Shown one piece after another: positions 1 to 64,000 of a stretch of 64,000 bases of DNA. Location of the stretch: NCBI RefSeq assembly GCF_037969725.1, contig NZ_CP150203.1, forward strand, positions 2,000,001 to 2,064,000, given 5' to 3'. The position numbers and the translations under genes were made by a program. How positions within the stretch are numbered: the stretch's first letter is position 1; every line of letters begins with the position of its first letter. The stretch is from Paenibacillus sp. FSL W8-0426. GTDB lineage: Bacteria > Bacillota > Bacilli > Paenibacillales > Paenibacillaceae. The notes under the pieces were generated by a model. That model made no database searches. It saw only the letters and a program-made list of their open reading frames with translations, and was not told the origin of the DNA.

Positions 1-1
1 C

Positions 2-103
2 AAAAAACTCGAGCTCGATCCCGAATCGGTGCATATCGATTCCATTCGTGGCGTGGGCTATAAATTGGTTGTCAAAAGAAAAACTCCCCATCATTCGAGC
101 TGA
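2..103 (+). CDS. OmpR/PhoB-family response regulator, C-terminal end only
   Basis: The reading frame enters from the left edge and ends at a TGA at 101-103. The 33 visible residues include 'IRGVGYKL', the C-terminal wing of the winged-helix DNA-binding domain of OmpR/PhoB-type regulators. The receiver domain and start are outside the window. With pstB-phoU and a PhoP box downstream, PhoP itself is an attractive guess, but the visible residues cannot separate PhoP from its many paralogues, so no symbol is given. Confidence 0.85.
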   Translation, partial: KKLELDPESVHIDSIRGVGYKLVVKRKTPHHSS

Positions 104-126
104 CAATGATTGGGGAGTTTTATTTT
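81..126 (+). terminator. Rho-independent terminator of the response regulator gene
   Basis: A 10-bp stem, AAACTCCCCA (81-90) with TGGGGAGTTT (111-120), is extended by TCATT/AATGA and followed by TATTTT. The stem begins inside the coding sequence and the stop codon lies in the loop, so the transcript ends right at the gene. Confidence 0.85.
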
Positions 127-267
127 GTCACAATATTTTTACGTTCCATTCACAAAAAGAAAAAGCTTCCTTTACTCAGAAGGGGTAGCATGATACTGTC
201 TGAGTAATACTTAGGTCCTATTAATAGACTTATGAAGCAGCTCATACGTAAAGGAGATTGAGCATTT

Positions 268-1470
268 ATGCCTATGTTGCTTGAAGCGAGGCCTGAGCAA
301 GCCGAGGATGCAGCGCTTGTGCGGGAATCTGTAACCGCAAGTGCCGATGTTGTTGCCGACGTTCCGAAGGAACAGCCGGAATCCGGCCCGAAGAAGCGCT
401 TGTTGATCCGGGACTATTGCCGTCAAGTCCCTATAGTCGGAATACATACCACCTGCGGCGAAGCAGCTAACATGTTGAACCATGACAAGGACAATCCCTG
501 CATTCTATTGTGCGACGACCTTATGCAGCCTGTAGGCATGGTGATGAGAGAAACGTTATATCGCCTATTGAACGGCCGTTTTGCCGCCGATCTGTTCTAC
601 GACAAACCGCTGATGAAAGTAGCCGATTCTTCTCCTGTCATCGTCGATGTGCATGCCGATGCCAAACACATGATCGATATTGCGCTTTCGCGCACGGAGC
701 AGCATTTCTACGACTGCCTGATCGTCACCGAAGAAGACCGATTGGTCGGCGTGTTGACGGTGAGGGACGTGATGACCCTCTCCCGAAACTTGCAGCACGA
801 GGCCAGCGAAGAACGAACGGCCACGATCACGGAGAGCCGGCAGGAAATGTCCCGGATTCACGAATCGATTACCGGACTTGTTCTAGGCGCCAGCCAGACC
901 CAGAAGGAAGCTAAACGGATCCTCTCGTTGTCGGAGCAAGGGGAGCAGAGCCTGATGAAGGTCGAAGCTTCCTATCAGCGGGTGAATCGGCACATGCTAG
1001 CACAGCGTGAACATGCCGAAGATATGCTGGCATCGATTGAGACAGGCTCCAGCATGGCCGGATCGATCCGGTCGCTGGCAGACCAAAGCGGGCTTCTGGC
1101 GATGAATGCTTCGATTGAAGCGGCGCATGCCGGGGAATACGGACGCGGTTTCCAAGTGGTCGCCAGTGAAATCCGGGCTTTGGCCAAGCAAACCCGCGAG
1201 GTGGCGCAGAACATGTCGGGATTGCTTGAAGGCATCGGCGAATTGACCCGGCAGACCGTTGAGCTGGTGCGCGCAAGCGCGGCCGAGATCGAGGGCAGCT
1301 TGGGCCATGTTACGGAAGGGGAGACCGCTTTCAGGGAATTGAACAACGCGGTGGCGGGAATGTCCCGGATTGCGGAAGAGATCGGCGAGGAAGGCAAGCG
1401 GTCGGGAGAAGTCGCGGATTATATCCGAAGCAAATTAAATGACATGGTTTCCGGGAATACCCCGGCCTAG
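268..1470 (+). CDS. Soluble CBS-domain methyl-accepting chemotaxis-type signalling protein
   Basis: This is a 400-residue protein with no transmembrane segment. Residues about 52-172 form a pair of CBS-like modules, which usually bind adenine nucleotides or similar ligands. Residues about 200-390 form the long coiled-coil cytoplasmic domain of chemoreceptors. The hairpin tip near residues 267-310 is well conserved ('LLAMNASIEAAHAGEYGRGF'), so it should bind CheA/CheW. A ribosome site (AAAGGAGATTG) precedes the ATG. A cytosolic receptor reporting internal state, rather than an outside ligand, is the natural inference. It lies alone between a terminator and the PhoP-boxed pstB, so no operon partner reveals its ligand. 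Confidence 0.85.
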   Translation: MPMLLEARPEQAEDAALVRESVTASADVVADVPKEQPESGPKKRLLIRDYCRQVPIVGIHTTCGEAANMLNHDKDNPCILLCDDLMQPVGMVMRETLYRLLNGRFAADLFYDKPLMKVADSSPVIVDVHADAKHMIDIALSRTEQHFYDCLIVTEEDRLVGVLTVRDVMTLSRNLQHEASEERTATITESRQEMSRIHESITGLVLGASQTQKEAKRILSLSEQGEQSLMKVEASYQRVNRHMLAQREHAEDMLASIETGSSMAGSIRSLADQSGLLAMNASIEAAHAGEYGRGFQVVASEIRALAKQTREVAQNMSGLLEGIGELTRQTVELVRASAAEIEGSLGHVTEGETAFRELNNAVAGMSRIAEEIGEEGKRSGEVADYIRSKLNDMVSGNTPA

Positions 1471-1531
1471 CCTGCTCAGGCATCGTTTCGCATCATGATG
1501 GCGCAGCATCATGGTCGTGAAAGGATGTCTT

Positions 1532-1570
1532 TTTACATTCCGTTAACATGAAAATGATACTGGTTTTACA
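1532..1570 (+). promoter_or_regulatory. PhoP box array upstream of pstB
   Basis: Hexamers start exactly 11 bases apart at 1532 (TTTACA), 1543 (TTAACA), 1554 (ATGATA, poor match) and 1565 (TTTACA). Bacillus PhoP binds TT(A/T/C)ACA-like repeats spaced about 5 bases apart. A possible -10 (TAGGAT, 1580-1585) would put the array at roughly -60 to -22 from transcription start, where PhoP-activated promoters carry it. Reading this as phosphate-starvation control of pstB-phoU is inference. Confidence 0.75.
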
Positions 1571-1684
1571 ATCAAAAGGTAGGATGTTAAAGATGGCCGG
1601 ACATGTTGGATTGGCATTAATGGGCCCGGTCTCAACGTAAGGGACAGCAGCTTTGCCCCTGAAACGAAGGAGAAGTGAACATCC

Positions 1685-2440
1685 ATGAAGGATCTCATTC
1701 ATATCGAAGGACTGAACCTGTACTATGATACGCATCACGCGCTTAAAAATATATCGATGGATTTGCCGGAGCGGACCGTCACCGCATTCATCGGGCCGTC
1801 AGGCTGCGGCAAATCCACATTGCTGCGCACGCTGAATCGCATGAACGACATGATTCCAGGCGTGCGCGTGGAAGGACAAGTGCTGCTGGACGGATCGGAT
1901 ATCTACGGCAACGAGATTGAAGTGGAGACGCTGCGTAAACGTGTGGGCATGGTCTTTCAGCAACCGAACCCTTTCCCGAAATCCATTTATGACAATGTCG
2001 CTTACGGACCTCGGCTTCATGGGGTCACGCAAAAGGCGGAGCTGGATCAGATCGTGGAACAAAGCCTTGCTCACGCAGCCCTGTGGGACGAAGTGAAGGA
2101 CGTGCTTAAAAAGTCCGCGCTCAGTCTGTCGGGCGGGCAGCAGCAGCGTCTCTGCATAGCGCGCGCGCTTGCCGTGCAGCCGGACGTGCTGCTGATGGAC
2201 GAGGCGACTTCGGCGCTGGATCCGATTTCCACGCTGAAGATCGAGGAGTTGGTCAAAGAGCTGCACACCAAATTCACGATCGTCATGGTCACGCACAACA
2301 TGCATCAGGCCGCGCGCGTGTCCGGACGCACGGTGTTCTTCCTGAATGGCGAAGTCGTTGAGGCTGCGGATACGGAGACGCTGTTCTCCACGCCGCAGGA
2401 CTCCCGGACCGAGGATTATATATCCGGAAGGTTCGGTTAA
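1685..2440 (+). CDS. pstB: Phosphate ABC transporter ATP-binding protein PstB
   Basis: This 251-residue ABC ATPase has the length and spacing typical of PstB. The Walker A motif is GPSGCGKST near residue 37, the signature is LSGGQQQR near 147, and Walker B runs through [13 protein letters not shown] near 166. The [19 protein letters not shown] stretch around the Q-loop is characteristic of PstB. It powers high-affinity phosphate import through PstC/PstA with the PstS binding protein. A strong ribosome site (GAAGGAGAAG) fixes the ATG. A PhoP-box array lies about 115 bases upstream and phoU follows. The other pst genes are not in the window and not immediately upstream, where a chemoreceptor-like gene sits instead. 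Confidence 0.96.
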
Positions 2441-2495
2441 GAAAACAATGGATCCCGGCTATGCCGGAGATGATGGACAAGGGGGCAATCTAACC

Positions 2496-3155
2496 ATGAT
2501 TCGCAGAAAAGAATTCGACCAGGAGCTTGAAGAACTGCGCGTACTGCTTCGGCAAATGGGTGAGCATGTCGGATCGGCACTGGACGGTGCTATTGAAAGT
2601 TTGCAAACGATGGATGCAGAAAAAGCGCAGGTCATCATCAAAAACGATGCGAATTTGAATGCCCTTGAAGACAAAATTATGGAGCTCGGCTCCAAGCTGA
2701 TCATTACGCAGCAACCTGTGGCGAAAGATTTGCGCCGTATTATCGTGGCCTTCAAAATTTCGAGCGATCTGGAACGCATGGGCGATCTCGCGCTGGATAT
2801 TGCCAAAGTTACGCTCCGCATGGAAGGACAGACATTGATCAAACCGCTGGTGGATATTCCGCGCATGGCTGAAATCGTGAAAGGTATGATCGACGAGTCC
2901 ATTGAGTCGTTTCTGAAGGAAAATACCGATCTGGCCTACAAAATGGCGCAGACGGATGATCAGGTGGACCAGCTTTACAGCAGCATGATTCGCGATCTGT
3001 ACGAATTCACGACAGATCATCCGAACCATGGTTCGCAGGCTATGCTGCTCATGATGGTTGGACGTTACATCGAACGGATTGGCGATCACGCAACCAACAT
3101 TGGCGAGAGCACGGTATATCTGGTCACGGGCAAACGCCCGGATTTGAATCAATAA
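2496..3155 (+). CDS. phoU: Phosphate signalling regulator PhoU
   Basis: The 219-residue protein is an all-helical PhoU with the usual two repeated three-helix halves. Each half has an acidic motif, E/DxxxD in 'SSDLERMGDLALDIAK' and 'YIERIGDHATNIGE', that binds metal in known structures. PhoU links the Pst transporter to the phosphate two-component system and dampens uptake. An open frame extends further upstream into the end of pstB, but the ATG at 2496 gives the family length and follows GGGGGCAATCTAACC. It lies 55 bases after pstB, so the two are probably cotranscribed. Confidence 0.95.
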   Translation: MIRRKEFDQELEELRVLLRQMGEHVGSALDGAIESLQTMDAEKAQVIIKNDANLNALEDKIMELGSKLIITQQPVAKDLRRIIVAFKISSDLERMGDLALDIAKVTLRMEGQTLIKPLVDIPRMAEIVKGMIDESIESFLKENTDLAYKMAQTDDQVDQLYSSMIRDLYEFTTDHPNHGSQAMLLMMVGRYIERIGDHATNIGESTVYLVTGKRPDLNQ

Positions 3156-3411
3156 GTCGATGAACGAATTGGAATTGGGGAATCGTTTCATCGCATCGCA
3201 ATTGTATCGGTAATAAGTGATCTTCGCGAAACAAAGAGGGACTTTCTTCCGGTGGCCTGCACGACAGGCGACAGGGAGAGGGTTCTTTTTTTGCAAATAT
3301 GGAATGTGGCGCGAAAAAGATGCGGAATCTTTTTTGTTGTGGAAGTGGTGTATGTTATCATGGAGAAAGATGAAAATTGCTGGGTTTGACCCTGATACGC
3401 GAGGTGCTGGA

Positions 3412-6066
3412 ATGGACAAGTTGATTCTTATAGATGGAAATAGCATTATATATCGGGCGTTTTTCGCGATGCCGCCGCTGACCAATTCCAAGGGCTTGCA
3501 TACCAATGCGGTATACGGTTTCACCACGATGCTGCTGCGGTTGCTGGAAGAGCATAAACCGACCCACATGATGGTGGCATTCGATGCGGGCAAGATTACG
3601 TTCCGCCATGAGGGATATCAGGAATACAAAGGCGGACGCGAAAAAACGCCGCCGGAGCTGTCGGAGCAATTTCCGGCCCTGAAGGAGCTGCTGCAAGGAT
3701 TGGGCATCCCTCAATTTGAGATTGAGGGTTATGAGGCCGACGACATCATCGGCACGTTAACCAAACGCGCGGACGACGCGGGCAAACAAGTGCTCGTCGT
3801 TACCGGAGACAAAGACATGCTGCAGCTCGCTTCCGAGAACGTAAACATCGCGCTTACGCGCAAAGGCGTCACCGAGATCGAATTGTACGACCCTGCCCAG
3901 ATTCGGGAGCGCTACGGATTGACGCCGCTGCAAATCATCGATCTCAAAGGGCTGATGGGCGATGCTTCCGATAACATTCCGGGCATTCCGGGCGTAGGGG
4001 AGAAGACGGCGCTGAAGCTGCTTCACCAGTTCGGTTCGGTCGAGGAAGTGCTGGCCGGAACGGGCGAACTCAAAGGGAAAATGAAAGAAAAGATCGAGGC
4101 TCATGCGGAGGATGCGCGGATGAGCAAACGGCTCGCGACCATTTACCGCGAGGTTCCGCTCGAGAAGACGTGGGAAGAGATGCAATTTGACGGCCTGAAG
4201 GAAGAGCAGGCCGGTCCGGCTCTCGCGAAGCTTGAATTCAAATCGCTGCTGGAGCGCTTGTCCTTTAGCGGAACGGCAGGCTCGGCGCAGGAGCAGGTTC
4301 CTGCCGTAGAAATTGAAGCCATCATTGCAACCGAAGATACGATAGGCCAGCGTTTTGCGGAGATGGAGACGATCGACATTTTGCATGTCGAAACGCATGG
4401 CGACAATCCCCATGTGGCCGAATTGATCGGCATGGCCGTCGGTTCGGGTTCGGCGTATGTCTTTTTGTCCCCGGAGCTGCTTCGCTCTCAGGCAGCTGCT
4501 CCGGTGAGGGAATGGCTGGCCAGCCCCGATCAGCCGAAGCGTGGATACGATCTTCACAAGGTGGATCTGGCATTGCACGCCCATGGCGTGGAATTTGCCG
4601 GAGCGGCTTTTGACGTGCAGCTCGCCGCTTATTTGCTGGATCCGACGGAAGCCAATCAGACGCTGAGCGGCTTGACGGCGAAATATGGTCTCCCTTCCCT
4701 GGCTGAGGATGAGGCCGTTATGGGCAAGGGTGCCAAGTATAAGGTACCGGAGACGGAGATTCTGGCCGACTTTGTATGTCGTAAAGCCGCGGCAGCGGCA
4801 GCCATCGTTCCGCTTCAGGAGCAGGCGCTGGAAAAGGATGAAATGAACGCCCTGTTCCATGAGATGGAGATGCCGTTGTCGCGCATATTGGCCGACATGG
4901 AAAAGCAAGGCATCAAGGCTAACGTTGCCGATTTGCAGGCTTTGGGCCGCGAGTTCGAGGAGCAGATCGCCAAGCTGATGGCTGACATTTACCGATTGGC
5001 CGGTACTGAATTCAACCTGAATTCGCCGAAACAGCTGGGTGAAATTTTGTTCGATAAATTGGGCTTGCCTGTCGTGAAAAAAACGAAGACCGGTTATTCC
5101 ACCGATGCCGAGGTGCTCGAAAAGCTGGCGCCGTACAACGATGTGGTGCAATTGATTTTGCAATACCGCCAATTGGCCAAGCTGCAGTCCACGTACGTGG
5201 AAGGCTTGCTCAAGGAAATTTCGGAGAAGGACGGCAAGGTGCACACGTATTACCGGCAAACGATTGCGGCAACCGGGCGCCTCAGCAGCCAGTTCCCGAA
5301 TTTGCAGAACATTCCGATCCGCATGGAGGAAGGCCGGAAAATCCGCAAGGTGTTTGTGCCGTCCGAGCCTGGATGGTCCATTCTGGCGGCGGATTACTCA
5401 CAAATCGAGCTGCGGGTGCTGGCTCACATTTCGGACGACGAGCGCCTGAAGGAAGCATTCCTGCACGATATGGACATCCATACCAAGACGGCATCGGACG
5501 TTTTCGGCGTCAAACCGGAGGACGTGGACAGCAATATGCGCCGCTCTGCCAAAGCGGTCAACTTCGGTATCGTTTATGGGATCAGCGATTACGGACTCTC
5601 TCAAAACCTGAACATTACCCGCAAGGAAGCAGCGCAGTTCATCGACCAATATTTTGACGTGTTCCAGGGGGTGCGCCGTTATATGGACGATATCGTGAAG
5701 GAAGCGCGCCAGAACGGTTATGTCAAAACGCTCCTGGAACGCCGGCGTTATTTGCCGGAGATCAATGCGAGCAATTTCAACCTGCGTTCCTTTGCCGAAC
5801 GCACGGCGATGAATACGCCGATCCAGGGTACGGCTGCGGACATCATCAAGCTGGCCATGGTTCAGATGGACGAAGCGCTTCGTACGCGTGATTTGAAGAG
5901 CCGTATGCTGCTTCAAGTACATGACGAGCTTGTGTTCGAAGTGCCGGCGGACGAACTGGAACAAATGAAGGAACTGGTGCCTGCGGTGATGGAACAAGCG
6001 CTGAAGCTGTCCGTGCCGCTTAAGGCGGAAGTCAGCTATGGAGACAACTGGTACGAGGCGAAATAG
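3412..6066 (+). CDS. polA: DNA polymerase I
   Basis: This 884-residue family A polymerase fills and nick-translates during repair and Okazaki-fragment maturation. The N-terminal 5'-3' exonuclease (about 1-290) begins MDKLILIDGNSIIYRAFF. The middle domain (about 310-480) matches a 3'-5' exonuclease fold but lacks the DxE pair: the equivalent position reads 'LHVETHGDN'. Proofreading is therefore probably absent, as in other Bacillaceae PolA proteins. The polymerase motifs are intact: DYSQIELR, RRSAKAVNFGIVYG and QVHDELVFE. The frame is open 65 codons further upstream, but GAGGTG before 3412 and homology decide this start. The 256 bases between phoU and polA show no gene. Confidence 0.96.
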   Translation: MDKLILIDGNSIIYRAFFAMPPLTNSKGLHTNAVYGFTTMLLRLLEEHKPTHMMVAFDAGKITFRHEGYQEYKGGREKTPPELSEQFPALKELLQGLGIPQFEIEGYEADDIIGTLTKRADDAGKQVLVVTGDKDMLQLASENVNIALTRKGVTEIELYDPAQIRERYGLTPLQIIDLKGLMGDASDNIPGIPGVGEKTALKLLHQFGSVEEVLAGTGELKGKMKEKIEAHAEDARMSKRLATIYREVPLEKTWEEMQFDGLKEEQAGPALAKLEFKSLLERLSFSGTAGSAQEQVPAVEIEAIIATEDTIGQRFAEMETIDILHVETHGDNPHVAELIGMAVGSGSAYVFLSPELLRSQAAAPVREWLASPDQPKRGYDLHKVDLALHAHGVEFAGAAFDVQLAAYLLDPTEANQTLSGLTAKYGLPSLAEDEAVMGKGAKYKVPETEILADFVCRKAAAAAAIVPLQEQALEKDEMNALFHEMEMPLSRILADMEKQGIKANVADLQALGREFEEQIAKLMADIYRLAGTEFNLNSPKQLGEILFDKLGLPVVKKTKTGYSTDAEVLEKLAPYNDVVQLILQYRQLAKLQSTYVEGLLKEISEKDGKVHTYYRQTIAATGRLSSQFPNLQNIPIRMEEGRKIRKVFVPSEPGWSILAADYSQIELRVLAHISDDERLKEAFLHDMDIHTKTASDVFGVKPEDVDSNMRRSAKAVNFGIVYGISDYGLSQNLNITRKEAAQFIDQYFDVFQGVRRYMDDIVKEARQNGYVKTLLERRRYLPEINASNFNLRSFAERTAMNTPIQGTAADIIKLAMVQMDEALRTRDLKSRMLLQVHDELVFEVPADELEQMKELVPAVMEQALKLSVPLKAEVSYGDNWYEAK

Positions 6067-6181
6067 ATTGGGTTTGCTTTGATTTCCGATATATGGAATT
6101 CCTTTTGCACAAGGTTTCGGCACAAGAAGGGTCCCGTTTCGCCTTTTCTTCCGTTATAATAGAGACGAGGTGAATAACACT

Positions 6182-7012
6182 ATGCCGGAATTGCCGGAAG
6201 TCGAAACTGTCAAAAGAACGTTGAATCAATTGATCGTCGGCAAAACGATCGATCATGTTACCGTGAATCTGCCGCGAATCATTCAGCGGCCTGATGATAT
6301 ACATGCATTTGCTTTGGAACTTGCGGGGCATACCGTGGTCGGCGTGGAGCGCAGGGGCAAGTTTTTGCGGATTTTGCTGGACGGGCTTGTGCTGGTGTCC
6401 CATTTGCGCATGGAAGGGCGGTACGGCCTGTACAAGCAGCATGAAGAGGTGGAAAAACACACACACGTGATTTTCCATTTCACCGACGGCACGGAATTGC
6501 GCTACAAGGACGTGCGCCAGTTCGGTACGATGCACCTGTTTAAAGCAGGCGAAGAGCTTGTATCGAAACCGCTGCTGAAGCTGGGGCTCGAACCGCTCGA
6601 TCCGGCGTTTACGTTGGATGCGTTCCGGGAAGCCGTTGGCAAACGGACAACGAAGATCAAGGCCGTTCTGCTAAATCAGGCATATGTCGTGGGCATCGGG
6701 AATATTTATGTGGACGAGGCCTTGTTCCGGGCGGGCATCCATCCCGAAACGATTGCCAGGACATTGAGCGAAGCCCAGCTCGCCAGATTGCATGAAGCGA
6801 TTGTGGTGACGCTGCAGGATGCCGTCGATGCAGGCGGTTCCTCCATCAAATCGTACGTCAACGGACAAGGCGAGATGGGAATGTTTCAGCATCAGTTGAA
6901 AATTTACGGTCGCAAGTCCGAGCCGTGTACCGTATGCGGCACCTTGATTGAAAAAAGCGTGGTCGGCGGCAGGGGCACGCATTATTGTCCGACATGCCAG
7001 CCGTCAGAATAA
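6182..7012 (+). CDS. mutM: Formamidopyrimidine-DNA glycosylase (Fpg/MutM)
   Basis: The 276-residue enzyme excises 8-oxoguanine and formamidopyrimidines from DNA and nicks the abasic site. The chemistry requires an N-terminal proline, and MPELPEVE at 6182 supplies Pro2; the in-frame GTG four codons upstream would bury it. Supporting motifs are the beta-turn lysine in 'RRGKFLR', the helix-two-turn-helix 'GSSIKSYVNGQGEMGMFQ', and a C-terminal zinc finger CxxC-x16-CxxC (CTVC...CPTC). GAGGTG lies 9 bases before the ATG. It follows polA, as in Bacillus, and a possible -10 TATAAT sits at 6155-6160. Confidence 0.96.
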   Translation: MPELPEVETVKRTLNQLIVGKTIDHVTVNLPRIIQRPDDIHAFALELAGHTVVGVERRGKFLRILLDGLVLVSHLRMEGRYGLYKQHEEVEKHTHVIFHFTDGTELRYKDVRQFGTMHLFKAGEELVSKPLLKLGLEPLDPAFTLDAFREAVGKRTTKIKAVLLNQAYVVGIGNIYVDEALFRAGIHPETIARTLSEAQLARLHEAIVVTLQDAVDAGGSSIKSYVNGQGEMGMFQHQLKIYGRKSEPCTVCGTLIEKSVVGGRGTHYCPTCQPSE

Positions 7013-7157
7013 GCTGAGCCAAGCGGCAGGATCAATGAAATCATCCCATCGTAGCACCCATGGACTCCTCTCTCCATATACTGATATGGCAGAAATAAGC
7101 GGGCGAATACCTACTTCCGGGTAGGTGGATGTGATCCGCACAGGGGAGGAATCCGGG

Positions 7158-7937
7158 GTGCTGCCTCATTTTATTTCGTTGTTCGTGCTGGCCTTCGCGG
7201 TGAGTCTGGATGGTTTTGGAGTCGGAATTACATATGGATTGCGCAGGACCAAGATCCCGCTCTTATCCATTGCCGTCATTTCGTTGTGTTCGGGATTGGT
7301 CATTGCCGTATCGATGCAGGTCGGCGTGCTATTATCCCGTTTTGTGTCTCCGGACGTGGCTTCCGTTGTCGGCGCGGTCATTCTGATCGGCATTGGCGGC
7401 TGGTCGCTCCTTCAGCTTGTACGAAAGAAGAGCAAAGATTCGGCCGAAGCCAACACTTCCATTGAACAGGAAGGGATGAGGGCGTCTTCGGGATATGGAA
7501 CGGAGATCTATGGTGGAGAAGAACAGGTGACCAGAAGGCAAAGTCAGGTCATGGCACTGGAACTGGAGCAATCGGCTTCAGGCGGATCATTGGAACGTAT
7601 GGTGTTTACGTTGGAACTGCGCAAGCTGGGCGTGGTGATCCAGATTTTGCGCAGTCCTTCCAAGGCGGATATCGACAATTCGGGCAGCATATCTGCCCAA
7701 GAAGCGATGTGGCTCGGCATAGCGTTGTCACTGGATGCTTTTGGTGCCGGACTCGGGGCAGCCTTGCTGGGGTTTCCGACGTTCTGGACCGCATTGGTGA
7801 TTGCGCTGTTCAGCGGGGCGTTTCTCTCGCTCGGGATGAAGGTAGGATTGCGCTTTGCCGACCTGCGCTGGATGCAACGTTTGTCGGTGCTGCCTGCCAT
7901 TTTGTTGGTGGCTATGGGAATAATGAAGCTGTTGTGA
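7158..7937 (+). CDS. ytaF: Sporulation membrane protein YtaF
   Basis: This is a 259-residue multi-pass membrane protein with two related halves, each carrying 'SLDxFGxG' (AVSLDGFGVGITYG and ALSLDAFGAGLGAALL), as in the YtaF/MntP-like fold. The halves are separated by a hydrophilic loop of about 95 residues. In Bacillus, YtaF is a sporulation-associated putative membrane protein; its biochemical role is not known. GTG at 7158 is chosen because AGGGGAGG lies 8 bases before it and homologues begin near this hydrophobic segment; an ATG 11 codons upstream has no ribosome site. It sits between mutM and coaE, as in Bacillus. Confidence 0.88.
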   Translation: MLPHFISLFVLAFAVSLDGFGVGITYGLRRTKIPLLSIAVISLCSGLVIAVSMQVGVLLSRFVSPDVASVVGAVILIGIGGWSLLQLVRKKSKDSAEANTSIEQEGMRASSGYGTEIYGGEEQVTRRQSQVMALELEQSASGGSLERMVFTLELRKLGVVIQILRSPSKADIDNSGSISAQEAMWLGIALSLDAFGAGLGAALLGFPTFWTALVIALFSGAFLSLGMKVGLRFADLRWMQRLSVLPAILLVAMGIMKLL

Positions 7938-7946
7938 GGTGAAACG

Positions 7947-8543
7947 ATGAATATGGGCTTAACCGGCGGGATCGCAACCGGAAAAAGCAGTGTTTCCGCC
8001 TTTCTTGCAAGCAAGGGGGCGTTGATCATTGACGCAGACGTGATTGCCCGGGAAGTTATGCTGCCCGGGCATCCGGTTTTGGCTGCCACCGTGCAGCGGT
8101 TTGGACAAGCCATATTGCATGAAGACGGTACGTTGGATCGCAAAAAACTGGGCAGCATCGTCTTCGGGAACCCCGAAGAGCGAAAAGCGCTGGAAGCGAT
8201 CACGCACCCGGCAATCCGTCAGGAGATGCGGGAGCGTGCCGTCGCATATCGGACAGAATATCCGGACAAGCTTGTGGTATCGGATATTCCTTTATTGTAC
8301 GAATCGGGATTGGAGAATGGGTTTGACGAAGTTATGGTTGTATATGTCCCCCGTTCCGTGCAAAAGGAAAGACTGATGATTCGGGATGGATTGACGTCAG
8401 AGCAGGCTGATGCACGCCTTGGGGCGCAAATGGATATCGAACTGAAAAAGCGGCGCGCAGATATCGTCATTGACAATAGCGGTTCATGGACGGAGACGGA
8501 AAAGCAGTTGGCAGCGTTTTGGCATCGTAAGGGTCTGTCATGA
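7947..8543 (+). CDS. coaE: Dephospho-CoA kinase
   Basis: The 198-residue P-loop kinase performs the last step of coenzyme A synthesis, phosphorylating the 3'-hydroxyl of dephospho-CoA. Visible features are the Walker A GGIATGKS near residue 6, 'IDADVIAREVMLPGHP' for substrate binding, and 'VVSDIPLLYESG', the conserved CoaE Walker B-like segment. GAGGTG precedes the ATG, which lies 9 bases after ytaF. The last codons overlap the next gene by four bases (ATGA), indicating translational coupling. Confidence 0.95.
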   Translation: MNMGLTGGIATGKSSVSAFLASKGALIIDADVIAREVMLPGHPVLAATVQRFGQAILHEDGTLDRKKLGSIVFGNPEERKALEAITHPAIRQEMRERAVAYRTEYPDKLVVSDIPLLYESGLENGFDEVMVVYVPRSVQKERLMIRDGLTSEQADARLGAQMDIELKKRRADIVIDNSGSWTETEKQLAAFWHRKGLS

Positions 8544-9103
8544 AGCTGCTGCGCAAAAAGAGAGTGCTGCTGCTGCTGTTTGTGTCATTTGTGCTCGTGT
8601 TGTTCCTGAATACGAACTGGATGGCATGGTTTTATCCGATCCAATACAAAAACGAAATTCGGGCGCAATCGCAGAGTTATGAAGTGGACCCGTTTCTGAT
8701 CGCTTCGATTATCCGGGTGGAAACGAATTTCAAAACAAGCAAGGAATCCAGAAAAGGCGCCATCGGTTTGATGCAGCTCATGCCCGATACGGCGAACTGG
8801 ATCATGGAACAGGCCAAAATTCCGCATACCTCGCTGGACGAGCTGAAGCATGAGCCGGACAGGAACATCCAGCTGGGAACGTGGTACTTGAAAAATTTGT
8901 CCGAGCAATTCGATGGCAATCCCATCGCGATGATCGCTGCATATAACGCAGGTCCGGGCAAGGTCAACGAGTGGCTTAAGAACGGCGTATGGGACGGAAC
9001 GTTGGAGTCGATCAAGGATATTCCTTTTGGAGAAACCCGGCACTATGTACAACGCGTTATTTATTATTATAATCAATATGTAGATATCTATGATACGTTC
9101 TAA
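8540..9103 (+). CDS. Membrane-anchored lytic transglycosylase (Slt family)
   Basis: This 187-residue protein has an N-terminal signal anchor (about residues 8-24) followed by a goose-type lysozyme/Slt domain. The catalytic glutamate is in 'IIRVETNFK', followed by 'GAIGLMQLMPDTA' and 'AAYNAGPGKVNEW', the standard family signatures. It should cleave peptidoglycan glycan strands to 1,6-anhydro ends on the outer face of the membrane. The start overlaps the coaE stop by four bases. Homologues follow coaE in other Bacillales, so this is the expected neighbour. Confidence 0.92.
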   Translation: MKLLRKKRVLLLLFVSFVLVLFLNTNWMAWFYPIQYKNEIRAQSQSYEVDPFLIASIIRVETNFKTSKESRKGAIGLMQLMPDTANWIMEQAKIPHTSLDELKHEPDRNIQLGTWYLKNLSEQFDGNPIAMIAAYNAGPGKVNEWLKNGVWDGTLESIKDIPFGETRHYVQRVIYYYNQYVDIYDTF

Positions 9104-9127
9104 AAGAGACAGAATCCGGATGAAAAG

Positions 9128-9167
9128 AGCAAGAAAAACAGAGTGGCCGGCATGCTGCCGACCACTC
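9128..9167 (-). terminator. Terminator of the spore protein gene
   Basis: A 12-bp stem with one mismatch (9141-9152 with 9156-9167) reads on the minus strand into TGTTTTTCTTG. It lies between the convergent transglycosylase and spore protein genes. Confidence 0.75.
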
Positions 9168-9202
9168 CGTGCTCCTCTGTATTACGTATTCCCGAACGGA
9201 TA

Positions 9203-9421
9203 TTAGTATTGACCTGCCAATTGCTGTTCTGCAATTGTTACCAGACGCTTCGTGATGTAACCACCGATCGAACCGTTCTCGTAAGAAGTCATGTTACCTT
9301 GGTATCCGTCCTGTGGGATGCTAATTCCGAGTTCTTGAGCAACTTCGTATTTCATTTGCTCGAGAGCTGCGGAAGCTCTAGTTACCACCAGATTATTGGA
9401 GTTACCATTGCTTTGGGCCAT
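9203..9421 (-). CDS. Alpha/beta-type small acid-soluble spore protein
   Basis: The 72-residue protein is a typical alpha/beta SASP, which coats spore DNA and shifts it to an A-like form resistant to UV and heat. It contains the GPR protease site region 'ALEQMKYEVAQELGI' and the C-terminal 'GSIGGYITKRLVTIAEQQL', both family signatures. A near-perfect ribosome site (GAGGAGGTGA) lies before the ATG, and a sigma-G-like promoter lies about 30 bases upstream. It reads against the flanking genes and has its own terminator, as forespore-expressed genes often do. Confidence 0.97.
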   Translation of the reverse strand: MAQSNGNSNNLVVTRASAALEQMKYEVAQELGISIPQDGYQGNMTSYENGSIGGYITKRLVTIAEQQLAGQY

Positions 9422-9451
9422 TGCTGTTCACCTCCTCGCGGTTGGTAAAAG

Positions 9452-9478
9452 TATTATGTGTCCAAGCTTCGATTTTCA
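9452..9478 (-). promoter_or_regulatory. Probable sigma-G/sigma-F promoter of the spore protein gene
   Basis: On the minus strand a TGAAAA element (9473-9478) is separated by 14 bases from CATAATA (9452-9458). This fits the forespore -10 consensus CATA(A/C)TA with its short spacer. Confidence 0.65.
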
Positions 9479-9534
9479 TTACGAATGTCTATAGGGAATT
9501 TGTTCCAAAAGAAAAACATGGGAAGTGATCTGAT

Positions 9535-10002
9535 TTGAAATGTCCTTATTGCGGCTACTTGGGCACTAAAGTACTGGACTCAAGGCCGGCGAACGAATCC
9601 AAGTCGATTCGGCGCCGCCGCGAATGCGAGCAGTGCAGCCGAAGGTTTACTACGTTTGAAATGGTGGAGGAGACTCCGCTCATCGTGATTAAGAAGGACG
9701 GAAGCCGGGAGGAATTCAGCCGGGACAAAATTTTGCGCGGTTTGATCCGTGCCTGCGAGAAACGTCCGGTTTCCGTCGAAACGTTGGAAATGATGGTTTC
9801 CGAAGTGGAGAAATCGCTGCGCAATACGGCGGACGCCGAAGTGGAAAGCCGCCAGATCGGCGAATTGCTGATGGAACAGCTGTTTCCTGTGGACGAGGTG
9901 GCCTACGTTCGATTCGCCTCGGTGTATCGCCAGTTCAAAGACATCAACATGTTCATGAAAGAACTGAAATCGCTGCTGTCCAACGAGGACATGGAAGATT
10001 GA
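9535..10002 (+). CDS. nrdR: Transcriptional repressor NrdR
   Basis: The 155-residue NrdR represses ribonucleotide reductase genes in response to nucleotide balance. An N-terminal zinc ribbon (CPYC ... CEQC, residues 3-34) with the SIRRRREC basic stretch binds DNA, and an ATP-cone follows from about residue 49 ('[23 protein letters not shown]'). Translation starts at TTG 9535 directly before KCPYC, which is the family N terminus. No ribonucleotide reductase gene is in the window. It follows the coaE cluster as in related genomes. Confidence 0.96.
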
Positions 10003-10133
10003 AGGCTTAAAGTGAAGGGTTGAGGGAGAAGAGCAGTCCAGAGTTATCGTTACACGTTGTGCATAAAGGTTGTTCTTCTCCGATCACTTTAGGGTTAGGT
10101 ATGGATTGAAATGAATTAATTTTTAAAAAGATG

Positions 10134-10162
10134 TTGACAACATGGGCTGAATTTTATATGAT
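10134..10162 (+). promoter_or_regulatory. Sigma-A promoter of tRNA-Ala
   Basis: A perfect -35 TTGACA (10134-10139), a 17-base spacer and -10 TATGAT (10157-10162) end about 53 bases before the tRNA. Confidence 0.88.
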
Positions 10163-10215
10163 ATAGAAGTCGCCTGAAGCAAACGATATGGCGATGAGGA
10201 ATAAATACATATCCT

Positions 10216-10288
10216 GGGGCCTTAGCTCAGCTGGGAGAGCGCATCGCTGGCAGCGATGAGGTCAGGGGTTCGATCCCCCTAGGCTCCA
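10216..10288 (+). tRNA. tRNA-Ala (anticodon GGC)
   Basis: The 73-base cloverleaf has a 7-bp acceptor stem (GGGGCCT/AGGCTCC with one G-U), D arm, anticodon stem CATCG/CGATG, loop CTGGCAG giving anticodon GGC, and a T arm with TTCGATC. Base 73 is A and CCA is not encoded. Its 3' end is duplicated at 11157-11170. Confidence 0.96.
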
Positions 10289-10291
10289 TAC
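10278..10291 (+). repeat. Left copy of tRNA-Ala 3'-end repeat (possible attL)
   Basis: CCTAGGCTCCATAC spans the last 11 bases of the tRNA and three bases beyond it. It is identical to 11157-11170. Weaker similarity extends upstream through the T arm in both copies. Confidence 0.8.
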
Positions 10292-10305
10292 ATATTGAAC
10301 TGTTG

Positions 10306-10338
10306 AAACCCTTTGTATATAAGGGTTTTTCTTTTTTT
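10306..10338 (+). terminator. Terminator downstream of tRNA-Ala
   Basis: AAACCCTT (10306-10313) pairs with AAGGGTTT (10321-10328) and is followed by TTCTTTTTTT. The next 245 bases, up to the following gene, are A+T-rich and show no other feature. Confidence 0.8.
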
Positions 10339-10584
10339 CTGTGATATTAAAATGAGTCATTCTACATTTTTTCTCAGTTGGGGACAGGTTGTGTTTAACT
10401 TGCAATTGTGATTTGCATCACGGTTCAATTTTTCAATTGCGTGTGTATACAATATTTCTCGTAGAATCAACCTTTGATTGAGTAAATGAGTATTTTATGT
10501 CTGTAGTACGTTGAATAGTGGTGGGCCAATGTCTGTGATTCGAATTTATAGTAGGTAAATAGGAAGGAAAATTCTTCTCCGGTG

Positions 10585-11061
10585 CTATTTTGGTTCTATG
10601 ATAAATCGTTGCCAAGAACCAAGACATGGAAAATAGCCTCGTAAGTAGTTTTGACTACTCATATCAACACCAATATAGTGTTGTTGAACTGGTGAAAAGA
10701 TGACATTCCAGCTAGTTCCATCTAATGTTTCAGTATGAAGTGTGAATTCTTCAGTTGGACCAGCGCCTGCTTCGCTTGCTGTCAACCACCCATACTTTAT
10801 TGAAACATAACGTTGCATGCTAGGTGAGTACAAATTGAAGAGTCTGCTGTCATTTCCTCCTAATTGTCGCATTTCAAATTCTGCCAATCCATCGGAGTTG
10901 GGTTGAAATGCAATAAGTTTGTTGACATTGTTTGCGCCTGGCTCTGCAATGACGTATTGATTTGTTTCACTGAAAAGTATCGACACTTTCCCGTTAATTG
11001 GTAAGTCCATTGGTTCTTGCCGATATCCAAAACGAATCCAGTAACGTTGATGGTAATACAT
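10585..11061 (-). CDS. Unrecognised protein, beta-trefoil (fascin-like) pattern
   Basis: I do not recognise a specific family for this 158-residue protein. Three repeats of about 45 residues can be seen, each with a hydrophobic 'xxLxSPxxxxYVxx' start and an 'F-x-[LIV]' ending: VSILFSETNQYVIAEP, FNLYSPSMQRYVSIKY and NVIFSPVQQHYIGVDM. This is the pattern of beta-trefoil folds such as fascin-like domains, which bind ligands or sugars. There is no signal peptide. AGGAGG lies 8 bases before the ATG. The gene sits alone inside the segment bounded by tRNA-Ala repeats, and its A+T content is higher than its neighbours', suggesting acquisition. Confidence 0.75.
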   Translation of the reverse strand: MYYHQRYWIRFGYRQEPMDLPINGKVSILFSETNQYVIAEPGANNVNKLIAFQPNSDGLAEFEMRQLGGNDSRLFNLYSPSMQRYVSIKYGWLTASEAGAGPTEEFTLHTETLDGTSWNVIFSPVQQHYIGVDMSSQNYLRGYFPCLGSWQRFIIEPK

Positions 11062-11156
11062 TGTAAAAAACCTCCTGAAGCGTATTTTTTACACACTGTA
11101 TGTATCAGCGCTTGCCTAGGTTCGGGATACTTAATTGTATAAGTCAGGTTCGCCCT

Positions 11157-11170
11157 CCTAGGCTCCATAC
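11157..11170 (+). repeat. Right copy of tRNA-Ala 3'-end repeat (possible attR or tRNA relic)
   Basis: It is identical over 14 bases to 10278-10291. Upstream, 11143-11156 still resembles the tRNA T arm (GTCAGG..TTCG..CCCT) but with small deletions, so it cannot fold as a tRNA. Confidence 0.75.
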
Positions 11171-11176
11171 CAAAAG

Positions 11177-11219
11177 AACCCGCTAAACACAAGGATTTCC
11201 GAGTGTTTGGCGGGTTTTT
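11177..11219 (+). terminator. Strong terminator after the right tRNA repeat
   Basis: A 14-bp stem (11177-11190 with 11203-11216) with a 12-base loop is followed by TTTTTG. It may be the original terminator of the tRNA-Ala gene, left behind to the right of the inserted segment. Confidence 0.8.
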
Positions 11220-11273
11220 GCTATGTAGAAATTTGTTTGATTTCATGGTCGTGGTCATACACTAACCATTTTT

Positions 11274-11684
11274 TTATTCTGTTATATTTATTTCTTTGGC
11301 AAAAGATGTTGGAGGAATCGTATCCAGATGCTCTTTATCAGCAACAAAATTGATTTTCGCCCCGATCTTCAGGGCATTAAAATCATCTTTTCCCGGTGAG
11401 ATGTTTTTTAGATCCAGCCATTCTAAGTTATATTTATTCGCCTTTAAAATCTCTTGGACGGTCTGACCCGTAATTTCTTCTAGGTTTGACTGTAACTCGG
11501 GATTTTTTGTGTCCAACGCAAGAAGAATTTTCTTTTGTCCCTTTGACTCCTGTTTTGCAAGAACAATAGCCTCAGATGTCTTCAGTGCATCTTGCGGTTC
11601 TTTTGATTGGTTAGCATGATCACCTTTGCCACTGCAACCTGTAACCATAAGAACCAAAATGAAAACAGACCATATCGATTTCAT
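11274..11684 (-). CDS. Putative lipoprotein of unknown function
   Basis: This 136-residue protein begins MKSIWSVFILVLMVTGCSGKG, a short signal peptide with lipobox VTGC, so it should be acylated at Cys16 and anchored outside the membrane. The mature part is hydrophilic, lysine-rich and mixed alpha/beta, with no family I recognise. The frame is open upstream, but AAGGAGAG before ATG 11684 and the signal peptide fix the start. It lies just outside the tRNA-flanked segment and shares its low G+C, so it may belong to the same accessory spot. Confidence 0.7.
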   Translation of the reverse strand: MKSIWSVFILVLMVTGCSGKGDHANQSKEPQDALKTSEAIVLAKQESKGQKKILLALDTKNPELQSNLEEITGQTVQEILKANKYNLEWLDLKNISPGKDDFNALKIGAKINFVADKEHLDTIPPTSFAKEINITE

Positions 11685-12183
11685 TTCCCTTTCTCTCCTT
11701 CCCCAAAGGTACTTATTACATAAACTGAAAAACATCCACACGTTAACGGAGAGGCAGAACCAATCTGAAGAAGCGTAGCGTTCGCTTAAAAGCTTTCTGA
11801 AAGAAAGCTGCATCGGAAGCATAGTCTGTTCACCGGATTTTTCCCTTCAAAAAGGGGATTCGAAAAATCTGGGAATAACAGCGATTGGAAGATGGTACTG
11901 CGCTCGCAGTGGTCTAGTGTGATTGATTATTGCGCTTTATTAGACGGTTAAAGGGATACGAAGGTTGCACTCAAACGAAAAGGAGAGTGGTTAAACCAAC
12001 AACGTGTAGTAAGGTGCAAGCGACACCCCGGGGCCAGGAAGATACGTTAAGCCATCCCTTCCCAAAGATCGTTTCAGTTATCGCAACAACGGTAACGAGG
12101 AACGATCTTTCTTTGTACGGAAAATCCATCTGGTTATAATAGATTAGAAATCGACCATATCACTTTCAAAAAAGGAGAAATAA
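11685..12183. other. Non-coding stretch with several hairpins
   Basis: About 500 bases hold no convincing gene. An AGCTTTCT/AGAAAGCT hairpin lies at 11791-11809. A two-part hairpin lies at 12064-12110: outer stem AAAGATCGTT/AACGATCTTT, inner stem GTTATCG/CGGTAAC, followed by CTTTG. The outer hairpin may be a terminator, but no complete gene precedes it. Confidence 0.5.
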
Positions 12184-12903
12184 ATGAAAAATTATATCAT
12201 TTTTGGCGCCAGCAAGGGATTGGGGGATGCATTCGTCAAAGGGCTGCCGGAGCAGGGGGATCAAGTATGGATCGTGTCCCGGAGCAAGCCGGGCAGCTTG
12301 GCACTGAACGATGGCGTCAAACGGACATGGATCGAAGCGGATCTGGCGCGGCCGGATGCAGCACGGAAAATAACGGATGCTTTGGCATCTGAACCGATCG
12401 ATGTTCTGATATATAACGTGGGCATTTGGGAGAAGGCAGGATTCGAGGAGCATTACGACTTCGAGAAGGATGACCCGGCAGACATCGCCAACATCGTTCA
12501 TGTGAATATCACCTCGACCATCACTGCCATTCAGGCGTTATTGCCGAACGTTCGCATGTCGGGGGCGGGAAAAATTATTCTGATCGGATCTACCGCCGGA
12601 TTGGAGCATACGAACAATGCACAAGTATCGTTTGTGGCCTCCAAATTCGGACTGCGCGGCATCGCCAATGCTCTAAGAGAACATGTTCGCAAAGATGGCA
12701 TTGCGGTAACCTGCATCAATCCGGGAGAATTGGCTGCCGCAGTCCCTTATGAGGAAGGGGCGGACAAAGCGATTGCCCTGTATGGGGGAACCCGTATTCC
12801 GGTTCAGGACATCGTATCCATCGTTAAATGTATTGTCAGTCTCTCCAGCGCAGCTTGTGTTAAGGAAATCCATGTTCCGGCGATCACGGATTTGAATGCA
12901 TGA
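12184..12903 (+). CDS. Short-chain dehydrogenase/reductase-like protein with altered active site
   Basis: The 239-residue Rossmann protein has the SDR cofactor motif GASKGLG at residues 8-14, an 'NVG' near 79, and the catalytic serine region 'IILIGSTAG'. Where classical SDRs have YxxxK, this one reads FVASK, so the catalytic tyrosine is phenylalanine while the lysine is kept. It may be inactive as a reductase, act as a sensor, or use another residue. AAAAGGAG precedes the ATG. It stands alone between the hairpin-rich gap and its own terminator, so the context does not suggest a substrate. Confidence 0.88.
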   Translation: MKNYIIFGASKGLGDAFVKGLPEQGDQVWIVSRSKPGSLALNDGVKRTWIEADLARPDAARKITDALASEPIDVLIYNVGIWEKAGFEEHYDFEKDDPADIANIVHVNITSTITAIQALLPNVRMSGAGKIILIGSTAGLEHTNNAQVSFVASKFGLRGIANALREHVRKDGIAVTCINPGELAAAVPYEEGADKAIALYGGTRIPVQDIVSIVKCIVSLSSAACVKEIHVPAITDLNA

Positions 12904-12944
12904 CGGACTGAAGTTACGCGATCCGCGCCAAAGACATCAACTTA

Positions 12945-12970
12945 AACACGCTCCCCGCAGCGTGTTTTTT
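12945..12970 (+). terminator. Terminator of the SDR gene
   Basis: ACACGCT (12946-12952) pairs with AGCGTGT (12959-12965) around a CCCCGC loop and is followed by TTTTTG. The stretch from here to 13163 shows no gene. Confidence 0.85.
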
Positions 12971-13163
12971 GCCATTCAATCCGTTAGCTCATATCCTGCG
13001 CCGAAGCCGCAAAGCGAAAATGATGTATTCGTCCCAAGGTTCGAGTGATAAAATAGATTACGGCTCCGCCAAACGGGATATTCCCGCTCGGGCAGCGCCA
13101 AATGAACGGACTAATCCTTAAATCATACACTGACTGTCATTAACGATACGGAGGAAACCCTCA

Positions 13164-14816
13164 ATGAAAAACTCTGAGTGGTCGGGATCATACTTTCCCA
13201 ATTTTGTGATGGAAGGCATTCAATCCCTATACTTCACTTCCAATCGGCCGCTCCATACCATTCATGAACATGTTCCCGTGCTGCTGGCGGTAAACAGCGG
13301 CGCGAGTTCGCTGCAACGGGAACAAGAAACCTATGAATTGTCGCAGGGCACGTCTGTTTTGCTTCCGCCAGGCGCCAAGGCGGTCGTGACGGCCGGGTCT
13401 GGACAGCCACTGCACATATATATGCTGACGATTAGCACGCAAGCCCAGGCACGTACGACCCATGAGGGCTCGATGAGCCGGGTGAGCATGATTGGTTCAG
13501 CCAAAAACGTGGAGTATTTCATCGACGCACCGGCGATTGCGGCCCTGCTGGAAGAACTGTTTATACATCGCTTGCCCGAAAGCGAGACCCGGCATATGCG
13601 CAATCAGATCGTATTTCACCAGGTCTTGCTAGCATTGCTGGAACGTATGGAAAGCGGGGATTCTTTTTCCGATCTGCCCTCGATGGAACGAAGCTTGGCC
13701 TATATGGAAGGCCATTTTAACGAAAAAATTACGACAGAGCTTTTGTCCGAGATGGCCGGGGTCAGCCGTTCGCATTACTCCATTTTGTTCAAGCAGATGA
13801 CCGGATTCTCTCCGAACGAATATTTATCCAAGCTGCGCGTGCATCGGGCCAAAGAATTGATCATTGGCAGCACGTTATCCCTAAGGGACATTGCGTTAAA
13901 GGTAGGCTACAAGGACGAATTCTATCTCAGCCGCCGTTTCAAACACCAGACGGGAGAAAGTCCCTCATCCTATAGTCGATCCCGAAACGTTCAACGGTCT
14001 GCAGTATGGTTTGCGCCATATGCAAGCCACCTGTTTTTGCTTGGCGTGGAGCCATCCATCGTTATTTCGGAAAGCAGCGAATACGTAAGGGCAGATGGTC
14101 TGCTGACTCCGCAAAGCGTGCGATTTATTCATATGGACACCCCTCCCGAGCAAATAAAAGCTGCTTTGCAGGAGGAAAACGTCGATTTGATCATTGCTGC
14201 AAAGCAACATCTGCAGGAGACCGGTTTGACTGCCGAGCAATTGAGATCGGTCGCCCCGATCATTGAGGTTCCATGGATGGAACTCGGGTGGAAAGAACAT
14301 TTGCGTATGATTGCCCACGCGATTCGAAAGAGCGAAATAGCAGAGCGTTGGTTAGCCGATTTCGAACAACAAGAACGACGGGCAAGGGAGACGGTGCAGG
14401 AGCAGAAGGTGGTTGATGAAACCGTAACCATTGTCGTCATCAAACCGGAAAGGTTGCAAATTTACGGGGCAAGGAATGCAGGTTATGTCCTGTACCATTC
14501 GTTGGGATTGCAGCCTTCGGCAAAGATTGCCCAGGAAATAGAACATTTCGGGGATGAGTTTCATTCCGTTTCCATCGCACGATCCGAACTGAAGGAGTAC
14601 GAAGGAAATTGGTTTCTGGTTATGGTGTTCCCGGATGAGAAGGGGGCTACCGCCCATGCCGAGCGGATTTTTGCCTCCGAGGAATGGCAAGGTCTGAGCG
14701 CGGTTAAACAGAATCGGGTGCATGTGTTGGATCAAGAGGAATGGATTCCGTATAATCCCGTTTCTGTTCGTCTTCAGCTTGAACGGGCGCTCAAGCTTTG
14801 GGCGGGGAATCAATAA
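13164..14816 (+). CDS. AraC-family regulator fused to a siderophore-binding domain (Btr-like)
   Basis: This is a 550-residue, three-part regulator. Residues 1-170 resemble a cupin-type AraC sensor, about 175-280 form the two-helix-turn-helix AraC DNA-binding domain ('TTELLSEMAGVSRSHYSILFKQMTGFSPNEY'), and 280-550 form a FecB/FeuA-like substrate-binding domain without a signal peptide. This architecture is that of Bacillus Btr, which binds ferri-bacillibactin in the cytosol and activates the feu uptake genes. The next three genes are a siderophore binding protein and two permeases, so the same logic is likely here. The ligand cannot be read from sequence. GGAGG precedes the ATG. Confidence 0.9.
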   Translation: MKNSEWSGSYFPNFVMEGIQSLYFTSNRPLHTIHEHVPVLLAVNSGASSLQREQETYELSQGTSVLLPPGAKAVVTAGSGQPLHIYMLTISTQAQARTTHEGSMSRVSMIGSAKNVEYFIDAPAIAALLEELFIHRLPESETRHMRNQIVFHQVLLALLERMESGDSFSDLPSMERSLAYMEGHFNEKITTELLSEMAGVSRSHYSILFKQMTGFSPNEYLSKLRVHRAKELIIGSTLSLRDIALKVGYKDEFYLSRRFKHQTGESPSSYSRSRNVQRSAVWFAPYASHLFLLGVEPSIVISESSEYVRADGLLTPQSVRFIHMDTPPEQIKAALQEENVDLIIAAKQHLQETGLTAEQLRSVAPIIEVPWMELGWKEHLRMIAHAIRKSEIAERWLADFEQQERRARETVQEQKVVDETVTIVVIKPERLQIYGARNAGYVLYHSLGLQPSAKIAQEIEHFGDEFHSVSIARSELKEYEGNWFLVMVFPDEKGATAHAERIFASEEWQGLSAVKQNRVHVLDQEEWIPYNPVSVRLQLERALKLWAGNQ

Positions 14817-14839
14817 TGCAAGTCATTTTGCAAACAAAA

Positions 14840-14873
14840 AGGCATGGTTAGCTTCATTCGCCATGCCTATAAT
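14840..14873 (+). promoter_or_regulatory. Hairpin after the AraC gene abutting a -10 element
   Basis: AGGCATGG (14840-14847) pairs with CCATGCCT (14861-14868) with no T-run. TATAAT (14868-14873) begins on its last base and could be the -10 of the uptake operon. No good -35 is visible, which fits an activator-dependent promoter. Confidence 0.55.
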
Positions 14874-14885
14874 TAGCTATGTTAA

Positions 14886-14900
14886 TGAGAATGATTTTCA
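14886..14900 (+). promoter_or_regulatory. Fur box before the siderophore uptake operon
   Basis: TGAGAATGATTTTCA matches the 7-1-7 Fur consensus TGATAATnATTATCA at all but two positions. It lies 13-18 bases after the putative -10, where bound Fur would block transcription under iron sufficiency. Confidence 0.82.
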
Positions 14901-14930
14901 TGTTCAAACAAAAAGGGGAGAGAGTCATCC

Positions 14931-15893
14931 ATGAAAAAGAGTTTTGCGCCTGTATTACTTGCCTTGATGATGCTGCTTGCGGCATGCGGAAACAACGGCA
15001 GCGAGGATGCCCAAGCAGGCTCCAGCACAACGGAGGCGGCAACTTCGTCCGCGTCCACCGATTCGGCCAAGTCGGGAGACACCTTTGTATACGAGTCCGA
15101 GAATGGACCTGTGGACGTTCCTACACATCCGCAGCGTGTAATCGTGCTGACGCGTTTTTTGACGGGAAATGTGATGCAGCTTGGCGTTCCGCTGGTGGGC
15201 GTGGACGAAATGTCCAAGGAAAACCCGAACTTCAAGGAAAAGCTGGCTGATGCCGAAGCGGTGACGGACGAAAGCTTGGAGAAAATCATCGAACTGAATC
15301 CCGACCTGATCATCGGCCAGTCGGATATCAAAAACGTGGACAAGTTGAAACAAATCGCTCCCACCGTAACCTACACTTACGGCAAGCTGAATTTTCTGGA
15401 ACAGCAGCTGGAAATCGGAAAACTGTTGAACAAGGAAACCGAAGCTCAAGCCTGGGTGGACGATTTTGATGCACGCAGCAAAAAAATCGGAGAAGAAATC
15501 AAGGCCAAAATCGGTGCGGATGCCACCGTATCCGTCATCGAAACCTTCAATAAACAGCTGTACGTGTACGGCGAGAACTTTGGACGGGGGACCGAGCTGC
15601 TGTACGGGCAGTTTGGTCTGGCAATGCCTGAAAAAGTGAAAGAAGCAACCAAAACGGACGGATTTTTCGCTGTATCGACCGAAGTGCTGAAGGACTACAT
15701 GGGCGACTACGTGATTTTCAGTAAAAACACGGACGAAGACAACACTTTCCAGACCACGGAAACCTACAAAAACGTGCCGGCCGTGCAAAACAACCGGGTG
15801 TTTGAGGCCGATGCCAAAACGTTTTATTTCAACGATCCGCTCAGCCTGGAGTATCAGCTTGAATTCTTTGAAAAACAATTCCTGGGCAAGTAA
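14931..15893 (+). CDS. Iron-siderophore ABC transporter substrate-binding lipoprotein
   Basis: This 320-residue lipoprotein has a signal peptide ending in LLAACG, a serine/threonine/alanine-rich linker to about residue 45, and a class III periplasmic-binding fold. Typical segments are 'VPTHPQRVIVLTRFLTGNVMQLGVPLVGV' and 'LEKIIELNPDLIIGQSD'. It resembles FeuA-type ferri-siderophore receptors. AAGGGGAGAGAG precedes the ATG. It heads a Fur-boxed operon with two FecCD permeases and lies downstream of a Btr-like activator that carries the same kind of binding domain. Confidence 0.93.
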   Translation: MKKSFAPVLLALMMLLAACGNNGSEDAQAGSSTTEAATSSASTDSAKSGDTFVYESENGPVDVPTHPQRVIVLTRFLTGNVMQLGVPLVGVDEMSKENPNFKEKLADAEAVTDESLEKIIELNPDLIIGQSDIKNVDKLKQIAPTVTYTYGKLNFLEQQLEIGKLLNKETEAQAWVDDFDARSKKIGEEIKAKIGADATVSVIETFNKQLYVYGENFGRGTELLYGQFGLAMPEKVKEATKTDGFFAVSTEVLKDYMGDYVIFSKNTDEDNTFQTTETYKNVPAVQNNRVFEADAKTFYFNDPLSLEYQLEFFEKQFLGK

Positions 15894-15904
15894 CTTGAAC
15901 CGCC

Positions 15905-16915
15905 ATGAAAAATAAACATGTTTCGAACCGCTTTTGGATCAAGCTGGCGGGCAGCGTGGTCGTGCTCGTTCTATGCTTTGTCCTTGCCATGAAGTACGGG
16001 GCGGAGCAGGCGGACTTTCGCAGCATATGGCTGGCCTTCACTGCAGCGGAGCCGGATGATCATGTCATGATTTTGCGCGAGATCAGGCTGCCGCGGGAAA
16101 TCGCGGCCATGCTGATCGGGGCGGCGCTCGCCGTATCCGGTGCGATCATGCAGGGAGTGACGAGGAATCCACTCGCCGATCCGGGGCTGCTCGGCCTGAC
16201 GTCAGGCTCCAATCTGGCGCTGGCCATCGCTTTTGTTTTTGTGCCGTCGCTCGGAACCTTTGGCATTATGGCCGCATGTTTCGTCGGAGCCGCCTTTGGC
16301 GCAGCCATCGTTGTCGTGCTCGGAGCCTTTGGACGAGGCAGGCTTTCACCGCTCCGCGTCGTCCTGGCGGGAGCTGCCGTATCTTCATTTATGTATGCCA
16401 TTGCGGATGGGGTGACCCTCTATTTCAAAATATCCAAAGACGTATCCATGTGGGCTGCCGGCGGATTGATCGGTACGACGATGCAGCAGGTGCAGACGAT
16501 CGGTCCGGTCATCCTGATCGGCCTGTTCCTGGTCCCTTTTCTGGCACATCAAATGAATGTTCTCAGCCTGAGCGACGATGTCGCAACCGGTTTGGGTCAG
16601 AAGCTTGTTTTCGTCAAATTGATGCTGTTCCTTTTGGTTATCATCCTCACCGGCGCTTCGGTGGCCCTGATTGGCAATATGGTTTTTGTAGGGCTAATGA
16701 TTCCGCATATTGTACGCAAGGTGGTCGGCACGGATTATCGGCACATATTGCCGCTATCCATCTTTGCCGGAGCAGCGTTCATGCTGCTGGCCGAAACGTT
16801 GGGACGCACGATCAACGCGCCGTACGAAACACCGGTTGTTGCGATTGCCTCCATGCTGGGACTGCCGTTTTTTCTGTTTGTGGTGTGGCGTAAAGGAGGG
16901 AAAGCATTCTCATGA
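15905..16915 (+). CDS. FecCD-family siderophore permease (first subunit)
   Basis: The 336-residue integral membrane protein has about nine to ten hydrophobic segments and the FecCD signatures 'REIRLPREIAAMLIGAALAVSGAIMQGVTRNPLADPGLLGL' and, near the C terminus, 'GNMVFVGLMIPHIVRKVVG', the coupling region that contacts the ATPase. It should form the heterodimeric channel with the next gene. No strong ribosome site is visible before this ATG, 11 bases after the binding protein gene, so translation may be coupled to it. Confidence 0.93.
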   Translation: MKNKHVSNRFWIKLAGSVVVLVLCFVLAMKYGAEQADFRSIWLAFTAAEPDDHVMILREIRLPREIAAMLIGAALAVSGAIMQGVTRNPLADPGLLGLTSGSNLALAIAFVFVPSLGTFGIMAACFVGAAFGAAIVVVLGAFGRGRLSPLRVVLAGAAVSSFMYAIADGVTLYFKISKDVSMWAAGGLIGTTMQQVQTIGPVILIGLFLVPFLAHQMNVLSLSDDVATGLGQKLVFVKLMLFLLVIILTGASVALIGNMVFVGLMIPHIVRKVVGTDYRHILPLSIFAGAAFMLLAETLGRTINAPYETPVVAIASMLGLPFFLFVVWRKGGKAFS

Positions 16916-17922
16916 TGATGTCTGCCCGCCTTCGCAAGCAGCGGCTGATCTTGATCGCATGTTTGCTGCTGATTGCATTAACCATCGTCATCGGCATGAG
17001 CTGGGGGTATTCTTCTTTGTCAGTCAAACGGCTGCTGCCCGTCCTTGTAGGACAAGGAACATTCAAGGAAGATTTCATCCTGTTTTCCGTGCGCTTGCCT
17101 CGAATCTTGATTACCGTTCTGGCAGGCATGCTGCTTGCGCTCTCGGGGTCCATCCTGCAGAGCGTCACGCGCAACGACCTTGCCGACCCGGGCATTATCG
17201 GGATCAATTCGGGTGCCGGGATTGCCGTAGCGGTCTTTTTTCTGTATGCACCCCTTGAACCAGGCTCATTGGCCTATATGCTGCCACTCGCTGCATTGCT
17301 GGGTTCGCTGGTTACCGCTGCACTGATCTATCTTTTTTCATACAGCCGTACGCGAGGACTCGATCCCATCCGCATGGTGTTGGTCGGCGTCGGGTTCTCG
17401 ATGGCGCTCTCCGGTGTGATGATCGTAATCATTTCTGCGGCGGAGCGCACCAAAGTGGATTTTATCGCCAAATGGATCTCGGGCAGCATCTGGGGAACGG
17501 ACTGGCCGTTTATATGGGCTTTGCTGCCTTGGCTGCTGGTGCTGCTTCCGATTGCGCTGCTTCGTGCAGGGCGGCTGGATTTGCTTGCTTTGAATGAAGA
17601 AACCGCAATCGGTTTGGGCGTGCGCATGGAAAAGGAAAGATTGGTGTTGGTGCTGGTCGCCGTAGCCGCTGCCGCCTCGGCGGTATCGGTTACGGGCGGC
17701 ATCGCTTTTGTCGGCCTGATGGCCCCTCATATTGCCAAAGCGTTGGTTGGACCGCGAAGTTCCTTATTTATTCCGGTCGCCGTTTTGCTCGGTGGATGGC
17801 TGCTGCTTGTCGCGGACACCATTGGGCGCAATCTCGTCGATCCCGACGGCATCGCGGCCGGCATTATGGTTTCCTTGATCGGCGTGCCTTACTTTGTCTA
17901 TCTGTTGTTGAAAAAGTCCTGA
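16912..17922 (+). CDS. FecCD-family siderophore permease (second subunit)
   Basis: This 336-residue permease is paralogous to its upstream neighbour: 'RLPRILITVLAGMLLALSGSILQSVTRNDLADPGIIGINSG' and 'GGIAFVGLMAPHIAKALVG' match the same two signatures. The start overlaps the previous stop by four bases (ATGA) and has a GGAGG-like site upstream. No ATP-binding subunit follows. As with Bacillus feuABC, which borrows the YusV ATPase, an ATPase encoded elsewhere must be assumed. A strong terminator ends the operon. Confidence 0.93.
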   Translation: MMMSARLRKQRLILIACLLLIALTIVIGMSWGYSSLSVKRLLPVLVGQGTFKEDFILFSVRLPRILITVLAGMLLALSGSILQSVTRNDLADPGIIGINSGAGIAVAVFFLYAPLEPGSLAYMLPLAALLGSLVTAALIYLFSYSRTRGLDPIRMVLVGVGFSMALSGVMIVIISAAERTKVDFIAKWISGSIWGTDWPFIWALLPWLLVLLPIALLRAGRLDLLALNEETAIGLGVRMEKERLVLVLVAVAAAASAVSVTGGIAFVGLMAPHIAKALVGPRSSLFIPVAVLLGGWLLLVADTIGRNLVDPDGIAAGIMVSLIGVPYFVYLLLKKS

Positions 17923-17998
17923 TCGGGGCAAAGCGCAATGGGAGGTACTAAGCGAAGACACCGTGGATGGACAGGACAGCAAAAGCTGGACAACCCAA

Positions 17999-18045
17999 AA
18001 AAGATCGGTTTGGATCACGTCTGTGTGACCCGAAACCGATCTTTT
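17999..18045. terminator. Bidirectional terminator
   Basis: AAAAGATCGGTTT (from 17999) pairs with AAACCGATCTTTT, and an inner GGATCAC/GTGACCC stem extends it. T-runs lie on both strands. It separates the siderophore operon from the convergent monooxygenase operon. Confidence 0.88.
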
Positions 18046-18060
18046 TTTTGCTCACGGAGA

Positions 18061-18354
18061 TTAGTTTACTTTCTCTCCAGCGAACACTTCCACGTTCATT
18101 GGCGCTGCCATGAAAGCAGCGGCTTGCTGCACGAAACCTTGGAAATGCGCGCTTGCGTTATGTGCTTGAGTAGCAGCTTCGTCTTTCCATTGCTCGACCA
18201 TGATGTATTGGTGTTCTTGCTCGGTGTGTTTAACCAGCGTGTAGGAGATGTTGCCTTCCTCCTGGCGGGTTGCGGCAACCAGCTCCTTGGCGGCAGCGAG
18301 GAAAGCTTGCTCTTGATCGGGTTTAACGGACAGATGTGCGTGAATGATAATCAT
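18061..18354 (-). CDS. Antibiotic-biosynthesis-monooxygenase (ABM) domain protein
   Basis: This 97-residue ferredoxin-like ABM domain protein is of the YgiN/putative quinol monooxygenase type: 'MIIIHAHLSVKPDQEQAFLAA', 'EEGNISYTLVKH' and 'EHQYIMVEQWKDEAATQAHNAS.HF'. Members form dimers, often cofactor-free, and act on quinols or aromatic compounds; the substrate here is unknown. It is the last gene of a minus-strand operon after a MarR regulator and a nitroreductase. A quinone or electrophile response is the likely shared theme, but this is inference from the families. Confidence 0.87.
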   Translation of the reverse strand: MIIIHAHLSVKPDQEQAFLAAAKELVAATRQEEGNISYTLVKHTEQEHQYIMVEQWKDEAATQAHNASAHFQGFVQQAAAFMAAPMNVEVFAGEKVN

Positions 18355-18397
18355 AATGACAACCTCCAGCGTTTTTTTTGTGAAAAGCAGGGGACGA

Positions 18398-19048
18398 TTA
18401 TGCCCAAGTCGTAATGGTGTCCACAGGCAAGCGGTAAGAAGGATGCCCTTCTTTGGCCGATTTGCCCATCGAAATCAGCATGACCGGTTGGAAGCGGTCT
18501 TTGTCCAGGCCGAACGCTTCCGCGATCTGGTCCTTCTCATAACCGCCAATCGGATTGGTGTCGTATCCATGAGCGCGCGCTACGAGCATCAGCTGCATCG
18601 AAACGAGTCCGGAGTCAATCAGGTTCACGTCGCGCAGATCGGACGCAGCCATGTTCGCATAATATGGTTTCACTTTTTGCACCTGCATATCCGCGATGTC
18701 TTTCGGCATGTATCCGAGTTCCACCGCTTTGCCAAAGATTTCATCCATGTGCTCGATATTGTTGGCATCATAGAATACGGCGATGACCGCCGAGGACGTC
18801 AGCACTTGCGTCTGGTTGAAGCGAGCGAGCGGCGCCAGTTTTTCTTTGCCTTCCGCACTGTCGATGACAAGAAAACGCCAAGGCTGCAGATTGATGGATG
18901 AAGGTGCCCGGGAAGCTTCTGCCAAAATCTCCGTCATTTCCTCCCGGCTGATTTTTACTTCGGGATCATACGCTTTGACGGAACGCCGTCCCAGCACAAT
19001 TTCATTAAAATCGTTGGTTTTATGAAATTTGCCTGTCGTTGTGCTCAT
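18398..19048 (-). CDS. Nitroreductase-family NAD(P)H-dependent flavoprotein
   Basis: The 216-residue FMN-dependent nitroreductase fold shows the N-terminal 'RRSVKAYDPEVKISREEMTEILAEASRAPSSINLQPWRFLVI' that binds FMN phosphate, and the C-terminal 'LGLDKDRFQPVMLISMGKSAKEG' type segment. Enzymes of this family reduce quinones, nitroaromatics or enones. It lies between marR and the ABM-domain gene in one operon, 26 bases after marR. In Bacillus, MarR-type quinone sensors such as MhqR control similar nitroreductases, so control by its neighbour is likely. Confidence 0.92.
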   Translation of the reverse strand: MSTTTGKFHKTNDFNEIVLGRRSVKAYDPEVKISREEMTEILAEASRAPSSINLQPWRFLVIDSAEGKEKLAPLARFNQTQVLTSSAVIAVFYDANNIEHMDEIFGKAVELGYMPKDIADMQVQKVKPYYANMAASDLRDVNLIDSGLVSMQLMLVARAHGYDTNPIGGYEKDQIAEAFGLDKDRFQPVMLISMGKSAKEGHPSYRLPVDTITTWA

Positions 19049-19074
19049 ATTCGTTTCTCTCCTCTGTCTACGGT

Positions 19075-19494
19075 TTATAAATTGTTCTGCATGCGTTCAA
19101 GATACCCCGCCAGGTTATGGATCTCTTCCTCGCTGAAACCTTCAAGGATTTGGCGGATCAGGATATCCTTTTCCGCCTTATAGCCATCGATCCGGTGGCG
19201 CCCCTCATCGGTGAGGGAAACGAACGTTTCGCGGTTATCGTCCGGATTTTTGCGCCGGCTGACCATGCCGTCCAGCTCCAGTTGTTTCAGATGGCGGGTA
19301 ATGGCCGCCCCGTCGATATCGACGTTTTTTTGCAGCGCGGATTGATTGATCTCGTCGACCAAGTTCAACTGGCACAAAATTTCGAAGCGGGATGAGCTAA
19401 TGCCCGTGCAGCGCTCGAACTTGGGACTGATCTTGTTGCCCAGCCCGTTCAGCAGCGTCAGAATCAGTTCTTCTTTGGAAACGATACGTGTCAT
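19075..19494 (-). CDS. MarR-family transcriptional regulator
   Basis: The 139-residue winged-helix regulator has 'SSRFEILCQLNLVDEINQSALQKNVDIDGAAITRHLKQLELDGMVSRRKNPDDNRETFVSLTDEG', which covers the recognition helix and the wing. ATG 19494 is chosen over one 12 codons upstream because GGGAGGTCC lies just before it. One conserved-looking cysteine near the N terminus (ERCTGIS) and another (EILCQL) could be redox sensors, as in other quinone-responsive MarR proteins; this is inference. Three phased TTGA-N4-TCAA palindromes lie at its promoter. Confidence 0.93.
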   Translation of the reverse strand: MTRIVSKEELILTLLNGLGNKISPKFERCTGISSSRFEILCQLNLVDEINQSALQKNVDIDGAAITRHLKQLELDGMVSRRKNPDDNRETFVSLTDEGRHRIDGYKAEKDILIRQILEGFSEEEIHNLAGYLERMQNNL

Positions 19495-19605
19495 GTCTGG
19501 ACCTCCCGGGTAAATCTCATCCATGGACAAGGGCGTATGTTAACAAATTAATGGTAAAGTGCCACATACAGGGCCATTGCATAATGATGAACAGGGCCAT
19601 CATCG

Positions 19606-19647
19606 TTGAGCGCTCAAAATTTGAGGCATCAATGATTGACGGCTCAA
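19606..19647. promoter_or_regulatory. Three phased TTGA-N4-TCAA operators of the marR operon
   Basis: TTGAGCGCTCAA (19606-19617), TTGAGGCATCAA (19621-19632) and TTGACGGCTCAA (19636-19647) start exactly 15 bases apart. All three keep TTGA and TCAA while the central four bases vary. They lie from about +1 downstream of a minus-strand promoter, so a bound MarR dimer array would block initiation or elongation. Confidence 0.8.
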
Positions 19648-19649
19648 TC

Positions 19650-19678
19650 AATATAGCATGGTTCATTTGTTTTTGCAA
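19650..19678 (-). promoter_or_regulatory. Sigma-A promoter of the marR-nitroreductase-monooxygenase operon
   Basis: On the minus strand -35 TTGCAA (19673-19678), a 17-base spacer and -10 TATATT (19650-19655). Transcription would start inside the first operator met, about 150 bases before marR. Confidence 0.75.
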
Positions 19679-19806
19679 CCAACCTCCAGATGAGACGAAA
19701 TCAAAGGCCGATATGAAAAGGGACCTCCTCAGTTATTCTATCCGGAGTCTAGGACATTATTATTTCGTTTTTTTCTTTTATTGAGAAGGGTATGGGCCGG
19801 AGTATT

Positions 19807-19835
19807 TTGCAATGGGAGCGGTGATCCGCTATACT
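19807..19835 (+). promoter_or_regulatory. Sigma-A promoter of the tetR-type gene
   Basis: TTGCAA (19807-19812), a 17-base spacer and TATACT (19830-19835). The predicted start point falls in the palindrome at 19839-19860. Confidence 0.78.
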
Positions 19836-19838
19836 TCT

Positions 19839-19860
19839 GGTTATTGATTCATTCATAACC
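19839..19860. promoter_or_regulatory. Operator site 0 at the tetR promoter
   Basis: This imperfect palindrome has arms GGTTAT/ATAACC and contains the half-site GTTATTGAT, shared with the sites at 20430, 20475 and 21484. Its position at the start point suggests autorepression. Confidence 0.6.
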
Positions 19861-19879
19861 TATGTGGAGGTGCATTAAA

Positions 19880-20401
19880 ATGGCAAAAGACGGAGCGGCA
19901 TCGGTCAACCGCCGGAACGAAATTATTTCTGCAGCCATCGAGGTGTTTGCCGAAATCGGATATTACCGGGCCACGACCGCGCTGGTCGCCGAAAAGGCCA
20001 GAATCTCGCAGCCGTACGTTTTTCGTTTTTTCAAAACGAAGGAGGCATTGCTGCTCAGTGCGCTGGAAGTATCCTGGACGCGGATCATCGATTCTTTTCG
20101 TGCGGTGGTGGAGACGGCATCGGCAGAGGCGCTTGAACACGAACTGATCGAGGCATACGAACGAATTCTGGAAACGCATAAAAATGAAATCCTGCTCCAG
20201 ATGCAGGCGCAGACGATGCGGGAGGAAGAGATACGGCATGCGATGCAAAAAGCATTAGGCGAGGTACGCAATATGGTGCTGAATGCTTTCACCCAGGCCG
20301 GATATGCAAACCCCAAATACAGAACGCTGACCTTTTTGGCGATCGGCATGCTGTGCAACATTTCTTCGGCGTTGGATATGCCTGAACTTAAGGAACGTTA
20401 A
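19880..20401 (+). CDS. TetR-family transcriptional regulator
   Basis: The 173-residue regulator has an N-terminal TetR HTH: 'IISAAIEVFAEIGYYRATTALVAEKARISQPYVFRFFKTKEALLLSAL'. The C-terminal ligand domain is helical, has no recognisable specificity, and contains 'HKNEILLQMQAQTMREEEIRHAM', seen in several TetR proteins. ATG 19880 is chosen because GGAGGTGC lies 7-9 bases before it. Four related dyad sites (19839, 20430, 20475, 21484) surround this gene and the next, making autorepression and repression of the NmrA-like gene the obvious hypothesis. Confidence 0.92.
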   Translation: MAKDGAASVNRRNEIISAAIEVFAEIGYYRATTALVAEKARISQPYVFRFFKTKEALLLSALEVSWTRIIDSFRAVVETASAEALEHELIEAYERILETHKNEILLQMQAQTMREEEIRHAMQKALGEVRNMVLNAFTQAGYANPKYRTLTFLAIGMLCNISSALDMPELKER

Positions 20402-20423
20402 AGGGACGAAATGCCCTTTTTTT
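20400..20423 (+). terminator. Terminator of the tetR gene
   Basis: AAAGGG pairs with CCCTTT across an 8-base loop and is followed by TTTT. It overlaps the stop codon and lies just before operator site 1. Confidence 0.7.
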
Positions 20424-20429
20424 GATTTA

Positions 20430-20493
20430 GTTATTGATCAATCACTAATTATGCGTTATGATATGGTCATCAGATAAGTAATTGATCAATAAC
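20430..20493. promoter_or_regulatory. Promoter of the NmrA-like gene with two TetR-type operators
   Basis: Site 1, GTTATTGATCAATCACTAA (20430-20448), covers -35 TTGATC (20434-20439). After a 17-base spacer comes -10 TATGAT (20457-20462). Site 2 (20475-20493) is the same sequence inverted (TAAGTAATTGATCAATAAC) and covers about +6 to +24. The site centres are 45 bases apart, and both contain the palindrome ATTGATCAAT. Confidence 0.8.
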
Positions 20494-20518
20494 ACATCAG
20501 AAGGAAGGATGAAAGAAG

Positions 20519-21475
20519 ATGAAAAAAGCGCTGGTTATCGGAGCTACGGGAGGAACGGGAGCAGCAATTACGGAGGAGCTGGTGAAACGAGGTGTAGAGA
20601 CGATCGTGTTTGGCCGTTCGCGGCAAAAGTTGGAGCAGCTGGTCCACCGTTTGGGGAATCCGGCACATGTTCGCATCCAAACCGGTGATGCCTTCCGCAG
20701 CGAGGATATTGTGGCTGCTTCGGGCGGAGCCGATGTTATGTTCCATTGCGCCAATGTCCCTTATCACGAGATGGAAAGCAGGTTGATTCCGCTCGGCGAA
20801 TCCGTCATGCGGGCAGCAGGGCAGCTTGGCATCAAGGTTGTTGTCATGGACGGCATCTATCCTTACGGGAAAAGTCAGATGGATGAGGTCACCGAAGAGC
20901 ATCCCAAACGGCCGCATACGCGAAAAGGGAAAACCCGGCTGGCTTATGAGCAGATGTTATTCAGCTACTCTTGGGCGAGAGAACGTCTCATGATTGTGCG
21001 CCTGCCCGATTATTATGGCCCGACCGCCAATGAAGCTTCTTACTTGGGTTCCACGCTGGATGCAATCGCGAAGGGGAGAATGGCATTTTTTATCGGAAAC
21101 ATGAGCATTCCCCGCGAATATGTATATTTGCCGGATGCGGCGGCGATGGTGGTGGAACTGGCTAGCAAGGAAGACACGTACGGTGAGAACTGGAACATTC
21201 CCGGATCGGGAACGATCTCAGGCAAAGACATCGTGCGCATTGCTCAGCAAGCGGCAGGCGTGAAAAAACCGGTGCTGGCATTGGGGAAAATCGGGTTGTC
21301 GCTGCTCGGGCTGGGTGTGCCGGTGATGAAAGAAATTGTAGAAATGCTCTATTTGACAACGGAACCTCTGCGATTAAGCCGAAAAAAATACGAAACAAGG
21401 ATCGGACCGATCGTATCCACTGCCTTTGAAGAAGGGATTGCGGCAACGGTAAGAGAGATCAGAAGATCGTTGTAA
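20519..21475 (+). CDS. NmrA/atypical SDR-type NAD(P)-binding protein
   Basis: The 318-residue Rossmann protein has 'ALVIGATGGTGAAITEELVKRG' at the N terminus, the GxxGxxG motif of extended/atypical SDRs, and 'RLPDYYGPTANEASYLG' further on, as in sugar-nucleotide epimerase-like proteins. The classical YxxxK is not evident at the usual place; 'LAYEQMLF' keeps a tyrosine without the lysine spacing. The function may be NAD(P)-dependent reduction or redox sensing. AAGGAAGG precedes the ATG. It is the direct target of the TetR-type operators. Confidence 0.88.
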   Translation: MKKALVIGATGGTGAAITEELVKRGVETIVFGRSRQKLEQLVHRLGNPAHVRIQTGDAFRSEDIVAASGGADVMFHCANVPYHEMESRLIPLGESVMRAAGQLGIKVVVMDGIYPYGKSQMDEVTEEHPKRPHTRKGKTRLAYEQMLFSYSWARERLMIVRLPDYYGPTANEASYLGSTLDAIAKGRMAFFIGNMSIPREYVYLPDAAAMVVELASKEDTYGENWNIPGSGTISGKDIVRIAQQAAGVKKPVLALGKIGLSLLGLGVPVMKEIVEMLYLTTEPLRLSRKKYETRIGPIVSTAFEEGIAATVREIRRSL

Positions 21476-21483
21476 CTTTCTAA

Positions 21484-21502
21484 GTTATTGATCAATCACT
21501 AA
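21484..21502. promoter_or_regulatory. Operator site 3 after the NmrA-like gene
   Basis: The 19-base sequence is identical to site 1 at 20430-20448. It starts 8 bases after the stop codon. A TTGATC is present, but there is no -10 at the right distance, so it may act by looping or as a roadblock. Confidence 0.65.
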
Positions 21503-21739
21503 ATTCGTTTGAAGCGTTTAGGAAATAGTCATGATCTTTTGGTTATTCCAGTGCTTCTCAGGTTGGATGCAGACATAAAATCGCTCTTTCCGCCCTTTCG
21601 TTTCGATCAACAAGCATGATAGCTATTTTTAGTTTCAATGACAATTAACCTTCCATATACTTCAAATATACCATTCGAGCTTCTATAATAACGCTAATCT
21701 ATGGATGGGAAATGCAAAAGAACGGTTTATTACCGAATG

Positions 21740-21777
21740 AACATAACTTATATATAACTCGTTAAGTTATGTTTTTC
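21740..21777 (+). terminator. Hairpin with T-run upstream of the flavoprotein gene
   Basis: AACATAACTT (21740-21749) pairs with AAGTTATGTT (21764-21773), followed by TTTCC. It ends about 38 bases before the next start codon, so it is either a terminator or an attenuator/operator. The rest of 21503-21814 is A+T-rich and shows no gene. Confidence 0.6.
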
Positions 21778-21814
21778 CTTTGTTGCCATGCTTGTTTGGA
21801 AAGGGTGATTAATC

Positions 21815-23239
21815 ATGAGCCTGGAAGCATTGAATGAACGCGTCAAAACTGACCTTGCCTATTTGGCATATGGAGGAAAGGATTGGCTGCAGCCCAAGCA
21901 GCACCCCAATGGGCATGTTTATGATGTCATCATTGTCGGCGGAGGACAAAGCGGCCTTGGGGCAGCGTTTGGGCTGTTGAAAGAAAGGATATCCAACATT
22001 CTGGTCATTGACGAAAACGAGGCTGGCAGCGAGGGGCCTTGGGAATCCTATGCCCGTATGGTCACTTTGCGTACGCCCAAACACCTGACGTCGATTGATC
22101 TCGGCATTCCATCCTTGACGTTTAGGGCCTGGTGGGAAGCCCAGGCTGGACGTGACGGTTGGGACGGCATGGACAAAATTCCGCGCGGAGCCTGGATGAA
22201 TTATTTGCGCTGGTATCGGCGAGTGCTGAATCTTCCCGTCCTGAACGAAGTGAAGCTGAGGTTGATCGAACCGCTCCCGGACGGAATTCACCAGCTTCAC
22301 GTGGAAGGTGCCGGCGCGGACGCCAAGGTGCTGCTTGCCCGAAAAGTCGTGTTGGCCACAGGCATTCAGGGCGGCGGGGGATGGCATGTGCCGCCAATGA
22401 TTGCAGACAGTCTGCCGAAGGAACGGTATGCGCATACGTCCGAGGCGATCGATTTCGAACGGTTGCGCGGAAAACGGATTGCGATCCTTGGCGGGGGAGC
22501 ATCCGCCTTCGACAATGCCGCCCATGCGCTTGCGGCAGGCGTGACCGAAGCTCATGTTTTCGTGCGCCGGGAGCAGCTGCCCCGCATCAACCCGATTCGG
22601 CAGATGGAGCAATCCGGCATGATCGAACGATTCCACGCATTGTCCGTCCCTGACAAGTATGCGGTGATCGCTCATTTTCTCCAATATAATCAGCCGCCGA
22701 CGAACGATACATTCAACCGGGCTGCCGCGTGGCCGGGATTCGAACTGCATCTGGGGGCGCCTTGGTTAAGTGTGGCGGAGACTGGAAAAGAGGCTATCGT
22801 AACGACATCAAAGGGAACGCTTGCGTTCGATTTTCTGATCATCAGCACCGGATTGCTCAGCGATCCCGGATTACGTCCGGAGCTTCAGCTTGTGGAGCGT
22901 CATATTGCCCGTTGGGCGGACCGATACGACGCGCCCGAAGGCATACGCAACGCCCTGCTTGACGCACATCCTTATCTAAGCCCAGGCTTCGCGATGACAA
23001 GCAGGGATGAAGAAGGGGAGGCGCTGCTGTACGGACTGTTTGTTTTCAATTATTCGGCACTTGCAAGCTGCGGTCTCTCTGCATCGGCAATATCAGGCAC
23101 CCGCAGCGCCATTCCGAAGTTGGTGGCGGCGGTGGCCGACCAATTGTTTTTGGATGAGCGGGAGTCCATCCTGGAACGGTATTACGGTTATGAGGAGAAA
23201 GAGTTCACCGCGACCTGGGGAGAAAGCATCAACGTATGA
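21815..23239 (+). CDS. FAD/NAD(P)-binding oxidoreductase, flavin monooxygenase-like
   Basis: The 474-residue protein has two Rossmann motifs: 'DVIIVGGGQSGLGAAFGL' for FAD near residue 32 and 'IAILGGGASAFDNAAHAL' for NAD(P)H near residue 222. The segment 'GPWESYARMVTLRTPKHL' resembles the FAD-binding region of Baeyer-Villiger and N-hydroxylating monooxygenases. The substrate is unknown. AAAGGGTGATT precedes the ATG. It lies after the operator-marked NmrA-like gene but is separated from it by 340 bases and a hairpin, so it may or may not belong to the TetR circuit. Confidence 0.88.
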   Translation: MSLEALNERVKTDLAYLAYGGKDWLQPKQHPNGHVYDVIIVGGGQSGLGAAFGLLKERISNILVIDENEAGSEGPWESYARMVTLRTPKHLTSIDLGIPSLTFRAWWEAQAGRDGWDGMDKIPRGAWMNYLRWYRRVLNLPVLNEVKLRLIEPLPDGIHQLHVEGAGADAKVLLARKVVLATGIQGGGGWHVPPMIADSLPKERYAHTSEAIDFERLRGKRIAILGGGASAFDNAAHALAAGVTEAHVFVRREQLPRINPIRQMEQSGMIERFHALSVPDKYAVIAHFLQYNQPPTNDTFNRAAAWPGFELHLGAPWLSVAETGKEAIVTTSKGTLAFDFLIISTGLLSDPGLRPELQLVERHIARWADRYDAPEGIRNALLDAHPYLSPGFAMTSRDEEGEALLYGLFVFNYSALASCGLSASAISGTRSAIPKLVAAVADQLFLDERESILERYYGYEEKEFTATWGESINV

Positions 23240-23268
23240 TGATAAAGGGAGCCATGCTCCGATATGCG

Positions 23269-23307
23269 AACCGTGCAGCATTCTAATGCTGTGCGGTTTG
23301 TTTTTTT
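23269..23307 (+). terminator. Terminator of the flavoprotein gene
   Basis: A 14-bp stem including two G-U pairs (23269-23282 with 23285-23298) is followed by TGTTTTTTT. Confidence 0.85.
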
Positions 23308-23446
23308 GGGGGAACGGATCCGGATTGCAGGGATTTTCCTGTGCTGGCCTGTTAGAAGACGTTTTTCTTTGGCGGGACGGTTACGTCGAAACTGTTTTTG
23401 TTGTAAAATGTCGAATGTAGGATGTTGAAGGCAGGTGTAAGGAAGT

Positions 23447-23929
23447 ATGAAAGAGATGAGCTATGAACAATTCAGGGCTCACTTGAAAAAGGCATCACGT
23501 CAGCGAGATGTACCCATCATTAAAATCATTGCTTTTCAGGAAAAGTATATGAAGCTGGAAGAAGTGCAGTTTTTCGACGTAGAACAAAATTACATGAGTG
23601 TACAGGCTTGCAACACCCTGTGGATGAACCTGGAAAACAAATCGTTCCGCAATCTGGTGTCGCAAAAGCTCCAATTGTATAAGGATATGGAGAACCTTGG
23701 CCGGCAATCGTTTGAAAATTTGCTTCGGGAATTGTACGATACGGCGGTCCCGCTACTGATCGAGTATGACCCAAATGAGTATTATACGTCAGCACAGTTG
23801 GCCGACATTCTGAGCGTTGACGAAACCAAGCTGATTGAAAAACTGGAGATGGGGCGCTTCAAGGGCGCATTCATCAACGAAGAAGGCCAATGGCTCAAAC
23901 CCAAACCAAGACGTGAGAAGAACCGTTAG
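23447..23929 (+). CDS. Conserved-looking hypothetical protein with C-terminal HTH pattern
   Basis: I do not recognise this 160-residue, mostly helical, charged protein. Its last 45 residues ('YYTSAQLADILSVDETKLIEKLEMGRFKGAFINEEGQWLKPKPR') follow the layout of excisionase/MerR-type HTH modules: a first helix, 'LADILSV', a recognition helix, then a wing ending in a tryptophan. The N-terminal 110 residues show no motif. There is no signal peptide or membrane segment. A terminator lies on either side, so it is a single-gene unit. Confidence 0.75.
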   Translation: MKEMSYEQFRAHLKKASRQRDVPIIKIIAFQEKYMKLEEVQFFDVEQNYMSVQACNTLWMNLENKSFRNLVSQKLQLYKDMENLGRQSFENLLRELYDTAVPLLIEYDPNEYYTSAQLADILSVDETKLIEKLEMGRFKGAFINEEGQWLKPKPRREKNR

Positions 23930-23966
23930 CGAAATCTCGCGGATGACGACGAAATGACGGAAGCGG

Positions 23967-24007
23967 ATCCTGCAGCGTTGTGCTTTGCACAGCGTTTGCG
24001 GGATTTT
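23967..24007 (+). terminator. Terminator of the hypothetical gene
   Basis: A long stem (ATCCTGCA-CGTTGTGC with GCACAGCG-TTGCGGGAT) closed by TTT is followed by TTTTT. Confidence 0.75.
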
Positions 24008-24130
24008 TGCCGTTGAAGGGTTTTGAATGAAATAGGCCGCTTGAACGTGTAAAATAAGGATATTGTGTGTACAAATTCGTCAAACCGTGCAGGATGATGA
24101 ATGTTTTTAGATTATTTTGAAAGAAAATGA

Positions 24131-24158
24131 TTGTTTTTTGCGGATTATATGATACTAT
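24131..24158 (+). promoter_or_regulatory. Candidate promoter of the fructose operon
   Basis: TTGTTT (24131-24136), a 16-base spacer and TACTAT (24153-24158). The alternative -10 TATGAT overlaps it. No clear cre site or FruR operator could be assigned. Confidence 0.45.
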
Positions 24159-24181
24159 AGAAAGCAGTTGGAGGAATGGCT

Positions 24182-24928
24182 ATGTTAACAGAAGAGAGAC
24201 ATGCTGCAATTATAGAGCGCTTACATCAACGGGGTATCGTAAAGCTTCAGGAGCTTGTTGAGGTGCTTGGCGCCTCGGAATCCACGATAAGACGAGACTT
24301 GATCGACTTGGAGAACCGACAGGTACTCAAACGGATCCATGGGGGAGCTTCATTGATGAACGAGAAAGCGCTGGAACCCGGCATGGAAGAGAAAACATCC
24401 AAAAACATTCAACAGAAAATGATGATTGCCCGTTTGGCGGCGCAAGAGATCAAAAATGGCGAATGCATTTATCTAGATGCGGGAACCACTACATTAGCGA
24501 TCATTCCGTTCATTGAAGCCACAGACGTCACGGTAGTTACCAATGGTTTGTCTCATGTCGAAGCATTGGTGGGCAAGCGGATCCGCAGCTATCTGCTTGG
24601 CGGCATGATGAAAATGCATACCAAAGCCGTCATTGGAAGCATCGCATTGCAAAATATGGACCATTTCCGATTTGACAAATGCTTCCTTGGGACCAACGGG
24701 GTGGATCCAGAGATGGGATACACAACGCCCGACCCGGAAGAAGCGATGGTCAAAAGACGTGCCCACCAATTGTCAGGCAAATCGTACGTGCTTGCGGATT
24801 CCAGCAAAATCGGAGAGATCACTTTTGCCAAATTGTTTGATTTGGAGGAAGCCGACCTCATTACCGAGCAGATGCCGGAGCATTGGCGGAACGCAATCGC
24901 GCAGAAAACTAAAATAATTGAGGGATAA
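24182..24928 (+). CDS. fruR: DeoR-family regulator of the fructose operon
   Basis: This 248-residue DeoR protein has an N-terminal HTH ('ERHAAIIERLHQRGIVKLQELVEVLGASESTIRRDLIDLE') and a C-terminal sugar-phosphate sensor domain with 'IYLDAGTTTLAIIPFI', 'VVTNGLSHVEAL' and 'CFLGTNGVD'. The fructose regulators of this type respond to fructose-1-phosphate. ATG 24182 lies 7 bases after GGAGG; the ATG two codons earlier is too close to it. Its gene ends three bases before fruK, so the operon encodes its own regulator. Confidence 0.93.
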   Translation: MLTEERHAAIIERLHQRGIVKLQELVEVLGASESTIRRDLIDLENRQVLKRIHGGASLMNEKALEPGMEEKTSKNIQQKMMIARLAAQEIKNGECIYLDAGTTTLAIIPFIEATDVTVVTNGLSHVEALVGKRIRSYLLGGMMKMHTKAVIGSIALQNMDHFRFDKCFLGTNGVDPEMGYTTPDPEEAMVKRRAHQLSGKSYVLADSSKIGEITFAKLFDLEEADLITEQMPEHWRNAIAQKTKIIEG

Positions 24929-24930
24929 CC

Positions 24931-25848
24931 ATGATATATACCGTAACGCTAAACCCTTCCATCGACTACATCGTGGAAGTGCACGATATCCAGCTTGGAG
25001 GACTGAATCGCATGAACCGGGATCTCAAGCTCCCGGGAGGCAAAGGCATTAACGTATCGCGTATTTTGAACCAGTTGGGCGCGGAGAATACGGCGATCGG
25101 ATTCCTGGGCGGATTCACGGGACGTTTCATCAACGATAAACTCCGGGAAGACCGGATCCGGACCGATTTCGTGACCATTGCGGACGATACGCGGATCAAC
25201 ATCAAACTGAAGCACGGAGAAGAGACGGAAATCAACGGTTTGGGCCCGGCGATCACGACCGAAGAAGCCGATCGTTTGGTAAGCAAATTGTCCGCCCTTC
25301 ATCAAGGAGACATCGTCATCCTCTCCGGCAGCATTCCGCCATCGCTCGGCAACGATTTTTACGAAAAACTCATTGCGGTATGTCGGCAAAAGGGTGCGGA
25401 GTTCGTGATCGACACGACCGGGCCGGCCCTGATGGATGCGCTCAAGTATCAGCCTCTGCTGGTGAAGCCGAACCACCACGAGCTTGCCGAACTGTTCGGC
25501 GTCAACATCGAAACGCGTGAGGAACTGGTCGTTTATGGACGCAAATTGCTCGCAGCGGGTGCTCAGCATGTGTTGATCTCGATGGCCGGGGAAGGCGCTT
25601 TGCTGATTACCGAAACGGATGTTTTTCATGCCACAGTTCCGAAGGGGACGGTGAAAAACTCGGTAGGTGCAGGGGATTCCATGATCGGCGGATTCGTAGG
25701 TACATGGGTGCTGAACGGGAATTTGCAGGAAGCATTTCGAACGGGCGTCGCTTCGGGAAGTGCAACCGCCTTCTCCGATGATCTGGCCGAACGTGCATAT
25801 ATTGAGGAGTTGCGTAATCAGGTAGGCATAACGCAATTGCAGCCGTAA
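24931..25848 (+). CDS. fruK: 1-phosphofructokinase
   Basis: The 305-residue PfkB-family kinase converts fructose-1-phosphate to fructose-1,6-bisphosphate. It begins MIYTVTLNPSIDYIVEV and carries 'LPGGKGINVSRIL' (substrate contacts) and 'NSVGAGDSMIGGFV', the anion hole and catalytic aspartate region. It follows fruR by two bases and precedes the fructose permease, which delivers its substrate. Confidence 0.97.
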   Translation: MIYTVTLNPSIDYIVEVHDIQLGGLNRMNRDLKLPGGKGINVSRILNQLGAENTAIGFLGGFTGRFINDKLREDRIRTDFVTIADDTRINIKLKHGEETEINGLGPAITTEEADRLVSKLSALHQGDIVILSGSIPPSLGNDFYEKLIAVCRQKGAEFVIDTTGPALMDALKYQPLLVKPNHHELAELFGVNIETREELVVYGRKLLAAGAQHVLISMAGEGALLITETDVFHATVPKGTVKNSVGAGDSMIGGFVGTWVLNGNLQEAFRTGVASGSATAFSDDLAERAYIEELRNQVGITQLQP

Positions 25849-25928
25849 CGACCTGGGTATGAAATGAAAAGTGAATGACGACCGGTCCGCAAGTGTCGGG
25901 CCGGAAGCGATTTAGGGGAGTGTAACCA

Positions 25929-27896
25929 ATGAGAATAACAGACCTGATGATCCAGGAAGCGATGATCATGGACCTGCAAGCCACAACCAAGGATGAAGTC
26001 ATTGACGAGCTGATCTCCAGCCTGAGCAGAACGGGACGCATCAACGATCCGGTACTGTTCAAAGACATGATCTACAAACGGGAAGCCGAATCCAGCACGG
26101 GCATCGGTAACGGAATCGCGATGCCGCATGCCAAAACAAGCGCGGTCAACGAACCTACCGTAGTATTTGCCAAGAGTCGAAAAGGGCTGGATTTCGAAGC
26201 GCTGGATGACCAGCCAGCACATGTATTTTTTATGATTGCTGCGCCTGAAGGTGCCGGAAACACCCATTTGCGCACACTTGCGGCTCTTTCCAGGCTGTTG
26301 ATTGATAACGATTTCATCGCTCAACTGATGAACACGGATTCCCCGGCTGAGGTCAGCGCGCTGTTTGACGCGAAGCAGGAGGAAGCCGAGAAGAAGGAAG
26401 CGGCGAAGCAAAAGGCAAAGGCCGATAAAGAGGCCAAAGCGGCAGCGGAGGCAGCTGTTCAGTCCAAGCCTGCCGGAATCATTGAGGGCAACCCGTCCTC
26501 GGAAGATTTCGTCGTTGCGGTTACCGCTTGCCCGACAGGCATTGCGCATACATTCATGGCGGAAGATGCGCTCAAGAAAAAAGCACAGGAAATGGGCATC
26601 AACATCCGGGTCGAAACCAACGGCTCCGAAGGCGCACAAAATGTGCTTACACCGGAAGAGATCGCACGGGCCAAAGGCGTCATCATCGCAGCCGACAAAA
26701 AGGTCGACATGGATCGTTTCGACGGCAAACCTCTGCTGCAGCGCCCGGTCAGCGACGGCATTCGTAAGACAGAAGAACTGATCAGCAAAGCGGTGAAGGG
26801 CGATGCCCCGATCTATCGCAGTCAAGGTGCAGGTAAGGCCGGTTCCGATGAAGGCGCTGCCGAGAAAATGAGCGTGGGCAGCAAAATTTACAAAGATTTG
26901 ATGAACGGGATTTCGCACATGCTGCCATTCGTCGTCGGCGGGGGCATATTGCTGGCTTTGTCTTTCCTGATCGAACAGGTAGCAAGCCCGGATAATCCGC
27001 TCTTCCAATTACTGCAGACGATCGGCGGAGGAGAGGGTGCATTCCACTTCCTGATTCCTGTATTGGCCGGATTTATCGCAATGAGCATCGGCGATCGCCC
27101 GGCATTGATGCCAGGTATGGTCGGCGGTCTGATGGCGGTCAACTCCAATGCCGGTTTCCTTGGCGGGTTAGCTGCCGGTTTCCTGGCTGGTTACGTCGTT
27201 GTTGGTTTGCGCAAAGCTCTTAAAGGATTGCCGAAAGCAATCGATGGCTTGAAGCCGATCCTGCTGTATCCTGTGCTTGGACTCTTGATCGTAGGTGCAA
27301 TCAGTTATTACATTTTTGATCCGATCTTCGGCTCCATCAACACATGGATGGTGGATGCCCTGCAAAACATGGGTACAGGAAATGCCGTACTGCTGGGCAT
27401 CCTGCTGGGCGGCATGATGGCGATCGATATGGGCGGTCCGTTCAACAAAGCGGCATATACGTTTGCCATCGGCGTGTTCACATCAAGCGGCAATACGGAT
27501 GGTGCCTGGATGGCAGCCGTTATGGCTGGCGGTATGGTTCCGCCGATTGCGATCGCGCTGTCCACGACATTCTTTAAATCGAAGTACACGGACCAAGAGC
27601 GCAAATCCGGTTTGACCAACTATGTGCTGGGCTTGTCCTTCATTACCGAAGGTGCGATCCCGTTTGCGGCAGCAGATCCGCTGCGCGTCCTGACATCCTG
27701 CATTATCGGTTCCGCCTTAGCTGGCGGCTTGACGCAGCTTTGGAGCATTAACGTGCCTGCTCCGCACGGGGGTATCTTCGTAGCCGCATTGGCGAACCAT
27801 GCACTGTTGTTCCTGCTTGCCGTAGCCATCGGCTCGGTCATCTCCGGCCTGATTTTGGGCGTATGGAAGAAAAGACCAACGGCAGTGAAATCATAA
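25929..27896 (+). CDS. fruA: Fructose PTS permease, EIIABC
   Basis: The 655-residue fusion imports fructose as fructose-1-phosphate. EIIA spans about residues 1-150, with the phosphorylated histidine in 'GIAMPHAKT'. A lysine/alanine-rich linker follows (about 150-185). EIIB spans about 195-295, with the phosphocysteine in 'VTACPTGIAHTFMAEDAL'. The membrane-embedded EIIC spans about 315-655 ('GISHMLPFVVGGGILLAL'). AGGGGAGTG precedes the ATG. It ends the fruR-fruK-fruA operon at a terminator. Confidence 0.97.
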   Translation: MRITDLMIQEAMIMDLQATTKDEVIDELISSLSRTGRINDPVLFKDMIYKREAESSTGIGNGIAMPHAKTSAVNEPTVVFAKSRKGLDFEALDDQPAHVFFMIAAPEGAGNTHLRTLAALSRLLIDNDFIAQLMNTDSPAEVSALFDAKQEEAEKKEAAKQKAKADKEAKAAAEAAVQSKPAGIIEGNPSSEDFVVAVTACPTGIAHTFMAEDALKKKAQEMGINIRVETNGSEGAQNVLTPEEIARAKGVIIAADKKVDMDRFDGKPLLQRPVSDGIRKTEELISKAVKGDAPIYRSQGAGKAGSDEGAAEKMSVGSKIYKDLMNGISHMLPFVVGGGILLALSFLIEQVASPDNPLFQLLQTIGGGEGAFHFLIPVLAGFIAMSIGDRPALMPGMVGGLMAVNSNAGFLGGLAAGFLAGYVVVGLRKALKGLPKAIDGLKPILLYPVLGLLIVGAISYYIFDPIFGSINTWMVDALQNMGTGNAVLLGILLGGMMAIDMGGPFNKAAYTFAIGVFTSSGNTDGAWMAAVMAGGMVPPIAIALSTTFFKSKYTDQERKSGLTNYVLGLSFITEGAIPFAAADPLRVLTSCIIGSALAGGLTQLWSINVPAPHGGIFVAALANHALLFLLAVAIGSVISGLILGVWKKRPTAVKS

Positions 27897-27962
27897 ACGT
27901 TCGAAATGTTGTGCTGCACACTGCATTTCGGGACACTTCCACACTTTGTTTCCGCAACATTC

Positions 27963-28008
27963 AAAAAAGCATCGCCCGAGTGGGTCATCACTGGGGTGAT
28001 GCTTTTTT
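27963..28008 (+). terminator. Terminator of the fructose operon
   Basis: AAAAAAGCATC pairs with GATGCTTTTTT across a loop that itself contains short pairings. Confidence 0.85.
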
Positions 28009-28132
28009 GTATTGTCCTATTGTTCGGGAAGCTTGACCTATGATAAGCTGAGGGTATACCGATAAATGAAACATAGTTTTATCTGGTGAAACATAATGAG
28101 TCGGGCTATATCAAACTAAAGGAGGACGCGAA

Positions 28133-28927
28133 ATGAGTGATGAGATCAAGAGTCGTGTTCGCAAACAATTTGGCGAGAATGCACACAAGTATGTAACCAG
28201 TGCAGGACACGCCAAAGGGCAGGATCTGGCCTGGTTGGTTGAGGCGGCGGGAGCCGAACCGGGAATGAACGCCTTGGACGTAGCCACTGGCGGAGGGCAT
28301 GTAGCCAATGCGCTGGCTCCTCTCGTCAGCAGGGTGACGGCGCTGGACATGACGGAAGATATGCTGCAAGCAGCCGGGCAGTTCATCCGGGGCAACGGCC
28401 ACTCCAACGTGGATTTTGTCCCAGGGGATGCGGAAAAGCTGCCTTTTCCGAATGAATCGTTCGATCTGGTGACATGCCGGATTGCCGCGCATCATTTCCC
28501 GCATGTTCGTGATTTCGTCGCGGAGGCCTACCGGGTAACTCGGACTGGAGGAAGATTGCTGCTTATTGATAATGTGGTTCCGGAATCGGGGGAAGCGGAT
28601 CGCTTCTATAATGAAATCGAGTGCCGGCGGGACCCTAGCCATGTTCGGGCATGGCGCAAGACGGAGTGGATTTCGATGCTCGAATCCGCCGGGTTTCGTG
28701 TGGAGACGATGGAGGTTTTCCGGAAAAACTTCGTTTTCACCGAATGGTGCGAACGGATGGCGCTTCCCCGCGCTGAACAGATCAAGCTGGAAGAAACGAT
28801 GCTGGCAGCACCGGACCATCTTCAACGGACGTTTCGGTTTCAAAGCCGGGAGGATGGTACATTGTTTGGGTTCGAAGGCGAGAGCATGGGCATTCGGGTT
28901 GTGAAGGAGCAAACTTCACTCCCTTAA
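28133..28927 (+). CDS. Class I SAM-dependent methyltransferase (UbiE/YcgJ-like)
   Basis: The 264-residue enzyme has the SAM-binding motif 'ALDVATGGGHVANALAP', the acidic 'VTALDMTEDML', and 'RIAAHHFPHVRDFVAEAYRVTRTGGRLLLID', typical of type 11 methyltransferases. The C-terminal 100 residues are helical and probably form the substrate cap. GGAGGA precedes the ATG. It is a single gene between the fru operon and a convergent dehydrogenase, so context does not reveal a substrate. Confidence 0.9.
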   Translation: MSDEIKSRVRKQFGENAHKYVTSAGHAKGQDLAWLVEAAGAEPGMNALDVATGGGHVANALAPLVSRVTALDMTEDMLQAAGQFIRGNGHSNVDFVPGDAEKLPFPNESFDLVTCRIAAHHFPHVRDFVAEAYRVTRTGGRLLLIDNVVPESGEADRFYNEIECRRDPSHVRAWRKTEWISMLESAGFRVETMEVFRKNFVFTEWCERMALPRAEQIKLEETMLAAPDHLQRTFRFQSREDGTLFGFEGESMGIRVVKEQTSLP

Positions 28928-29031
28928 CGCTGAATAAGCAAGCCGGGTTGCGGTTGCCTCGGCTTGCCTATTCGATCGAAGCATTACAGGCCAAGCGGAT
29001 GTCCGCCCTAAAGCACGAAACGGCCGGAAGG

Positions 29032-30171
29032 CTACGGTTTAAGCACCACTTTGGTGCATTCGTCTTCGTGCTCGGAGAACATCCGGTAGGCTTCGCTTGC
29101 CTGATCCATCGGAACGCGGTGGGAAATGATTTCCGTCGGATCAAGCTCGCCGGCCGTAATTTTGCGGAACAATTCAGGCATGTAATGGATGACAGGAGCT
29201 TGTCCCATTCTCAAGTTGATGTTGCGTTCGAACAGGTTGCCGAGGGGGAACATGTTATACAATGAGCCGTATACGCCCGTAAGCTGCAGCGTGCCGAATT
29301 TCCGTACGGCCTTCATACCGATTTCAAGGGCGCTCAGGGTACCTCCCTGGAGCTTGAGCTTTTGCCCGATCTGTTCCAGCACCGTTTTTTTGCCATCCAT
29401 GCCGACGCAATCGATGACAACGTCGGTACCCCCTTTCGTGATTTCACGAATATGTGCACCCATGTCCTCGAACTCTTCGAAGTTATAAGTCTCCACATCG
29501 TTCATGCGTTTGGCTTTATCCAATCGATAGGCAAGACGGTCGACGGCAATGACGCGCCTTGCTCCCTTCATCCAGGCAAATTTCTGCGTCATGAGGCCAA
29601 CCGGCCCGCTGCCGAGAACCGTGACGGTATCCCCGGGTTTGACGTCCGCATTTTCGACGCTCCAATAAGCGGTCGGCAGCACATCCGACAGAAACAGCAG
29701 CGCTTCGTCCTCCAATTCGCATGATTCGGGAATGACGAACGGCACAAAGTTTCCGTAAGGGACTCTTAACAGCTCGGCTTGTCCGCCTGGATAATTGCCG
29801 TAACGGTCCGTAAATCCGAAATAACCCCCGGTATGGATGTCGGGATTACGGTTGGAGTTGTCGCACTGGCTCTCCATGTCGTGGCTGCAGTAGAAGCATT
29901 GACCGCATGCGATGTTGAAAGGGAGGACCACGCGGTCCCCCTTTTTCACGCGCGTAACGTCAGGGCCTACTTCTTCGACGATGCCCATCGGTTCGTGTCC
30001 GATGACATAATCCTTCTGTGCAGGCAATGCACCCAGATAAATATGAAGATCGGAGCCGCAAATGGCCGTGGACGTAATCCGGACGATGATATCGTCCTTT
30101 TTTTCAATGGTCGGGTCCTGGACTTGCTTGACTTGCACGTCTTTGATGCCTTGAAACGTAACAGCTTTCAC
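29032..30171 (-). CDS. Zinc-dependent alcohol dehydrogenase, formaldehyde-dehydrogenase-like
   Basis: The 379-residue medium-chain dehydrogenase has catalytic zinc ligands in 'TAICGSDLHIY' and 'IGHEPMGIVEEVG', and structural zinc cysteines in 'CGQCFYCSHDMESQC'. The NAD-binding motif is 'VLGSGPVGLM'. The pattern is closest to glutathione-independent formaldehyde dehydrogenase-like enzymes, which often have other substrates. AAAGGAGG lies before the GTG start. It follows the oxalate decarboxylase gene by 78 bases on the same strand with no terminator between, so cotranscription is likely. Confidence 0.92.
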   Translation of the reverse strand: MKAVTFQGIKDVQVKQVQDPTIEKKDDIIVRITSTAICGSDLHIYLGALPAQKDYVIGHEPMGIVEEVGPDVTRVKKGDRVVLPFNIACGQCFYCSHDMESQCDNSNRNPDIHTGGYFGFTDRYGNYPGGQAELLRVPYGNFVPFVIPESCELEDEALLFLSDVLPTAYWSVENADVKPGDTVTVLGSGPVGLMTQKFAWMKGARRVIAVDRLAYRLDKAKRMNDVETYNFEEFEDMGAHIREITKGGTDVVIDCVGMDGKKTVLEQIGQKLKLQGGTLSALEIGMKAVRKFGTLQLTGVYGSLYNMFPLGNLFERNINLRMGQAPVIHYMPELFRKITAGELDPTEIISHRVPMDQASEAYRMFSEHEDECTKVVLKP

Positions 30172-30249
30172 GATGCAGCCTCCTTTGTGTTCGGATTCTT
30201 TCTTTGTTTACCCAAAAAGATGCTGGCCGATCGACGACATTGCGGATGT

Positions 30250-31413
30250 TCAAACCACCGGCCATTTGATTTTGCGCAGCGAATGAAGCAGCTCGGGTGA
30301 AGCATTGAGGTTGCTTTGCACCAGTTGAGTCGGAGTCAACGCCATCCATTGATTCAGCGAAATATCCTCGAAACGGTCACTGCGGAAAATTTCCAGAAAC
30401 CACAACGTATCATCTCCGGTATTCTCAATGTAATGCCCCATGGCCACGGGAACGTATCCGACATCTCCGGCCCGGTAATCAAACGTGCGGGCCGTTCCAT
30501 TGCCGCCGAATACCGTCATTCTGCCTTGCCCCGTCAAATAGTATTGCCACTCATCCGCATTGGGATGCCAGTGCATCTCGCGCATGGCTCCAGGCTTAAT
30601 CTCGACCAAGGCCGCAGCAACCGTCGTCGAGATGGGGAAATTGCGCGAATCCACGATTCTTACGCTTCCTCCCGGCGTAACGAGCGGCTCCTGCGCCAAC
30701 AGCCGATGGGTGAATGTCAGCGGAACCGTCCCGTATGGCGACTGGACTGCCTGGCTTTCGATCGAACCCGGTACTTGGTCTGGATAGATATATACCTGGT
30801 CTTTCGGAAGGTGGGCAAAGGCATTCTCCGACACTCCGAAATTGCGGGACAATACTTCAGGCGGAGTGTGCGCGAACCAGTCGGAGATGGATAACGTATT
30901 CAGGTCCGAGAACGTCCCGTCGTCAAACACCAGCAAAAATTCGCAGCCTTCTCCGAGGCCTTGTATGGAATGGGGAAGCCCTTTGGGGAAAAACCAAAGA
31001 TCGCCGGGGCCTACATCCGCAATAAAGTTGCGACCGTCCTGATCGACAGAAGTGATCCTGGCGGTTCCCCAAATCATGTATGCCCATTCCGACTGCTGAT
31101 GCCAGTGGAGCTCGCGCACGCCTCCGGGAATGAGGCTCATGTTCACGCCGGCCAGCGTGGTAGCTACGGGAAGATCCCGCACGGTAATCTCGCGCGACCA
31201 GCCGCCTTGATTAAGCTGCATATGGGTGTTCGAGAAAGACATCTTCAGATTGGGCAACAGGCCGGAGTCGGTCGCCGGCGGCACGAGCATGTTCGGATTT
31301 TGCCGGTCGAGCATCACGTTGCGCGGTCCAAGGTCTGGTCCGCCAGCCCCGTCCTTACGGATCGGCTGAGGCACGTTCACGTTTTTGAGACGGGTATGAT
31401 CCGAATTGGTCAT
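30250..31413 (-). CDS. oxdC: Oxalate decarboxylase, bicupin
   Basis: The 387-residue bicupin converts oxalate to formate and carbon dioxide with manganese. Both cupin domains keep the metal ligands: '[13 protein letters not shown]' near residue 103 and '[14 protein letters not shown]' near residue 282, each with a later histidine ('LPHSIQG', 'MGHYIEN'). The lid region reads SENA, with the glutamate that distinguishes decarboxylases from oxalate oxidases. AAGGAGG precedes the ATG. A LysR regulator is encoded divergently; the 287 bases between them hold no gene. Confidence 0.94.
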
Positions 31414-31700
31414 TGTTTCTTGTCCTCCTTGCAGGGTTAGTGATTATTTTGGATACGCCTAATTCTCGTTATTTACACCTATGATGGGGGGCCTGCTCAA
31501 TATGTGGGACAATGACCGGATAAAACATTCTGGCGACGCTTTTTGGGAGAACGTGCCGTGACCCACCGCCCTTGGGTTTGTAAGTTTCGGGTTCTTTCTT
31601 TGATGGCGGGTTAAGGCTATTATGATAAAGAGGGATGTGGACGGTTTTTTTGCCTGAGATGTCCCTGAGAACTGGGATACGTTTGAAGGGAGAATCAGGA

Positions 31701-32603
31701 ATGACGCTGCAGCAATTAAAATATGCGATCGAAGTGGCAACGCGCGGCTCGATGAACGAAGCGGCCAAGCGGCTGTTTATTTCGCAGCCCAGTTTGTCGA
31801 ACGCGATTCGGGAATTGGAGCAGGAGCTCCGTATTACTATTTTTGAACGAACCAACAAGGGGATTACATTGTCCAAGGAAGGCGTCGAATTTCTTAGTTA
31901 TGCCCGTCAGGTCGTCGAGCAGGCCGAACTGTTGGAGAATCGTTATCTGAATGCCAAGCCGTCTCCGCAGCATTTTTCCGTATCCACGCAGCACTATGCG
32001 TTCGCGGTCAATGCTTTCGTGAATTTGGTCCGGCAATACGGGCATGAGGAGTATGAGCTTGCCTTGCGCGAAACGAAAACGTACGAGATCATTCAGGACG
32101 TGCGCAGCATGCGCAGCGAGATCGGGATTTTGTACCTGAACGAGTTCAATGCCAAAGTCATCAACAAGCTGCTCAAAGACGCCGGGTTGGAGTTCAACAG
32201 CCTGTTTACGGCGAAACCGCATATATTTATCAGCATTCACAATCCGCTTGCCAAGCAAGCTTCCGTAACGATTGAGCAGCTTCGGGATTACCCGTACCTG
32301 TCTTTTGACCAGGGGGAGTACAATTCGTTTCATTTTTCCGAAGAAATATTAAGCACGCTCTCTCATCCCAAAAGCATTCAGGTCAATGATCGGGCAACGT
32401 TGTTCAATCTGCTCATCGGGCTGAACGGGTATACGATCTCTACGGGCGTGTTAAGTTCTGATTTGAACGGCAACGAGATTATTCCGGTTCCGCTGGAGTG
32501 CGAGGAGTCGATCAATGTAGGCTGGATTCGCCATAAAAGCGCCTCCTTGTCCATTCTGGGCGAGGCATACGTCCATGCGCTGCATGAAGCGATCGGCTCC
32601 TGA
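31701..32603 (+). CDS. LysR-family transcriptional regulator
   Basis: The 300-residue regulator begins MTLQQLKYAIEVATRGSMNEAAKRLFISQPSLSNAIRELE, the LysR winged HTH. The C-terminal effector domain extends from about residue 90. The frame is open 22 codons upstream, but AAGGGAG before ATG 31701 and the family N terminus decide the start. Its divergent position next to the oxalate decarboxylase gene suggests, without proving, that it controls it. Confidence 0.93.
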   Translation: MTLQQLKYAIEVATRGSMNEAAKRLFISQPSLSNAIRELEQELRITIFERTNKGITLSKEGVEFLSYARQVVEQAELLENRYLNAKPSPQHFSVSTQHYAFAVNAFVNLVRQYGHEEYELALRETKTYEIIQDVRSMRSEIGILYLNEFNAKVINKLLKDAGLEFNSLFTAKPHIFISIHNPLAKQASVTIEQLRDYPYLSFDQGEYNSFHFSEEILSTLSHPKSIQVNDRATLFNLLIGLNGYTISTGVLSSDLNGNEIIPVPLECEESINVGWIRHKSASLSILGEAYVHALHEAIGS

Positions 32604-32712
32604 TTCGTTCCCGGTTGGAACGGTTTTTGTCATTTTGATGGAGCGGAGCATCCAGTGACTGTTATAATAGAAGTAACGTACTTATATTTAGCGGAATGAG
32701 GGAACGTCACAC

Positions 32713-33465
32713 GTGCGAGTGTTATATCGGAATCGGAGCGAACAACATGACTTGGTGGTATACGATATCAAGAAACTTTACGGGGAGAAGGGGCAATTTC
32801 GGGTTTTGGAATTTTCAGGCGAGGCCGTTCAAGGAGCGATGGATCTGGAGCAGCCTGCCCGAATGGTGCTGGAGTACCCGCGAGCGATGGTTCATTTAAT
32901 GGAACGGAACAATCCGGAATTCGAGACGGCGTTTATTATAGGGCATGGCATCGGCACATTGTCTGCCTATTTGGCAAACCGGCGGCTCAAGGTGGCTGAA
33001 CTGGATGCCGAAGTGGTTGAAATCAGCAGGACGTTTTTTGGTTACGAGGCGAATGATGTCATTGTGGGCGATGGACGGGAACTGCTGGAACAGGAACCTT
33101 CGGGGATGTACGACGTAATCGTCGTTGATGCGTTTACGGCAGCAGGTACGCCTGCACAGTTCATGTCCAGCTCTTTTTTTCGTTTGGTGAAGGACAGATT
33201 GCGACCGAATGGCCTGTTATTGATGAACGTTTTTGGACGATCGGGCAATGACAGGCAAGTGAATGCCATCTGTGCTACGCTTTCGGAACATTTTGAACGC
33301 ACACGCCTGTTTGCTTTGCCGACGGAATCCGGCGATGAGATCCAGAATCGCATTCTGGCCGGAAGCGACTCCGCAATTCATTATCAGGCGCGGCAAATGG
33401 CCGGGTTCGTGGAGCAGCAGCCTGGTGAAGGGCATGTCATTCAAAATGAAAATCATTGGCTGTAA
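32713..33465 (+). CDS. Spermidine synthase-like methyltransferase-fold protein
   Basis: The 250-residue Rossmann-fold protein resembles polyamine synthase-like proteins: 'ETAFIIGHGIGTLSAYLAN' takes the place of the nucleotide-binding loop, 'VAELDAEVVEISRTFFG' carries the acidic residue, and 'YDVIVVDAFTAAGTPAQFMSSSFFRLVKDRLRPNGLLLMNVFG' follows. The usual aminopropyltransferase catalytic motif is not clear, so the reaction is uncertain. Translation starts at GTG 32713, after GAGGGAACG. It is a single gene. Confidence 0.8.
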   Translation: MRVLYRNRSEQHDLVVYDIKKLYGEKGQFRVLEFSGEAVQGAMDLEQPARMVLEYPRAMVHLMERNNPEFETAFIIGHGIGTLSAYLANRRLKVAELDAEVVEISRTFFGYEANDVIVGDGRELLEQEPSGMYDVIVVDAFTAAGTPAQFMSSSFFRLVKDRLRPNGLLLMNVFGRSGNDRQVNAICATLSEHFERTRLFALPTESGDEIQNRILAGSDSAIHYQARQMAGFVEQQPGEGHVIQNENHWL

Positions 33466-33611
33466 AACCTCCTATTGGATTTGGAATGGCCCGGCGGCAA
33501 TGCCGGACATCATGGATGATAAATGTTTGCGAAATAGACATACCTTCTTAACAACTTTCGTGTAAAATATTACGATATGCCTTTCATGAAATTTCGGGGG
33601 AACGAACAATC

Positions 33612-35228
33612 ATGATTTCACAGAATGCAGCATCCAGATTTCGGGGGAAGATCAGGAGGTTCAAAAAGATAAGTCTCACCGCATTGCTCGGTGGGCTCGT
33701 TACCATTTCGGTTCTGATGACGTTAACCATTATGTTTATATCGTCGTACACTTCCCAGAAACAATCTTTGATCAACACAACGTTATCCTTGAATTATTCG
33801 AATGCCGTGCAGATGAGCAATACATTGGATGCGCTATTCAAATCCATGCAGAACAATCTGGCCCATGATGCCAGGTATTTCGCCGATCTCGACTATTCCG
33901 ATTCGCGAAAGCTGAATTCCGCATTGGACCTGATCAAGAACAGCAGCAATTACTTCAACTCGATGACATTGGTGGATTCGGACGGGCTTGTCCTTAGCAT
34001 ATCGCCGTATTCGGCCGATTCGGTTGGTTACCATGTTTCGTCAGAGGCTGCAAAGACAGCGCTCCGATTACAGGAACCGTACATATCTGAAGCGTACAAG
34101 ACGCCCCGGAAGAAACGCAGAATCGTATTTGTCAGCGAACCCGTCTTTGACGCGCATGGCAAATTCAAAGGAATGATCGGGGGCAACATCTATTTGCAGG
34201 ATCAGAATATTCTGAATCTGTTGTTCGGAAGCCAGATGAAAACAAGTCAAGGATCTCATTTTTTCATCGTGGACTCGAAAGGCACGCTCATTTATCATCC
34301 CGACACAGCGAGAATCGGGGAGAACATTAGCCGCAATACGGTCGTTTCCAAGCTGCTGAACAACGAGAAGGGCAAGGCACAATACAGAAATCTGGCTGGC
34401 GTCGATTCTCTCGCAGGTTACTATAAGGTGCCCACAACGGATTGGGGAGTGGTCGTGGTATCTCCGACCCAGACCGTATATGACCAGTTGAATCATCAAA
34501 TCGGGCTGCTTATCCTGTACACTTCCGTTCCTTTTTTGCTGCTGACCCTGATCGTCATTCGTGTTGCGAGACAACTCGCTCGTCCATTCGTATCGCTGAC
34601 CGATCTGGTGCAGCAGGTGGATCAAGGGAGAGTGGACTTGCCGATCATGAAGCCGCATTGGAACCGGGAAGCGGACTTGCTGAATCGTACAGTGCTGTCG
34701 GCATTGGCCAATTTCCGCAAGCAAAGGGAGCAGCTCACTTATGATGCAAGAACGGATGTTTTGACCGGAATGACCAACCGCAGAACGTTTGAAGAGGTCA
34801 TCCAGAATTGGTTGGACGAAGGCATCCGCTTTTCAATCGTGGTGCTCGATATCGACCGTTTCAAATCCATTAACGACACGTATGGGCACCATGCAGGTGA
34901 CGAAGTATTGAAGCATATCGCCAACCTGATCCGGTTATCGGTGCGCCCGGAGGATGTGAGTTCGCGATTCGGGGGCGAGGAATTCGTGGTATTGCTTCGT
35001 GATGCAGATACCAAAGAGGCCTATCAGATTGCGGAGAACATTCGCGTTTCGGTTGCAGGCAGCGTTATGCCCGTGGATCGGCAAGTGACGATTTCGGCAG
35101 GCATCGCCGAGCATCCCCTCCATTCTTCGTCCGCGAGCGAGCTGTTTCATCTCGCGGATACGGCCTTGTACAGGGCAAAGGAAGAGGGACGCAACCGTAC
35201 CGTAACGATAAAGGCTTTGCGAAAATAG
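33612..35228 (+). CDS. Membrane diguanylate cyclase with dCache sensor
   Basis: The 538-residue protein makes cyclic di-GMP. An N-terminal transmembrane helix (about residues 28-48) is followed by an extracellular double-Cache sensor (about 50-295), a second membrane helix (about 298-318), a HAMP-like linker, and a GGDEF domain (about 370-535). The catalytic motif is GGEEF, and RPED stands exactly five residues before it, so the allosteric inhibitory I-site is intact. The cyclase should be active and product-inhibited. GGGGGAACG precedes the ATG. It is a single gene with its own terminator. Confidence 0.94.
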   Translation: MISQNAASRFRGKIRRFKKISLTALLGGLVTISVLMTLTIMFISSYTSQKQSLINTTLSLNYSNAVQMSNTLDALFKSMQNNLAHDARYFADLDYSDSRKLNSALDLIKNSSNYFNSMTLVDSDGLVLSISPYSADSVGYHVSSEAAKTALRLQEPYISEAYKTPRKKRRIVFVSEPVFDAHGKFKGMIGGNIYLQDQNILNLLFGSQMKTSQGSHFFIVDSKGTLIYHPDTARIGENISRNTVVSKLLNNEKGKAQYRNLAGVDSLAGYYKVPTTDWGVVVVSPTQTVYDQLNHQIGLLILYTSVPFLLLTLIVIRVARQLARPFVSLTDLVQQVDQGRVDLPIMKPHWNREADLLNRTVLSALANFRKQREQLTYDARTDVLTGMTNRRTFEEVIQNWLDEGIRFSIVVLDIDRFKSINDTYGHHAGDEVLKHIANLIRLSVRPEDVSSRFGGEEFVVLLRDADTKEAYQIAENIRVSVAGSVMPVDRQVTISAGIAEHPLHSSSASELFHLADTALYRAKEEGRNRTVTIKALRK

Positions 35229-35237
35229 CGAAAAAAA

Positions 35238-35273
35238 AGAAGCTGATCCCGGACGAACGGGGTCGGCTTCTTT
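35238..35273 (+). terminator. Terminator of the diguanylate cyclase gene
   Basis: AGAAGCTGATCCC pairs with GGGGTCGGCTTCT across a short loop, followed by TTTCT. Confidence 0.85.
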
Positions 35274-35469
35274 CTGTGAAGATCGGCCTGCACGTCCTGC
35301 TGTTTGCTCTGAACCTCGTTGGTGACTAGGCGTTGTTGATGAGTTAGACCTTGGATGAAAAGAGTTTTATAATAGATTGAATGAAGGAAAACGATGGATC
35401 AAGTCTGCAAGAGCTATTACATAAGGTATCTTAACGGACGATTATGCAAGCGGATAAGGGGGGATTAGC

Positions 35470-35931
35470 GTGGTATGGGTTGACAAACTATTGCCGTTTA
35501 CGGAACACAATCTGCCGATGCTGGAGGATTGGTTTAAAGATGCAGAGGTTCAGCAGCGATTGGAGGGAATGCTTCCGTTAGGTGAATGGTACGAGCATGT
35601 GGAACGGCATCCCGGTTATCACGTGCGGATCGCGTATGCGGAGAGAGAAGTCGTGGGCATAATTATGCTCGAGCAGGATGAGCAAAATACGGGCAGCATT
35701 GCCGTCATAGTCAAACCATCCGTCAGGAACCAGGGATATGGCAGGGCAATGCTTGAAAAAGCAATGCAGCTCCCCGAGCTCAGGACGATTCATAAGTGGT
35801 ATGCGGGGATCGAAGCTGACAACGTCGCTTGTTTGAAATGTTTTCAGTCTGCCGGTTTTGTATTGGAAAACGAAGCTCCCGATGAAGACGGGTACTACTC
35901 TTTATGGTATTGCTCCGATATTCAAGCATAG
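35470..35931 (+). CDS. GNAT-family N-acetyltransferase
   Basis: The 153-residue GNAT protein carries the acetyl-CoA loop 'VRNQGYGRAMLEKAM' and 'AGIEADNVACLKCFQSAGF', the usual motifs A and B. The substrate is unknown. GTG start after AAGGGGGGATTAGC. A promoter-like TTAGAC-18-TATAAT lies about 100 bases upstream. It precedes the tetracycline efflux locus by only 65 bases, but that locus has its own leader and signals. Confidence 0.88.
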   Translation: MVWVDKLLPFTEHNLPMLEDWFKDAEVQQRLEGMLPLGEWYEHVERHPGYHVRIAYAEREVVGIIMLEQDEQNTGSIAVIVKPSVRNQGYGRAMLEKAMQLPELRTIHKWYAGIEADNVACLKCFQSAGFVLENEAPDEDGYYSLWYCSDIQA

Positions 35932-35996
35932 AGCGACAATGAAGAGCAGCAACTAAAAATGATAAATATAATTAATTTTATGTGGAGGGATTACTT

Positions 35997-36059
35997 ATGA
36001 AGTGCAATAAATATAACAGGGTACAAACCGAAGAGGGGAGCGTATCACTGACCCTATAA
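35997..36059 (+). CDS. Tetracycline efflux leader peptide
   Basis: This 20-codon frame begins [10 protein letters not shown] and ends EEGSVSLTL. From memory it is nearly identical to the leader peptide of plasmid tet(L) and Bacillus tetA(L) ([20 protein letters not shown]). Its ribosome site GGAGGG lies 7 bases before the ATG. In tet(L), translation of this leader controls re-initiation at the efflux gene. It was too short to be called as a normal gene; the match in sequence and position is the evidence. Confidence 0.93.
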   Translation: [20 protein letters not shown]

Positions 36060-36083
36060 ACTACGCTGCCTCATGTTTGGAGG
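36033..36083 (+). promoter_or_regulatory. Leader stem-loop for translational control of the efflux gene
   Basis: GAGG..AGCGTA (36033-36044) pairs with TACGCT.CCTC (36062-36072), enclosing the leader stop codon. The same CCTC could instead pair with GAGG of the efflux gene's ribosome site (36079-36083). The arrangement fits tet(L)-type re-initiation control; which pairing prevails cannot be judged by eye. Confidence 0.7.
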
Positions 36084-36089
36084 TAGAAT

Positions 36090-37466
36090 GTGAATACATC
36101 TCATTCACAATCAACTTTGCGACACAACCCCATTTTAATTTGGCTTTGTGTGCTTTCTTTTTTTAGCGTATTAAATGAAATGGTTCTGAACGTCTCATTA
36201 CCTGATATCGCCAATGATTTGAATAAACTTCCAGCGAGCACAAACTGGGTGAATACAGCTTTTATGTTGTCCTTTTCGGTTGGAACAGCGGTATATGGAA
36301 AGTTATCGGACCAACTGGGCATCAAAAAACTGCTCTTGTTTGGGATTATCGTCAATTGCTTCGGATCGGTAATCGGTTTTGTTGGTCACTCGTTCTTTCC
36401 CATCCTTATTCTTTCACGGTTTATTCAAGGGACGGGTGCAGCCGCATTTCCTGCACTCGTGATGGTTGTAGTTGCGCGCTATATCCCGAAAGAAAACAGG
36501 GGTAAAGCATTTGGTCTTATCGGATCCATAATCGCCATGGGGGAAGGGGTTGGACCGGCCATTGGTGGAATGATTGCCCATTACATCCATTGGTCATACT
36601 TGCTGCTTATCCCAACGATGACGATAATCACTGTGCCGTTTCTTGCAAAACTGTTGAAAAAGGATGAAGGAACAAAAGCTTATTTTGATAAAACGGGTAT
36701 TATATTGATGTCACTAGGCATTGTATTTTTTATGCTGTTTACAACGTCATTTACAATTTCTTTTCTTGTCATCAGCATTCTCTCTTTTCTGATATTTGTA
36801 AAACATATTAAGAAAGCTGAAAACCCTTTTGTCGATCCTGCACTGGGTAAAAATATTCCATTTATGATTGGAGTCCTTTGTGGCGGGCTAATCTTCGGTA
36901 CGGTAGCAGGTTTTGTCTCCATGGTCCCTTATATGATGAAAGATGTTCACCAGTTAAGTACTGCGGCTATCGGAAGCGGGATTATTTTTCCCGGAACGAT
37001 GAGTGTCATCCTCTTCGGTTACATTGGAGGATTGCTTGTTGATCGGAAAGGTCCTTTGGTTGTATTGACCATCGGAGTTGCCTTACTTTCCATCGGTTTT
37101 TTGATCGCTGCCTTATTTGCAGAAGCAGCACCATGGGTTATGACCATGGTATTGGTTTTGGTTTTTGGTGGGCTTTCATTTACTAAAACCGTTGTTTCTA
37201 CAATAGTGTCAAGCAGTTTAAAACAAAATGATGCTGGTGCCGGAATGAGTTTGCTCAATTTTACTAGCTTCTTATCAGAGGGAACAGGTATTGCGATCGT
37301 TGGCGGATTATTATCCGTACGTTTACTAGATCGAAGGCTGCTGCCTACAATAACTGAACCGCCTGCGTATTTGTATAGTAATATGCTCCTGCTTTTTCTG
37401 GGAATCATGATCATTAGCTGGTTGGTTACCTTAAGAATCTATAAGCGAACTCAGAGAAATATATAA
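36090..37466 (+). CDS. tet(L)-like: Tet(L)-type tetracycline/H+ antiporter (MFS, 14 TM)
   Basis: The 458-residue, 14-helix MFS exporter matches Tet(L)/Tet(K) along its length as I recall it: '[23 protein letters not shown]', '[31 protein letters not shown]' (motif A), '[37 protein letters not shown]' (motif C region) and '[18 protein letters not shown]'. Such proteins expel tetracycline-metal complexes and can exchange Na+ or K+ for protons. GTG start after GGAGG, also as in tet(L). The match is high but not identical, so it looks like a divergent relative. Its base composition is A+T-richer than the neighbours', suggesting acquisition. Confidence 0.93.
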
Positions 37467-37500
37467 TAAAGGCCAATTCGGTCCACCGCTACAGCCAAAC

Positions 37501-38493
37501 CTACAGAATCGATGTCAATATGCGGTCGCATAACGCCATCGTGCCAATGTTGTCTTTCCCGCTGCTAAGAGGGGTTGCTCCGGTACGGCAGCATGCCATG
37601 AAATGGGCCATTTCGCCCACGAATCCCCGCAAATAAAGGTCGCGGTATGCACCGGACATGGGCGAGGCTGAAGGAGTGAAGACAGTATCCTGCTCTTCAA
37701 GGGATTTCCATGGGATATTCGATGAAGTGCGGGAGGAGTGCACGGTCAGGGTGTTGATCTCATCCGCAGAAGCAAACCCGTTATCAAAGGTGACCAGCAG
37801 GCTTTCGCTTTCGCGGGACCATGCACTCATGCCGGTAAAATAAATGCTGCCTGCTACACCGCTGTCGAACGCGATGGAAATGCTCTGGTTGATTTGACGT
37901 CCCGTTGTGGCCCGGGTTCCCGTTACCTCTACCGCTTCGCCGAAGAGGAAACGCATCAGATCGACCATGTGAATGGCGGCCAGTTTAATGAACTGTTCTT
38001 CATCTTCGCAAAACGGCGTGGAATCCACGGCGAAGCGCATTTGAAACGAACGGGCTTGTCCCAATTCGCGACGGTCGATCAACTCCTTTAATTTCATGTA
38101 AACGGGAGCATATCGTTTCATGAAACCAACCATGAGCACAACGCCGGCATCCTCGGCCAAGCGGGATAATTCCTCCGCTTCGGCGGCATTCCATCCCAGC
38201 GGTTTATCTACGTATACATGTTTGCCCGCACGAATGCAGTCGCGAACGAGAGCCGTCTGGTCATGCGGCTGTGCAACGACAACGACGCCATCGCAGTTTT
38301 CGTTGCGCAGCATTTTGAGCGCGTTGTCATACGCTTGGCCTTCGCTGCCGAATCGAAGCAACGCGGCCCGTGAACGTTCGATGCTGCGGGTGGATATGGC
38401 CTGAATCTTGGCTCCTGCTTCTACGGCAGCGGGCAGGATGTTGGTGGTGGCATGGAATCCTGCTCCGATAAAACAAAGTTTGGTCTGAGGCAA
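37501..38493 (-). CDS. Gfo/Idh/MocA-family oxidoreductase
   Basis: The 330-residue NAD(P)-dependent oxidoreductase has the Rossmann N terminus 'KLCFIGAGFHATTNILPAAVEAGAKIQAIST', the 'VVVVAQPHDQTALVRDCIRAGKHVYVDKPLG' segment with the catalytic lysine (EKP-type, here DKP), and a C-terminal beta-sheet domain. The substrate is probably a sugar or inositol derivative but is not readable. TTG 38493 is chosen because AAGGAGAG lies 7 bases before it; an ATG 20 codons upstream lacks a site. It reads convergently with the efflux gene. Confidence 0.88.
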   Translation of the reverse strand: MPQTKLCFIGAGFHATTNILPAAVEAGAKIQAISTRSIERSRAALLRFGSEGQAYDNALKMLRNENCDGVVVVAQPHDQTALVRDCIRAGKHVYVDKPLGWNAAEAEELSRLAEDAGVVLMVGFMKRYAPVYMKLKELIDRRELGQARSFQMRFAVDSTPFCEDEEQFIKLAAIHMVDLMRFLFGEAVEVTGTRATTGRQINQSISIAFDSGVAGSIYFTGMSAWSRESESLLVTFDNGFASADEINTLTVHSSRTSSNIPWKSLEEQDTVFTPSASPMSGAYRDLYLRGFVGEMAHFMACCRTGATPLSSGKDNIGTMALCDRILTSIL

Positions 38494-38582
38494 CGCCAAT
38501 CTCTCCTTGAAAATTTGATTTGTACATGATTTGGCTAATCTTGATGACATCATGTTTTAAGATAGCGGGTTCGCATTCGATT

Positions 38583-38604
38583 AAAAAGGACATATGTCCT
38601 TTTT
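38583..38604. promoter_or_regulatory. Perfect 22-bp palindrome between divergent genes
   Basis: AAAAAGGACAT is followed directly by ATGTCCTTTTT. It lies about 90 bases upstream of the oxidoreductase start and just before the tRNA-Leu promoter. It could be an operator or a hairpin terminator with T-runs on both strands. Confidence 0.6.
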
Positions 38605-38621
38605 TTTGATACAAAAATATA

Positions 38622-38650
38622 TTGCAATCGTGTAGAATAACCTGTATACT
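38622..38650 (+). promoter_or_regulatory. Sigma-A promoter of tRNA-Leu
   Basis: TTGCAA (38622-38627), a 17-base spacer and TATACT (38645-38650), 70 bases before the tRNA. Confidence 0.82.
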
Positions 38651-38720
38651 CTTAATTACGGTGAAACAAGCAATGGTTTGACCGGAGCATTTTCACATCA
38701 ATGAAAAAGCTGCATATTAT

Positions 38721-38805
<85 letters not shown>

Positions 38806-38811
38806 TCTCAG

Positions 38812-38857
38812 AAAAAGAATGGAAGAGTTGCACACGCAATTCTTCCATTCTTTTTTG
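38812..38857. terminator. Terminator after tRNA-Leu
   Basis: AAAAGAATGGAAGA-TTG pairs with CAA-TCTTCCATTCTTTT, with T-runs on both strands. It can also serve the convergent small membrane protein gene. Confidence 0.88.
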
Positions 38858-38867
38858 TTTGTTCAAC

Positions 38868-39059
38868 TCAACTTCGTTTTGTCTGCTGCTGTAAGTAATC
38901 TGCTGCCCAGAGGCCGGCAATCACGCCGGCCAGACCGCAAATCGCGACCGTGCCCATAAGGTGGTTTGGCTGGAAACGGAACAGGAACGAGATGCCGCTG
39001 CCCAGCGTCGTGCCGGCAAGAAAGCCGAGGGCGATGCCGATGTCCTTCGTGAATTTCAT
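38868..39059 (-). CDS. Small membrane protein, two TM segments
   Basis: This 63-residue protein, MKFTKDIGIALGFLAGTTLG..., has two hydrophobic, glycine-rich segments (about residues 6-28 and 32-53) and a charged C terminus. I do not recognise a family. The start is placed at ATG 39059 because CAGGTGA lies just before it; an upstream ATG adds 12 residues without a ribosome site. The terminator after tRNA-Leu serves its 3' end. Confidence 0.65.
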   Translation of the reverse strand: MKFTKDIGIALGFLAGTTLGSGISFLFRFQPNHLMGTVAICGLAGVIAGLWAADYLQQQTKRS

Positions 39060-39211
39060 AGATTCACCTGCTTCTGTTGTGGTAAGTGGTTGCAAAGTAG
39101 CAGAACTAGCGGTAAAGTGTGATCAGGAAAAATATAACATCGTTTTCCTTGTTTTCATTGTGCGCTTTAACCGAAGAAATATGCATGAACCCAGGACAGG
39201 AGGATGGAAGA

Positions 39212-40360
39212 ATGAATATGAACGAACGAATTGCGGACTGGAACAGGCGAGCCCAGGAATGCGATTGCGGACATGAGCATCGTGCGGTGGATATCCAGGT
39301 GGTCATGGAGCATGGTGCGATTCGCAAGGTGCCTGACTATTTGAGCCGGAAGTCATATCATCATGTGACGGTCGTTTATGATGCGAATACGGGGCCCATT
39401 GCCGCTTTTGGCGTGGTGCGGAGCCTTCGAGCAGCGGGAAACCGGGTGGATGAGATCTGTTTGAGACCTGCGGCTGCCGGAGATGTCATTGCCGACGAGG
39501 CGGCCATCGTACAGCTGCTTTTGGGCGTGCAGCAGGGAAGTCAAGCGATCATTGCGATCGGTTCCGGGACGATTCACGATGTCGTTCGTATCGTGTGCGC
39601 CAAAATGAACAAATCGTTTCTGTCGATTCCAACGGCAGCATCGGTGGATGGTTTTACGTCTGCGGGAGCGCCGCTCATCGTAAACGGGGTAAAGCAAACG
39701 TTTCAAGCGGTTCCGCCGGAAATCATTTTTGCCGACATCGACGTGTTTGCATCGGCACCCCAAGAGATGACGGCAGCAGGTTTCGGAGACATGCTCGGCA
39801 AATTTACGTCCCTTGCCGATTGGGAAGTATCCCGCGATCTTGGAGGAGAGCCATTCTGCCCTGTTGCATACCGGATGACCAAAGAGGCATTGGACGCGTG
39901 CATCGATCAGGTGGATGCGATTGCGGAGGGAAGTCAGGAAGGCGTGACTGCGCTGATGGATGCATTGATCATGTCAGGCATATCGATGCTGATCATCGAT
40001 CACTCTCGCCCGGCCTCCGGAGGGGAGCATCATGTATCCCATCGCTGGGAGATGGAGCTGATGGAGCTGGGTCGCAAACCGATTTTGCATGGGGCCAAAG
40101 TGGGTGTGGCTTGTGCGTTGTTGACGGGGAAATACAAGGAGCTTGTACGTACAACGAACGAGCGAGCCTTTCAGGTATACCACTCATTGCCCGAACAGGA
40201 GCAATTGTCTGCATGGTTGGGACAAGTTGGCGGGCCGACCACAACGGAAGAACTGGGCATTTCTCCGGAGATGGTGGAACGCGCTTTTGCGACCGCGCAT
40301 ACGCTTCGTGATCGCTATACGGGGCTCAAATATATGAACGAAGTCCTTTGTTCCAAATAA
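39212..40360 (+). CDS. araM: Glycerol-1-phosphate dehydrogenase (AraM/EgsA family)
   Basis: The 382-residue protein matches the AraM family, which reduces dihydroxyacetone phosphate to sn-glycerol-1-phosphate. In Bacillus this feeds heptaprenylglyceryl phosphate synthesis by PcrB. Key segments are 'AIIAIGSGTIHDVVRIVCAKMNKSFLSIPTAASVDGFTSAGAPLI' (NAD and phosphate binding) and metal ligands in 'ASGGEHHVSHRWEM'. ATG 39212 lies 8 bases after AGGAGG; the frame is open further upstream. No arabinose genes are nearby, so the symbol reflects family only. Confidence 0.9.
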   Translation: MNMNERIADWNRRAQECDCGHEHRAVDIQVVMEHGAIRKVPDYLSRKSYHHVTVVYDANTGPIAAFGVVRSLRAAGNRVDEICLRPAAAGDVIADEAAIVQLLLGVQQGSQAIIAIGSGTIHDVVRIVCAKMNKSFLSIPTAASVDGFTSAGAPLIVNGVKQTFQAVPPEIIFADIDVFASAPQEMTAAGFGDMLGKFTSLADWEVSRDLGGEPFCPVAYRMTKEALDACIDQVDAIAEGSQEGVTALMDALIMSGISMLIIDHSRPASGGEHHVSHRWEMELMELGRKPILHGAKVGVACALLTGKYKELVRTTNERAFQVYHSLPEQEQLSAWLGQVGGPTTTEELGISPEMVERAFATAHTLRDRYTGLKYMNEVLCSK

Positions 40361-40668
40361 CGGGTGCGAGATACATTTGTTTCGCGATGGCGGGGTTATT
40401 TGTCTTTTTGTTAGTTGTTAGTTGTACGTACAATTGTCTATATTTTTAATTTATGGTCGAACAAATTTTTTGGATTGTGTGTAATCAGACTTTTGTATGT
40501 ATTATTCACAACAGGCTTCAGGTTATTGAAGTTGAATTGCTCGACAAAACAAAATCGACAAAACAAAAAACACGGGATTTGGCCATTTCAGCCATATACC
40601 CGTGTTTTCTGTATTTAAGGTGACATTGGTTGTCGCAGGGTGCACTGCACCCGGACAGTCTGCTCCAT
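40361..40668. other. Gap with one convergent-gene terminator
   Basis: 308 bases without a gene. A terminator hairpin, AAAACACGGG/CCCGTGTTTT (40567-40608), lies between the convergent araM and tandem-HTH genes, with A- and T-runs on both sides. A perfect dyad, GGGTGCACTGCACCC, lies at 40638-40652, just past the end of the HTH gene. Confidence 0.65.
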
Positions 40669-41265
40669 TTAGTTGCTGCGGCGATCTTTCAAGATGACAT
40701 CTGCAAACAATATCGTTTTTGGAATGCGGAAAAATTGTTCCGCCTGTTCCTGAAACGCAGCGGAAGGCAGCGTTCCCTGATGCAGCCATTTGCGAAAAGT
40801 GCCGGGGTGAACCCCGATCCAGTGGCTGACATCTGTCACCGACAAATCATGGACCATGCATAAGCCTGTCAGAATACGGTTGCTAACCGGAGAACGGGTC
40901 ACCGTACGCTTCATGAAACGGGAAGGCTCAGGCTGGCAAATTACCGGGCTTTTGCGAACGACTTCTTCATTGAAAAGAATGTGGCGCGGGTAGCCGAGCA
41001 ATTGGCAGGCCTTGTCCAGATTGGTACTGCCGGGTATCCGCCCTTCGTATACCCAGGCGCTTACGCTCCGGGACGAAATGGACAGGTCTTCGGCCAGCTG
41101 GGACAACTTGATGTCATTGGCCATCAGCACGGCAAGAAGAACGCGATTACGGATTTGACAGCGTGTCGGTTTGCGGAATCGTTTCACACGGACGCCTTTA
41201 CCCAAGTATTTACGGTTGATCAGAGACCACGCCTGGATGGAATGTTGTTCTGGTTGATTAGGCAT
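40669..41265 (-). CDS. Protein with two tandem Xre-like HTH repeats
   Basis: The 198-residue basic protein contains the same roughly 60-residue module twice, at about 40-100 and 129-189. Each runs NR(V/I)L, a helix-turn-helix, then W(V/L)xxGxxP and ILF: 'SVSAWVYEGRIPG...HILFNE' and 'TFRKWLHQGTLPS...TILFAD'. Both modules resemble Xre/Cro-type HTH domains, so one chain could bind a direct or inverted repeat. I know no characterised family with this arrangement. The start is at ATG 41265, close after GGAGG. A long non-coding stretch lies upstream. Confidence 0.8.
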   Translation of the reverse strand: MPNQPEQHSIQAWSLINRKYLGKGVRVKRFRKPTRCQIRNRVLLAVLMANDIKLSQLAEDLSISSRSVSAWVYEGRIPGSTNLDKACQLLGYPRHILFNEEVVRKSPVICQPEPSRFMKRTVTRSPVSNRILTGLCMVHDLSVTDVSHWIGVHPGTFRKWLHQGTLPSAAFQEQAEQFFRIPKTILFADVILKDRRSN

Positions 41266-41695
41266 ATTTCCTCCGATTTTTTTAAACAAATACTACAATA
41301 AGAACAGGGGTACTTTCAAGTGCCAGGTGCACCGTTTTGCAAACGCGAACCGCGATGGCGCATGGCCGGGGGGGAGTTATGGACTAGAAGTTTGTCCGTG
41401 GACTTCCTAGTATATTCCTAGATTACAATGATTCACTAAATTTTCAGAGTTAAAAGAAGCTGTAGAAACATCAAAATGATTCTATAAGACTATTCTTAGG
41501 ACTATTTTACTTTTTCCGAATTTTTGTTGATATGATGCGGTTTGTTTACCTCTATTAGCCAATGTTTTCCGGATTCACCTTTCACTTTTTAATGTGATTA
41601 TGCGCAAATCGGCAATCGCATTTCCACGGTTTGCACCAGGCAACTGGTTGGTCAAAATCTCTTAACCGTGCATATCTTGTACAGAGGATCAAGAG
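41266..41695. other. Non-coding stretch upstream of the tandem-HTH and holin genes
   Basis: 430 bases, A+T-rich in the middle, without a convincing gene. Near the ends are imperfect inverted copies: TGCCAGGTGCACCG at about 41319 and, on the other strand, TGCCTGGTGCAAACCG at about 41620-41645. TTCCTAG occurs twice about 10 bases apart near 41408. The function is unknown; operators for the HTH protein are possible. Confidence 0.45.
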
Positions 41696-42247
41696 ATGGG
41701 GGGGAGCATTGTGCAACCAGCCGTGAATACCTTTGCAGCCATTTCAGGAGCTATTGTTACGTTTGCTTTTGGTGGATGGGATCAGCTGCTCAGTCTGTTG
41801 GCCGTTGCCATGGCCATAGATTACATTACGGGTATTGCTGCAGCTGTAAGGTCGGGTACCGGTTTGAACAGTAATGTCGGTTTCTGGGGGCTTGCCCGCA
41901 AGGGGCTTATGCTCACGGTCATCCTTCTCGCTCACCGGATCGATCTGTTAATGGGAATGGATATCATCAAGGGCGGGGCGATTTATTTCTATTTGGTCAA
42001 CGAGCTGATTTCGATTACGGAAAATTATGCCAAAATCGGTCTTCCGCTGCCCGAGAAACTTCGTCAGGCCATTACGGTACTGAAAAAGAAAGAAGGCATC
42101 TCGGATCAGGAATGGTCACGGTCTGGCGCCAAGTCTGAGTCGGAGAGCGAAGCCAAACCGCCGGTTTCTGACCAGAAGCAGCCCGAATCCCGGTTGCCCG
42201 AGTCGGAACGAGCGAAGAACGTGAAGGACTCGGACGAGTCCAACTAA
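41696..42247 (+). CDS. Holin-like membrane protein (toxin secretion/phage lysis family)
   Basis: The 183-residue protein matches the phage_holin_4-type family: 'LLSLLAVAMAIDYITGIAAAVRSGTGLNSNVGFWGLARKGLMLTVILLAHRID' and 'YLVNELISITENYAKIGLPLPEKLRQAITVLKK'. It has about three hydrophobic segments, then a charged serine/glutamate/lysine-rich tail (residues 135-183) longer than usual. No endolysin or phage gene is adjacent. AGAGGA precedes ATG 41696; GTG 41711 is an alternative start. It may be domesticated or part of a cell-wall export function. Confidence 0.85.
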   Translation: MGGSIVQPAVNTFAAISGAIVTFAFGGWDQLLSLLAVAMAIDYITGIAAAVRSGTGLNSNVGFWGLARKGLMLTVILLAHRIDLLMGMDIIKGGAIYFYLVNELISITENYAKIGLPLPEKLRQAITVLKKKEGISDQEWSRSGAKSESESEAKPPVSDQKQPESRLPESERAKNVKDSDESN

Positions 42248-42438
42248 ATCCCTGCCTGAAATGCTTCTCGTATTCTCTGGGAGAACGTTTCCAGTATCCT
42301 TTTACAATAGCAAACGTTATGGTATATTTTGAATACAGCAACGTTGCTCCGATCTTCCGCTTAAGAAGGAAGCACCCGTGGATCAACGATGGATTTACGC
42401 AAGGATATGGATTATACGCAGAAGAGGAGCCGTCTACG

Positions 42439-42726
42439 ATGATTAAGCATATTGTTCTTTTTAAAATGAAGGAGCGTTCTCCGGAGAATATTGAAGCCGC
42501 TGCGCAAGTCCTTCGAAACCTGGAAGGCAAAATCGACGTCCTGATTTCCCTGGAGGTTGGCGTGGATGTTTTGCGGTCGGACAGGTCTTTTGACATTTCG
42601 CTTACAGCGGAATTCGCTTCTTTGGAAGACTTGCAGGCGTATCAGGTCCACCCATTACATCAGGAAGTCATCAAATACATGAACGAAGTAAGAGAACAAT
42701 CGATTGCGGTGGATTACGAAATCTGA
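42439..42726 (+). CDS. Dabb-family stress-responsive barrel protein
   Basis: The 95-residue dimeric alpha-beta barrel (Dabb) protein begins MIKHIVLFKMKERSPENIEAA and contains 'SFDISLTAEFASLEDLQAYQVHPLHQEVIKYMNEVREQSIAVDYE', the standard family pattern. Members include stress proteins and some cyclases; the role here is unknown. GAGGAG lies 9 bases before ATG 42439; the frame is open 40 codons further upstream without homology. Confidence 0.9.
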   Translation: MIKHIVLFKMKERSPENIEAAAQVLRNLEGKIDVLISLEVGVDVLRSDRSFDISLTAEFASLEDLQAYQVHPLHQEVIKYMNEVREQSIAVDYEI

Positions 42727-42765
42727 TCTTTTTCATTCCATTTACAGAAGTAAAGGGGACTGGAT

Positions 42766-42876
42766 ATGAGCGATTTGAGAGACGTTATGGAATTTTTGTA
42801 CATTTTTATCGTGTTTCTGATCGCTTGTCCAGTCATGCTATTCTGGCTGAAGCGCAGAGGCAAGCGGAACCGATAA
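42766..42876 (+). CDS. 36-residue single-pass membrane peptide
   Basis: The short frame MSDLRDVMEFLYIFIV... has one hydrophobic segment (about residues 9-27) and a strongly basic end (KRRGKRNR), so it should insert with the C terminus in the cytosol. AAAGGGG precedes the ATG. It lies 39 bases after the Dabb gene and 24 bases before the next, in an apparent operon. No family is recognised. Confidence 0.65.
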   Translation: MSDLRDVMEFLYIFIVFLIACPVMLFWLKRRGKRNR

Positions 42877-42900
42877 TCTAGGGAACAGAAGGTGAACGTG

Positions 42901-43350
42901 TTGTATTACGTAAACAGAGAGCAGATTGCCCATAGGTTGGCTGCAGTGCCGGAAATCGCCGAGGGGCTTCGTCATGCGGTACATTCGTGGGATGGCGGGC
43001 TTGTGCTCGGCTTGGTTCAGGAACGATGCCTGCATCTGGCCATCGAAATCGTGACCGATGTAGGAAGTTACCTTATAGACGGGTTTATTATGCGGGATGC
43101 AAGCAGTTATGACGACATCATCACGATCAATCACGAGGAAAAGGTGTTCGATACGGCGACATATGAGGTGTTAAGCCGTCTTGTTGCTCTACGAAAGCCG
43201 TTAGTACAAGAATACTTCAGCTGGAATCGGTCCGAGCTGCATCCGTTAAGCCGGGAGCTGCCGGACGTTCTCGAACGTTTTGCAGAACACGTCTCCGATT
43301 ACGTGGACCGGGAACTCGGTCCATTTCAAAACGTGCAGGCAAAGGGTTAG
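42901..43350 (+). CDS. DUF86/HepT-like protein (YutE-like)
   Basis: The 149-residue, mostly helical protein resembles Bacillus YutE of the DUF86/HepT-like family: 'YYVNREQIAHRLAAVPEIAEGLRHA', 'HLAIEIVTDVGSYLIDGFIMRDASSYDDI' and 'LRKPLVQEYFSWNRSELHPLSRELPDVLERFAEHVSDYV'. True HepT toxins are RNases with an RxxxxH motif and an adjacent MntA nucleotidyltransferase antitoxin; no such partner is adjacent here, and RxxxxH is not evident. TTG 42901 is chosen after AAGGTGA; GTG 42892 is an alternative. Confidence 0.8.
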   Translation: MYYVNREQIAHRLAAVPEIAEGLRHAVHSWDGGLVLGLVQERCLHLAIEIVTDVGSYLIDGFIMRDASSYDDIITINHEEKVFDTATYEVLSRLVALRKPLVQEYFSWNRSELHPLSRELPDVLERFAEHVSDYVDRELGPFQNVQAKG

Positions 43351-43374
43351 CAGCACAAGGAAGAGGGAAGCAGC

Positions 43375-44313
43375 ATGATGCATGAAAGCAACGAACATTT
43401 GCAAGAAAAAGAAAGCGCAAAAACGCCTTCGGGATTTCATCCCGTATATATGGTGGAGCTGCTGTTCAAAACCCCGCCGCATGTCGATCGCCGCCGACTG
43501 CATGATGCGATAAGCCGGTATACCGGTCAAGTTCGGTTAGCCGTGAAGCAGCGCCATGATCAGGGTGAAACCGCGGGGGATCAGGAACTCCCCGGAGAGA
43601 AAAATGCTGTGCAGCCGGATCCGGAGTACAAGGAAGAGTTGTTGGTCTTCTATCACTTGGACCATCTGGTTTCTTTTGAGGAAGGGGCCGTTCCTTCGCA
43701 AACCTGTGTTCTCGCCGTGCAGAAAATCGAGGATCGTTCCCGTTTTAAAGGGGCGATTCAGCAGGCTTGGCATTGGTCCGAAGCAGAGCGGGCTGTGTCG
43801 TCTGCCGAATATTCCATGCGGCTGCATGACATGTTTGCGGCGGCGATGCCGCGGAAACAGCGGCTGGAATTGTTTCAAAAAACGCTCCAGGCGATCCTTG
43901 AGGTCCTGCCGTGCGAGGCGATCTATTGGTACGGCAGCGACAAAGTGGTTGAACCAGCGGCTTATCGCCAGTCGCAGGAGAGGGAAGAGCATCTGTACGG
44001 CGCCATGAACGTGCGGATGTATCAGGCCGGCGGGGATGAGGAACAACGTGAACTTGTGATGGACACGGTGGGACTTTCCGCACTCGGCATACCCGATGTC
44101 CAATGTCATTTCACGGGAATTGATCCGGATACGGTTGCCCAAACGCTTCTCGGGGCAGCTTATTACATATTCGATCAAGGCGATGTGCTTCAAAATGGAC
44201 AGCTGCTCGGCTCCTCCGGCGGCAGGCGTTGGCGGTGCGAGCGCCAGGCGGCATTGATTGCGCCCGGGCGCTATGTCATTGATCTTCAGCCTGGAGAGAA
44301 GGCCGAGGCATAG
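43375..44313 (+). CDS. DUF4261-type protein of unknown function
   Basis: The 312-residue soluble protein has an N-terminal half with 'HPVYMVELLFKTPPHVDRRRLHDAISRYTGQV' and a C-terminal half with 'MYQAGGDEEQRELVMDTVGLSALGIPDVQCHFTGIDPDTVAQTLLGAAYYIFDQG', which agrees with DUF4261 as I remember it. The function is unknown. GAAGAGGG precedes the ATG. It follows the DUF86 gene by 24 bases, and the two may form an operon with the 36-residue peptide. Confidence 0.75.
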   Translation: MMHESNEHLQEKESAKTPSGFHPVYMVELLFKTPPHVDRRRLHDAISRYTGQVRLAVKQRHDQGETAGDQELPGEKNAVQPDPEYKEELLVFYHLDHLVSFEEGAVPSQTCVLAVQKIEDRSRFKGAIQQAWHWSEAERAVSSAEYSMRLHDMFAAAMPRKQRLELFQKTLQAILEVLPCEAIYWYGSDKVVEPAAYRQSQEREEHLYGAMNVRMYQAGGDEEQRELVMDTVGLSALGIPDVQCHFTGIDPDTVAQTLLGAAYYIFDQGDVLQNGQLLGSSGGRRWRCERQAALIAPGRYVIDLQPGEKAEA

Positions 44314-44465
44314 TTGCTTGTACTCCAACTTTTTTTTGTTCAGGGAGTGTCAGGACAAACCGGTGCTGCTTATAATGCATCAACGGAATAGGCATTCGCC
44401 CGGTTTAGCGAAACGAAAATGTTGGGTTAAATCGGTAACGACAATTCGAAAGGGAGAGATGCAAC

Positions 44466-44861
44466 GTGAAGGATTCCAACAAAAGCCTGTTATGGGGAGC
44501 GTTAATTGGTTCGGTGGTTGGTTCGGTGACAGCTTTGCTGCTTGCTCCGAAATCCGGGCGCGAGCTTCGTCAGGACATTTCGGAAGGTGCGCGCCAAGTC
44601 ACGGAGAAAGGCCAGGAATTGGTCAGCAAAGTGGGCGAACAGGGCACGAATCTCGTGTCCAAAGTCAAAGAAGCGGCTGATGTCGTGATCCATGATATCC
44701 AATCATGGCGGAGCGGCAGCAGCTCCAAGGAATTGCTGGTTTCGGCGATCCCTGCTAATCCAGCCTCAGAAGATCATCTGTCGACTAGAAAAGAGGTTGA
44801 TGAGATTGGCAAGGATGCGGCCCTCCAGCTTCCCGAAGACGAGTCGAAAAACCAGAATTAA
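44466..44861 (+). CDS. YtxH-like general stress protein
   Basis: The 131-residue protein begins with a glycine-rich hydrophobic segment, 'LLWGALIGSVVGSVTALLLAPKSGRELRQDI', diagnostic of the YtxH family, followed by an amphipathic helix ('VTEKGQELVSKVGEQGTNLVSKVKEAADVV') and a charged tail. YtxH proteins are general stress proteins of unknown mechanism, probably membrane-associated. GTG start after GGAGAG. A terminator ends the unit. Confidence 0.9.
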   Translation: MKDSNKSLLWGALIGSVVGSVTALLLAPKSGRELRQDISEGARQVTEKGQELVSKVGEQGTNLVSKVKEAADVVIHDIQSWRSGSSSKELLVSAIPANPASEDHLSTRKEVDEIGKDAALQLPEDESKNQN

Positions 44862-44880
44862 GCAAAAAGGCTTGGGTTTA

Positions 44881-44913
44881 AGCAGGCTTTCCCTCAGAGG
44901 AGAGCCTGCTTTG
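44881..44913 (+). terminator. Terminator of the ytxH-like gene
   Basis: AGCAGGCT (44881-44888) pairs with AGCCTGCT (44903-44910), followed by TTG; the T-run is short. Confidence 0.6.
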
Positions 44914-45080
44914 CTGTGCGGAAGGGAATAAACCCCAGTCGGGGGTTGTATCCGGAATTTGAAGCCGACGATGAAATCGGGTAAGATGTAGGTACCTTTT
45001 TGCCCGAAAACTCATAAAGTAGGATGAAAGCTCAGGCAAACATGCATTTCAGAACAATTTTAATCGAAGAAGGAAGCGGT

Positions 45081-45896
45081 GTGTTCGTGCAACAAGCTAT
45101 CGCTATATTAGATTCCGGTGTCGGAGGTTTGACGGTCGCAAAGGAAGTGATGCGTCAGCTTCCCAGGGAAAAGATCATTTATTTTGGAGATACTGCCCGG
45201 ACACCGTACGGACCCCGTTCGTCCGAACAAGTGAAACAATTTACAGAACAAATTGTAGATTTTTTGATCCAATTCGATCCAAAGGTGATCGTTATTGCCT
45301 GCAATACGGCTACGGCGGCAGCTCTGGATTATATCCGGGCCAAGGTCCCGATTCCGGTCATCGGCGTCATTCATCCCGGAGCGCGGGCGGCCATTACGGC
45401 AACGCGCACAGGTAAGATTGGAGTCATTGGAACGATCGGCACGATCAGCAGCGGTGCGTATACGGCGGCCCTTAAAGAGCTTTCCCCTTATATCGAAGTG
45501 GTAAGCCAGGCCTGCCCGGATCTTGTGCCGCTGGTGGAGAAGGGGGAATTCCGCTCCGTCAAGACGACCGGCGTCGTGAAGCGGTCCATCGATCCGCTCA
45601 GGCATGAGCCTCTCGATTGTCTCATTCTCGGCTGCACCCACTACCCGTTTCTGATGGATACCATTCAGGAAGTCATCGGTCAGGACGTGAAGCTGATCAG
45701 TTCAGCGGATGAGACCGCAAGGGAAATAAGCACGATTTTGTACGATAAACGAAAACTGGCAAGCGGAGACGAGATTCCGGTACACCAATTTTTCTGCACG
45801 GGAGACCCGGGCATGTTTCAGAATATTGCCCGTCAATGGCTGGGAGAGCAGATCTCCAAAACGCCAGTAGTATGGCAGGTCACGCAATTATCATAA
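45081..45896 (+). CDS. murI: Glutamate racemase
   Basis: The 271-residue enzyme makes D-glutamate for peptidoglycan. The two catalytic cysteines are in 'IVIACNTATAAAL' and 'LILGCTHYPFL', and the N terminus 'AIAILDSGVGGLTVAKEVMRQLP' is the family signature. GTG 45081 follows AAGGAAG; an upstream in-frame ATG (45024) adds 19 residues unlike homologues, and GTG 45087 is also possible. The call is equivalent to RacE of Bacillus. It is a single gene with a terminator. Confidence 0.95.
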   Translation: MFVQQAIAILDSGVGGLTVAKEVMRQLPREKIIYFGDTARTPYGPRSSEQVKQFTEQIVDFLIQFDPKVIVIACNTATAAALDYIRAKVPIPVIGVIHPGARAAITATRTGKIGVIGTIGTISSGAYTAALKELSPYIEVVSQACPDLVPLVEKGEFRSVKTTGVVKRSIDPLRHEPLDCLILGCTHYPFLMDTIQEVIGQDVKLISSADETAREISTILYDKRKLASGDEIPVHQFFCTGDPGMFQNIARQWLGEQISKTPVVWQVTQLS

Positions 45897-45937
45897 CCAT
45901 TTTGACGTTCTCGATCATTGCGACAAGGGGTGCGATT

Positions 45938-45969
45938 GATCCCGGGGCCATGAGGCTCCGGGATCTTTG
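45938..45969 (+). terminator. Terminator of murI
   Basis: GATCCCGGGGCC (45938-45949) pairs with GGCTCCGGGATC (45954-45965) across ATGA; the following tail TTTG is short. Confidence 0.7.
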
Positions 45970-46178
45970 TCGTGCGTTCATGCCGACCCGTCGATGACTG
46001 CATGGCGACCACATGTCGGACGACTTCATGCGCATATACATTATCAATGCTATGCAATAGCATGATGAACCATGCTGCATGCGATTCGTGATGTTTTGAG
46101 AGCCTGCAGCTAATCAGGAGAAGACGGGCAGGGGCGACGGTCAGACTTCAAGGGTTTCCTGCCGGGAAAGGGGAGCGC

Positions 46179-47405
46179 ATGGAATCGAAATGGATCATCG
46201 TACAGCCGGGAGACACGATTTCCCGCATCGCTGCCGTACATCGCATGACCAGGGAACACCTCGCAGCACTTAATCCGGAGGCCGCGGCCCAGCCCTACTT
46301 GTTGGCAGGACAGATGCTGCGGATCATTCCGGGCACGGGGCGTCGCTATGCGGTTCAGCCTGGAGAAACCGCAAGCGGAATCGCGAAGCGCTTCGGGATG
46401 ACGGAGGCTGAATTGCGAAACGCAAATACCAATATTGCAGAAATGGACGATTGGCACGGACACTGCATTCATATTCCGGATGTAATGGGCCAAACTATAA
46501 TCAGAATCCAGGGTGAATATGGGTACCGTGACATGAACCGTGACATTCGGGAGCTTGAGAAACGTTATCCATTTATCCATACGGGCACGATCGGTACGAG
46601 TGTGATGGGCAAACCGCTGCATTATGTGCGGATCGGTGAAGGAGCCCGGCATTTTCATGTTAATGCCTCCATTCATGCAAACGAGTGGCTGACGACTCCG
46701 GTTTTGCTGCGGTTTATTGAGCAGTATGCGGCTGTCGTCGGCACGGGTTCTTCCTGGTATGGTTTCTACCCGAATCAATGGTTTAAGGAAACGACGCTTT
46801 GGATCGTGCCGATGGTGAATCCGGATGGGGTGGAGCTCGTTCAGGAAGGTGTTGTGAATGGACACCCTTATGCCGATGAACTGCTTGCATGGAATGCGGG
46901 CCGTGCCGATTTCAGGCATTGGAAAGCAAACATTAGAGGCGTGGATCTGAATGACCAGTTTCCGGCTTACTGGGAAGAAGAGGTGGCCAGGAGAGGGGTG
47001 GCTTCGCCTGGGCCGCGCGATTATGCGGGGAGAACGCCGTTGTCCGAACCGGAGGCTCTGGCCCTGGCGCAATGGACGGACCAGCATGATTTTTCGGCGG
47101 TTGTAGCCCTCCATAGTCAAGGCAAGGAGATTTACTGGAATTATCGCGATCTGGAGCCTGTAGAAAGTGTTTGGTTATCCCGCAGGTTGGCCAAAGCATC
47201 CGGATACAAAGCCGTGAGGCTTAGCGGAAGCGATGCAGGATACAAGGATTGGTTCATTCAAAAGTTCGGCAGGCCGGGTTTTACGGTTGAAATGGGATTA
47301 GGCGTGAACCCTCTCCCGGTGGAGCAGTTTGATGATCTTTGCATGGAGATCGGCATGCTGCTCGGAGAATTGCTTTCCGGCGAAGGGAAAAAGGGGACGC
47401 CGTAA
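46179..47405 (+). CDS. LysM and M14 carboxypeptidase-type endopeptidase (YqgT-like)
   Basis: The 408-residue protein has two LysM modules (about 4-48 and 56-101) followed by a zinc carboxypeptidase domain (about 112-400). Zinc ligands are H and E in 'NASIHANEWLTTPVL' and H in 'AVVALHSQGKEIYW'; the catalytic glutamate is in 'FTVEMGLG'. This resembles gamma-D-glutamyl-L-diamino acid endopeptidase I, which cuts murein peptides. No signal peptide is visible, as in the spore-associated enzyme. AAAGGGGAG precedes the ATG. It lies on its own between terminators. Confidence 0.93.
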   Translation: MESKWIIVQPGDTISRIAAVHRMTREHLAALNPEAAAQPYLLAGQMLRIIPGTGRRYAVQPGETASGIAKRFGMTEAELRNANTNIAEMDDWHGHCIHIPDVMGQTIIRIQGEYGYRDMNRDIRELEKRYPFIHTGTIGTSVMGKPLHYVRIGEGARHFHVNASIHANEWLTTPVLLRFIEQYAAVVGTGSSWYGFYPNQWFKETTLWIVPMVNPDGVELVQEGVVNGHPYADELLAWNAGRADFRHWKANIRGVDLNDQFPAYWEEEVARRGVASPGPRDYAGRTPLSEPEALALAQWTDQHDFSAVVALHSQGKEIYWNYRDLEPVESVWLSRRLAKASGYKAVRLSGSDAGYKDWFIQKFGRPGFTVEMGLGVNPLPVEQFDDLCMEIGMLLGELLSGEGKKGTP

Positions 47406-47440
47406 AACGGGTGAAACCTTCAGGTTTCATTTCCGTAACG

Positions 47441-47476
47441 AAAAAAACGGATGCCGCACACCGCGATCCGTTTTTT
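47441..47476 (+). terminator. Terminator of the M14 peptidase gene
   Basis: AAAAAAACGGAT pairs with ATCCGTTTTTTT across a 12-base loop. Confidence 0.87.
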
Positions 47477-47559
47477 TCAATTCAGCTTCCTGATCCATAG
47501 AGCATGGGTGGTGCAGGGTCTTGTGCTTTCGGGTAAGGAAGGGATAGGAGGTCATGTCG

Positions 47560-47814
47560 ATGAAATGGAGAAGATTGTTGTCATTTAAGCGGTGGGGAGA
47601 GGTATTCACGAGATTGCCTCGTTTGTTGCGGGCCCCCGAGATTCCGCTCTGGGAAAAACTGCTGTTTGCCGTGCCGGCGTTGTTGTATTGGGTGCTTCCC
47701 GACGTGATGCCTTTTATGCCGATCGATGATATTGGCGTGACGCTTTTGCTGATGAACTGGTTTGTCAGTCGGGCCGAACGTAAATATCCGGCGCTGCCGC
47801 CTGCTTCAAAATAA
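47560..47814 (+). CDS. Small membrane protein, DUF1232/YkvA-like
   Basis: This 84-residue protein has 'WEKLLFAVPALLYWVLPDVMPFMPIDDIGVTLLLMNWFV', which matches the DUF1232 pattern of a proline/aspartate-rich hairpin between hydrophobic segments ('D.iPd.iP...d'). The function is unknown. ATG 47560 lies 8 bases after AGGAGG; an ATG two codons earlier is too close to it. Confidence 0.8.
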   Translation: MKWRRLLSFKRWGEVFTRLPRLLRAPEIPLWEKLLFAVPALLYWVLPDVMPFMPIDDIGVTLLLMNWFVSRAERKYPALPPASK

Positions 47815-47864
47815 AGAGTATTGCCGCAAATGGGGCATTATGGCACGATTTTGCATCAATGTTA

Positions 47865-47893
47865 TTGCACAGCGGGTTAACTTTCTTTAAAAT
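47865..47893 (+). promoter_or_regulatory. Sigma-A promoter of the HesB-like gene
   Basis: TTGCAC (47865-47870), a 17-base spacer and TAAAAT (47888-47893), 67 bases before the start codon. Confidence 0.72.
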
Positions 47894-47959
47894 AGATGCT
47901 GGAGTTTCGAAAATGCTGCAATTGTTGGATCCAGCAATTACGATATAGGAGATGAACAG

Positions 47960-48262
47960 ATGAATTGCAAAATTACGCGCAATGCTGCCAAAGTATTGAA
48001 GCTTGAATTGGACAAGCCTGAGAATGAAGGGAAAAAGCTGCGGGTTGTCATTACTCACGCCCATGGCGATCACGCCCATTACGGGCTCGATCTGGATACC
48101 CCGGGAGATCACGACGAAGTCGTGTCTACGGATAAAGAGATCGACGTAATTCTCGAGAAAGATCAGCCGATGCTGGATGGCGTTAAAATTGACTATCTGT
48201 ATTTCCCGCAAGAGGGATTTGTCATTACGAACCCTTCCAAAGGCAATCACGGCGACCATTAA
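47960..48262 (+). CDS. HesB/IscA-like protein lacking the cluster cysteines
   Basis: This 100-residue protein follows the HesB/IscA fold pattern: 'NCKITRNAAKVLKLELD', 'GKKLRVVITHAHGDHAHYGLDLDTPGDHDEVVSTDKEIDVILEKDQPMLDGVKIDYLYFPQEGFVITNP'. The three cysteines that bind iron-sulfur clusters in IscA are absent; the only cysteine is at residue 3. The C-terminal tail is histidine-rich (GNHGDH). It is probably not a classical cluster carrier. AGGAGATG precedes the ATG. A DUF1450 gene follows after 20 bases, probably in the same transcript. Confidence 0.85.
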   Translation: MNCKITRNAAKVLKLELDKPENEGKKLRVVITHAHGDHAHYGLDLDTPGDHDEVVSTDKEIDVILEKDQPMLDGVKIDYLYFPQEGFVITNPSKGNHGDH

Positions 48263-48282
48263 GGCGCAAAGAAGGGGAAATC

Positions 48283-48504
48283 ATGGCTAACGATATCCGC
48301 GTCTGCGAGAAATGCAGGCATATTAAATTGAAATCGATCGTACCTAAACTGGAGAAAATGGCTCCAGGCACCGAAATCAAGGTGGGGTGTAAATCGTATT
48401 GCGGACCTTGCGCCAAACGTGCATTTGTTTTCGTCAATGGCCGTTACATTAGTGCTCCTACGGAAGAAGAAGTGCTGGAGAAAGTTGCAAAATTCGTGAA
48501 ATAA
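48283..48504 (+). CDS. DUF1450 family protein (YuzB-like)
   Basis: The 73-residue protein has four cysteines in two CxxC-type pairs ('VCEKCRH' and 'GCKSYCGPCAKRAF') and a mixed alpha/beta body ending 'EEVLEKVAKFVK'. This is the YuzB/DUF1450 pattern, a thioredoxin-like or metal-binding fold of unknown function. GAAGGGG precedes the ATG. It is paired with the HesB-like gene. Confidence 0.88.
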   Translation: MANDIRVCEKCRHIKLKSIVPKLEKMAPGTEIKVGCKSYCGPCAKRAFVFVNGRYISAPTEEEVLEKVAKFVK

Positions 48505-48593
48505 TGGTTTTGGGCGCGAAAGGGCATAAGGCGGATAAACCTAATCCATCCTAAAGGGGTAACAGGAACATGATTCCCAAGGAGGGTGTATTC

Positions 48594-48875
48594 ATGCCGA
48601 AGCGTTACGATTCCAGCTTGCAAGCCAATACGACCGTATCTCAGGCGCAAAATGCGGTCAACAAACTGCATTTCGCCGTTTCCCAGGCGATGTCCCATCC
48701 GACCGAGCAAACCATTGAACAAGCCGAACGGCGCTTGGCTCATACCGAGCAGGCGATGCGTCAAGCCGAACGTTCTTTGGGAGGTCAGGGCGTCGAGCTT
48801 GCCGAAGAGATGTTGGCCGTGGAGAAGAGACGATTCAGCTCCATCCGCAGCCAGAGCGGCCAAGGGAATTCATAA
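48594..48875 (+). CDS. DUF2564-like small helical protein
   Basis: This 93-residue protein, MPKRYDSSLQANTTVSQAQNAVNKLHFAVSQAM..., is helical and glutamine/glutamate-rich, resembling DUF2564 proteins of Bacilli, which are small cytosolic proteins of unknown role. AAGGAGGG lies 7 bases before ATG 48594; an earlier ATG adds eight residues and has a poor site. Confidence 0.8.
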   Translation: MPKRYDSSLQANTTVSQAQNAVNKLHFAVSQAMSHPTEQTIEQAERRLAHTEQAMRQAERSLGGQGVELAEEMLAVEKRRFSSIRSQSGQGNS

Positions 48876-48894
48876 TTCGTTCCTGTCACACCGG

Positions 48895-48931
48895 AACCCG
48901 CAGGGCAGAATGCTTCCTGCGGGTTTTTTGC
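48895..48931 (+). terminator. Terminator of the DUF2564-like gene
   Basis: AACCCGCAGG (48895-48904) pairs with CCTGCGGGTT (48916-48925), followed by TTTTG. Confidence 0.88.
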
Positions 48932-49006
48932 GCCCGGTGACCGCTTCATTTTTCGCGAGGAGGTTAATAGACCAAGAGCAGGTTAATTCCAATCGGGAGG
49001 TATAGG

Positions 49007-49837
49007 ATGACAAAACATATTACGGATTGCACCATACTGAACAATGGAGTCACGATGCCTTGGCTGGGCCTGGGGACTTATCGGGCCAAAGGAAAAGAAG
49101 TGCAGGAAGCGGTGGAGACAGCGCTGGAAGTGGGTTATCGCAGCGTGGATACTGCATCCGTGTACGGCAATGAGGAAGAAGTGGGACAGGCGCTTGCGGG
49201 CAGCGGGATTGCCCGGAGCGAGTTGTTTGTCACAACCAAGCTGTGGAATGAGGATCAGGGCTATGACCAAACGCTTCGTGCGTTTGAGGCGAGCCAAAAG
49301 GCGCTGGGTCTGGACGTCATCGATCTGTATTTGATCCATTGGCCCGGCAGGGACCGATATAAGGATACGTGGAGAGCCTTCGAGCGTCTATATCATGAGA
49401 AAAGTGTACGAGCTATCGGCGTAAGCAATTTTCAGATTCATCATTTGCAAGACTTAATGGACGAAAGTGGAATAGTGCCTGCGGTAAATCAGGTCGAGCT
49501 GCATCCTGGTCTGGTCCAACAGGAATTGCAGGATTTTTGCGGGGAGCACGGCATCCAGTTGGTTGCATGGAGTCCCATCATGCGCAACAAGCTGGACAAG
49601 GAGTCGACCCTGAAGGCGTTAGCCCAGAAGTACGGGAAGAGCACGGCGCAAATCATTTTGCGCTGGGACATCCAGAATCAGATCGTGACGATTCCAAAGT
49701 CGGTTACGCCGGAGCGCATTCGCGAGAATGCCGACATCTTTGACTTTGAGTTAACGCCGGACGAACTGAGTTTGATCGATGCACTCGATGCCGACAAGCG
49801 AACGGGCCCGCATCCGGACCAGTTGTTTTGGGATTAG
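49007..49837 (+). CDS. Aldo/keto reductase
   Basis: This 276-residue NADPH-dependent reductase has the full catalytic tetrad: D in 'VDTASVYGNE', Y in the same segment, K in 'TTKLWNED' and H in 'LIHWPG'. The C-terminal 'TIPKSVTPERIRENADIFDFELTPDELSLIDAL' binds the cofactor. The family covers glyoxal, methylglyoxal and sugar aldehyde reduction; the substrate here is unknown. GGGAGGT precedes the ATG. Confidence 0.95.
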   Translation: MTKHITDCTILNNGVTMPWLGLGTYRAKGKEVQEAVETALEVGYRSVDTASVYGNEEEVGQALAGSGIARSELFVTTKLWNEDQGYDQTLRAFEASQKALGLDVIDLYLIHWPGRDRYKDTWRAFERLYHEKSVRAIGVSNFQIHHLQDLMDESGIVPAVNQVELHPGLVQQELQDFCGEHGIQLVAWSPIMRNKLDKESTLKALAQKYGKSTAQIILRWDIQNQIVTIPKSVTPERIRENADIFDFELTPDELSLIDALDADKRTGPHPDQLFWD

Positions 49838-49880
49838 ATTGACATGGACGGCATTTCGGGGAAACGTAGTTTCATCGATA

Positions 49881-49924
49881 AAAAAGCAGCAGGTCTTGGA
49901 GTATGCCAAGTCCTGCTGCTTTTT
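49881..49924. terminator. Bidirectional terminator between the aldo/keto reductase and DsbA-family genes
   Basis: AAAAAGCAGCAGGTCTTGG pairs with CCAAGTCCTGCTGCTTTTT, with T-runs on both strands. It serves both convergent genes. Confidence 0.88.
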
Positions 49925-49933
49925 CGTCGACGT

Positions 49934-50665
49934 TCAGTTCGAAGGTTTTTGGGGCAGCTCGCAGCCTTCATCCGTGCAGAGACCTGCATCGGCAGTGTTG
50001 TCTCCGGCAGACTCCACCATAGTGAAAGGAGTACGCTCATCCCAGGCTTTTTGCAACGCGTTTCGGAATACGTCTTCCGGTTGTGCGCCGGAGACGGCGA
50101 ATTTCCGGTCGATGACAAAGAAAGGAACGCCGCGAACCCCCAGCTGCGCAGCTTCGGCTTGATCCGCCCGCACATGGTCCGCGTATTGATTGCTCGCCAG
50201 CACGGCAGCGGCTTCCTGGCCGTCCAATCCCACTTCTTCAGCGAGTTGGATCAGCGTGTGATGATCTCCTGTATCTTTGCCTTCGATAAATACGGCTTGG
50301 AACAGCCGCTCGCTGAGTTCCAGCATTTTGCCTTGGGTGCCGGCCCATTGAGATAAGCGGTGAGCGGCGAAGGAATTGGTCGGAACCATCGAGTCGATGT
50401 CGTATTCCAGCCCCGCGGCTCTGGCATTGGCATTCATTTGGGCATTCATGGCCTGAGCTTGCTCGGCGCTGATGTTATACTTTTCCGTCAAATAGTCGGT
50501 GTTGGATTTGCCGCTGTTCAATTCGGCGTTCGGGTCGAGCTCAAAGCTTTTGAATTCAACGGTAACGTCGCCACGATGCGGAAATTGTTCCAGGACTTGC
50601 TCCAGACGGCGCTTGCCGATATAACAGAAAGGGCACATATAGTCAGACCATATTTCAATATTCAT
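49934..50665 (-). CDS. DsbA-family (FrnE-like) thiol oxidoreductase
   Basis: The 243-residue thioredoxin-fold protein has the active-site CPFC in 'EIWSDYMCPFCYIGKRRLEQ' and 'LGVRGVPFFVIDRKFAVSGAQP', with the cis-proline. It lacks a signal peptide, so it works in the cytosol, like FrnE-type proteins that act in polyketide isomerisation or oxidative stress tolerance. Two additional cysteines lie at the C terminus ('LCTDEGCEL'). GGAGGTCC precedes the ATG. Confidence 0.93.
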   Translation of the reverse strand: MNIEIWSDYMCPFCYIGKRRLEQVLEQFPHRGDVTVEFKSFELDPNAELNSGKSNTDYLTEKYNISAEQAQAMNAQMNANARAAGLEYDIDSMVPTNSFAAHRLSQWAGTQGKMLELSERLFQAVFIEGKDTGDHHTLIQLAEEVGLDGQEAAAVLASNQYADHVRADQAEAAQLGVRGVPFFVIDRKFAVSGAQPEDVFRNALQKAWDERTPFTMVESAGDNTADAGLCTDEGCELPQKPSN

Positions 50666-50754
50666 GTTGGACCTCCAATGTAGTTGAAACTATTTTGGTT
50701 ACAATTATAAAACAGCCGATCCGTATTCGCAAGTTTCCTTGCGGACGTTTGAAT

Positions 50755-50794
50755 CAAAAAATGCCGAAACACGCAGCGAGGTGCGGCTTCGGCA
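50755..50794 (-). terminator. Terminator of the deaminase/LtaS-like operon
   Basis: On the minus strand TGCCGAA (50788-50794 side) pairs with TTCGGCA across a structured loop and reads into TTTTTT. Confidence 0.78.
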
Positions 50795-50817
50795 CATTGC
50801 ATTCACCGAGGGATGCT

Positions 50818-51249
50818 TTATTGGTCGCGAAAGGCTTTGAACCAATGAAAGGGCTGAATCTCATCCAGCCTTTTGTAAATTAACCGACCCTCCGGATCGT
50901 AGATGGCGGCTTTGACGTCTTCTCCCCAAAAAAACAACCGTTCCTGGCAAACGCCGCAAGGCGTCAATACTTTGAATTCGGATTGCTCGTCATCGCGGGC
51001 CACGCAGATGGAATGGGTGACGTGTTCGTTGAGCTTGTGAGCTTCCAGAAAGGCTCCGGTCTCCATGCACAATTCGGTCGCGGCATTGATCACTTCGGGA
51101 GCAACGCTGATGAGGACCGAGCCTTGTTCGGTGTAGACGGCAGCTGCGCCTCCCCAACCCTGGGGATATCGATGTTTTACAAAGGCGGTTGCCTCATCGT
51201 ACAGCTTTTGTTCAATGGAATGATGTTCAATATTTGTTTTCATCGTCAT
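50818..51249 (-). CDS. Cytidine deaminase-family protein
   Basis: The 143-residue zinc deaminase fold has the active-site pair 'ELCMETGAF' (C-x-E, where cytidine deaminase has CAE) and 'TPCGVCQERL' (PCxxC). The family includes cytidine and blasticidin S deaminases; the substrate is not readable. GGAGA precedes the ATG, which overlaps the stop of the upstream LtaS-like gene by four bases, so the two are translationally coupled. This pairing is unusual. Confidence 0.88.
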   Translation of the reverse strand: MTMKTNIEHHSIEQKLYDEATAFVKHRYPQGWGGAAAVYTEQGSVLISVAPEVINAATELCMETGAFLEAHKLNEHVTHSICVARDDEQSEFKVLTPCGVCQERLFFWGEDVKAAIYDPEGRLIYKRLDEIQPFHWFKAFRDQ

Positions 51250-53237
51250 TGGGGTTCTCCTTTTTCCTGCCGCAAGCGCGGAATGAGGTCATAGGTAATG
51301 ACCGTATCCGACACCTGCAATCGTTTCTGCGCTTCTTCATGTCCAGGGCGGCATGCATTGATGCCTGTTGGTGCGCTTGTGCTTATATCGTAACATGAAC
51401 CGTTCTCGAACAGGTAGTCGTCCGAGGGGATATAAAACAACGAGCCGTCCGTAAATGCGCCGCTGCGCAGCACGACCGTCCGCGGCGACCCGGAGTACAG
51501 GTCGTTCCCCATGTGGTAATATGCTTGATCGGAGATGCCGAGCAGGTGCAGCACCGAAGGCGTAATGTCGAGCTGTCCTGCGGGAGCGTCGATGGTGCCT
51601 GCGCCTGCGCCGTCCGGAAGATGCACGAGCAGCGGCACCTCGTTCATGATCTGTTCCATGTCCAATGCATTCAACGAGCGGCCCAAAAATTTCTCGTAAT
51701 CATCCTGTTCAGTGATTGAATTGTCATGATCCCCGTAAAACATAAATATCGTATTGTCCCACCAGCCGCGGCTTTTAAGATCCTCTACCATGCTGCCGAG
51801 TGCGGCGTCGACATAATGGACCGATTGCAAGTAATTCCCGAGCATCGTGCCCTCGAATTCGCCGACATCCAGTTGGCGTTTATTCTGCGGAAGGGAGTAA
51901 GGGTGATGGCTGCTAAGCGTGATCAGGAACGAATAGAACGGGGCGACGGCCTCGCCGCTCATTTTGTCGACAGATTGACGGAAAAAGGACTTGTCGGATA
52001 AGGACCAGCCGAGCGGGTCATCCTCCACAAAGTCGTTTTTGCTGTAAAATCGGTCATATTTCATATTTCGATACATCGTATACCTGTTCCAGAAGCCGCT
52101 CTCATAGGCGTGAAACGCGTTGGTGCTGTACCCTGAATCTTTCAGGATGGAGGGCAGCGAGTCATACGTATGGTCGGCGTAGCGAACGAAGACCGAGCCG
52201 GACGGCAGCGGATGCAGCGAAATGTTGGCGCCGAAGTCGGCATCCGACGTTCTTCCTTGGCCGGTCTGGTGGTAAAAATGGCTATAGTACTGGCTTTCTT
52301 TCATCAGCTCGTTAAAATGGGGCGTAATCTCCTGGCCGTTGATGCTGCGTCCGATCATGAAGTTCATGAAGGCCTCGCCCTGCACGATGATGACGTTGCT
52401 GTTTTTGTATTTGCCAAACCACTCGTCCTGCGGCGAACCGGCTTCTTGCCGAGCCGAGAAATAGGAACGAACCTGCTGCAGTTCGCTCTCGCTGGCTTCC
52501 GTTCCTGAACCGATGTGGTCCCGGGCGAAGCTGTACAGATCGTAACCGTGAAAGGCGATCAGACCGGTCACGTTGTACATCGATACGTTCCACCAATTAT
52601 TGTCGAACAAGCCTTTTGCCCAGGTCTGGCTGTAATAATAAATTGGCCCGACAGCCAGGCCTAGTCCAAGCACAAGGGCGATGCAGCCCGACGCGAATCG
52701 GCGAATGCGCGTTTGCCTGCGAGTCCCTTTCGTTCGAACTGAAGAGCTCTCGAAGGCGTGCAGGCTGTAATGCCGTGGGGAGCGACGACCAAAGAGAACG
52801 ATGATGCCATATGGGATGACGAGCAGCCAGTCGGCAAAAAACAAGATGTCGCTAACATGAAGCAGCGTGACGATGCTGTCTCCCAGCGCATTGACTTGTC
52901 CGGCTTGCATAAGCACAGGAATGGTCAAAAAGTCTTGGAAATACCGGTAGTAGACCATATCCGCATAAATCAGCGCCGTGAGGAACAGGTGCAGCAGGAC
53001 AAGTCCTGCCATTCTGCCTTTGGGCGGAAGCCACCAGGTCCAGAAGGAGACAAGCAGCAGGGAACCCACGGCGATCACTTTGTCAAAAAAGTCCATCGTA
53101 ATGTTGTATGCATGCAGATTGTGATGCAGCCAGATCAGTTTGAATAGGATGAGTGCCAGAAACACAAGGTAAATCGTCAGCGGATGGTTCAGCAGTTTGC
53201 GCAGCATGCCGCTCGGTGTTGACCGGGTAAGGACCAC
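51246..53237 (-). CDS. LtaS-type lipoteichoic acid synthase/sulfatase-family enzyme
   Basis: The 663-residue membrane enzyme has five N-terminal TM helices (residues about 15-210) and an extracellular sulfatase-type domain (about 270-620). All LtaS catalytic residues are visible: E in 'VIIVQGEAFMNF', the nucleophile T in 'TGQGRTSDADF', H in 'TLSSHHPYSLP' and DH in 'MFYGDHDNS'. The expected reaction is transfer of glycerol phosphate from phosphatidylglycerol, although YvgJ-type primases and other homologues exist. GGAGGAACATC precedes the ATG. It shares a transcript with the deaminase gene. Confidence 0.93.
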   Translation of the reverse strand: MVLTRSTPSGMLRKLLNHPLTIYLVFLALILFKLIWLHHNLHAYNITMDFFDKVIAVGSLLLVSFWTWWLPPKGRMAGLVLLHLFLTALIYADMVYYRYFQDFLTIPVLMQAGQVNALGDSIVTLLHVSDILFFADWLLVIPYGIIVLFGRRSPRHYSLHAFESSSVRTKGTRRQTRIRRFASGCIALVLGLGLAVGPIYYYSQTWAKGLFDNNWWNVSMYNVTGLIAFHGYDLYSFARDHIGSGTEASESELQQVRSYFSARQEAGSPQDEWFGKYKNSNVIIVQGEAFMNFMIGRSINGQEITPHFNELMKESQYYSHFYHQTGQGRTSDADFGANISLHPLPSGSVFVRYADHTYDSLPSILKDSGYSTNAFHAYESGFWNRYTMYRNMKYDRFYSKNDFVEDDPLGWSLSDKSFFRQSVDKMSGEAVAPFYSFLITLSSHHPYSLPQNKRQLDVGEFEGTMLGNYLQSVHYVDAALGSMVEDLKSRGWWDNTIFMFYGDHDNSITEQDDYEKFLGRSLNALDMEQIMNEVPLLVHLPDGAGAGTIDAPAGQLDITPSVLHLLGISDQAYYHMGNDLYSGSPRTVVLRSGAFTDGSLFYIPSDDYLFENGSCYDISTSAPTGINACRPGHEEAQKRLQVSDTVITYDLIPRLRQEKGEPQ

Positions 53238-53546
53238 GATGATGTTCCTCCTGTAAATTCATTTGTTAACGCAGTGTAAAACGGGACTCCATTCATTATA
53301 GCGCGGCCTCACTCCATTTCAACCGGGCGGAAATAGACGAAGGTTATCTCTCCCATTCATAGGATGGGTAACGCTGTGTCTGGATATGTGGAGGAACTCT
53401 CAAGGGGAGCAAGGTATGAGAAGATCGCGATCATCGGTGCCGCAGCGGAACGAAAAAAGCCCTTGCCTGAGGAAGGCAAGGGCCGGCTAAGAGGGACCTG
53501 CACCGGTTGCGGTTGATCGCAGTGCCAACCGAACCATGCTCTCGTT
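53238..53546. other. Gap holding the terminator of the rRNA methyltransferase gene
   Basis: 309 bases without a gene. On the minus strand GCCCTTGCC pairs with GGCAAGGGC and reads into TTTTTTC (53454-53483), ending the downstream-lying minus-strand methyltransferase gene. The rest shows nothing. Confidence 0.75.
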
Positions 53547-54695
53547 TTATTCGGGTTTAGGTCCGCGCGGCGGCAATGGGCCGAGATATTGGTAAAATTG
53601 GGTCTCAATGCGTCCGTTGAACAGCTTGCGCCGTTTGTCCGCTTTCCGGCCGAAATAATGCTCGAACGATTTGGTGGACGTGATCGCAAAAAAGGACCAT
53701 GTCGGCATTTCCAGGGCGGAGCGTCCGAGAGAACGAATGAGTTTCTCGACTTCCTTGTCGTCGCCAAGACGTTCGCCATAAGGAGGATTGGTCATTAACA
53801 CGCCATATTCTCCCTGTGGTCTTGCGCGATGCGCAGGCATCACGCTGAGCTGAATGTCTTTGGCGAAGCCGGCGCTCTTGACGGCTGCTTTGGCGACTTC
53901 GATGGCTTCCGGATCGATATCGCTGCCGGCAATTTGCAGCGGCACGTCGTCTTGAACGGCATCGAAGGCTTCCTCGCGGGCCTGTTCCCACAGTTCTGGC
54001 GGAACGACGCCCCAATGTTCCGCATTGAAGGAACGGCGCAGTCCCGGCGCAATATTCCAGCCGATCATGGCCGCTTCGATGAGCATCGTGCCCGAACCGC
54101 AGCACGGATCATAGAACGGGCGGTTCACGTTCCAACGGCTGAGCTGGATTAGCGCGGCCGCGAGCGTTTCCTTGAGCGGTGCTTCCGTTACCAGTTTGCG
54201 ATACCCGCGTTTATGGAGCCCTGCACCTGTCGTGTCCAGCGTAAGCAGGGCGCGATCGTTGAGAAGAGATACCTCGATCACGTATCTCGCGCCATTTTCG
54301 GGAAACCACTCCGTGCGATGCGTCAGCTTCAGTTTTTCGACGATCGCTTTTTTGACGATCCCTTGGGCCGCGGGCACGCTGCTCAGTTGGGATTTGTGGG
54401 AACGCCCTTCGACAGGGAATTCGCCGTTTGCCGGAATCCATTCTTCCCAAGGGAGCGCCTTGGTCCCTTCGAACAATTCGTCGAATGTGGTCGCATCGAA
54501 TTCGCCCATTTTGACGAGCACCCGATCCGAGCTTCTCAGCCACAGATTGCAGCGGCAAATGTCGATGTAATCCCCTGTAAACGTGACCCGCCCGTTCTCT
54601 GTCTTGACATCCTCGTATCCTAGTTCTTTCAGTTCCCTGGCGACAACCGCCTCAAGCCCCATCGCCGAGGTGGCGATCAATTGCAATTGAGCCAT
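53547..54695 (-). CDS. THUMP-domain class I rRNA methyltransferase (YpsC/RlmL-like)
   Basis: The 382-residue protein has an N-terminal ferredoxin-like and THUMP region (about 1-160) and a SAM methyltransferase domain (about 165-375). 'PFYDPCCGSGTMLIEAAMIGWNIAPGLRRSF' and the N6-adenine/N2-guanine motif 'VLMTNPPYGERLGDD' are both present. It resembles the RlmL N-terminal half, which makes m2G in 23S rRNA. No strong ribosome site was clear before the ATG. Confidence 0.92.
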   Translation of the reverse strand: MAQLQLIATSAMGLEAVVARELKELGYEDVKTENGRVTFTGDYIDICRCNLWLRSSDRVLVKMGEFDATTFDELFEGTKALPWEEWIPANGEFPVEGRSHKSQLSSVPAAQGIVKKAIVEKLKLTHRTEWFPENGARYVIEVSLLNDRALLTLDTTGAGLHKRGYRKLVTEAPLKETLAAALIQLSRWNVNRPFYDPCCGSGTMLIEAAMIGWNIAPGLRRSFNAEHWGVVPPELWEQAREEAFDAVQDDVPLQIAGSDIDPEAIEVAKAAVKSAGFAKDIQLSVMPAHRARPQGEYGVLMTNPPYGERLGDDKEVEKLIRSLGRSALEMPTWSFFAITSTKSFEHYFGRKADKRRKLFNGRIETQFYQYLGPLPPRGPKPE

Positions 54696-54911
54696 TGCTA
54701 AATATTCAACTCCATTTCAGGCTGGAAGGAAATATGCCTTTCCGATGCCGTATAGTAGACGGTGCGGCCTTGCCGCTTGCCGTGAAAAAACTTACAATGA
54801 GTAATGCGGTATGTATTCAAGCTTAACCGCCTGTATCAATAACAAACATTCATTATAGAACATTGGGATGCAGATGGAAAGCGGTCCAAGTGTCCGAGGG
54901 AGGATATTGCG

Positions 54912-55544
54912 GTGAATTTGACACCTGACGAATATGTGAATCAATTATATCAAGAGGATGAGCTCTTGTTGAAAGTGAAGGAGGCCATTCGGGCGAGCGG
55001 GATGCCTGAAGTGTCCATTGCCCCGGCGTACGGCCGTTTGCTGACTTTCCTGGCGAAAACATCCGGCGCTTCGGCCATTCTCGAAATCGGGGCTCTGGGA
55101 GGGTATAGCGGCATCTGCCTGGCCCGCGGCTTGGGGGAAGGCGGCAAGCTGACCTCGCTCGAATTGAAAGAAGCTTACGCAGCGATGGCGAAAGGCCATC
55201 TGGAAGAAGGCGGTTTCGGAGATAAAGTGGAGTATCACATCGGTCCTGCCGCAGACAGCTTGCAGCGGCTCGAAGAGGAAGGGCGCACGTTCGATTTCGT
55301 TTTCATCGATGCGGACAAGGAAAACTATCCGGTTTATCTCGATTACGCAATCCGGCTGGCCCGTCCGGGAACGGTCATCGTAGGCGACAATTGCTTCCTG
55401 CGAGGTCGTACGTTGAATCCGGACAAGCAAGGCCCGGCCGTGCTCGCCGTGCGCCGTTTCAACGAACAGATGGCCAGTGACCCGCGCCTCGTGACCACGA
55501 TGCTGCCGGATTACGATGGTTTGGCCCTGGCCTGGGTGAAGTGA
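54912..55544 (+). CDS. Class I SAM-dependent O-methyltransferase
   Basis: The 210-residue enzyme is of the caffeoyl-CoA/catechol O-methyltransferase type: 'AILEIGALGGYSGICLARGL' (SAM), 'LTSLELKEAYAAMA' and 'FDFVFIDADKENYPVYLDYAIRLARPGTVIVGDN' (metal-binding Asp and Asn). The substrate is unknown. GTG start 8 bases after GGAGG. A terminator follows. Confidence 0.93.
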   Translation: MNLTPDEYVNQLYQEDELLLKVKEAIRASGMPEVSIAPAYGRLLTFLAKTSGASAILEIGALGGYSGICLARGLGEGGKLTSLELKEAYAAMAKGHLEEGGFGDKVEYHIGPAADSLQRLEEEGRTFDFVFIDADKENYPVYLDYAIRLARPGTVIVGDNCFLRGRTLNPDKQGPAVLAVRRFNEQMASDPRLVTTMLPDYDGLALAWVK

Positions 55545-55563
55545 AAAAATAGGTACATCGTTA

Positions 55564-55604
55564 AGAAAGACCACGCCTGTTCTTCCTGAGGGCGTGGTCT
55601 TTCT
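55564..55604 (+). terminator. Terminator of the O-methyltransferase gene
   Basis: AGAAAGACCACGCC pairs with GGGCGTGGTCTTTCT across a 12-base loop; the following T-run is short. Confidence 0.75.
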
Positions 55605-55692
55605 GCGGGTTTAAACGGTTTTTTAAATGTATGATGGCTGCTGCATGTTCATTAAGATCGTCTATGGGTTGGCCGGAATCGGCGTATCCTTA

Positions 55693-56904
55693 TTATACTT
55701 CAGGCGTTCCGTAGGTTTCGAACCATTTCTTGATCGTATCGAAATCGCTGCTGAACGAGAGGGAGAGCATCAGCAAGATCCGAGCCTGCTGCGGGCTAAG
55801 GTTGTCTCCGGCGATGATGCCGTCGCTGCCCCCGTATACGCTTCCCGAGCCTGTACGGGTTGTCGTCACGAAAACGACGCCTTCTTCGATCGCTTTGGTG
55901 CGTGCTTGACCCATCGCTTTTGAAATGCCGCCTGCGCCGGTGCCTGACGTTACGATGCCCTTGGCTCCGCCTTTAACGAAGCCTTCGATGGCTTCTCCTC
56001 CGGCTTCCTGGTAAGAGATCGCGATCTCGACCTTCGCGAGGTCGGATTTTTTGATTTTGCTCAGATCGAAGACCGGTTTGGCTGCCCCGGAAGGCTGCAT
56101 GGCCCGCGAAGGTGCGCGGTAGATGCGAATGTTGTCTTCATCGATGTAACCGACGGCCCCAAGCATCGGGGTTTCAAAGGTGTCTGTGCGATAGTCGTTC
56201 GTTTTGGTTACGCCTCGTGCCAGTTGAATGGTGTCATTCAACATGAGCACGGTGCCGAAGGAAGTGGTGCGACCGCTCGCGGACAATTTGATGGCATTGT
56301 ACAAGTTGGCCTGCGCATCGGAACCAATCACCGTCCATGGCCGCATCGATCCGGTGATCACTACCGGTTTGTCGCTTTGGACCGTCAAATCGAGGAAATA
56401 GGCGATTTCCTCCATGGTATCCGTTCCTGTCGTGACGACAACGCCGTCATATTGTTTGAGCGCTTCGTCTACGGATTGCGAGAGATCATAGAGATCGGCC
56501 ATGGTATAGGAGCCTGAACCGGAATTGCCGAACTGGAGCGTATTGACATCCGCGATCTTCTGTTTATCGGGCAGTGAATCCACCATATCGGCTATGGCCA
56601 GCGTACCGGCTTTGTAGTTTTGAAAGCTGGTTTCGTCCTTGGACTGGCCGGCGATGGTTCCCCCTGTACCGATGACGAGAACGTTAGGCAGCTGGGATTG
56701 TTTGGCGGCATCAGTGACAGGAGGAATGGTTGTGTTGCGCGCCGGCGTGGACGATGTCGTCTGCACGGGAGCCGTCGTACCGCTCGTTTCGACGATGGCG
56801 GCAGAGGCTGCGTAAGTTCCGATTGGGGATAAGGAGATGGTCAGTGCTGTCAAAGCGGCTGTGCTCCATACAGCCCAAGGGCGAAGATTTGAACGTTTTG
56901 TCAT
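55693..56904 (-). CDS. Secreted type II L-asparaginase
   Basis: The 403-residue protein has an N-terminal signal peptide ('RPWAVWSTAALTALTISLSPIGTYAASA'), a low-complexity threonine/proline linker, and an asparaginase domain from about residue 70. Catalytic threonines lie in 'VIGTGGTIAG' and 'VVTTGTDTMEEIAYFL'. It should hydrolyse asparagine outside the cell. ATG 56904 follows AAGGAGCG; the frame is open 48 codons upstream without homology. A promoter with near-consensus boxes lies about 60 bases upstream. Confidence 0.93.
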   Translation of the reverse strand: MTKRSNLRPWAVWSTAALTALTISLSPIGTYAASAAIVETSGTTAPVQTTSSTPARNTTIPPVTDAAKQSQLPNVLVIGTGGTIAGQSKDETSFQNYKAGTLAIADMVDSLPDKQKIADVNTLQFGNSGSGSYTMADLYDLSQSVDEALKQYDGVVVTTGTDTMEEIAYFLDLTVQSDKPVVITGSMRPWTVIGSDAQANLYNAIKLSASGRTTSFGTVLMLNDTIQLARGVTKTNDYRTDTFETPMLGAVGYIDEDNIRIYRAPSRAMQPSGAAKPVFDLSKIKKSDLAKVEIAISYQEAGGEAIEGFVKGGAKGIVTSGTGAGGISKAMGQARTKAIEEGVVFVTTTRTGSGSVYGGSDGIIAGDNLSPQQARILLMLSLSFSSDFDTIKKWFETYGTPEV

Positions 56905-57349
56905 AGTAACACGCTCCTTCAGGTCAATGGTGTGTGAGGTATTATGTAATGATTGTAGGGTTATTGTATTATGTGTTAGAAAATATGACAAACGAAAGAT
57001 TGCATAAGGAAAGCGGTTAAATTGAAAGATTGAAAGAGTATATTGCATATTTATTTGAAATTTTGAGGAAAAATACGACGTTGGAATGATTGGGTTTTCA
57101 TCTGATTATGTCAGATAATATTCCATAATAGGCTTGAGGTTGTGCTGTCATGATCGGTATAGGCGAGAAATGAAATCGTCTATCGATAAACTCAGAGAGG
57201 TTGGGCCGATTATTGGTCACGTAGCTTCGTATATAACGGGCGGATGCAGGACATTCCTTTGAAAAAAAAGAGCTCCCCTCCAAGTCTTCCTGTAAAGGAA
57301 GCTCGGAGAGAAGCTGCATGTGGGATTCGTGGTCCGGGGAAGCTGCATG
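56905..57349. other. A+T-rich gap with the MFS gene terminator
   Basis: 445 bases hold the asparaginase promoter, an A+T-rich stretch and, on the minus strand, a hairpin CTTCC/GGAAG within GAGC...GCTC reading into T8 (57262-57305), the likely terminator of the MFS gene. GAAGCTGCATGT occurs twice within 30 bases near 57310-57350. No convincing gene was seen. Confidence 0.6.
56963..56991 (-). promoter_or_regulatory. Sigma-A promoter of the asparaginase gene
   Basis: On the minus strand TTGTCA (56986-56991), a 17-base spacer and TACAAT (56963-56968). Confidence 0.78.
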
Positions 57350-58588
57350 TCAAGGATCACGCAGGGATGCTGGTTTGCCGTACAGCTTGAATCGGACCCA
57401 GATCATATTCAGCAACAATAGGGCGCCCGACAAAATGAAAAGTCCTTCGATTCCGATAAAGCCGGCCAGGAAACCGCCGAACACGGCGCCGAGCATGTTG
57501 CCCAGTGCAAGCGTGCTCGTATTGAAGCTGAATGCACGGCTGATCATGCCTTCCGGCGAATAGGAACGGATCAGCGCATTGACGCTTGGCAGCAGGCCGC
57601 CCATGAACATACCCATGACGAAGCGTACAAGGATGAGCTGCCATACCGTCTGTACAAAGGCCTGCGGAATCAACATGAGGCCCGTGCCGATGAGTGAAAA
57701 GGTCAACACCTTGTGGGCCCCGATCTTGTCGCTGAGCTTGCCGAGCACGGGCGACATCGCCATGTTGGACATCCCGGTCACGGCACCGACCAACCCTGCC
57801 CAGAACGCTACGTTGACGTCGGACGCGTGAAGCTTCTGCACGTACAGCGGCAGCAGAGACATCGGACTGATCATGGCGAACTGAAGCAGGAACGTTACGG
57901 CGAACAATGCAGGGAGCTGCGGAAACTTGTTCAGCTCTTTCAAACCGGACAGGACCGATTGCTCTGGCAGCTTGGCCGCTTTTTCGCGGTCGAATGTCTC
58001 CCTAACGAAAAACAGGGCCAGCATCGAGGCCGTAAAGATCAGTCCGCCCGTAATGTAGAAAATCGGACGGAAGCCGACTTGGTCCGCCAGCAAACCGCCG
58101 ATCAGCGGGCCGAGAATCGTGCCGGCGACCTGGCCGGACTGGCTGATCCCCATGGCGAAGCCCATGCGGTCTTTTGGTGTCGTGCTTGAGATCAGCGATA
58201 CGGCGGCCGGGTTGAAGCCCGAAATCGTGCCGTTCAACAGGCGCAATAGCAGCAGCTGCCACGGGCTTTGCGCGAGTCCCATCAAGCCGATGACGATCGC
58301 CATGCCGAAGCCCGAACGCAGCAGCATGATTTTGCGGCCGTATTTGTCCGACAGCTTGCCCCACAGGGGCTGGAACAAAAAGGAGGTCAGGAAATTGGCC
58401 GCAAAGATGATCCCCGCCCAGATGCCGATTTCATGCTCGCCTACCACGCCGAGGTCTTGTGCCAAATAAAGGGACAAAAACGGGGTGATCATGGTCATAC
58501 CGGAGTTGGCCAGAAATTGCCCGAACCAAAGCACGATGAGGTTTACTTTCCAGGTTTTCAAAGTGCTTTTCACTCCTTTCTGGATCAT
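57350..58588 (-). CDS. MFS multidrug efflux transporter (MdtG-like)
   Basis: The 412-residue, 12-helix MFS protein carries motif A 'GKLSDKYGRKIMLL' after helix 2 and the related 'GKLSDKIGAHKVL' after helix 8. The pattern resembles MdtG/YqjV-type drug exporters. The substrate is unknown. AGGTG lies before ATG 58588; a TTG ten codons later, after AAAGGAG, is an alternative. It is divergent from the hem operon. Confidence 0.92.
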   Translation of the reverse strand: MIQKGVKSTLKTWKVNLIVLWFGQFLANSGMTMITPFLSLYLAQDLGVVGEHEIGIWAGIIFAANFLTSFLFQPLWGKLSDKYGRKIMLLRSGFGMAIVIGLMGLAQSPWQLLLLRLLNGTISGFNPAAVSLISSTTPKDRMGFAMGISQSGQVAGTILGPLIGGLLADQVGFRPIFYITGGLIFTASMLALFFVRETFDREKAAKLPEQSVLSGLKELNKFPQLPALFAVTFLLQFAMISPMSLLPLYVQKLHASDVNVAFWAGLVGAVTGMSNMAMSPVLGKLSDKIGAHKVLTFSLIGTGLMLIPQAFVQTVWQLILVRFVMGMFMGGLLPSVNALIRSYSPEGMISRAFSFNTSTLALGNMLGAVFGGFLAGFIGIEGLFILSGALLLLNMIWVRFKLYGKPASLRDP

Positions 58589-58688
58589 TTCTGAAACACC
58601 TAAAAAAACACGATTCTTTTATTATACCATAATTGGCATATGGGCATCGGGATGTAAGGAATGTCATAGTATTGTCATCCAGACGTGG

Positions 58689-58717
58689 TTGTTACTGGTC
58701 TTCAAAAAGGGCATAAT
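58689..58717 (+). promoter_or_regulatory. Sigma-A promoter of the hemEHY operon
   Basis: TTGTTA (58689-58694), a 17-base spacer and CATAAT (58712-58717), 40 bases before hemE. Confidence 0.72.
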
Positions 58718-58757
58718 GGTAGTTATGAGTCCAAAACGAGTTGGAGGCATCTTAACA

Positions 58758-59822
58758 ATGAGCTATAATGACCGTCTGATTCGGGCGAGCTTCGGACAGC
58801 AGGTGGACCGTGTTCCGGTGTGGTACATGCGTCAGGCTGGGCGTTACGATCCCGATTACCGCAAGATCAAAGAGAAATATTCATTGCTTGAAATTTGCCG
58901 CCAGCCCGAGCTGGCTGCTGAAGTGACCCTAATGCCGGTACGCAAACTCGGCGTGGATGCGGCTATTTTGTATTCCGATATTATGAATCCGGTTGCGTCA
59001 ATCGGCATTGATTTCGATATTGTCAAAAACATCGGTCCCGTCATCGATAATCCCATCCGCAGCGCTGCGGACGTGGATCGGCTTCGTCCCATCGACGTGG
59101 AGGGGGATTTGTCCCATATATTAGAGACGATCCGGATTCTGGACAAAGAGCTGGACGTTCCTTTGATTACGTTTGCGGGTGCGCCGTTTACGATCGCCAG
59201 CTATCTGATCGAAGGCAGGCCGTCCAAAGGATATATTCGCACCAAAACGTTGATGTACAGCGAGCCTGAAGTATGGCATCGGCTGATGCAGAAGCTGGGC
59301 GACATGGTCATTACATATGTACGAGCCCATATCGGCAGCGGCGGCAAAGCGTTCCAGTTGTTCGACAGCTGGGTAGGCGCGCTTTCACCGATTGACTTCA
59401 AGACCTATGTCCTGCCAACCATTACCCGTATCTTTGCCGAATTGTCGGATTTGAATGTACCCAAAATTTATTTCCCTGGCGTTGCTTCGGGAGAATTGCT
59501 GCCCGCGCTGCTTGAACTGCAGGCGAACGTCATTGGATTGGATTGGCGGGTATCCATCTCCGAAGGACGCAAGAGACTGGGGGGCAAGTTTGCCGTGCAA
59601 GGCAACCTTGACCCGTACGTGCTGACCGCGCCGATGGATGTCATCAAGCAGCAGGCCAAAGCGATCATCGACGAAGGCGTTAAGGAGCCGGGCTATATTT
59701 TCAATCTGGGTCATGGATTGTTCCCGGAAGCCTCGCTTGATAAATTGAAAGAATTGACGGCGTATATTCACGAATATTCTGCTGAAGCATTGAGAATGGG
59801 AGTGAAAGTTACCAATGACTAA
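58758..59822 (+). CDS. hemE: Uroporphyrinogen decarboxylase
   Basis: The 354-residue enzyme decarboxylates uroporphyrinogen III to coproporphyrinogen III. It begins MSYNDRLIRASFGQQVDRVPVWYMRQAGRYDPDYRKIKEKY, with the RQAGRY signature and, at the C terminus, 'FNLGHGLFPEASLDKL'. ATG 58758 follows GGAGG at 10 bases; the frame is open 91 codons further upstream without homology. The stop overlaps hemH by eight bases. Confidence 0.97.
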   Translation: MSYNDRLIRASFGQQVDRVPVWYMRQAGRYDPDYRKIKEKYSLLEICRQPELAAEVTLMPVRKLGVDAAILYSDIMNPVASIGIDFDIVKNIGPVIDNPIRSAADVDRLRPIDVEGDLSHILETIRILDKELDVPLITFAGAPFTIASYLIEGRPSKGYIRTKTLMYSEPEVWHRLMQKLGDMVITYVRAHIGSGGKAFQLFDSWVGALSPIDFKTYVLPTITRIFAELSDLNVPKIYFPGVASGELLPALLELQANVIGLDWRVSISEGRKRLGGKFAVQGNLDPYVLTAPMDVIKQQAKAIIDEGVKEPGYIFNLGHGLFPEASLDKLKELTAYIHEYSAEALRMGVKVTND

Positions 59823-60765
59823 TACAGTAGGCGTACTGGTGATGTCTTATGGCACACCGGAGAGCATGGAAGGCATCGAAGCGTACTACACGCATATTCG
59901 CCGGGGGCGTCCTCCCGAGCCGGAGCAATTGAAGGAATTGACGGATCGGTATGAGGCCATTGTCGGCGGTGTGTTCCCGCTCAGGGAAAACACGGACAAC
60001 CAAGTGAAGGCCCTGCAGGAAACATTGAACCGGGATGAGCGCACAACAGAGGTGGAATTCCGTTGTTATCAGGGATTGAAGCATGCCCGCCCGTTCATCG
60101 AGGACGGCGTTGAACAGATGGCCAAGGACGGCATCCGGACGGCGGTTGGCATCGTGCTTGCTCCACATTATTCCACGATGAGTGTGGGCAGCTACATTAA
60201 GCGTGCCCGCGAGAAGGCGGAGGAGCTCGGCATTCAGATGTCTTTCGTCGAAAGTTATCATCTGCATCCGAAGTTGATTCAGGCTTTTGCGAGCCGTGTC
60301 AATGCCAAGCTGGATGCGTTTGAGGAAGCTGGCGCAAAACGCGGGGAGGTTCGGGTCCTGTTCAGCGCACACAGTCTGCCCGAACGGATCGTCGGCATGG
60401 GCGATCCTTATCCGCAGCAGCTGCTGGAGACATCGGAAGCGATCGCTTCCCGCACGGGGATCAGTAATTGGCAGTTCACATGGCAGAGTGCGGGAAGAAC
60501 CGCAGAGCCGTGGTTGGGACCGGACATTCTGGACACGCTTCAGAATCTGGCGCGCGAGCAGGTGGAGGACGTCCTGGTGGCACCCGTCGGATTCGTGTCC
60601 GATCATTTGGAAGTGCTCTATGATCTGGATATTGAAGCCAAAACGATCGCCAAGGAAATCGACATACGTTTGATGCGCATTGATTCGCTGAACAGTGATC
60701 CTCTGTACATGGAAACGCTCAGCGATGTAATTATAGGCCGATGGCGGCAAGGAACAGATGCGTAA
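59815..60765 (+). CDS. hemH: Coproporphyrin ferrochelatase (HemH/CpfC)
   Basis: The 316-residue enzyme inserts ferrous iron into coproporphyrin III in the Firmicute haem pathway. The catalytic histidine is in 'LFSAHSLPERI' and the glutamate in 'VGFVSDHLEVLYDLD'. Its ATG lies inside the end of hemE (ATGACTAA), indicating translational coupling. The soluble, unextended form is typical of the CPD-type ferrochelatase of Gram-positive bacteria. Confidence 0.97.
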   Translation: MTNTVGVLVMSYGTPESMEGIEAYYTHIRRGRPPEPEQLKELTDRYEAIVGGVFPLRENTDNQVKALQETLNRDERTTEVEFRCYQGLKHARPFIEDGVEQMAKDGIRTAVGIVLAPHYSTMSVGSYIKRAREKAEELGIQMSFVESYHLHPKLIQAFASRVNAKLDAFEEAGAKRGEVRVLFSAHSLPERIVGMGDPYPQQLLETSEAIASRTGISNWQFTWQSAGRTAEPWLGPDILDTLQNLAREQVEDVLVAPVGFVSDHLEVLYDLDIEAKTIAKEIDIRLMRIDSLNSDPLYMETLSDVIIGRWRQGTDA

Positions 60766-62189
60766 TGGTTGATAAGAAACGGCGTGTCATAGTCATCGGC
60801 GGCGGGTTGACCGGCCTCAGCGCGGCATTTTACATCCGGAAACATTACCGGGAAGCAGGGGTAGAGGCCCAAATTACGCTTGTGGAAAAAAGCTCGTCCA
60901 TGGGCGGTATGATTCAGACGCTTCATCGTGACGGTTTCGTGATCGAGAAAGGCCCGGATTCCTTCTTGGCCCGCAAAACGGCTATGGTCGATCTGGCCAA
61001 GGAACTGGAAATCGACCATGAACTGGTCAGCCAAAATCCGGAATCCAAAAAAACCTACATTATGCAGCGCGGCAAGCTGCATCCGATGCCTGCAGGACTG
61101 GTGCTTGGCATACCTACGGAACTGGCGCCGTTTCTGCGAAGCGGGTTGGTGTCTCCACAAGGCAAGCTGCGCGCATTGATGGATTTCTTCATCCCGCCGC
61201 GTCGATCGTCAGAGGATGAGTCGCTCGGGTACATGATTGAGCGCAGGCTTGGGCCGGAGGTGCTGGAGAACCTGACCGAACCGCTCTTGGCCGGCATTTA
61301 TGCCGGGGATATGCGCAAGCTGAGCCTTCAGGCCACCTTTCCGCAATTCGGCGCGGTGGAGCGGGATTACGGCAGCCTGATTCGCGGCATGATGACCGGA
61401 CGCAAGCCGGCAGAGACCCATACGGGAACGAAAAGAAGTGCGTTTCTTACGTTTCGTCAGGGGCTGCAAAGCCTTGTTCACGCGCTTGTTCATGATCTGC
61501 ATGACGTGAAGCAGCTGCTGAACACCGGAGTGCAATCTTTTGAGAAGCACGACGAGGGAGAGGCAAGATACCGGGTCCATCTGGATAACGGGGAGTCGCT
61601 GGCTGCCGAAGATATCATTGTCACCGTGCCGGCTTTTGCGGCAGCGCCGCTGTTGAAACCCCATGTGGATACCTCCGCGCTCGATGCCATCAATTATGTG
61701 TCCGTGGCCAATGTGGTGCTCGCATTCCAGAAAAAGGACGTGGAGCACGTCTTCGACGGCTCGGGATTTCTCGTGCCGCGCAAGGAAGGGCGCAACATCA
61801 CGGCATGCACGTGGACTTCGACGAAGTGGCTGCATACAAGTCCGGGTGACAAAGTGCTGCTTCGCTGCTATGTCGGCCGTTCCGGGGACGAACAGAACGT
61901 GGAGCTTCCGGATGACGTGCTGACTGACCTCGTGCTCAAGGATTTACATGAGACGATGGGAGTTGATGCCGTTCCGCTCTTCACAGAAATTACGCGGCTT
62001 CGCAAATCGATGCCGCAGTATCCGGTCGGGCATCTGCAGCATATTGCGGCGCTTCGGCAGGAACTCGGCGACAAATTGCCGGGCGTTTATGTTGCCGGGG
62101 CTGCGTATGAAGGCGTTGGTTTGCCGGATTGCATCAAACAGGCGAAGGAAATGTCCATGCAGGCTGCAGCCGCGCTTGCGGCGTTGTAA
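60765..62189 (+). CDS. hemY: Coproporphyrinogen III oxidase, HemY/CgoX type
   Basis: The 474-residue FAD enzyme oxidises coproporphyrinogen III to coproporphyrin III with oxygen. The FAD motif 'VIVIGGGLTGLSAAFYIRKHY' stands at the N terminus, and 'EKGPDSFLARKTAMVDLAKELEI' is typical of the family. ATG 60765 overlaps the hemH stop by one base. hemE-hemH-hemY is the operon order of Bacillus and implies the coproporphyrin-dependent route; HemQ is not in the window. Confidence 0.96.
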   Translation: MVDKKRRVIVIGGGLTGLSAAFYIRKHYREAGVEAQITLVEKSSSMGGMIQTLHRDGFVIEKGPDSFLARKTAMVDLAKELEIDHELVSQNPESKKTYIMQRGKLHPMPAGLVLGIPTELAPFLRSGLVSPQGKLRALMDFFIPPRRSSEDESLGYMIERRLGPEVLENLTEPLLAGIYAGDMRKLSLQATFPQFGAVERDYGSLIRGMMTGRKPAETHTGTKRSAFLTFRQGLQSLVHALVHDLHDVKQLLNTGVQSFEKHDEGEARYRVHLDNGESLAAEDIIVTVPAFAAAPLLKPHVDTSALDAINYVSVANVVLAFQKKDVEHVFDGSGFLVPRKEGRNITACTWTSTKWLHTSPGDKVLLRCYVGRSGDEQNVELPDDVLTDLVLKDLHETMGVDAVPLFTEITRLRKSMPQYPVGHLQHIAALRQELGDKLPGVYVAGAAYEGVGLPDCIKQAKEMSMQAAAALAAL

Positions 62190-62199
62190 CATTCATCAT

Positions 62200-62250
62200 G
62201 GGGCTGTCTCGAACGTTGAAATGGATACGTGGAGACGGCCTCTTTTTTTT
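62200..62250 (+). terminator. Terminator of the hem operon
   Basis: GGGGCTGTCTC pairs with GAGACGGCCTC with one G-U, followed by TTTTTTTT. Confidence 0.85.
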
Positions 62251-62252
62251 CA

Positions 62253-62296
62253 GGCGGTCTGTCTACTTAGGGAGTGCATCGATAGTTATTTTTCTT
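62253..62296 (+). repeat. 44-bp direct repeat, left copy
   Basis: It starts GGCGGTCTGTCTACTTAG and ends GATAGTTATTTTTCTT. It matches 62365-62408 at 43 of 44 positions. Confidence 0.85.
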
Positions 62297-62364
62297 TAGA
62301 TTATGGAATTTCGCGGGTGTGAGCGAAGTTGAAGGCCATAATCGCAAGAAAAATTTCTGCTAAA

Positions 62365-62408
62365 GGCGGTCTGTCTACTTAGAGAGTGCATCGATAGTTA
62401 TTTTTCTT
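62365..62408 (+). repeat. 44-bp direct repeat, right copy
   Basis: It differs from 62253-62296 only at one base (TTAGG versus TTAGA). The spacer (62297-62364) folds into ATTATGG/CCATAAT with an inner TCGC/GCGA pair. The right copy runs into a TATATAATG stretch 47 bases before the next gene. Confidence 0.85.
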
Positions 62409-62454
62409 ATATAATGATAGCGATTGGGTTGAAAAGGAATAGAAGAGGTGGTCT

Positions 62455-63903
62455 ATGTATCCCCCAAGATCCGAACGAGGTGCAAGGAAGAAAAAGCGAA
62501 AGCGCATAAGCCCGCAAAAGGTAGTCTGGAGCATTAATCTGCTGCTTTTTGTCTGTATCATCCTGGTCTCGCTCTACTATATTCTCGGGATGAAGGAGCA
62601 GCAGGCAAGCACAAACCCGCAAGATGAGATTGTAAGTGAGGTTCCGGCGGATCGCGACAATACCGAGGAGAACCAACCTGCTGGTGAATCAGATGCAAAA
62701 CCGGTAACTGGCGGAACGTTGGATGAAGAGCCTGACCAAACGCCTCAGCCTGACCATCAGGAATCCCCTGCTGCAAGTGGAGGGAAGCAAGGTTCAGAGC
62801 CTGCGAATGCATCCGGAACTTCCGAGGCCGGCAAGACAGACCAACCTGCGAAACAGCCGGAAAAGCCAGAGAAGCCTGCGTCATCCAACGCTTCGGCTGC
62901 TCAGGACAACGATAAGTCTTCGGGTAGCAGCGTTGTTGCGCCTCAGCCTTCGGGTACCTCCGGTGATGTCATTATTAATATTGTCGGAGATATGCAATTT
63001 TCGGGCAAGGTAGCGGAAGTCCTCGATAAAAACGGCTATGACTATGCCTTTGCTCAACTTGGAGGCATGTTTAAGGAAGACGACCTGACCATCGGCAATT
63101 TGGAAACCCCTGTTACGCTTGGCGGAACCGGGGCTGCCAACAAAACCTTTGTGTACAAATCTTCACCCAAAGCGCTTGCCGCAATGGTCGCTGCTGGATT
63201 TGACGCCGTAAACCTGGCCAACAATCACATTTTGGATCAGGGCGTGGAAGGTTTGGTGGATACGCTCACCTATCTCAAGGAGTATGGCATCGAACATGTC
63301 GGCGCGGGCATGAATCAGGACGAGGCGTATGCTCCTGTATACATGGAACGCAAAGGAATGAAGATTGCCCTGCTTGGTTTCAGCAGGGTCGTTCCGGAAA
63401 CGAGTTGGAAAGCCGAAGGAAACCGGGCTGGCGTTGCAGAAGCTTACAGCTCGGCCGCGGCTGTAAATGCAATCAAGGAGGCCCGCAAGCATGCCGATTT
63501 GGTCATTGTGGTCGCCCATTGGGGAGAGGAACGTGTAAGCACCCCCAACAGTGACCAGACGAGACTGGCTCATGAATTCGTTGACGCTGGCGCGGATCTG
63601 ATCATCGGGGGACACCCTCATGTACTGCAAGGCGTCGAGCTGTACAAGGGCAAATGGATCGCTTACAGTACAGGCAATTTCATTTTTTCAAGATCGACCA
63701 CGGAGGAGACCTGGAAAACGGCTGTCTTCCAGGCGCGCTGCAGCGCGGATGCCAAATGCAGCATGAAAGTGGTGCCTTATGAAGCAGGGCTGGGGCAAGC
63801 CATTCCGATGGAAGCCGACGCTGCACGGTTGCTTCTGGAACAGATGACCACGCTTTCTCCTGGCATCCGTTTTGAACCAAACGGAGCAGCTGTGACGAAA
63901 TGA
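62455..63903 (+). CDS. Membrane-anchored CapA-family protein
   Basis: The 482-residue protein has a basic N terminus, one transmembrane helix (about 24-44), a long proline/serine/glutamine-rich linker (about 48-165), and a CapA domain (about 170-430). CapA motifs are 'VIINIVGDMQFSG', 'GNLETPVT', 'NLANNHILDQG', 'VVAHWGEE' and 'ADLIIGGHPHVLQG', the last with the metal-binding histidines of the calcineurin-like fold. CapA assists poly-gamma-glutamate synthesis, but no capBC is nearby, so the role is unclear. AGAGGTGG precedes the ATG. The nearest start may use the second 44-bp repeat. Confidence 0.92.
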   Translation: MYPPRSERGARKKKRKRISPQKVVWSINLLLFVCIILVSLYYILGMKEQQASTNPQDEIVSEVPADRDNTEENQPAGESDAKPVTGGTLDEEPDQTPQPDHQESPAASGGKQGSEPANASGTSEAGKTDQPAKQPEKPEKPASSNASAAQDNDKSSGSSVVAPQPSGTSGDVIINIVGDMQFSGKVAEVLDKNGYDYAFAQLGGMFKEDDLTIGNLETPVTLGGTGAANKTFVYKSSPKALAAMVAAGFDAVNLANNHILDQGVEGLVDTLTYLKEYGIEHVGAGMNQDEAYAPVYMERKGMKIALLGFSRVVPETSWKAEGNRAGVAEAYSSAAAVNAIKEARKHADLVIVVAHWGEERVSTPNSDQTRLAHEFVDAGADLIIGGHPHVLQGVELYKGKWIAYSTGNFIFSRSTTEETWKTAVFQARCSADAKCSMKVVPYEAGLGQAIPMEADAARLLLEQMTTLSPGIRFEPNGAAVTK

Positions 63904-63926
63904 CTATCATTTTAGGGGGAAACCTA

Positions 63927-64000
63927 GTGAAAAACATATGTGTCGCGCACCGCGGATACTCCTCGGTAGCGCCCGAAAACACGATGGCGGCCTTTTTGCT
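63927..64000 (+). CDS. Glycerophosphodiester phosphodiesterase, N-terminal start only
   Basis: This GTG-started frame after AGGGGGA reads 'VAHRGYSSVAPENTMAAFL', the HRG and PEN motifs of GDPD enzymes, which cleave glycerophosphodiesters to glycerol-3-phosphate. It runs off the right edge of the window. Confidence 0.88.
   Translation, partial: MKNICVAHRGYSSVAPENTMAAFL

Follow-up and report, generated by a model that had tools for sequence, protein, structure and literature searches.

The segment at 10290–11170 of the window, by which we mean the whole 64,000-nucleotide stretch analysed from the Paenibacillus sp. FSL W8-0426 genome (6.91 Mb, single contig), is a well-supported, ordinary decayed insertion, of a known kind, at a busy hotspot. 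It is highly probable that what inserted, in the 3′ half of a tRNA-Ala(GGC) gene, was an element of the tyrosine-integrase type, most probably a temperate prophage, of which an eroded part is left. This reading draws on a duplicated tRNA end, a terminator found directly on the tRNA in relatives, varied contents at the same site, an arm motif, leader homology and the rarity of the one gene that the segment carries.

Repeat, terminators and cargo gene

An intact tRNA-Ala(GGC) gene stands at the left end of the segment (Table 1), and CCTAGGCTCCATAC occurs exactly at its 3′ end and again 879 bases downstream (10278 and 11157), as an earlier note on this DNA had reported. Allowing up to two mismatches gave no match beyond these two; shuffles held 0.26 matches of this type on average, and two or more in 2 of 100. 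The best local alignment of the tRNA with positions 10301–11300 fell on the 28 bases of the right copy with a score of 35, which none of 500 shuffles reached (maximum 23), and the decayed T-arm similarity described beside that copy is therefore real. Its interpretation as attR is supported, though the copy is degraded and lacks the 5′ part of the 44-bp core. Tested on this segment, a restored tRNA and a displaced tRNA 3′ fragment are both present.

Each copy is followed by a terminator, as had been described. The left one was in the list of the terminator scan and would have arrived with the element; the right one was absent from that list, and 11171–11222 folds at −29.3 kcal/mol with a T5 tail. 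The DNA between the repeats is A+T-rich (G+C 0.373 versus 0.513 for the window) and holds no intact integrase gene, in keeping with the earlier description, and no phage structural or packaging genes. Only one ORF of more than 100 codons lies wholly between the repeats, which agrees with the single gene counted before; to it have to be added a leader remnant and a probable 3′-end scrap of an integrase gene.

Table 1. Features of the tRNA-Ala(GGC) locus in the window
Feature	Position	Strand	Remark
tRNA-Ala(GGC), intact	10215–10289	+	ARAGORN; 3′ half is the attL core
attL core, 44-bp block	10247–10290	+	set by G057/G058; matched in several second copies of relatives
CCTAGGCTCCATAC, left copy	10278–10291	+	exact match
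Left terminator	10305–10329	+	in terminator scan list; similar stem at left ends of G010 and G072
Probable integrase gene 3′-end scrap	10360–10470	−	shared with G072
TTGGGGAC arm-type site	10378–10385	+	
Decayed second TTGGGGAC copy	10389–10396	+	expected about 11 bp on
Late-operon leader remnant	10469–10584 (116 bp)	+	similarity to G052, G037, G055 and G017
Cargo gene, 158 aa, possibly fascin-like	about 10585–11061 (ORF 10588–11061)	−	fills most of the segment
Right copy: decayed tRNA 3′ end, attR remnant	11143–11170	+	exact 14-mer at 11157–11170
Right terminator	11174–11219	+	adjoins the tRNA in ten of the 74 relatives
Degenerate TGGTCAC arm site (TGGTCAT) of probable older element	11252–11258	+	83 bp past right copy

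The 158-codon ORF is intact and would be the cargo of the element. Far from being carried by all relatives, its gene occurs in 1 of 75 genus genomes and 1 of 394 family genomes, and among 5.8 billion proteins we found one cluster of four sequences, 89% identical to the 158-aa protein. This sole relative carries the name ‘fascin domain-containing’ in one source and reaches E 0.11 against Pfam Fascin, below the curated cut-off; the earlier suggestion of a beta-trefoil-like protein is weakly supported by it, and a Pfam search up to E 10 gave no match for the window protein. A PDB sequence search returned nothing, a profile search added no relative, no relative was present in viral contigs, and an AlphaFold2 model from two sequences had a pLDDT of 35.6. 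Of phage records, 24 were matched, and among the 20 matches listed only the tRNA part of the query was involved.

The tRNA-Ala(GGC) locus in Paenibacillus relatives

DNA of the nrdR–tRNA region was matched in all 75 genus genomes, and up to 20 kb was taken from each of the 74 relatives, several contigs ending sooner. Within the DNA taken, a second exact CCTAGGCTCCA follows the first in 13 of 74 relatives, 1.9 to 17.7 kb off; in G072 and G028 the first core copy has mismatches and the second is exact, and G043 and G020 have a second core some 54–55 kb away. In many second copies the anticodon loop marks the start of the shared block, and the DNA ahead of it is unrelated. G057, with two core copies, and G058, with one, form a filled and empty pair, their left sides 99.9% and their right sides 98.4% alike with an overlap of exactly 44 bp. 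The G057 interior is found again in G013 at about 99%, where the flank is 74% alike, and together with the pair this identifies the tRNA-Ala(GGC) site as a functional attachment site.

In 10 of 74 relatives (G048, G049, G036, G028, G064, G033, G034, G037, G022 and G016), the right junction of the window segment (from 11147) aligns straight onto the tRNA, and in three more (G010, G071 and G030) it follows a second copy; several other loci show terminator-like matches at a greater distance, those of G053 and G006, for instance, starting at window positions 11158–11160. The site without this segment is thus found in genus relatives, both in these ten junctions and, for the same core, in G057/G058. 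An insertion at the tRNA 3′ end, as proposed earlier, is supported by the right terminator directly on the tRNA, which is the empty-site arrangement that the note had suggested looking for. The other cargoes it had suggested were found too: between the same tRNA-end repeats, other genomes hold varied contents, with or without an integrase. For the relatives, ‘no integrase’ means none by motif, since the regular expression used gives false positives (for example, a 294-aa ORF in G067 that is unlike an integrase) and may miss some.

Up to 10391 the window is matched by G010, a genome of the same species, with 97% identity overall, and over the right flank (11147–12977) with 95%. Inside the segment, at 10291–10391, identity to G010 is 79%, as against 97% in the nrdR region, and the two may therefore hold independent insertions of related elements. 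The rest of the G010 interior, about 6 kb, is unrelated to the window segment, so that comparable ends enclose a different 6.2-kb interior, in which we found a Dit fragment, the N-terminus of a prophage tail endopeptidase and an acyltransferase. The G072 interior holds a tail-protein fragment and a superinfection-exclusion lipoprotein, and G028 offers a parallel case, 0.74 kb long, which contains an integrase fragment and carries an arm pair at each end. In G010, the 5′ half of the left tRNA-Ala (L041:771–845) is unlike the GGC gene and looks UGC-type; ARAGORN assigns this tRNA no anticodon, and gene conversion or assembly error would both fit.

The terminator at 11177 had been taken for the original tRNA terminator. 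This holds relative to the present insertion and fails in the absolute sense, since in G048, G049, G036 and G028 it forms the left end of an att-bounded segment belonging to another element class; it probably came with an older element. At the offset of the TGGTCAT site in the window, TGGTCAC is exact in G010 and occurs in pairs in G036 and G030. This site and the role of the right terminator in the four relatives make two generations of insertion probable in the window, the insertion reported here probably being the younger. A search of 11301–13300 for the right end of the older TGGTCAC-armed element found none (score 18, with 174 of 300 shuffles as high). The DNA at 11172–12183 is also low in G+C (0.38–0.43), up to an SDR gene at 12184 (0.52), and a 137-aa lipoprotein-like gene at 11274–11687, with a weak DUF3221 match (E 0.0018), may belong to the older element.

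Phage-type remnants and the origin of the segment

Across the genus, 8 of the 71 loci that could be scored have TTGGGGAC 55–125 bp past the first core, versus 0.1 expected from the locus-wide rate. Eighteen of the 75 genomes contain exact pairs of it, 11–12 bp apart, at 24 places in all; the window's own genome contains none. ARAGORN called a tRNA at 16 of the 24 pair loci (11 of them Leu(UAA); one about 350 bp away) and none at the other eight, one of which is truncated where the contig stops, next to a tRNA-Leu 3′ end. At 7 of the 24, an ORF of 426–450 aa, read as an integrase gene, overlaps or adjoins the pair; the ORF in G037 was scanned and is an integrase, and at L123 (tRNA-Ala) a 450-aa ORF is also near the pair. 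The motif adjoins integrase genes at tRNA-Ala in XY044 and elsewhere at tRNA-Leu and tRNA-Val. XY044 combines the pair at tRNA-Ala with a 409-aa integrase, and has a second core 67 kb on; at that end an arm pair stands some 150 bp inward. No TTGGGGAC was found at the right end of the window segment, whose sequence suggests a damaged attR, and in the window's own genome the nearest protein to the XY044 integrase is 29% identical.

The window and G072 are 71% identical over 10291–10458, including the minus-strand YTHAIEKLNRDA, and in G072 an integrase-like box, LRHTTATYLMSKN, stands just upstream of the shared part in another frame. Through G072 only, this stretch of the window is a probable integrase 3′-end scrap: in a comparison of the window peptide with 12 integrases, 78 of 200 shuffles scored as high, the peptide had no Pfam match, and two of its three non-self genome hits were chance matches beside unrelated frames.

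The neighbouring 116 bp are 78% identical over 118 bp to G052 DNA located between an HNH gene and a gene that we take to be ArpU-like, the G037 version of which matches phrog_21810. In G037 the block is followed by HNH, terminase small and large subunit and portal genes, and it lies 13.4 kb (11.8 kb in G055) from a tRNA-Leu end with TTGGGGAC arms. Its direction from attL is the same in the window as in the G037 and G055 prophages; phage-type control DNA is thus present in the expected direction. Owing to its repeats and a hairpin upstream of HNH and terminase genes, the block was also considered as a phage cos (packaging) site, a reading dropped in favour of a late-operon leader because, in four of the eight sources scanned (L194, L195, L196 and L205), the DNA past the first hairpin exceeds the gathering score for epsC RNA (RF01735). 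The window remnant itself has no epsC RNA score above gathering, and the stem of its hairpin is broken. The epsC/EAR RNAs lie in prophage-like regions of G052 (two), G037 and G055, at L194:1635–1738, L195:1415–1522, L196:1584–1688 and L205:1420–1525, the first, third and fourth in the late-operon-leader position of ArpU–HNH regions; a search for literature on epsC/EAR RNA in prophage leaders found nothing clearly on the subject.

On the prophage reading, an element would have integrated into the 3′ half of tRNA-Ala(GGC) by a tyrosine integrase, restoring the tRNA with its own 3′ half and terminator (attL) and displacing the earlier 3′ half and terminator rightward (attR). By one deletion, the attL end would have been fused, inside the integrase 3′ end, with the late-operon leader; by a second, the leader with the cargo gene near attR. 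Together with decay of attR and the arm sites, this would have left 0.88 kb with the ends, the leader scrap and one gene. We infer this two-deletion history, and a prophage origin for the whole; the TTGGGGAC arms and the leader block, in the same direction from attL, are shared with the G037 and G055 prophages. Counting against a prophage, the cargo gene has no PHROG match or viral-contig relative, and XY044, which has these arms at this very tRNA, is known from its integrase alone, not as a phage. This last point, the lack of any phage gene in the segment and non-phage cargo at the site, such as restriction-modification and CBASS genes, would also suit a real insertion of another sort, for example a different integrative island that gained the leader-like block by recombination. 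We consider this unlikely, as the block stands in prophage orientation, the same arm motif occurs beside the G037 and G055 prophages, and the G010 and G072 interiors contain tail and superinfection-exclusion genes. Hardly credible is the absence of any insertion, with the right copy as the remnant of a second, duplicated tRNA gene: a decayed tRNA 3′ end is indeed all that shows, but the right junction is fused to a single tRNA in the ten relatives, the second copies that start at the anticodon loop have unrelated DNA before them, and the right copy is not a conserved second tRNA.

Between the decayed and the helper-dependent element that the earlier note had offered, decay fits better, because attR lacks the 5′ part of the core and an arm site, and because, in the window's own genome, exact TTGGGGAC pairs are absent and the integrase most like that of XY044 is 29% identical to it. 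Even with a helper, the segment is unlikely to move as it now stands, and a small element of that kind, dependent on an integrase supplied in trans by another element, we hold to be very improbable. Segments without an integrase (by motif) that share the tRNA core are common (G039, G040, G048, G049 and G036), that of G036 has paired arm sites at both ends, and the window cargo ORF is intact, but the left arm pair of the window segment is half decayed, in addition to the damage at its right end. A helper integrase could come from outside the genome. There is likewise only a slight chance that the segment moves, or moved as a one-gene cassette, in trans through integrases sharing the tRNA-Ala site, as other att-bounded segments there without a detected integrase may do.

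Related systems and other elements at the site

Cis-mobilizable elements (CIMEs) are att-bounded cargo without recombination genes. The eroded prophage proposed here resembles CIMEs and other hitchers (PMC5704250, PMC11389934) in being att-bounded cargo of this type, and differs from CIMEs in its damaged attR and in that no matching helper was seen in the genome. The Islander database (PMC4383910) covers tyrosine-integrase genomic islands in tRNA genes; like these, the segment has a restored tRNA at one end, a displaced fragment at the other and variable content at its site, but it has no intact integrase, its fragment is decayed and it measures 0.88 kb. In common with decayed or ‘grounded’ prophages (PMC6379469), it would be phage-derived DNA deprived of excision and growth genes, possibly with cargo kept, although it is far smaller, comprising the ends, a leader scrap and one gene. 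It offers a stepwise view of how an inserted element shrinks to its ends and one gene and passes for native DNA.

The comparison further reveals tRNA-Ala(GGC) as a very active hotspot in Paenibacillus, at which newcomers swap the tRNA 3′ half and its terminator. At least four arm motifs occur at the site (TTGGGGAC, TGGTCAC, TGGTAAC and TGGTGCC), which suggests that several integrase specificities share it. Between tRNA-Ala and the second core, L044, L051, L049, L065, L077 and L068 contain att-bounded segments that have few ORFs and in which the motif detected no integrase. The contents include an SLH protein in G039 (with a similar ORF in G040), a CAP/Cu_amine_oxidN1 protein in G048, a DNA methylase in G049, a CBASS-like cyclase with a 2TM effector in G002, and a methylase with a restriction-enzyme-like protein in G036. 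Segments without a detected integrase thus hold defence or surface genes, which makes the site a practical hunting ground for new defence systems.

In G051, G035 and G060, an ORF of 564–571 aa lies between an opposite-strand tRNA-Ala(GGC) and a forward tRNA-Ala 3′ part (L085:1162–3065, L086:3037–4942 and L091:9148–11229). The G051 ORF was scanned and contains Resolvase, Recombinase and Zn_ribbon_recom domains. G060 also has tRNA-Lys at both tRNA-Ala positions, and in G035 and G060 the nrdR-side tRNA match ends near 10237–10238. The layout looks like that of a serine-recombinase element which interrupts the tRNA and supplies a replacement for it; phage tRNAs required for lysogeny are described in PMC10865867.
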